In this document: piece by piece, positions 1-21,123 of the stretch
Position numbering within the stretch: the first letter of the stretch is position 1
How the letters are laid out: the number at the start of each line of letters is the position of its first letter
Origin: Dactylosporangium sp. AC04546
GTDB lineage: Bacteria; Actinomycetota; Actinomycetes; Mycobacteriales; Micromonosporaceae
Assembly (NCBI RefSeq): GCF_022095675.1
Contig: NZ_JAHYSG010000163.1
Span: 1-21,123, forward strand
Direction of reading: 5' to 3'
DNA: 21,123 bases
Notes under the pieces: generated by a model
Told to the model about the DNA's origin: nothing
Databases searched by the model: none
What the model saw: only the letters and a program-made list of their open reading frames with translations
Position numbers and translations under genes: made by a program

Positions 1-181
1 GCGGTGCGGCGGGCGGTGCGGCGGGCGGAGGTGACGGCGGCGCGCTGCGTGCCCTGCCGTGTCTCGAGATGGCGTGGCGCGGTGGGTGTGCTGCCTCGAC
101 CTCGCGTGGTGTTGTCGGCGTCACGGTTGGAAAGCGAACGTTCATTCTTGACGCGCCCCGGTCCGGGTCGCATGCTCGAAA
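1..181. other. Edge region without a convincing gene
   Basis: This stretch lies upstream of the first clear gene. Positions 3-26 are two exact copies of the 12-mer GGTGCGGCGGGC (Gly-Ala-Ala-Gly in frame 3), and frame 3 stays open to a TGA at 183-185. It could therefore be the Gly/Ala-rich tail of a gene cut by the window edge. The rest of that frame has no recognisable domain and mixed third-position GC, so I do not call a CDS. Frame 1 and two minus-strand frames are also open but equally featureless. The regulatory region of the next gene starts around 136. Confidence 0.3.
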
Positions 182-199
182 GTGAACGAACGAACGTTC
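136..199 (+). promoter_or_regulatory. Two GAACGTTC palindromes in the promoter of the ABC-2-like gene
   Basis: Perfect 8-bp palindromes GAACGTTC lie at 136-143 and 192-199, 56 bp apart. The second is preceded by GAACGAAC (184-191). A weak promoter, TTGACG (148-153), 17 bp, CATGCT (171-176), sits between them. One palindrome would then flank the -35 and the other would lie near or just after the start point, a classic repressor layout. TetR-family repressors often control this type of membrane gene, but none is visible here, so the regulator is inferred only. Confidence 0.4.
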
Positions 200-217
200 T
201 TTTTAGGGAGACTTCCG

Positions 218-1216
218 ATGGCCCAGCAGCACAGCGCAAGCCGGTCGCCGTGGCCCCGTGTCGGGGCGATCGTGCTCCTGCTCACCGCACTGCTCAGTCT
301 CATCATGATTGCGTTCGCCTGGCCGGCCACGCGGTCGACCGTGCATGACATTCCAGTCGCCGTCGCCGGGCCGCCGCAGGCCACCGGGCAGGTACGGCAG
401 CAGCTCGAGGCCAAGCGGCCCGGTGCGTTCGACCTGGTCGCGGTGGACAGCACGCAGGAGGCCGAGCGGCTGATCCGGGAGCGGGAGGTGTACGGCGCGA
501 TCGACCTCACCAGTGGAAGGCCGCAGCTGATCATCGCCTCGGCCGCCAGCCCGGCCGTCGCGCAGGCGCTGCAGCAGGTCGCCGCGGGGCTCGATCAGTC
601 CGCCACCGCCGTCACCGTGCGCGACCTCGTGCCGCTGCCGGCCGACGACCTGCGCGGGGCCGGGCTCGCCGCCGGTGCGCTGCCGCTCGTGCTCGGCGGG
701 ATCGTCGCCGCCGGGCTGCTCACCAACCTCGTCGTGGGCGTCGCCCGGCGCGTGGCCGGCGCGCTGGCCTTCGCGATCACGGGCGGTCTGGCGCTCGTGG
801 GGATCCTGCAGTACTGGCTGGGCTCCCTCGGCGGCGACTACTGGGCCAACAGCGGTGTGGTGGCGCTGTCCATCGGCGCGACCGCGCTCACGCTGCTCGG
901 GCTGGAGTCGCTGCTCGGGACGGCCGGGCTCGGCATCGGCGCCGGCGTGATGATGCTGCTGGGCAACCCGCTGTCCGGGCTGGCCAGCGCGCCGGAGATG
1001 CTGCCGTCGGGGTGGGGCGCGCTGGGGCAGTACCTCCCGCCGGGCGCCGCCGGCACCCTCCTGCGCAGCAGCGCCTTCTTCGACGGCAACGCCGCCACCC
1101 GGCCCGTCCTCGTGCTCACCGCCTGGGCCGTGCTCGGCCTGCTCCTGGTGGGCGCGTCGGTCCTGCGGGGCCGCCGGTCCGCGCCGGCCGAGGCGCTGGA
1201 GCCCGTCGCCGCGTGA
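218..1216 (+). CDS. ABC-2-like (YhgE/Pip-type) membrane protein
   Basis: This 332-residue integral membrane protein has the layout of ABC-2 type permeases of the YhgE/Pip kind. One N-terminal membrane helix (about residues 14-35) is followed by an extracytoplasmic domain of about 110 residues and then five hydrophobic helices from about residue 150 to 320, ending in a basic tail (RGRR). I see no ATPase motifs and no partner ABC ATPase nearby. The ATG at 218 is chosen because GGGAG (206-210) sits 7 nt before it; an in-frame GTG at 182 would start inside the GAACGTTC operator region and lacks a ribosome site. It appears monocistronic, with a strong hairpin 11 bp after the stop. The substrate is unknown; export of a drug or lipid is possible but unproven. 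Confidence 0.75.
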   Translation: MAQQHSASRSPWPRVGAIVLLLTALLSLIMIAFAWPATRSTVHDIPVAVAGPPQATGQVRQQLEAKRPGAFDLVAVDSTQEAERLIREREVYGAIDLTSGRPQLIIASAASPAVAQALQQVAAGLDQSATAVTVRDLVPLPADDLRGAGLAAGALPLVLGGIVAAGLLTNLVVGVARRVAGALAFAITGGLALVGILQYWLGSLGGDYWANSGVVALSIGATALTLLGLESLLGTAGLGIGAGVMMLLGNPLSGLASAPEMLPSGWGALGQYLPPGAAGTLLRSSAFFDGNAATRPVLVLTAWAVLGLLLVGASVLRGRRSAPAEALEPVAA

Positions 1217-1227
1217 CGCTCAGCGAT

Positions 1228-1261
1228 CTGTGAGGCTCCGGCAGCTGCCGGGGCCTCACAG
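1228..1261 (+). terminator. Hairpin terminator after the ABC-2-like gene
   Basis: Two 17-nt arms (1228-1244 and 1245-1261) form a near-perfect palindrome with one mismatched pair and no loop beyond the central CAGCTG. It starts 11 bp after the TGA at 1214-1216. There is no T-run after it, as is common for high-GC actinomycete hairpin terminators. It could also block readthrough from either side. Confidence 0.6.
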
Positions 1262-1362
1262 CCGGTTGCCAAGGTAGCCGGACCCCGGTGCCAGGAAGCG
1301 CCGGAATCGTTGCTGGCGAGCGGTTCCCGGAGCGGGCCGCCCGACAGCAAGGAGCGACAGCC

Positions 1363-2151
1363 ATGAGCCGCAGCACCGACCAGTCTCCCGCCCCGGTCTG
1401 GGCCACCCCGTCCGAACCGGCCCCGCCGGCCACCGAGTCGCTGCCGGCCCAGAGTGGCGAGGTGATGCCGGCTTACGGAGGCGAGGCGCTGCCGTACGAC
1501 GCGGGCACCGCCGCGTATGGCGCCCAACCACCGGCGGCGGAGACCGCGACCTGGAGCGAGGGCGCGGCGTGGGCGGGTGGTGGTGGGACGGCGCCTCCGT
1601 ACCAGGCCGGGCCCGCCGGAGCGGCGCCGTACCCGGTCGGGCCCGCGGCACCGGCACCGAAGAGGAACTCCAAGGTCAAGGCGGCCATCGTCGGCATCGT
1701 CGCGGCGCTCGTGATCGGCGGCGGCGGATTCGCGGTCATCCAGGCCGCCGGCGACAGCGGCTCGGCCACGCAACAGCAGGCCGGCCCCGGCGGGCCCGGC
1801 GGCATGGGCGGCGGCCAGGGTGCGCCGCAGGGCGGCCAGGGCGGGCCCGGTGGCATGGGCGACGGGTTCGGCGGCGGTACGGCCGGCGGCGTGAACGGCG
1901 CGATGTACGGGGACTTCGTCTCGTCCGACGGCAACGGCGGGTACACGACGCAGCGCCTCCAGAGCGGCACCGTCACCGCCGTCAGCGACACCTCGATCAC
2001 CGCCAAGAGCGCCGACGGCCACAGCACCACGTTCGTCGTGAAGGACGGCACGGCCGTGGCCGACGTCAAGGCCGGCGACACCGTGACCATCGTCGGGACC
2101 GTCGACGGGGACACCGCCACGGCGACGTCCATCGTCGAGACCGGGCAGTGA
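1363..2151 (+). CDS. Membrane-anchored DUF5666-like protein
   Basis: A 262-residue protein. Residues 1-105 are a Pro/Ala/Gly/Tyr-rich, probably disordered cytoplasmic segment ending in a basic patch (PKRNSKVK). One membrane helix follows (about 106-127), then a Gly/Gln/Met-rich linker (135-180), and a C-terminal beta-rich domain (about 200-258). That domain has the SGTVTAV...SITAKSADG...GDTVTIVGTVDG pattern typical of DUF5666. The C-terminal domain would lie outside the membrane; its function is unknown. AAGGAG (1349-1354), 8 nt before the ATG at 1363, fixes the start; an upstream in-frame ATG at 1288 has no such site. The gene's last codons and its stop are the first copy of an 18-bp tandem repeat. 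Confidence 0.7.
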   Translation: MSRSTDQSPAPVWATPSEPAPPATESLPAQSGEVMPAYGGEALPYDAGTAAYGAQPPAAETATWSEGAAWAGGGGTAPPYQAGPAGAAPYPVGPAAPAPKRNSKVKAAIVGIVAALVIGGGGFAVIQAAGDSGSATQQQAGPGGPGGMGGGQGAPQGGQGGPGGMGDGFGGGTAGGVNGAMYGDFVSSDGNGGYTTQRLQSGTVTAVSDTSITAKSADGHSTTFVVKDGTAVADVKAGDTVTIVGTVDGDTATATSIVETGQ

Positions 2152-2205
2152 GTCGAGACCCGGCAGTGAGTCGAGACCGGGCAGTGAGTCGAGACCCGGC
2201 AGTGA
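2134..2205 (+). repeat. Four 18-bp tandem copies of a gene's 3' end
   Basis: Four head-to-tail copies lie at 2134-2151, 2152-2169, 2170-2187 and 2188-2205. The unit reads GTCGAGACCGGGCAGTGA or GTCGAGACCCGGCAGTGA, and the two forms alternate strictly. Alternation suggests one 18-bp duplication, a one-base change, then a 36-bp duplication. Copy 1 encodes the last five residues (VETGQ) and stop of the DUF5666-like protein, so copies 2-4 are untranslated, each with an in-frame TGA. Confidence 0.95.
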
Positions 2206-2247
2206 TCTGCGACGCAAAGCCGAGCGACCGATGGCCGCCGGGTCGTT

Positions 2248-2282
2248 GCTTGTACGAACATAATAGTTGTGGTCGTACAAGC
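2248..2282 (+). promoter_or_regulatory. Inverted-repeat operator over the MFS start, likely MarR site
   Basis: GCTTGTACGA (2248-2257) and TCGTACAAGC (2273-2282) are perfect 10-bp inverted arms with a 15-bp AT-rich spacer. The spacer holds a good -10 (CATAAT, 2259-2264) and the GTG start (2269) of the MFS gene. A regulator bound here would cover both the promoter and the start of translation. The MarR gene ending the same operon is the obvious candidate, giving drug-responsive autorepression. MarR proteins commonly bind inverted repeats of this kind; the pairing is inferred. Confidence 0.7.
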
Positions 2283-3657
2283 ACGTCGCCGGCGGTTGCT
2301 CATCCTCGGGATCTGCTGCATGAGCCTGTTGATCGTCGGGCTGGACAACACGATCGTCAACGTCGCGGCACCGAAGCTGCGCGACGACCTCGACGCCTCG
2401 CTGGAAGGCGTGCAGTGGACGATCGACGCCTACACGCTGGTCATCGCCAGCCTCCTGCTCATGGCGGGCTCGACCGCCGACCGGATCGGCCGGCGCCGGA
2501 CCTTCCTCACCGGGCTCACGATCTTCGTCACCGGGTCGCTGCTGTGCGGGCTGGCGCCGTCGCTGGGCTGGCTGATCGCGTTCCGCGTGCTCCAGGCGAT
2601 CGGCGGCTCGATGCTCAACCCGGTCGCGATGTCCATCATCACCAACGTCTTCACCGACCGGCGCGAGCGTGCCCAGGCCGTGGGCGTGTGGGCCGGCGTC
2701 GTCGGGATCAGCATGGCGCTCGGCCCGGTCGTCGGCGGGCTGCTGGTGCAGTCGGTCGGGTGGCGGTACATCTTCTGGATCAACGTCCCCATCGGGCTGG
2801 CGGCGATCGTCCTCACCGTCCTGTTCGTGCCCGAGTCGAAGGCGCCCCGGCCGCGCCGGCCCGACCTGCCCGGCCAGCTGATCGTGCTGGTCCTGCTGGC
2901 GTCGGCCACCTACGCGATCATCGAGCGGAACTGGATCGCCGGCGTGATCGCGGTGGCCGCGCTGGCCGCCCTGCTCGTGGTGGAGCCGCGCCGGCGTGAG
3001 CCGCTCGTCGACCTGCGGCTGTTCCGCAGCCCGCCGTTCGCGGGCGCGACGCTGACCGCCGTCGCCGTGTTCGGCTCGCTGGCCGGGTTCCTGCTGCTCA
3101 ACGCCATCTACCTGCAGGAGGTGCGCGGGTACACGCCGCTGCACGCCGGTCTGCTGATGCTGCCGGTCGCCGCGGTCACCGTCGTGCTCGGGCCGCTGTC
3201 GGGGCGTCTCGTCGGCAGTCGCGGCCCGCGACCGTCGATGCTCATCGGCGGGGTGGGTGTCGCCGCCGGCGGCGTCATGCTCGCCGGCCTCGGGCCGCAC
3301 ACGTCACTCGCCTGGCTGCTCACCGCGTACTCGCTGTTCGGCGTCGGGTTCGCGATGGTCAACCCGCCGATCACGGTGACCGCGGTGTCCGGGCTGCCGA
3401 CGGAGCAGGCGGGCGTGGCGGCGGCGTTCGCGTCCACGAGCCGGCAGTTCGGCACGATGCTGGGAGTGGCGGTGCTGGGAGCGGTCGTCTCCGCCGGCCT
3501 CGACGGCTCGGCGATGACCGAAGGATTCGTGGCCGCGAGCCATGCGGCCTGGTGGATCGTGGCCGGCTGCGGTGCGGCGGTGGTGGCGATCGGTACGCTC
3601 ACCACCGGGCCGCGGGTGAGGCAGCGGCAACTCGAACCGGAGCTGGCGGATGCCTGA
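2269..3657 (+). CDS. MFS multidrug exporter, DHA2 (EmrB/QacA) type
   Basis: A 462-residue proton-coupled efflux pump of the major facilitator superfamily. It shows the DHA2 first helix (IVGLDNTIVNVAAP), motif A in the 2-3 loop (GSTADRIGRRRTFLTG, about residues 66-81), an antiporter motif C (around GVVGISMALGPVVGG) and the WRYIFWINVPIG segment. Hydrophobic segments fit 12-14 helices. I chose the GTG at 2269 because the first helix needs residues upstream of the internal ATG at 2320. There is no ribosome site, and a -10 box lies only 4 nt upstream, so the message is probably leaderless or nearly so. It overlaps marR by 8 nt, so the two are co-transcribed. Substrate not predictable, likely a hydrophobic drug or own metabolite. 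Confidence 0.9.
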   Translation: MVVQARRRRLLILGICCMSLLIVGLDNTIVNVAAPKLRDDLDASLEGVQWTIDAYTLVIASLLLMAGSTADRIGRRRTFLTGLTIFVTGSLLCGLAPSLGWLIAFRVLQAIGGSMLNPVAMSIITNVFTDRRERAQAVGVWAGVVGISMALGPVVGGLLVQSVGWRYIFWINVPIGLAAIVLTVLFVPESKAPRPRRPDLPGQLIVLVLLASATYAIIERNWIAGVIAVAALAALLVVEPRRREPLVDLRLFRSPPFAGATLTAVAVFGSLAGFLLLNAIYLQEVRGYTPLHAGLLMLPVAAVTVVLGPLSGRLVGSRGPRPSMLIGGVGVAAGGVMLAGLGPHTSLAWLLTAYSLFGVGFAMVNPPITVTAVSGLPTEQAGVAAAFASTSRQFGTMLGVAVLGAVVSAGLDGSAMTEGFVAASHAAWWIVAGCGAAVVAIGTLTTGPRVRQRQLEPELADA

Positions 3658-4063
3658 CACGGAAGCGGCGGCGCGGGCCTGGCGCGCGCTGCGGGCGCTC
3701 GTGCTCGACCAGTACGACCGCCGCAAGGAGGTCTGCGAGGCGCTCGGTATGAGCTTCGTGCGGGTCAAGGCCCTGCGCCGGATCGCCGGCGGTGCGGTCA
3801 CGCTGCGCGAGCTGGCGGCCGACCTGCAGACCGACGCGCCCTATACGACGCTGGTCGTCGACGATCTCGAGCGACGGGGCCTGGTCCGGCGCGCGCCGCA
3901 CCCGACCGATCGCCGGGCCAAGCTCGTCATCGTCACGGAGGCTGGGCAGGCGGCGGCGGCTCGTGCGGAGGGCTTGCTCAACGAGCCGCCACCGCCCCTG
4001 CTGGCACTCGACGCGGGGGACCTGGCGCAGCTGAACGACATCATCGATCGGCTGCGCCGCTGA
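3650..4063 (+). CDS. MarR-family transcriptional regulator
   Basis: A 137-residue winged-helix regulator. The core runs from KALRRIAGG through the recognition segment (LRELAADLQTDAPYTTLVVDDLERRGLV) to the wing (RRAPHPTDRRAKLVIVTEAG), which is the standard MarR fold; outer helices would form the dimer interface. Its ATG lies inside the end of the MFS gene (8-nt overlap), which indicates translational coupling. By analogy with other marR-exporter operons it probably represses its own operon through the inverted repeat at 2248-2282 and releases DNA on binding a ligand. The 3' end overlaps the convergent small gene by 23 nt. Confidence 0.88.
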   Translation: MPDTEAAARAWRALRALVLDQYDRRKEVCEALGMSFVRVKALRRIAGGAVTLRELAADLQTDAPYTTLVVDDLERRGLVRRAPHPTDRRAKLVIVTEAGQAAAARAEGLLNEPPPPLLALDAGDLAQLNDIIDRLRR

Positions 4064-4298
4064 GCGACGGCGCCAGAGCGCGGGCGCACAGTTCACGCGC
4101 CCACTGAATCCGGTCCAGGGCGACGTCCGGACGATCGCCGAACACCTCGGCCGCGCGGGCGTAGCACTCGTCGGGACCGAGCTGCTCAAGTGTGCGGTCC
4201 ACGGTCTCGCGAACCGTCTTGTCGTCGAGGGAGGTCTTGGGGGCTTCGGAGACGAACAGTGCCATGCACAGCACCGGGTCGACCGGGCAGATCGTCAT
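4041..4298 (-). CDS. Small unknown protein, 85 residues
   Basis: I do not recognise this protein. It is acidic and mostly helical in appearance (DDKTVRETVDRTLEQLGPDECYARAAEVFGDRPDVALDRIQWAREL), with four cysteines and no signal or membrane segment. The reading frame has high third-position GC, and AGGTGA lies 6 nt before the ATG at 4298, which together support a real gene. A near-copy of the ribosome-site region (GTGGATCACCTG at 4300-4311, GTGGATTACCTG at 4324-4335) lies upstream. It converges on marR and shares its last 23 nt with it. It sits downstream of the histidine kinase on the same strand, but a large hairpin separates them. Confidence 0.6.
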   Translation of the reverse strand: MTICPVDPVLCMALFVSEAPKTSLDDKTVRETVDRTLEQLGPDECYARAAEVFGDRPDVALDRIQWARELCARALAPSLSGAADR

Positions 4299-4373
4299 GG
4301 TGGATCACCTGTTCAGACGGGGTGTGGATTACCTGCAACCACACTCGCTCGCCGCGTGATCCGGGACACCGAC

Positions 4374-4425
4374 GCCAGCCGGATTCCCCGGCTGCGGGTT
4401 TCCGCACCCGCAGATACCGGCTGGC
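4374..4425 (-). terminator. Nested hairpin after the histidine kinase gene
   Basis: Outer arms GCCAGCCGG (4374-4382) and CCGGCTGGC (4417-4425) enclose inner arms CTGCGGGT (4392-4399) and ACCCGCAG (4406-4413) around a 6-nt loop; all are perfect. The structure starts 13 bp past the stop of the minus-strand kinase gene. There is no T-run. Termination is the likely role, though it also lies upstream of the small 85-residue gene and could affect that message. Confidence 0.6.
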
Positions 4426-4438
4426 CTCCATAGCCAAG

Positions 4439-6349
4439 TCACCCGCCATCACCCTCATCGGGCGCTGCCGCCAGCGGGACGGTGATGCTCAGGGTGGTAC
4501 CGCGGCCCTGCCGGCTGGCGATGTGCAGGCTGCCGCCAAGCGTGGCGACGCGGTCGGCCAGCCCGACGAGGCCGGTGCCTGTGTCCGGGTCCGCCCCGCC
4601 GACACCGTCGTCCTCGATGGACAGCTCCAGCCGGCCGTGGGCGACGGCCGCGCGCACACAGATGAGCGTCGCCCGCGCGTGCCGGATCGCGTTGGTCAGC
4701 GCCTCGGCGACCACGTAGTACACGCCGACCTCGATCTTGGTGTCCAGCCGGTCCGGCAGCGCCAGCTGCACCTCCACCGGTACCGGCGAGCGCCGGCCGA
4801 GCGACTTGATCGCCGGTACCAGACCCCCCTCGGAAAGGATCGAGGGGTGGATGCCGCGGGCCAGTTCGCGCAGCTCGTCGATCGCCTGGGACAGGTCGTC
4901 GCCCATCGTGTGCATGCGGTCCTGCACACCGCCGCTCACCTGGGTCTCGGTCGAGCGCAGCGCCAGCAGCAGCGCGATGAGCCGCTGCTGGGTGCCGTCG
5001 TGCAGGTCACGTTCGATCCGGCGGCGGCTCTCGTCGGTCGCGGCGACCACGCGCGCCCGCGACGCGGTGAGGTCGGCGCGCGCCTGCGAGTTGGCGATCG
5101 CGCTGGCCACCAGGTCGGTGAACTCCGCCGCGCGCATCGCGTCCTGGTGCTCCAGCGCGCGGTCGGACGTCGACAGCGCCTTCAGCGCGCCCCAGGTGCG
5201 GCCAGCCACGATGATCGGCGCGCCGATCGCCGAGCGGATCGAGGTGTCGCCGAACTCGCGGGCGAGGAAGTCGGCGCTCTGGTCGCCCTCCATGCGGACC
5301 GGACGACCGGAGAGCATCACCTGACCGGCGATCCCGTGGCCCTGGAGCTCGACCTGGCCGAGCGGGATCCGGTGGGTCGGGTCGAAGCTCCAGCTCGCCA
5401 CGACCGTGCCGACGTTCTCGTCCGCCTCGAATCGCACCAGTACCGCGGCGTCCGCCCCGAACAGCTTCCCGGCCTCCTCGGTGACCGTGGCGAACACGTC
5501 CCCGGCCGGCCGCCCGCGGGCCGCCACCGTCGCCACCCGGCGTAACGCCGCCTGCTCGGCCGCCACCGTGCCGAGCGTCTCGCGGCTGCGCTCCAGCGCG
5601 CTCACCATCGAGTTGAACGTCCGCTGCATCTTGCCGATCTCGACCGGCGCGCTGGTGTCGACCCGGACGGTCATGTCGCCGCCGGCCACCTTGTCGGCGG
5701 CGGTCACGAGCCGGTGCAGCGGCCGCACGACCACGACGGCGAGCGAACGGGTCAGGATGGCCACCGCGAGCAGCGAGGTGGCGAACCCGGCGATGCCGGC
5801 GATCACCGCCCGCTGGCCGGCGCGGTTCGCGTCGGCGCGCATGTCGTCGACGATCTTCCGCTGGGCCACGGTGAACTCGTCGAACTCTCCGCGCAATGCG
5901 GCCACGCTCTTCTGGCCGTTTGTGATTGATTGGGAGTCGATGTTCGTCGGGTCGGCGCCGTCGTCGGTGAGGGCGGCGTCGGCGTACGTGTCGAGGTACG
6001 CGGTGACGTCGCTGTTGAGCGTCGTGACCCGCGCGGCCTGCGCCGGATCACCCGAGACGGAGGAGGCGAGCTCCTGCTGGCGCAGCGGGATCTGCTGCTG
6101 CGCATGGATCCAGGGCTCCAGCAGTGTGCGGTCGTGCGTGAGCGCGTAGCCGCGCCGGCCCGCCTCCACGTCGAGCACGAGCCGTTCGAGGGTGTTCGCG
6201 GCGGACACGGCTCGCTCGGCGCGGGTGACGACGAGGACGGAACTGCGCAGCTGGTACACGGAGAAGAGGATCGTGGCGAACGCGGTGCTGATCATCAGGG
6301 TGAACAACATGCATGTCACCCCGAGCCGGACGGTCAACCCCCCGCGCAT
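4439..6349 (-). CDS. Sensor histidine kinase (CHASE3-HAMP-GAF-HisKA_3-HATPase)
   Basis: A 636-residue membrane kinase of the NarL-type family. Order: helix 1 (8-31), CHASE3-like sensor domain (about 38-178, with the RRGYALTHD motif), helix 2 (181-207), HAMP (208-260), GAF (about 281-425), HisKA_3 dimerisation domain with phospho-acceptor His450 (RDLHDGTQQRL), and an ATPase domain with the N box around Asn553 (EALTNAIRHA) and a DDGVGG...GTGLVGL lid. It should phosphorylate the divergent response regulator. The start at 6349 preserves helix 1 but has no clear ribosome site; an internal ATG at residue 14, preceded by GGGGTGAC, is the alternative. The gap to the response regulator start is only 41 bp. 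Confidence 0.88.
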   Translation of the reverse strand: MRGGLTVRLGVTCMLFTLMISTAFATILFSVYQLRSSVLVVTRAERAVSAANTLERLVLDVEAGRRGYALTHDRTLLEPWIHAQQQIPLRQQELASSVSGDPAQAARVTTLNSDVTAYLDTYADAALTDDGADPTNIDSQSITNGQKSVAALRGEFDEFTVAQRKIVDDMRADANRAGQRAVIAGIAGFATSLLAVAILTRSLAVVVVRPLHRLVTAADKVAGGDMTVRVDTSAPVEIGKMQRTFNSMVSALERSRETLGTVAAEQAALRRVATVAARGRPAGDVFATVTEEAGKLFGADAAVLVRFEADENVGTVVASWSFDPTHRIPLGQVELQGHGIAGQVMLSGRPVRMEGDQSADFLAREFGDTSIRSAIGAPIIVAGRTWGALKALSTSDRALEHQDAMRAAEFTDLVASAIANSQARADLTASRARVVAATDESRRRIERDLHDGTQQRLIALLLALRSTETQVSGGVQDRMHTMGDDLSQAIDELRELARGIHPSILSEGGLVPAIKSLGRRSPVPVEVQLALPDRLDTKIEVGVYYVVAEALTNAIRHARATLICVRAAVAHGRLELSIEDDGVGGADPDTGTGLVGLADRVATLGGSLHIASRQGRGTTLSITVPLAAAPDEGDGG

Positions 6350-6390
6350 GGAGGGTGTCTACCCAGCAATGCGGGGATATGTTGGATTTG

Positions 6391-7077
6391 ATGGCATTCG
6401 AAGGTAGCGCGGCGCTCCAGCTGCGGGTGGTGATCGCCGACGACGACGTCCTGCTGCGCGAAGGGCTGGCCAGCCTGCTGGACCGGCACGGCTTCAGCGT
6501 GGTCGGGCTGGCTGACGACGGCAACCACCTGCTCGAGCTGGTCGAGAAGACCTCACCGGACCTGGCGATCGTCGACATTCGCATGCCGCCGACGCACACC
6601 ACCGAGGGGCTCGCCGCGTCACGCGAGATCCGGCTTCGGTTCCCGCGCGTGGCGCTGCTCGTCCTGTCCGCGTTCGTCGAGGTGGAGCACGCCATCGAGC
6701 TGCTCGCCAGTGGCGAGCGCATCGGCTACCTCCTCAAGACGCGCGTCACCGACGTCGAGGAGTTTCTGGAGACGCTGCACCGGGTGCACGACGGCGGCAC
6801 GGTCGTCGACCCGGCCGTCGTGCAGGAGCTCGTCGCCGCGCACCGCCGGCGCGACCCGCTCGACGTGCTGAGCCCGCGTGAGCGGGAGGTGCTGGCACTG
6901 ATGGCCGAGGGGCGGTCGAACGCGGGCGTGGCCAAGGAGCTGTGGGTCACCGAGGGCACGGTCGAGAAGCATGTGCGCTCGATTCTGACCAAGCTCGACC
7001 TGCCGGAGACCGACGACACGCACCGGCGCGTCCTCGCGGTCCTCACGTTTCTCGAAGCCGCCTCAACATCGATGTGA
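6391..7077 (+). CDS. NarL/LuxR-family response regulator
   Basis: A 228-residue regulator. The receiver domain shows the acidic pocket (IADDDVLL, 15-22), phospho-acceptor Asp62 (AIVDIRMPP), Ser93 and Lys116 (GYLLK). A C-terminal LuxR-type helix-turn-helix covers about 157-205 (LSPREREVLALMAEG...GTVEKHVRSILTKL). It is the natural partner of the divergent HisKA_3 kinase. The start is uncertain: ATG 6391 is used, while ATG 6379 and GTG codons at 6427 and 6430 are in frame, and none has a good ribosome site. The 3' end overlaps the convergent receiver gene by 35 nt. Confidence 0.88.
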   Translation: MAFEGSAALQLRVVIADDDVLLREGLASLLDRHGFSVVGLADDGNHLLELVEKTSPDLAIVDIRMPPTHTTEGLAASREIRLRFPRVALLVLSAFVEVEHAIELLASGERIGYLLKTRVTDVEEFLETLHRVHDGGTVVDPAVVQELVAAHRRRDPLDVLSPREREVLALMAEGRSNAGVAKELWVTEGTVEKHVRSILTKLDLPETDDTHRRVLAVLTFLEAASTSM

Positions 7078-7399
7078 TCGTGCAGGCCGACAGCTGGTTC
7101 TTCGGCACGTAGCCGATCGCGCCGCTGGGTCCCACGAGCTCCTCGACGTCGTCCGGCGCGAGGCTGGACACCATGATCACGGGTCGCGGCGCCAGCTTGG
7201 CGGCGAGATCGAAGCCGCTCTCGGTGCCGAGGCCGACGTCCACCAGTACCACATCTGGATCATGTTCGTCGATCACCCGCATCGCCTGACGGCTGTCCGC
7301 CGCATCGGCCACCACCGCCAGGCCTTGTGTGGTCAGGAGGCGACGCGCGCTGGCCCGGAAGCGTTCGGAGTCGTCGACAATGACGCAGCGGACCGCCAT
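7043..7399 (-). CDS. Receiver-only (CheY-like) protein
   Basis: A 118-residue stand-alone receiver domain with the full phosphorylation set: Asp9/Asp10 (IVDDSERF), Asp54 (VVLVDVGLG), Ser78/Ser79 (IMVSS) and Lys100 (GYVPK). There is no output domain; the protein ends right after the last receiver helix. It may act as a phosphate sink, a phosphorelay step or a protein-binding switch for the neighbouring kinase and regulator. Its end lies within the last 35 nt of the convergent response regulator gene. Truncation of a former NarL-type regulator is possible, because the overlap replaces any linker, but the sequence shows no helix-turn-helix remnant. Confidence 0.82.
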   Translation of the reverse strand: MAVRCVIVDDSERFRASARRLLTTQGLAVVADAADSRQAMRVIDEHDPDVVLVDVGLGTESGFDLAAKLAPRPVIMVSSLAPDDVEELVGPSGAIGYVPKNQLSACTITSMLRRLRET

Positions 7400-7451
7400 G
7401 CCTCCACCTTGCCAGTTCGAAGGGTGGTCTGACGTTGCAGCTAACGGGAAA

Positions 7452-7475
7452 GGCCACCCGTGGCGGCGGGTGGCC
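7452..7475 (-). terminator. Hairpin terminator after the DUF1996 gene
   Basis: GGCCACCCG (7452-7460) and CGGGTGGCC (7467-7475) form a perfect 9-bp stem with a 6-nt loop. On the minus strand it is followed by TTTCCCG, and it sits 17 bp past the TAA of the DUF1996 gene. It insulates the downstream receiver gene. Confidence 0.7.
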
Positions 7476-7492
7476 CTCCCAGCTTCATCGAG

Positions 7493-8986
7493 TTAGAAGT
7501 TGCCGGCCGAGTTGCACTTGTACCCCTGGTCCAGGCAGTCCCGGACCCGCTGGGCGAGTGCCTCGGGCTCCCACGCGTTCCAGAAGTCCGCGTGCATCGA
7601 GTAGCCGGTGCCGGACGCGAGCGAGATGCCCTCCGTGTTCGTGTTCAGCGGGTACGCGATCACGAACGACACCGACGGGATCGGCACGGGGTGCGACCTC
7701 GGGCAGGCACCCGTGTGGTCACCCCAGGCCATGTGCGCCTTGTGGTCCGGGCTGTCCAGGTGCACGCCGTCCCAGCAGTCCGGGAAGGTGATCTGCCGGA
7801 CGAGCTCGGCGGTTTTGGCGCAGACCGGGTACTCGCCGTTGGCCGTGCGGCCGACCTCGCCGCCGATGCCCGCGCACCAGAAGTGGTTGCCCTGCTTGTC
7901 CGGGGTGTCGGTCTGCACCTTGGCGTCACCCGTGATCATGCGCAGGCCGAGCGGGAACGGCTGGGTCTTGCTCGGGTCCTTCAGTCGCGAGCCGTAGTAG
8001 ACGGTCACGGCCTTCGGGTCGATGACGTTGCCGTTCTGGTACAGCGTGGGCACCCAGTACGCCGAGTGGTCTTCCTTCGGGTTGCAGCTGGTCGCCGCGC
8101 CGAACAGCGACTCGGTCGTGGACGCCGCGTTCGTCGTCTTGTTGCCGAAGAACGTGTGGTTGTGCGACGCGCCGGCCAGGCCGGGGAAGACGATCGGGTC
8201 GTCGCTCGCGTGGTGGCTGATCGTGCACTGGGCGTTGAACTCCGGCACCTTGACCGGGTTGTTCGTGATCGGGCGCGGCTTGCGCGCGAAGAACGCCGCG
8301 GTGTCGGCGGCCTGCTTGGCCGGGTCGACGGTCGGCCACCCGGTGTTCGATGGCGGCGGCGGCGCGGTCGTCGGGCTGCTCGTGGGCGCCGCGGTGGTCG
8401 GCTTGGCCGTCGGTGAGCCGGGCACCGTCGCGGTCGGCGTGCGCTTGAACTGCAGCCAGTTGACATTGATGAAGTCGTTCGGCTGGTTGCTCTTGAGCAG
8501 CAGGAAGACGGTCTGCTTGCCGGTCAGCTGGGTGCTGGCGACCGCGGTCTTGGTCACCCAGGTCTGCCAGCTGCCGGTGTAGCCGACGGCGTAGCTGGCC
8601 AGCAACTCGCCGGTCTGCGAGCCGGCGCGCAGCTCGATCGTGCCGCCCGCCCGGCTGGCCGCGGCGACGCGCACGTTGGCGGTGAGGGGGCCGGACGTGC
8701 CGAGATCGATGCCGTCGTACCGCATCCAGTCGCCGTTGGCGAGCCAGCCGACGTTCTTGCCGCCGCCGGTGTCGCCGGTGTTCTCGGTACGGGCGCCGTT
8801 CTGCGCGCTCCAGGCCTCGGCCTGGATCACGCCGGCGGTGTCGGCCTGCTCGGCGCCGGCGGTCGTGCTGATGATGACGGTGGTCGCGACGGCGCCGGCG
8901 ACGGGCACCGTGAGCAGGGCCAGCAGGGCGCGGCGCCGGCCGGTCCAGCGGCGGCGCTTCGGATTCGTCGGGGTCGGGTCAAGCAT
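7493..8986 (-). CDS. Secreted CBM6-like/DUF1996 protein
   Basis: A 497-residue exported protein. A basic N-terminus with GRRRALLALL (17-26, Tat-like but not canonical) leads into a hydrophobic signal segment to about residue 44. Residues 53-180 are a CBM6/35-type carbohydrate-binding module (IQAEAWS...GGGKNVGWLANGDWMRY...NVNWLQF). Residues 181-217 are a Pro/Thr/Ser linker. From about 249 comes DUF1996 with its conserved run of His, Asp and Cys (QCTISHHASDDPIVFPG, ASHNHTFFGN, DCWDGVHLDSPDH, HTGACPRSHPV). DUF1996 proteins are secreted and often attached to carbohydrate modules; their activity is not known to me. The ATG at 8986 has GGAGG upstream; an in-frame start at 9040 would overlap the operator region. 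The palindrome at 9044-9055 suggests sugar control. Confidence 0.85.
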   Translation of the reverse strand: MLDPTPTNPKRRRWTGRRRALLALLTVPVAGAVATTVIISTTAGAEQADTAGVIQAEAWSAQNGARTENTGDTGGGKNVGWLANGDWMRYDGIDLGTSGPLTANVRVAAASRAGGTIELRAGSQTGELLASYAVGYTGSWQTWVTKTAVASTQLTGKQTVFLLLKSNQPNDFINVNWLQFKRTPTATVPGSPTAKPTTAAPTSSPTTAPPPPSNTGWPTVDPAKQAADTAAFFARKPRPITNNPVKVPEFNAQCTISHHASDDPIVFPGLAGASHNHTFFGNKTTNAASTTESLFGAATSCNPKEDHSAYWVPTLYQNGNVIDPKAVTVYYGSRLKDPSKTQPFPLGLRMITGDAKVQTDTPDKQGNHFWCAGIGGEVGRTANGEYPVCAKTAELVRQITFPDCWDGVHLDSPDHKAHMAWGDHTGACPRSHPVPIPSVSFVIAYPLNTNTEGISLASGTGYSMHADFWNAWEPEALAQRVRDCLDQGYKCNSAGNF

Positions 8987-9043
8987 GGGGGACGCCCTCC
9001 AGGAGGCACTCCGGTTGGTGGCGTGGCCGACCGTACGCATCCG

Positions 9044-9055
9044 GAGAGCGCTCTC
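9044..9055 (-). promoter_or_regulatory. GAGAGCGCTCTC palindrome, LacI-family type operator
   Basis: A perfect 12-bp palindrome centred on CG, 58 bp upstream of the DUF1996 start. LacI-family operators in actinomycetes, such as the CebR sites of cellulose-use genes, share the AGCGCT core in a palindrome of about 14 bp. The LacI gene at 20042 could be the binder, but an unlinked regulator is equally likely. The core GAGCGCTC recurs at 11150-11157 before the PfkB/aldolase pair. Confidence 0.55.
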
Positions 9056-9096
9056 TCAATCGTTCCCGGGAGATCTAAGTGGAACGTAAAGGTGGT

Positions 9097-9930
9097 CTAA
9101 AGGAGGGTCACCACGCGCAATGCCTGCGTCACCGTGGCGGCCATCTCGTCGCGCGCCGGGCGCAGGTACTTGCGCGGATCGACCGAGGTCTGCGTCGCGA
9201 GCTCGCGCCGGACCGCACCGGTGAACGCGATGTTCAGCGCCGTGCCGATGTTGATCTTCACGATTCCTTTGGTGACCGCCGTGCGCAGTTCGTCGTCGCT
9301 CACCCCGGACGAACCGTGCAGCACGAGCGGTACCGGCGTCGTTTCGCGCAGCTTGGCGATGAGCGAATGGTCGAGGCGCGCGTCGCGGGTCGTCATCGCG
9401 TGCGAAGAACCGACTGCGACGGCGAGCGCGTCGACGCCGGTCGCGGCGACGTACGCCGCCGCCTCGCCGGGGTCGGTGCGCACCCCCGGCGCGTGCGCGC
9501 CGTCCTTGCCGCCGACCTCGCCGAGTTCGCTCTCGATCCAGAGCCCCTGTGCGTGTCCGCGTTTCGCCGCCGCGGCGGTCGCGGCGACGTTGCCGGCATA
9601 GTCGAGCTTCGACGCGTCGTACATCGCCGAGCCGAACCCGTTGGCCGCCGCCTGGTCGAACAGCTCGTCGCTCTCGACGTGGTCGAGGTGCAGGCCCACC
9701 CGCACCGACGACAGTTCGGCGACGCAGCGGGCGGCGGCGGCGATCGGCGCGAGCCGCCCGTCGTGGAACCGCACGGCGTTCTCACTGATCTGGAGGATCA
9801 CGGCGCACCCGGCGGCCTCGGCCCCGCTCACGATGGCCTCGGCGTGCTCGACGGTGATGACGTTGAAGGCGCCGACGCCGACACCCCGGCGCTGCGCGTC
9901 GGCGACGATCTCACCGGTGGGGCTGAACAT
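9097..9930 (-). CDS. Class II aldolase, tagatose/fructose-bisphosphate type
   Basis: A 277-residue zinc aldolase of the GatY/KbaY/FbaA family, splitting a ketohexose bisphosphate into glyceraldehyde-3-phosphate and dihydroxyacetone phosphate. Visible motifs: GVGAFNVITVE near the start, HLDH (81-84, catalytic Asp83 and zinc-binding His84), ESELGEVGGKDG (133-144), His177 (GSSHA), His205 (LHGSSG) and the phosphate-binding NIGTALNIAF (227-236). Length is typical. The ATG at 9930 has AAGGAG 9 nt upstream. It overlaps the end of the PfkB kinase gene by 20 nt in another frame, so the two are coupled. Substrate (tagatose- or fructose-1,6-bisphosphate) cannot be settled from sequence alone; the SIS and GH4 neighbours favour tagatose. 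Confidence 0.88.
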   Translation of the reverse strand: MFSPTGEIVADAQRRGVGVGAFNVITVEHAEAIVSGAEAAGCAVILQISENAVRFHDGRLAPIAAAARCVAELSSVRVGLHLDHVESDELFDQAAANGFGSAMYDASKLDYAGNVAATAAAAKRGHAQGLWIESELGEVGGKDGAHAPGVRTDPGEAAAYVAATGVDALAVAVGSSHAMTTRDARLDHSLIAKLRETTPVPLVLHGSSGVSDDELRTAVTKGIVKINIGTALNIAFTGAVRRELATQTSVDPRKYLRPARDEMAATVTQALRVVTLL

Positions 9931-11080
9931 CTGCTTGCACTCCTTGCATGGTTCTGCGGAAGGTTTGGTACTGCGTGAGGTCGATCTCGCCCGCCACCGG
10001 CGCGACGACAGCGGCCGCGGCGAGCGCTGCGGCGTCGGCGAGCACGGCGGGCCAGGTTGTTCCGCCCCTTCGGTTGCCGGGCCGGTCTTCGGCGGGATTG
10101 TGTTCGCGGGGGCCGTCGCGGCGGTTGTCTTCACCGACGTGGCGGTAGTCCTCACCGACGTGGCGGCTGTGCTCACCGACGTGGCGGCTGCGCTCACCGA
10201 CGTGGTGGTTGTCCGCGCCGTCGCGGTCGTTGTCCTCACCTGCGCGGTCGTTGTTGAGTGCGGCCCGTGTCCTGTCGTCCTGGCCGGCGCCGTTGTTGAG
10301 CGCGGACGGTGTCCGGTCGTCCTGGCCGACGCCGTTGCGCAGGCCGCGGGCGAGGGCGGCGACGCAGGCGTCCCCGGCGCCGGTGGGGTTGCCGGTGACG
10401 ACGGCGGGCGGCGGCATGCGCCAGGTGCCGTCCGCGGTGTGCGCGTGCAGCCCGCGGTGGCCGAGCGAAACGACAACGGCGCGCACTCCGGCCGCGATGG
10501 CGTCGGTGGGGTGCTGCCCGAGCGCGGCCAGTTCGTGTTCGTTTGGCTTCACGATGTCCGGCGCGGCCCCGACACCGTGGCGCAGCGGCTCGCCGCTGGT
10601 GTCGAGGATCGTTGGCACACCCTGCGCGCGGGCCGCGCGCACCAGGACGGCGTACGCGTCGGGCGGAAGGCCCTGCGGCAGCGACCCGGACAGTACGACC
10701 GCGTCCGCCTCGGGCAGGAGCACCGCGAAGTGGTCGAGGAACGCGGCCCACTCCGCCCCGGTGACCGTGGGTCCGGGCTCCCACAGCCCGGTCGCGTCGG
10801 TGGCGTCGACGATCGTCACCGTGCGGCGGCTGTCGCCGGCGATCGGCACGAACGCGGCGGGAAAGCGGACGAGCGCCTCGATGTGCGCGCCGGTCGGCCC
10901 GCCGAGCAGGCCGGTCGCGAGCACCGGCTCGCCGAGCGCGTGCAGGACGCTCGCGACGTTGAGCCCCTTGCCGCCGGGCCGCTCGGCGACCGTCCGCACC
11001 CGGTTGGTGGCCTGCGGGACGAGCGCGTCGACGGTGTACGTGAGGTCGAGCGCGGGATTCAGCGTCACCGTGACGATCAT
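9911..11080 (-). CDS. 1-phosphofructokinase/tagatose-6-P kinase-like PfkB enzyme with repeat insertion
   Basis: A 389-residue PfkB kinase of the FruK/LacC branch, expected to phosphorylate a ketohexose phosphate to the bisphosphate used by the adjoining aldolase. It has NPALDLTY (8-15), the sugar-binding ERPGGKGLNVASV (33-45), SGSLPQG (131-137), KPNEHEL (178-184) and the catalytic NPTGAGDACV (231-240, base Asp237). The family is usually about 300-310 residues. The excess is a hydrophilic stretch at about 249-342 made of 14- and 7-residue repeats; the fold resumes at WPAVLADAAALAAAAV (343-358) and ends TQYQTF as in normal members. The insertion is in frame, so the enzyme may be intact. The start at 11080 has a weak ribosome site. 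Paired AAACGAGC sites lie upstream. Confidence 0.85.
   Translation of the reverse strand: MIVTVTLNPALDLTYTVDALVPQATNRVRTVAERPGGKGLNVASVLHALGEPVLATGLLGGPTGAHIEALVRFPAAFVPIAGDSRRTVTIVDATDATGLWEPGPTVTGAEWAAFLDHFAVLLPEADAVVLSGSLPQGLPPDAYAVLVRAARAQGVPTILDTSGEPLRHGVGAAPDIVKPNEHELAALGQHPTDAIAAGVRAVVVSLGHRGLHAHTADGTWRMPPPAVVTGNPTGAGDACVAALARGLRNGVGQDDRTPSALNNGAGQDDRTRAALNNDRAGEDNDRDGADNHHVGERSRHVGEHSRHVGEDYRHVGEDNRRDGPREHNPAEDRPGNRRGGTTWPAVLADAAALAAAAVVAPVAGEIDLTQYQTFRRTMQGVQADVQPHR
10130..10213 (-). repeat. Four 21-bp tandem copies inside the first PfkB gene
   Basis: Copies at 10130-10150, 10151-10171, 10172-10192 and 10193-10213 share the plus-strand core CTCACCGACGTGG. On the coding strand they read as four 7-residue units (HVGERSR, HVGEHSR, HVGEDYR, HVGEDNR; about residues 293-320). 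The unit length is a multiple of three, so the frame is kept. Confidence 0.93.
10249..10332 (-). repeat. Two 42-bp tandem copies inside the first PfkB gene
   Basis: Copies at 10249-10290 and 10291-10332 differ at a few bases. They encode two 14-residue units of the form NGxGQDDRTxxALN (about residues 249-276). They abut the 21-bp repeats through a degenerate stretch (10214-10248), and together they form the insertion in the PfkB fold. Confidence 0.92.
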
Positions 11081-11088
11081 TCTGAGAT

Positions 11089-11153
11089 GCTCGTTTCTGC
11101 GCGAATGGCGCTCTTACGAACGCAAAGCGACTGCTGATACTGTCCAAACGAGC
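11089..11153 (-). promoter_or_regulatory. Paired AAACGAGC sites before the first PfkB gene
   Basis: GCTCGTTT (11089-11096) and AAACGAGC (11146-11153) are perfect inverted 8-mers 49 bp apart in the leader of the kinase-aldolase pair. The same half-site occurs before the SIS and DeoR/GH4 genes, pointing to the local DeoR regulator. GAGCGCTC (11150-11157), a LacI-type core, overlaps the distal half-site. A possible minus-strand -35 (TTGGAC) lies at 11140-11145, but I could not match it to a convincing -10. Confidence 0.5.
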
Positions 11154-11168
11154 GCTCATGGATCAGTC

Positions 11169-11266
11169 TTGATGCATCAAGCTTGATGTATATGGGGTGA
11201 TGCATCAGCGCTGATGTATTGGTTCGGCTGCATTGGGCGTGATGCATCAGCTTTGATGCATCGAAA
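11169..11266 (+). repeat. Seven-copy 14-bp operator-like array (GATGCATC core)
   Basis: The divergent spacer between the two PfkB genes holds seven head-to-tail 14-mers with no gaps: TTGATGCATCAAGC (11169), TTGATGTATATGGG (11183), GTGATGCATCAGCG (11197), CTGATGTATTGGTT (11211), CGGCTGCATTGGGC (11225), GTGATGCATCAGCT (11239) and TTGATGCATCGAAA (11253). The centres fall exactly 14 bp apart (11174, 11188, 11202, 11216, 11230, 11244, 11258). Copies 1, 3, 6 and 7 contain the full palindrome GATGCATC; copies 2 and 4 have GATGTAT; copy 5 is worn. The array is far more AT-rich than its surroundings and ends 10 bp before the ribosome site (GGAGG) of the second kinase. A multi-site operator or promoter is the likely role. 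Confidence 0.93.
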
Positions 11267-11287
11267 GTGACGTGGTGGAGGCGAGTC

Positions 11288-12544
11288 GTGCGGTTCGACG
11301 TGCTGGTGGTCGGTGACGCCAACCCGGATCTGGTGCTGCGGGGCGACGTACGGCCGCGGTTCGGGCAGGAGGAGCAGCTGCTGTCGGCGGCCGACCTGGT
11401 GCTCGGCGGTTCGGCCGCGATCACGGCGGCGGGGTGTGCGCGGCTCGGGTTGCGTACCGCGCTGCTCACCGTCACCGGGCCCGACATCTTCGGTGCGTAC
11501 GTGCGCGAACGGCTGGCCGAGCGGGGCGTCGAGGTGCTCCAGCCCGCGCCGAGCGACACGCCGACGGGGTTGAGCGTGATCCTGTCCGCGCCGGACGACC
11601 GGTCGATCCTGACGCTGCCTGGCACCATCCCGGCGCTGCGGCCGGCCGATGTGACCGACGAACTGCTCGCCTCTGCGCGGCACGTGCACGTGGCGTCGGT
11701 GTTCCTGCAACCGGAGCTGCTCGAAGGCCTGGCGGGTGTGTTCGCGCGGGCTCGCGCGCTTGGGTTGACGACGTCGCTGGACACGAACTGGGACCCGGAA
11801 GGCCGCTGGGACCGGGTGGGGCCGGTGCTCGGTTCGACGGATGTGTTCCTGCCGAACACTGCGGAGCTGCTCGCGGTGGCCGGCGGTCTCCTCCCAGGCG
11901 CAACGGAACTGCCCGCGGTGGCCGGGGACGACACCGTTGAGCAGGCGACCGCGCGGCTGGCGGCCAGCGGCGACACGGTCGAGCAGGCGGCGGCGCGGCT
12001 GGTCGCCGGCGGTACGACGGTGGTGCTCAAGGACGGCGCCCGCGGTGGCCGCGCCTGGTGGCCGGGCGGCGAGTGCGCGGCTCCCGGGCTCCCAGTCGAC
12101 GTGGTCGACACGACCGGGGCGGGGGACAGCTTCAACGCGGGCTTCCTGGCCGCTCGCCTCCGCGGCCCCGCAGGAGTGGGAGCCGCAGAAGCCGCCGCAG
12201 CCCAGATCGCCGCGCGGGAAAGTGCGGCCGCAAGTGAAAACGGGGCCGTGAGCGAAAACGGGGCCGTGAGCGAAAACGGGGCCGTGAGCGAAAACGGGGC
12301 CGTGAGCGAAAACGGGGCTGGGCGCGAAAACGGGGCTGAGAGCGGGAACGGGGCTGGGCGCGGGAATGACGTGACGGCCGCGAGCGGGAACGGCGCGGGC
12401 GCGAGCGGTGCGGCCAACTGGGGCGGGACCGACCTTCCAACCGCCGTGGCCTGGGCCGCGGCGGCCGGGTCGTTGAGCACCCGGGCGGCCGGGGGTACGG
12501 CCGCCCAGGCGACAGTCGAGGAGATCATCCTTTCAGTCCGCTGA
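11288..12544 (+). CDS. Ribokinase-like PfkB sugar kinase with repeat insertions
   Basis: A 418-residue carbohydrate kinase of the ribokinase branch (usual length about 300). Motifs: VVGDANPDLVL (7-17), LGGSAAITAAGCARLG (39-54), LDTNWDP (164-170), LPNTAELLAV (188-197) and the catalytic DTTGAGDSFNAGFLAARL (274-291, base Asp280). It may phosphorylate the incoming or hydrolysed sugar before the SIS step. Two regions are expanded. Residues 193-242 hold a duplicated ELLAVAGG/ELPAVAGD segment and a 14-residue tandem DTVEQA unit; residues about 292-380 hold at least seven 6-residue AVSENG-type units in the loop after the GAGD helix. The fold then resumes (LPTAVAWAAAAGSLSTRAAGG). The GTG at 11288 follows GGAGG by 6 nt. 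Its end overlaps the convergent permease by 20 nt. Confidence 0.83.
   Translation: MRFDVLVVGDANPDLVLRGDVRPRFGQEEQLLSAADLVLGGSAAITAAGCARLGLRTALLTVTGPDIFGAYVRERLAERGVEVLQPAPSDTPTGLSVILSAPDDRSILTLPGTIPALRPADVTDELLASARHVHVASVFLQPELLEGLAGVFARARALGLTTSLDTNWDPEGRWDRVGPVLGSTDVFLPNTAELLAVAGGLLPGATELPAVAGDDTVEQATARLAASGDTVEQAAARLVAGGTTVVLKDGARGGRAWWPGGECAAPGLPVDVVDTTGAGDSFNAGFLAARLRGPAGVGAAEAAAAQIAARESAAASENGAVSENGAVSENGAVSENGAVSENGAGRENGAESGNGAGRGNDVTAASGNGAGASGAANWGGTDLPTAVAWAAAAGSLSTRAAGGTAAQATVEEIILSVR
11864..12013 (+). repeat. Two successive 42-bp in-frame duplications in the second PfkB gene
   Basis: Segments 11864-11905 and 11906-11947 begin with related 14-residue units (ELLAVAGG..., ELPAVAGD...). 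Segments 11930-11971 and 11972-12013 are a clearer pair (DTVEQATARLAASG and DTVEQAAARLVAGG). Ordinary family members have one copy of the AELLAV...DTVEQAAARLVAGG stretch, so this part of the fold has been lengthened by about 28 residues. Confidence 0.8.
12227..12370 (+). repeat. Eight 18-bp tandem units inside the second PfkB gene
   Basis: Units start every 18 bp from 12227. Those at 12245, 12263, 12281 and 12299 are identical (GCCGTGAGCGAAAACGGG, Ala-Val-Ser-Glu-Asn-Gly); the others are variants, and the last is degenerate. GAA and AAC-rich codons stand out from the GC-rich neighbours. A further worn copy follows near 12377. Perfect central copies with decayed edges suggest recent slippage expansion. 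Confidence 0.95.
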
Positions 12545-13349
12545 ACGTCATCGTCGCGATGAAGCGTTTCTGAGCGATTAGGAACGCGACGATCAGCGGT
12601 ACCGTCGCGACCACATTGCCGGCCATCAACTGCGACCACTCGGTGCGCCGCATGCCCTGGAATGTCGCCAGGCCCACCTGCAGCGTGAAACGGCGGTCGT
12701 CGCTGATCGCCACCAGCGGCCACAACAGGTCGTTCCAGCTGGACAGCAGCGTGAAAACGGCCAGCGTGGCCAACGCCGGACGGGCCAGCGGGAGCACAAT
12801 GCTCACAAACGTGCGCCAGACGCTCGCGCCGTCGATGCGGGCCGCCTCCTCCAGTTCGCCGGGGAGGGACAGGAAGAACTGGCGCATGAGGAAGATGCCG
12901 AACGCGGAGGCGAGCCACGGCACGAAGGCCGCCGCCAGCGTGTCGACGATGCCCAGGCGGGCGAACATGAGGTACGTGGGAATCATCAACAGCTGGATCG
13001 GGATCATCACCGTCGCCAGCACGGCCAGGAAGGCCACGCCCCGGCCGGCGAAGCGCAGGCGGGCGAAGCCGTAGCCGGCCGCCGAGCACAGGAGCAGGTG
13101 GGACGCGACCGAGATCGCCGAGACCAGGACGGTGTTGCCGAACCACAGCAGGATGTGCGACTCGGTGAACAGCGCGCGATAACCGTCGAGGTGCAGGCCG
13201 CTCGGGATGAACTTGGGCGGGAAGCGGTTGATCTCGCGCTCGGTCATGAACGAAGTGAGCACCATCTGCACGAGCGGCAGCACGAAAAGCAGCGCCAGTG
13301 GCATGAGCAGCAGGTGCCAAGGGCTGAACGGCAGGAACCGGCGGCGCAT
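12525..13349 (-). CDS. Sugar ABC transporter permease, MalG type
   Basis: A 274-residue inner-membrane permease of the binding-protein-dependent sugar family. Six hydrophobic segments are visible, and the cytoplasmic EAA loop that docks the ATPase reads EEAARIDGASVWRTFVSIVLPLARPAL (about residues 172-198). The ending FIATMTFSGLKG is typical of MalG-like proteins. The ATG at 13349 shares its A with the TGA of the preceding permease gene (TGATG), so the pair is translationally coupled. It is the last gene of the SIS-lipoprotein-permease operon. No ATPase gene follows; instead its end overlaps the convergent kinase by 20 nt. Confidence 0.92.
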   Translation of the reverse strand: MRRRFLPFSPWHLLLMPLALLFVLPLVQMVLTSFMTEREINRFPPKFIPSGLHLDGYRALFTESHILLWFGNTVLVSAISVASHLLLCSAAGYGFARLRFAGRGVAFLAVLATVMIPIQLLMIPTYLMFARLGIVDTLAAAFVPWLASAFGIFLMRQFFLSLPGELEEAARIDGASVWRTFVSIVLPLARPALATLAVFTLLSSWNDLLWPLVAISDDRRFTLQVGLATFQGMRRTEWSQLMAGNVVATVPLIVAFLIAQKRFIATMTFSGLKG

Positions 13350-14284
13350 CAGAACGCCTCCTCTCCGCTGCGGCGGGAGCGCCAGATGACCAGCGCGGTG
13401 AGCAGCAGGGTCACGGCGAACAGCAGGTAGGCCACCGCCGCGCCGTAGCCCAGCCGCCGGGTCTGGAAGGCGAGCTCGTAGACGTAGTAGACGATCGTCT
13501 GGGTGCTGTTCATCGGCCCGCCGCGGGTCGTCGTGTAGATCAGGTCGAACAGCTGCAGGGCCGTGATGGTCTGCCAGACCGCGGTGAACAGGGTGACCGG
13601 CCGCAGCTGGGGCAGCGTCACGCTGCGGAAGATCCGCCAGCGGCTCGCGCCGTCGACGGTGGCCGCCTCGATCAGCTCGCGCGGCACGTCCTGCAGCGCC
13701 GCGAGGTACACCACCGACGTGAATCCCACCTCGCCCCACAGGGCGATGACACAGACCACGATCATGGCCTGGGCCGGGTCCTCCAGGAACTGCTGAGGCG
13801 GCAGGCCGACCCGGCGCAGCACCTCGTTCACGCCGCCGAACTGCGGGTTGAAGACGTAGCCGGCGAGGATGCCGGTGGACGCCGCGGACGCCACGTACGG
13901 CACGAAGATGCACGTCCGGTAGAATCCGATGAGCCGGATCTTCTGGTTCAGGGCGATCGCGATGAGCATGCCGGCGGCGATCGACGACGGAACGAACAGC
14001 ACGGTGAGCAGCAGTGTGTGCTGCGCCGCCGCGGTGAGGTCGGGATCCTGCGCGAGTCGCTCATAGTTGCGCCAGCCGATGTTTTCGGGCTCGGCGATGC
14101 CGTTCCACTTCGTGCGCGAGATGAAGAACGCCCACACCGCGGGGAACAGCGACAGCCCGACCACGATGAGCGTCGCCGGCCCGGCGAAGGCCCACCCGGT
14201 GAGGGTCCCGCGGACCCCCGGCCCCCGCCGGCGTGGAGTCGGAGTCGTCTCCTTGCCGGCGGAGACCGCGAACGTCAGGGTCAC
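13349..14284 (-). CDS. Sugar ABC transporter permease, MalF type
   Basis: A 311-residue permease, partner of the MalG-like subunit. A short cytoplasmic lead (KETTPTPRRRGPG) is followed by six hydrophobic segments. The EAA loop reads ELIEAATVDGASRWRIFRSVTLPQLRPV (about residues 201-228), and the conserved TTTRGGPMNSTQTIVYYVYELAF segment follows. The GTG at 14284 overlaps the stop of the lipoprotein gene by 4 nt (GTGA). Length and order (binding protein, MalF-like, MalG-like) are standard for actinomycete sugar importers. Confidence 0.92.
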   Translation of the reverse strand: MTLTFAVSAGKETTPTPRRRGPGVRGTLTGWAFAGPATLIVVGLSLFPAVWAFFISRTKWNGIAEPENIGWRNYERLAQDPDLTAAAQHTLLLTVLFVPSSIAAGMLIAIALNQKIRLIGFYRTCIFVPYVASAASTGILAGYVFNPQFGGVNEVLRRVGLPPQQFLEDPAQAMIVVCVIALWGEVGFTSVVYLAALQDVPRELIEAATVDGASRWRIFRSVTLPQLRPVTLFTAVWQTITALQLFDLIYTTTRGGPMNSTQTIVYYVYELAFQTRRLGYGAAVAYLLFAVTLLLTALVIWRSRRSGEEAF

Positions 14285-15585
14285 GAGTCCTCCAGCACAC
14301 CGGCCGACTTCTTGGCCGCCTCGTCCAGCGCCTCCTTCGGCTTCGCGGCGCCCTGCAGTACCTTCGCGATCGCGTCGCCGACGTTGCGGGACATCTCCTC
14401 GTAGCCGGCCACGGTCGGGCGGGCCTGCCGCGCGTTGGCGAGGTTGTCGAAGAACTTCTGGCCGCCCGGGTACTCCTTGACGTAGGCGGCGAACTCGGGC
14501 GTGCCCTGCTCGGAGCTGCGCAGCGGGAGGTTGCCGATCGCGAGGTTCCACTTCGCGTCGGTTTCCTTGCTCGTCAGCCACTTGATGAAGTCGCGCGAGG
14601 CGCCGGCCCGGTTGGCGTCCTTGTGGTCGAACAGCACCCACAGGTCGGGGCCGGAGACGGTCTGGTGGTCGCCGTTGAAGCCGGGCAGCTGGGTCACGCC
14701 GTACTCGACGCCGGCCTCCTGGAGCTCCAGCAGCGCCCACGGGCCGGACATGACCATGCCGACGTGGCCGTCGTTGAACAGCGGGAGGTACTTCTCGTCG
14801 GTCTGGTCGAGGTACATCGACTTGTCGTCGACCGCCATCGCCCGCAGCAGCTCCAGCGCCTCGACGCCCGCGTCGGAGTTGAAGGCGGGCTTCTTGCCGT
14901 CGAGGATCTTGCCGCCCTTCTGCCACAGCAGCGGCCACAGGTGCCAGGTGGTGTCCTCGCTGCCGGACACCGAGTAGGCGGTGCCGTAGACGTTCTGCGC
15001 CGGGTTGGTCAGCTTCTTGGCCGCGGCCCGGAAGTCGTCCCACGACCACTGGTCGGTCGGGTACGCCACGCCGGCCGCGTCGAACAGCGACTTGTTGTAG
15101 ATGAGCGCGAGGTTGTCGACCAGCGCCGGAACGCCGATCACCTTGCCGTCGTAGGTGGCCGTGGCCCGGGCCGCCTCCGGGATCTCGTTCCAGCCGAACG
15201 ACGGGTCCGAGACGTACGTCGCCAGGTTCTGGGTCTTGCCGCTGGTGGCGAGCTCACCGGCCCAGCTGCCGTAGGCGTAGGAGATGTCCGGGTAGCTGCC
15301 GCCGGTGAACCCGGCGGAGAGCTTGGTGAGCAGGTCGTCGGTGGTGGAGGCGCCGGTCGAGGTCTTGATCGTGACGTTCGGGTGGGCCTTCGTGTACTCG
15401 GCGGCGAGCCCCTCGGCGACCTTCTCGGCGTCCTCGGTCTGACCCGTCCACCAGGTGATCTCCACCTTGGCGGACGGGTCGTAGCCCGCGGCCGCGTCCT
15501 TGCCGTCGTCGTTGGCGCCGCCGCCGCTGCACGCGCCGAGCAACAGGGTCAGGCCGGCAGCGCCGGCGAGGATCCGTCGATGCAT
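14281..15585 (-). CDS. Sugar-binding lipoprotein of an ABC importer
   Basis: A 434-residue extracellular solute-binding protein, family 1. The signal peptide ends in a lipobox LLGAC with lipidated Cys19, followed by a Gly-rich tether. The body shows VEITWWTGQTEDAEKVAEGLAAEYTKAHPNV-type fold-1 features, KLSAGFTGGSYPDI, and the later GPWALLELQEAG and ASRDFIKWLTSKE segments typical of maltose-binding-like proteins. GAGG lies 8 nt before the ATG at 15585. The ligand is probably an oligosaccharide or glycoside, matching the GH4 enzyme, but cannot be read from sequence. The start codon lies within CGATGCATCG, which shares the core of the 14-bp array. Confidence 0.92.
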   Translation of the reverse strand: MHRRILAGAAGLTLLLGACSGGGANDDGKDAAAGYDPSAKVEITWWTGQTEDAEKVAEGLAAEYTKAHPNVTIKTSTGASTTDDLLTKLSAGFTGGSYPDISYAYGSWAGELATSGKTQNLATYVSDPSFGWNEIPEAARATATYDGKVIGVPALVDNLALIYNKSLFDAAGVAYPTDQWSWDDFRAAAKKLTNPAQNVYGTAYSVSGSEDTTWHLWPLLWQKGGKILDGKKPAFNSDAGVEALELLRAMAVDDKSMYLDQTDEKYLPLFNDGHVGMVMSGPWALLELQEAGVEYGVTQLPGFNGDHQTVSGPDLWVLFDHKDANRAGASRDFIKWLTSKETDAKWNLAIGNLPLRSSEQGTPEFAAYVKEYPGGQKFFDNLANARQARPTVAGYEEMSRNVGDAIAKVLQGAAKPKEALDEAAKKSAGVLEDS

Positions 15586-15620
15586 CGCTACACCTCTTTG
15601 TCAGCTGGGGGAACTGGACG

Positions 15621-16499
15621 TCAGGCGAGGACTACGGAGCGGGTCAGGAGGCGGGGGGTGTCGGGGTCGAGCCCGCGGTGCGCGGCCAGGGCGGTGGCGA
15701 AGCGCTGCGCGAGCACGAGCTGGGCGAGCGGGTCGAGGGTGTCCCGGTACGGCAGGGCACCCGCCCCCCGGACGGTGTCGTCGAGCGACTCGGGCGTCGC
15801 CCCGAACGACCAGACCAGGCTCCGCTCACCGGCGACCGCGACCGGCCCGTGCCGGTAGTCCATCGCGGGGTACGACTCCGACCAGGCCTGCGCCGCCTCG
15901 CGCACCTTCAGCGCGGCCTCGTGCGCGAGCCCGACGGTCCACCCGGTGCCCAGGAACACCAGGTGGTCGATCGCGGCCGGGTCGGCCGGCAGCGGCGCGT
16001 CCAGCGCGGCCCGGCCGTCGGCGACCAGATGGCCGAGGTCCTGGCCGAGCGCGGCCCGGAACATCGCCAGCAGCGTCGTCGGGAAGCGGGTCTGCACGAC
16101 ACTGCGCTCGTCGGCGAAGTCGAGCAGCACCCGCGTGTCGGCCAGGTCGTCCACCGGCTCGCCGGTCACCGCCGTCACCGCCACCCGGTGCGTGCCGGCC
16201 GGCAGCTTCCGCAGCGCGTCGAGCACCTCGGTCGACGTGCCGGAGCGGGTGATCGCGATGACCCGGTCGTAGCGGCGGCGCGGCACGTACTCCGAGGCGC
16301 AGACGGCGTCGGTCTCGCCGAGCCCGGCCGCCTCACGCAGCTCGGCCAGGCTCTGCGCCATGAACCAGGAGGTGCCGCAGCCCAGCACGAGCGTCCGCTC
16401 GCCGGCGGCGCCGAGGGCCGCGCGGGCCTCGTCGGCCATCGCGACGCCTCGCTGCCACACCTCGGGCTGGCTGGCGATTTCGCGTGCAGTGTCGTTCAT
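15621..16499 (-). CDS. SIS-domain sugar phosphate isomerase/deaminase-like protein
   Basis: A 292-residue protein with two tandem SIS domains, like the isomerase half of GlmS and AgaS, without the glutaminase half. First domain: VLGCGTSWFMAQSLAELREAAG (39-60) and AITRSGTSTEVLDALR (84-99). Second domain: VFLGTGWTVGLAHEAALKVREA and SESYPAMDYRHGPVAV, the usual GlmS-like C-terminal signature. Likely substrate is a hexosamine 6-phosphate (deamination and isomerisation to a ketose 6-phosphate) or an Amadori-type sugar phosphate as in FrlB. It is first in the operon with the ABC importer, 35 bp before the lipoprotein gene. The start at 16499 has no ribosome site and lies exactly 6 nt after a -10-like box, suggesting a leaderless message. 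Confidence 0.82.
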   Translation of the reverse strand: MNDTAREIASQPEVWQRGVAMADEARAALGAAGERTLVLGCGTSWFMAQSLAELREAAGLGETDAVCASEYVPRRRYDRVIAITRSGTSTEVLDALRKLPAGTHRVAVTAVTGEPVDDLADTRVLLDFADERSVVQTRFPTTLLAMFRAALGQDLGHLVADGRAALDAPLPADPAAIDHLVFLGTGWTVGLAHEAALKVREAAQAWSESYPAMDYRHGPVAVAGERSLVWSFGATPESLDDTVRGAGALPYRDTLDPLAQLVLAQRFATALAAHRGLDPDTPRLLTRSVVLA

Positions 16500-16505
16500 G
16501 AACGG

Positions 16506-16530
16506 ACGCTATGCTCGTTCGTGTTCGTTT
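16506..16530 (-). promoter_or_regulatory. SIS-ABC operon promoter with two DeoR-type half-sites
   Basis: On the minus strand the -10-like box TAGCGT (16511-16506) ends 6 nt before the ATG, so transcription should start at or next to the start codon. Just upstream lie GCTCGTTC (16513-16520) and GTTCGTTT (16523-16530) on the plus strand, two direct half-sites 10 bp apart. They match the AAACGARC motif of the other two candidate DeoR promoters, with one mismatch in the first. Confidence 0.5.
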
Positions 16531-16571
16531 CACAACCCGCGACGCTCAAGTGAACATTCTGCGTTGCGCGC

Positions 16572-17867
16572 TTACGCCCGCAGCGCCTCCGGCAGCAGCG
16601 GGCCGTGCGCGGCGGTCAGCTCGTCGCACAGGTCCCAGATCTGCTCGACGGTGAGCGTGGCCGCGGTGTTCGGGTCGACCATCGCCGCCTGCCGGACCAG
16701 CCGCGGGTCGCCGTCGAGCGCCGCGCGCACGGTGAGCTCGCCGACGCTCACGAAGCCCCGGTTCACGGCCGCGCACTGCGGCGGCAGGTCGCCGACCGCC
16801 TCCGGCCGGACGCCCAGCCGGTCGACCACGCACGGCACCTCGACCGCGAAGCCGGCCGGCAGGTTGGTGATCAGGCCCCGGTTGGCCACGTTGGCGTGGA
16901 TGCGGCGCAGCGTGCCGGTCTCCATGCTGTGGATGACCTGCGGCGCGTACTCCGTGGCGTCGCGGTGCAGGTCGAGCGGCTCCCCGGCGAGCACCGCGGC
17001 CCGGGTGGCGGCGTACTCGGCCAGGTTGCCCTCGCTGATGCGCACGTAGTCGCCCACGGGGATGCGCAGCCGCTCGATCTCGCTGTCGTGGTGCAGGTAC
17101 CACGGCACGTACTCCGACGAGTGCTCGCTGGTCTCGGTCGGGAAGTAGCCGAGCCGGCGGTACATGTCCATCCGCACCCGGCGGCGCAGCTGCGGGTCGG
17201 CGTCGATGGCCGCGTCGAGACGCGGGTAGAGGCTCTCGCCGCGGTGCTCCCAGCGCAGCAGCCAGGCCTGGTGGTTGACCCCGGCCGCGCGATAGTCGAC
17301 CTCGTCGAGCGGCACGCCGACCAGCTCGCACAGGTCGTGCACGGTCCAGAACACCGAGTGGCACAGGCCGACGGCGTTGAGGTCGGGCGCGATCGCCGCG
17401 AGGTACGCGATGTTCATCGCCATCGGGTTCGTGTAGTTCAAGAGCCACGCGTCCGGGCAGACCGCGCGCATGTCGGCCGCGATGCCGGCGAGCACGGGGA
17501 ACGTGCGCAGCGCGCGGAAGATCCCGCCGACGCCGACGGTGTCGCCGATCGTCTGGCGCAGCCCGTACCGCGCGGGGATCTCGAAGTCGCGGACCGTCGC
17601 CGCGTGCATGCCGACCTGGATGGCGTTGATGACGTAGGCGGCGCCGTCGAGGGCGGCCCGCCGGTCGAGGCTCACGGTGATCTTCGGGGCCGCGCCGAGC
17701 TGCCCGGCCGTGCGCCGGGCGATCGCCTCGGCGGTCTCCAGCCGCTCAGGGTCGATGTCGTGCAGGGCGAGCGTCACGCCCCGCAGTTCGTCGAAGGAGA
17801 GCAGGTCGGCGAGCAGCTCGCGGGTGAACACCACGCTGCCCGCGCCGAGGAACGTGATCACAGTCAT
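16572..17867 (-). CDS. GH4 family glycosidase, alpha-galactosidase (MelA)-like
   Basis: A 431-residue NAD- and metal-dependent glycosidase of family 4. Features: the dinucleotide motif FLGAGSVVFTREL (6-18), DIDPERL (38-44), INAIQVG (80-86), TNPMAMN (146-152), GLCHSV (167-172) and GVNHQAWLL (196-204). GH4 enzymes use a transient ketone at C3, with the metal held by the Cys and His in these motifs. CHSV, rather than the CN-P type of 6-phospho-glycosidases, points to unphosphorylated alpha-galactosides or alike. Cytoplasmic, so it acts after import. The ATG at 17867 has no ribosome site; GACAAT ends 6 nt upstream, suggesting a leaderless message. It is divergent from deoR. Confidence 0.88.
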   Translation of the reverse strand: MTVITFLGAGSVVFTRELLADLLSFDELRGVTLALHDIDPERLETAEAIARRTAGQLGAAPKITVSLDRRAALDGAAYVINAIQVGMHAATVRDFEIPARYGLRQTIGDTVGVGGIFRALRTFPVLAGIAADMRAVCPDAWLLNYTNPMAMNIAYLAAIAPDLNAVGLCHSVFWTVHDLCELVGVPLDEVDYRAAGVNHQAWLLRWEHRGESLYPRLDAAIDADPQLRRRVRMDMYRRLGYFPTETSEHSSEYVPWYLHHDSEIERLRIPVGDYVRISEGNLAEYAATRAAVLAGEPLDLHRDATEYAPQVIHSMETGTLRRIHANVANRGLITNLPAGFAVEVPCVVDRLGVRPEAVGDLPPQCAAVNRGFVSVGELTVRAALDGDPRLVRQAAMVDPNTAATLTVEQIWDLCDELTAAHGPLLPEALRA

Positions 17868-17903
17868 GCACGGATTGTCGAGACGTCGAGCGCGAGTCCG
17901 CAA
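17868..17903 (-). promoter_or_regulatory. Candidate leaderless promoter of the GH4 gene
   Basis: On the minus strand TTGCGG (17903-17898), an 18-bp spacer and GACAAT (17879-17874) are followed by 6 nt and the ATG. The boxes are only partial matches to consensus, but the spacing fits a transcript beginning at the start codon, as at the SIS gene. Confidence 0.4.
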
Positions 17904-17923
17904 GCTCGCTGGCGTTTTCGCGC

Positions 17924-17953
17924 TCAAACGAACTATTCTGACTGCTCGTTTGA
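17924..17953. promoter_or_regulatory. Inverted-repeat operator between GH4 and deoR
   Basis: TCAAACGA (17924-17931) and TCGTTTGA (17946-17953) are perfect inverted 8-mers with a 14-bp spacer, centres 22 bp apart (about two helical turns). The spacer holds TATTCT (17934-17939), a possible -10 for deoR. It lies 25-54 bp upstream of the deoR start and 57-86 bp upstream of the GH4 start, so it could control both. DeoR-family repressors usually bind such repeats near their own gene. Confidence 0.6.
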
Positions 17954-17977
17954 ACACCCACGGGGATTGAGGAATCC

Positions 17978-18763
17978 ATGCCGCAGAGTTCCCTCCGCCG
18001 GGCCGACCGCGTGTCGGTCATCCTGGAGCGCGTCTCGAGGGAGGGCTCGGTCGACGCCGGCGCGCTCGCCGAGGAGTTCCAGGTCTCGCCGGCGACCATC
18101 CGCCGCGACCTGCAGATGCTGGAGGACCAGAAGCTGCTCGCCCGCACGCACGGCGGGGCCACGGCGGTCGACGTAGCATACGAGCTTCCGGTGCGGTACC
18201 GCGTCGGTCACCGCCGCGAGGAGAAGACGCTCATCGCCAAGCGTGCGGCCGAGTTGCTGCCTTACGGCCCGCTGACCCTCGGTCTGAGCGGCGGCACCAC
18301 CACCCACATGCTGGCCAGACTCCTCGCCGAGCGGGTCGACCTCACCGTGGTGACCAACGCGCTGAACATCGCCGCGGAGCTCGCGCTTCGCCCACGGCTG
18401 AAGCTGATCATGACTGGCGGGGTGTCGCGAACCCAGTCGTACGAGCTGGTCGGACCGATCGCCGAGCAGGCCCTCGCGGGGCTCAACATGGAGATCGCCG
18501 TCGTCGGCGTCGACGGCATCAGCGCGCAGGGCGGCCTCACCACACACGACGAGATCGAGGCGCACACCGATGCCGCGATGATCCACCGGGCCGACAAGGT
18601 CATGGTGGTCGCCGACGGCTCGAAGGTGGGCCGCAAGTGCCTGGCCCGCATCTGCGGGCTCAACGACGCCAAGGTCCTGCTGGTCACCGACGGGACCGCG
18701 AATCCGGCAGAGGTGATGAACATCCAGCGCGCCGGCACGGACGTCGTGGTGGTGCGCCCGTGA
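17978..18763 (+). CDS. DeoR/GlpR-family transcriptional regulator
   Basis: A 261-residue sugar-phosphate-sensing repressor. The N-terminal DeoR helix-turn-helix spans about residues 8-62 (ALAEEFQVSPATIRRDLQMLEDQKLLARTHGGA). The C-terminal effector domain resembles ribose-5-phosphate isomerase, with the phosphate-binding LSGGTTTHMLA (103-113), VVTNALNIA and GVDGIS motifs. GAGG sits 5 nt before the ATG. It overlaps the Gfo/Idh/MocA gene by 4 nt and is divergent from the GH4 gene. The likely effector is a phosphorylated intermediate of this locus, and its likely sites are the AAACGARC pairs. Confidence 0.92.
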   Translation: MPQSSLRRADRVSVILERVSREGSVDAGALAEEFQVSPATIRRDLQMLEDQKLLARTHGGATAVDVAYELPVRYRVGHRREEKTLIAKRAAELLPYGPLTLGLSGGTTTHMLARLLAERVDLTVVTNALNIAAELALRPRLKLIMTGGVSRTQSYELVGPIAEQALAGLNMEIAVVGVDGISAQGGLTTHDEIEAHTDAAMIHRADKVMVVADGSKVGRKCLARICGLNDAKVLLVTDGTANPAEVMNIQRAGTDVVVVRP

Positions 18764-19980
18764 AGCCGCGGCTGATCGTCGTCGGCGCGGGCCAGCGCGG
18801 CCTGGGCTACGCGCGGCACGCTGTGCGTTCCGGAGCGGCCGACGTGGTCGCGGTCGCCGAGCCGGACCCCGTGCGCCGGGAGTCGTTCGCCCGCGAGTTC
18901 GGCATCGCCCCCGAGCTGGCCTTCGACGACTTCACGCGGCTGCGCGACGTCGACCGGGTCGCCGACGCCGCCATCGTCGCGACCCAGGACCACCTGCACG
19001 TCGAGCCGGCGGTCCTGCTCGCCGAGCGGGGCTACCACCTGCTGCTGGAGAAGCCGATCGCGCCGACCGACGCCGACGCGAGCCGGATCGTGGCGGCGAT
19101 CGATGCATCGGGTGTACTGGCGGCGGTGTGCCACGTGCTGCGGTACACCCCCTACACCGACGCCGTGAAAACGGTGCTCGACGGTGGCCGTTTGGGCCGG
19201 CTGGTGAGCATCCAGCACCTGGAGCCGGTCGGCTGGTGGCACCAGGCGCACTCGTTCGTGCGCGGGAACTGGCGCTCGACGGCCGAGTCGTCGCCGATGC
19301 TGCTCGCGAAGGCGTGTCATGACATCGACTGGCTGCTCTACGTCAGCGGGCAGCCGGTGCGCCGGGTGAGCTCGTTCGGCGGCCTCGCGCACTTCCGGGC
19401 CGATCAGCGCCCGGCCGGCGCGGCCGATCGCTGCCTCGACTGCGCGATCGAGTCCAGCTGTCCCTATTCGGCTCCCAAGTTGTACCTCGGGCGCGACCGC
19501 ACGTCGTGGCCGGTGACCGTGGTGAGCGGCGACCCGAGCGACGACGCGATCCGCGCGGCGCTGCGCACCGGCCCGTACGGCCGCTGCGTCTACGCCTGCG
19601 ACAACGACGTCGTCGACCACCAGGTGGTGTCGCTGGAGCTGGCCGACGGCGCGACGATCGCCTTCACGATGACGGCGTTCGCCCCGGCCGAGCACCGCAA
19701 GACCCGGCTGTTCGGCACGCACGGCTACCTGGAGGGCGACGGCGAGCGCCTGCGGCTCGTCGACTTCCGCACCGGCGCCGAGGAGACGATCTCCGTGGCC
19801 GGCGCGGCGACGGCGGGCCACGCCGACGGCGACGACGCCCTGGTGGACGCGTTCGTCGCGGCGGTCGCCACCGGCGACGCGACCCTGCTGCGGTCGGATC
19901 CGGCGACGAGCCTGGCCGGCCACCGGGTCGTCTGGGCCGCCGAGCGGGCCCGGCTGGACGGCACGGTGGTCACCTTGTGA
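18760..19980 (+). CDS. Gfo/Idh/MocA-family oxidoreductase
   Basis: A 406-residue NAD(P)-dependent sugar or cyclitol dehydrogenase. It has the Rossmann start IVVGAGQRGLGYARH (6-20), VAEPDP (32-37), the conserved LLEKPI (95-100) and the catalytic-region segment LLAKACHDIDWLLYVSG (181-197). A cysteine group at 225-234 (RCLDCAIESSCPYSA) is typical of one subfamily and may bind metal or stabilise a loop. The GTG at 18760 overlaps the deoR stop by 4 nt, so the two form an operon. Oxidation of a sugar released by the GH4 enzyme is a reasonable guess. A GH109-like NAD-dependent glycosidase activity is a less likely alternative, since no signal peptide is present. Confidence 0.88.
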   Translation: MKPRLIVVGAGQRGLGYARHAVRSGAADVVAVAEPDPVRRESFAREFGIAPELAFDDFTRLRDVDRVADAAIVATQDHLHVEPAVLLAERGYHLLLEKPIAPTDADASRIVAAIDASGVLAAVCHVLRYTPYTDAVKTVLDGGRLGRLVSIQHLEPVGWWHQAHSFVRGNWRSTAESSPMLLAKACHDIDWLLYVSGQPVRRVSSFGGLAHFRADQRPAGAADRCLDCAIESSCPYSAPKLYLGRDRTSWPVTVVSGDPSDDAIRAALRTGPYGRCVYACDNDVVDHQVVSLELADGATIAFTMTAFAPAEHRKTRLFGTHGYLEGDGERLRLVDFRTGAEETISVAGAATAGHADGDDALVDAFVAAVATGDATLLRSDPATSLAGHRVVWAAERARLDGTVVTL

Positions 19981-20026
19981 CAGTCGCAAGGCGGTGCTAG
20001 ATTGCCGCATTGTCGAATCAGTTCGA
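19975..20026 (+). promoter_or_regulatory. Promoter and inverted repeat of the LacI-family gene
   Basis: TTGTGA (19975-19980), 17 bp, TAGATT (19998-20003) is a good promoter; its -35 includes the stop codon of the upstream oxidoreductase gene. TCGAA (20013-20017) and TTCGA (20022-20026) form a short inverted repeat just after the expected start point, where an autorepressor could bind. AAAGGCGGTGA before the ATG provides the ribosome site. Confidence 0.55.
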
Positions 20027-20041
20027 AAGGCGGTGACCGAG

Positions 20042-21019
20042 ATGGCGGTGACGATCGCCGACGTGGCCAAGCACGCGGGCGTCTCGCGCAGCACGGTGTC
20101 GTACGTGCTGAGCGGCAACCGGTCGATCTCCGCCGAGACCATCGCCAAGGTCGAGCGGAGCATCGAGGAGCTGCAGTTCCGCCCGCACGCCGGCGCCCGG
20201 TCGATCCGCACCCGGCGCACCGGCGTGATCGCGATGGCGCTGCCGCTCGTGCACGGCCCGCACAACCAGGTGCAGATGCCGTACGTGTGGGCGGCGCTGA
20301 CCGCGGCCCAGGACGCGGGCCTGAAGCTGCTCATGCTCACCGACGACGACGGCACCACGGCGATCCGCGACGCGGTCGGCACGGCGCTCGTCGACGGCGT
20401 GATGCTCATGGAGGTGCAGCAGAAGGACCCGCGGGCCAAGCTGCTGCGCTCGCTCAAGTGCCCGGCGGTTCTGGTGGGTACCCCCGACAACCCGCACGGC
20501 CTGCCATACGTCGACTTCGACTTCGCCGCGTGCGGGCGGATCTGCGCCGAGCACCTGCTCGAGCAGGGCCACACGCACGTAGGTTTCCTGGGCCAGCCGG
20601 CGGACACCTACCAGCGGGGCGTCGCGTACGCCGCCCACGCCCGCGACGGCGCCCTCAACGCCTTGGCTGAGCAGGGCGCGCAGGCGACCTGGGCACCCTG
20701 CGAGCCCTCGGCCGGTGGCGTGGTCGGCGCGCTCACCGACCTGCTGGACCGGGATCCGTCGATCACGGGCCTCATCGTGTACAACGAGTGGGCCCTTCCC
20801 CTCGTCGTCGACCGGCTGACCAGCATGGGTCGCGGCGACCTGACCGTCATCGCGATCTGCCCGGACGACGCCGTGGACCGGCTGTCCCGGCCGATCACCT
20901 CGGTCGCGCTGCCGGTCGAGGAGCTGGCCCGGATCTCGGTCCAGCGGCTGGCCGGCCTGATCAACGGCGAGTCCCCGCCCTCGGTGACCATGCTCGCTCC
21001 CGTGCTCAAGGTCCGCTGA
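20042..21019 (+). CDS. LacI-family transcriptional regulator
   Basis: A 325-residue repressor. The LacI helix-turn-helix is at residues 2-25 (VTIADVAKHAGVSRSTVSYVLSG) with a hinge reaching about residue 60. A periplasmic-binding-protein-like effector domain follows (TGVIAMALPLV, VDGVMLMEVQ, YVDFDFAACGRICAEHLLEQGHTHVGFLG, ITGLIVYNEWA, ITSVALPVEELARISVQRL). Length is normal. The ATG at 20042 starts the canonical VTIADVA motif; upstream in-frame starts add nothing recognisable. It has its own promoter. It may control part of the sugar locus or the GAGAGCGCTCTC-marked DUF1996 gene, but no site is proven. Confidence 0.92.
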   Translation: MAVTIADVAKHAGVSRSTVSYVLSGNRSISAETIAKVERSIEELQFRPHAGARSIRTRRTGVIAMALPLVHGPHNQVQMPYVWAALTAAQDAGLKLLMLTDDDGTTAIRDAVGTALVDGVMLMEVQQKDPRAKLLRSLKCPAVLVGTPDNPHGLPYVDFDFAACGRICAEHLLEQGHTHVGFLGQPADTYQRGVAYAAHARDGALNALAEQGAQATWAPCEPSAGGVVGALTDLLDRDPSITGLIVYNEWALPLVVDRLTSMGRGDLTVIAICPDDAVDRLSRPITSVALPVEELARISVQRLAGLINGESPPSVTMLAPVLKVR

Positions 21020-21033
21020 GGCGCCCGCCCCGC

Positions 21034-21123
21034 TCAAAGCGCCCGCAGCACGCCCGCGCCCAACCTGCGCCCGACCACCCACAGCCCGTGCCCCGGTTCT
21101 GCCCGGCCCGCCGCATCCCGGCC
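21034..21123 (-). CDS. Possible C-terminal end of a gene entering from the right
   Basis: On the minus strand a frame is open from the window edge to a TGA at 21036-21034 and would give 29 residues ending GLWVVGRRLGAGVLRAL. Third positions are nearly all G or C, and the placement (convergent, 14 bp after the LacI stop) fits a gene end. The fragment is too short to assign a family, and chance openness in this GC-rich sequence is possible. Confidence 0.35.
   Translation of the reverse strand, partial: GRDAAGRAEPGHGLWVVGRRLGAGVLRAL

Follow-up and report, generated by a model that had tools for sequence, protein, structure and literature searches.

Conserved enzymes of Plasmodium carry low-complexity, disordered insertions in their loops. 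The two bacterial sugar kinases described here resemble these enzymes, as far as the description goes, in having loop insertions that are predicted to be disordered, and differ from them in that the Plasmodium examples are eukaryotic and AT-rich. Kinases of the PfkB/ribokinase type, such as LacC, FruK and YdjH, have the same fold, the same GAGD motif and the same overall length outside the inserts; compared with them, our kinases 1 and 2 have an additional 90 and 87 residues, respectively, after the GAGD helix. Inserts in homologues from Actinoplanes, Dactylosporangium and relatives are likewise in-frame, low-complexity and variable, but they occupy a different site, loop A. Prokaryotic coding satellites, in the part of PMC6749651 that deals with them, have periods that are multiples of three, encode amino-acid repeats, and are in many cases unique and scattered over the genome. 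The kinase arrays share the in-frame period and the amino-acid repeats with these satellites. Unlike the satellites described in that part of the paper, they interrupt a compact enzyme at a length-locked loop, in two adjacent paralogues and in one clade. Searches of the open-licence literature listed nothing about repeats in Dactylosporangium kinases or about the 14-bp-pitch satellite described below. The locus provides a natural experiment on enzyme-loop expansion, with two paralogues, the same loop, several sequences and near relatives without the insert, and it makes testable whether a functional requirement fixes the length of this loop in nearly all homologues or whether mutations have simply been lacking there.

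Two divergent PfkB kinases in a sugar cluster

The window, by which we mean the whole stretch of DNA analysed, comprises 21,123 bases and is one of the 348 contigs of a 13.02-Mb assembly. Protein matches place it in Dactylosporangium, and the nearest named homologues of the kinases among the matches listed are those of Dactylosporangium sp. NPDC005572 and D. sucinum. The genes and motifs that concern us are as follows.

9097..9930, minus strand: class II fructose/tagatose-bisphosphate aldolase (ORF and profile match)
9911..11080, minus strand: kinase 1, PfkB sugar kinase (TIGR03168 hexose kinase), 389 residues (profile match and structure match)
10370..10381, minus strand: GAGD of kinase 1, residues 234-237
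11288..12544, plus strand: kinase 2, PfkB/ribokinase-type sugar kinase, 418 residues (profile match and structure match)
12116..12127, plus strand: GAGD of kinase 2, residues 277-280

Against the PfkB carbohydrate kinase profile PF00294 (curated cut-off, 25.8 bits), kinase 1 scored 129.4 bits and kinase 2 117.3 bits. The GAGD motif and a predicted ribokinase fold are present in both, and both AlphaFold2 models match solved structures of the ribokinase family over almost the entire core. Kinase 1 exceeded the cut-off of the hexose kinase model TIGR03168 (259.6 versus 216.4 bits) and remained below the curated cut-off of the LacC model TIGR01231 (tagatose-6-phosphate kinase; 181.7 versus 409.55 bits); the solved structures nearest to its predicted structure are LacC tagatose-6-phosphate kinases. 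The two kinase genes are divergently transcribed. The first 20 bp of the aldolase gene are also the last 20 bp of kinase 1 (window 9911-9930), which suggests translational coupling of the two. Past kinase 2 lie genes for ABC-type permeases, a solute-binding protein, an SIS-domain protein, a GH4 alpha-galactosidase-type enzyme and a DeoR-type regulator, the permease and DeoR names being assigned by inspection. The sugar cluster with both kinases is present also in D. sucinum, D. vinaceum and others, and probably serves a galactoside or amino-sugar pathway via tagatose phosphates.

Unrelated in-frame repeats lie in the same loop of both kinases

We call loop B the loop that joins the helix after the catalytic GAGD to the Ala-rich helix that follows. 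Both kinases carry a repeat-bearing insert in it.

10061..10333, minus strand: loop-B insert of kinase 1, residues 250-340, 91 residues between flanks that we set; +90 versus the family
10113..10240, minus strand: 21-bp array of 6.1 copies in kinase 1, 7-residue unit HVGExxR, four clear copies; TRF score 144
10249..10337, minus strand: 42-bp array of 2.1 copies in kinase 1, 14-residue unit NGxGQDDRTxxALN; TRF score 143
12167..12421, plus strand: loop-B insert of kinase 2, residues 294-378, 85 residues between flanks that we set; +87 versus the family
12236..12354, plus strand: 18-bp array of 6.6 copies in kinase 2, 6-residue unit AVSENG, four identical DNA copies; TRF score 189

Alignment with homologues gave an extra loop-B length of 90 residues for kinase 1 (119 others) and 87 for kinase 2 (120 others). 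In the automatic alignments, the insert starts 12 residues past the GAGD aspartate in kinase 1 and 11 residues past it in kinase 2, where the gap placement is ambiguous by a few residues; for the coordinates, the start was set at 12 and 13 residues past the aspartate, respectively. The predicted structures (mean pLDDT, 84.1 for kinase 1 and 78.8 for kinase 2) agree with this position. In the kinase 1 model, a helix at residues 235-248 is followed by the insert and then by a helix at 343-359. In the kinase 2 model (417-residue numbering), the GAGD helix spans residues 277-318 and is thus predicted to extend into the insert, up to residue 318; the next helix, at 382-395, is preceded by a four-residue turn. 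The pLDDT falls below 50 at residues 262-266, 280-332 and 334-336 of kinase 1 and at 328-371 of kinase 2, and the loop-B inserts are predicted to be disordered.

According to TRF and the open reading frames, all array periods in the kinases are multiples of three and lie inside the open frame. The units follow one another head to tail and in frame, and their number or content varies between species, as expected of coding minisatellites. The inserts of kinases 1 and 2 of the window are unrelated, 195 of 300 shuffles scoring as high as the actual alignment, and gene conversion between the kinases was rejected as their source on this comparison. In D. sucinum, just 6 of 300 shuffles scored as high between the two inserts, a signal that we read as shared low complexity. 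These results agree with the initial annotation, which had given the protein lengths, the coordinates and the GAGD positions correctly, had described the 14- and 7-residue units of kinase 1 and the 6-residue unit of kinase 2 that TRF detects as 42-, 21- and 18-bp arrays, and had stated that the units are unrelated, keep the frame and lie at the same structural site. Copies within arrays differ mainly at amino-acid-changing codons (4 versus 1, 9 versus 3 and 3 versus 2), although these numbers are small. GC3 is lower in the inserts than in the cores (0.84 versus 0.92 and 0.75 versus 0.89; in D. sucinum kinase 1, 0.65 versus 0.93).

Loop B is opened in one clade

Of the homologues listed, 120 for kinase 1 and 121 for kinase 2 with the window's own counted, three in each family have a loop-B insert of at least 10 residues. 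In both families these belong to the same three species, namely the window species, Dactylosporangium sp. NPDC005572 and D. sucinum, which form one clade. One kinase 2 homologue (P0169) has 14 residues three core columns away from the loop-B insert site. The loop-B spacing is 26 or 27 in 112 of the 116 measurable kinase 1 homologues listed, with one further homologue at 33, perhaps through pattern fallback, and 25 in 111 of the 121 kinase 2 homologues listed, with seven more at +3 to +14. In a second set of kinase 1 loci (the best 80 of at least 555), a tryptophan stands at a fixed distance from GAGD in 80 of 80; these loci are mostly from Streptomyces, their species overlap partly with those of the first set, and one of them (L167) has an extra, earlier tryptophan.

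To these counts we add a comparison of 27 genomes with both kinases (54 loop-B cells, two of them not measurable; the pairing was inferred in eight of the 27). Outside the clade, in the other 24 genomes, loop B was never longer than +9 residues. NPDC005572 is sister to the window species in the 27-genome tree (support, 0.88), and the stem of the three-species clade accounts for 0.212 of the total tree length of 6.59. This fraction, 3.2%, is the chance that a second opening falls on the same stem if each family had one randomly placed opening. The shared stem is mild evidence for coupling between the kinases, suggestive rather than strong for a coincidence noted post hoc. Of the 20 PfkB matches in the window's own genome, all but L020, and so 19, were inspected downstream of the motif; the 17 paralogues besides kinases 1 and 2 showed no repeat there by eye, three of them (L010, L013 and L002) being somewhat longer after the motif.

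Elsewhere in the fold, repeats are found in loop A, which lies after the KPN/PN..EL helix and before the strand VVLKDG. Kinase 2 of the window carries an array here that the initial annotation had overlooked.

11929..12012, plus strand: 42-bp array of 2 copies in loop A of kinase 2, 14-residue unit twice; TRF score 119

This array adds about 28 residues, and kinase 2 of NPDC005572 has three of the 14-residue units. At loop A, 27 of the 120 kinase 1 homologues listed carry an insert of at least 20 residues, as do 8 of the 121 listed for kinase 2, the three kinase 2 proteins of the clade being among the 8; an alternative measure gave 22 of 119 and 9 of 121 homologues listed. Examples in kinase 1 are the proteins of D. 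darangshiense, Actinoplanes friuliensis and D. vinaceum. Judged from the sequences compared, loop A is the usual repeat site in both kinase families. A third site, near residue 90, holds 28-58 residues in 3 of the 121 kinase 2 homologues listed.

Inserts turn over on constrained cores

The kinase 1 cores of the three species are 90-96% identical (window and NPDC005572, 286/298; window and D. sucinum, 270/298; NPDC005572 and D. sucinum, 269/298). Protein alignments of the kinase 1 inserts were equalled or beaten by 216 of 300 shuffles for the window and NPDC005572, 32 of 300 for the window and D. sucinum, and 275 of 300 for NPDC005572 and D. sucinum. The window and D. sucinum pair comes closest to a signal; in its DNA, 86 of 300 shuffles scored as high. 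A single homologous kinase 1 insert across the three species finds no support in the sequence. Despite this turnover, the length of the kinase 1 insert stays at 59-91 residues across the three species. The insert has 20 acidic residues in the window, 19 in D. sucinum and 8 in NPDC005572; its basic residues number 15, 15 and 2, respectively.

In kinase 2, the window and D. sucinum can be seen to share the first part of the insert (1 of 300 shuffles scoring as high), but not the AVSENG array. Kinase 2 of NPDC005572 has only 17 residues at loop B; another count gives 85 residues for the window, 66 for D. sucinum and 15 for NPDC005572. On the tree, the short loop of NPDC005572 would represent a loss.

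Between the window and D. sucinum, omega of the core is 0.24 for kinase 1 and 0.11 for kinase 2. Nine neighbouring genes are 87-97% identical between the two, with omega of 0.07-0.31, and the kinase cores fall within this range. By these substitution patterns, the kinase cores are under purifying selection. In four relatives (L081-L084), alignment lengths indicate no insert of at least 20 residues in the aligned parts of the cluster neighbour genes; the kinases do carry such inserts in several of these relatives.

Coding arrays elsewhere in the genome

In a 400-kb sample of the window's own genome, 288 genes were called, of which 5 carry an array of score at least 100, in each case with a period that is a multiple of three; outside genes in the same 400 kb, this held for 6 of 10 arrays. 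Genes were called here, and for the palindrome flanks described below, with a simple caller of our own. The rate of 5 in 288 genes indicates that such arrays are uncommon but not unique, and, if independence is assumed, it leads to an expectation of about 2.8 adjacent gene pairs genome-wide in which both genes carry arrays. With this expectation, and with a shared stem of 3.2% of the tree length, the earlier statement that the two inserts are hard to ascribe to chance alone proves too strong. The accompanying idea that the loop tolerates expansion in this strain stands as far as tolerance is concerned, but the property is that of a three-species clade and not of one strain.

A raised repeat density in the window's own genome was considered and rejected: arrays of score at least 100 number 38 per Mb in this genome, 50 in D. 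sucinum and 48 in D. vinaceum (400 kb each). Samples of 200 kb each from further genomes gave 25 (G004), 155 (G009), 15 (G016) and 50 (G048) per Mb; the density in G009, which is of another genus, is 3-6 times that of the four Dactylosporangium samples (25-50). The coding arrays in the 400-kb sample of the window's own genome include the following two. One, at 16477-16547 of L171, is an in-frame insert of GEH units in a protein that by inspection is PLP-enzyme-like. The other, at 11081-11407 of L172, is an in-frame 27-bp array of 12 copies, a repeat that accounts for about 110 residues of a 435-residue protein.

Origin of the inserts

We consider it likely that both inserts, as in-frame coding minisatellites in a surface loop, gain and lose length nearly neutrally. 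Such minisatellites would arise across much of the genome, originating and changing length by replication slippage or unequal recombination, and would survive mainly in frame; in the kinases, which are presumably needed, only in-frame changes would survive. Each kinase would have undergone one ancestral opening that was passed to the three species and has been rewritten since. The disordered string would be close to neutral and would persist where the fold lets it loop out. The common position of the inserts would then follow from the fold that both kinases have, in which few loops are permissive, together with one ancestral opening per gene. This neutral account requires no function of the inserts; it leaves unaccounted for the opening of a length-locked loop in both neighbours of one lineage. 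It also sits uneasily with two further points: a merely tolerant loop should be invaded more often, and the kinase 1 inserts keep 59-91 residues, so that length could matter.

These difficulties bear on a second explanation, in which the inserts were co-selected for a coupled function, for example bringing both kinases together with the aldolase whose gene overlaps that of kinase 1, or tuning ATP access at loop B, which we take to be the loop before the nucleotide-side helix. The opening of both normally length-locked loops in one clade and at most +9 residues in the other 24 genomes, the shortness of the clade stem and the adjacency of the two genes in one sugar cluster that recurs in D. sucinum, D. 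vinaceum and others speak for such coupling. We nevertheless regard it as unlikely, since neither sequence nor charge nor length of the inserts is conserved across the three species and the two inserts of the window are mutually unrelated. A version in which the presence of the strings matters and their letters do not, so that paired disordered strings act as coordinated spacers or adhesive tails organising the sugar-phosphate pathway, is in our view rather improbable.

Seeding of both inserts by a mobile or dispersed DNA element is very improbable. The genome does contain a dispersed repeat, one array of which lies between the kinases, but this 14-bp-pitch array is absent at the D. sucinum locus, which has both inserts, and the insert arrays themselves are not dispersed. 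A search of the whole genome with the kinase 2 array returned a single match, itself, and the kinase 1 array matched itself and two short stretches of 86 and 27 bases (E values, 1.2e-4 and 1.5e-3); no full second copy of either array is present in the genome. A protein search with the kinase 1 insert likewise gave one match among 370 candidates, within the lengths covered, which was the insert itself. A dispersed origin of the inserts was rejected on these searches.

Decay of the kinases under relaxed constraint, with junk accumulating in them, could be read from the large inserts in both, which have no counterpart in the aligned parts of the neighbour genes; it is highly unlikely in view of the core omega values, the open frames and the intact GAGD motifs. 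An assembly artefact, which the initial annotation had named among the findings that would overturn its reading and which a 348-contig assembly might raise, is scarcely credible, as inserts at these loops recur in two other species, the arrays of 89-128 bp should fit within ordinary read length, and kinase 1 recurs letter for letter on a 13,083,175-base contig that cannot be the window's 21-kb contig. This last argument applies to kinase 1. The window's kinase 2 is not among the 120 protein-database matches listed, so that its copy number rests on one assembly, and the 13.08-Mb contig may carry a different kinase 2 copy number or annotation. The nearly neutral coding minisatellite is the explanation that we prefer.

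A dispersed palindrome array between the kinases

The region between the two kinase genes contains a repeat of another kind.

11156-11263: array of a 10-bp palindrome (consensus TGATGCATCA), 8 units at an exact 14-bp pitch with varying 4-bp spacers

The palindrome array occurs also at no fewer than 23 further places in the same genome. A two-unit pattern with four free bases between the units gave 21 exact matches in the genome and 83 with at most 2 mismatches, and a reversed-pattern control gave 0 in both cases. In 20 fetched stretches (L312-L331), 48 of the 49 distances of at most 84 bp between copies are multiples of 14. None of the 60 related genomes that were searched for exact copies, which include six of Dactylosporangium, contained the two-unit pattern. 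Eight fetched stretches of relatives contain no palindrome copy within 1 mismatch; three of these stretches (L081, L082 and L083) have the same divergent kinase junction. The exact palindrome pair was absent from viral contigs, and a BLAST search with the array found no match in plasmids.

With the window's included, 18 of 21 palindrome sites lie outside called genes. The flanking genes are convergent at 6 sites, tandem at 10 and divergent at 2, with a contig edge at the remaining 3, and these mixed orientations make a plain promoter operator a poor fit. The fixed pitch with free spacers suggests binding of a protein in register, and the arrays may be binding sites or a satellite specific to this species. 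In prokaryotes, satellites that are both dispersed and non-coding are reported to be rare, according to the part of PMC6749651 that treats them, and for this reason the palindrome array may matter more than the kinase inserts.

The window contains one further tandem repeat, an 18-bp array of 4 copies at 2134-2205, which begins at the end of the ORF at 1288-2151; its unit includes the stop codon TGA, so that the array extends beyond the gene.
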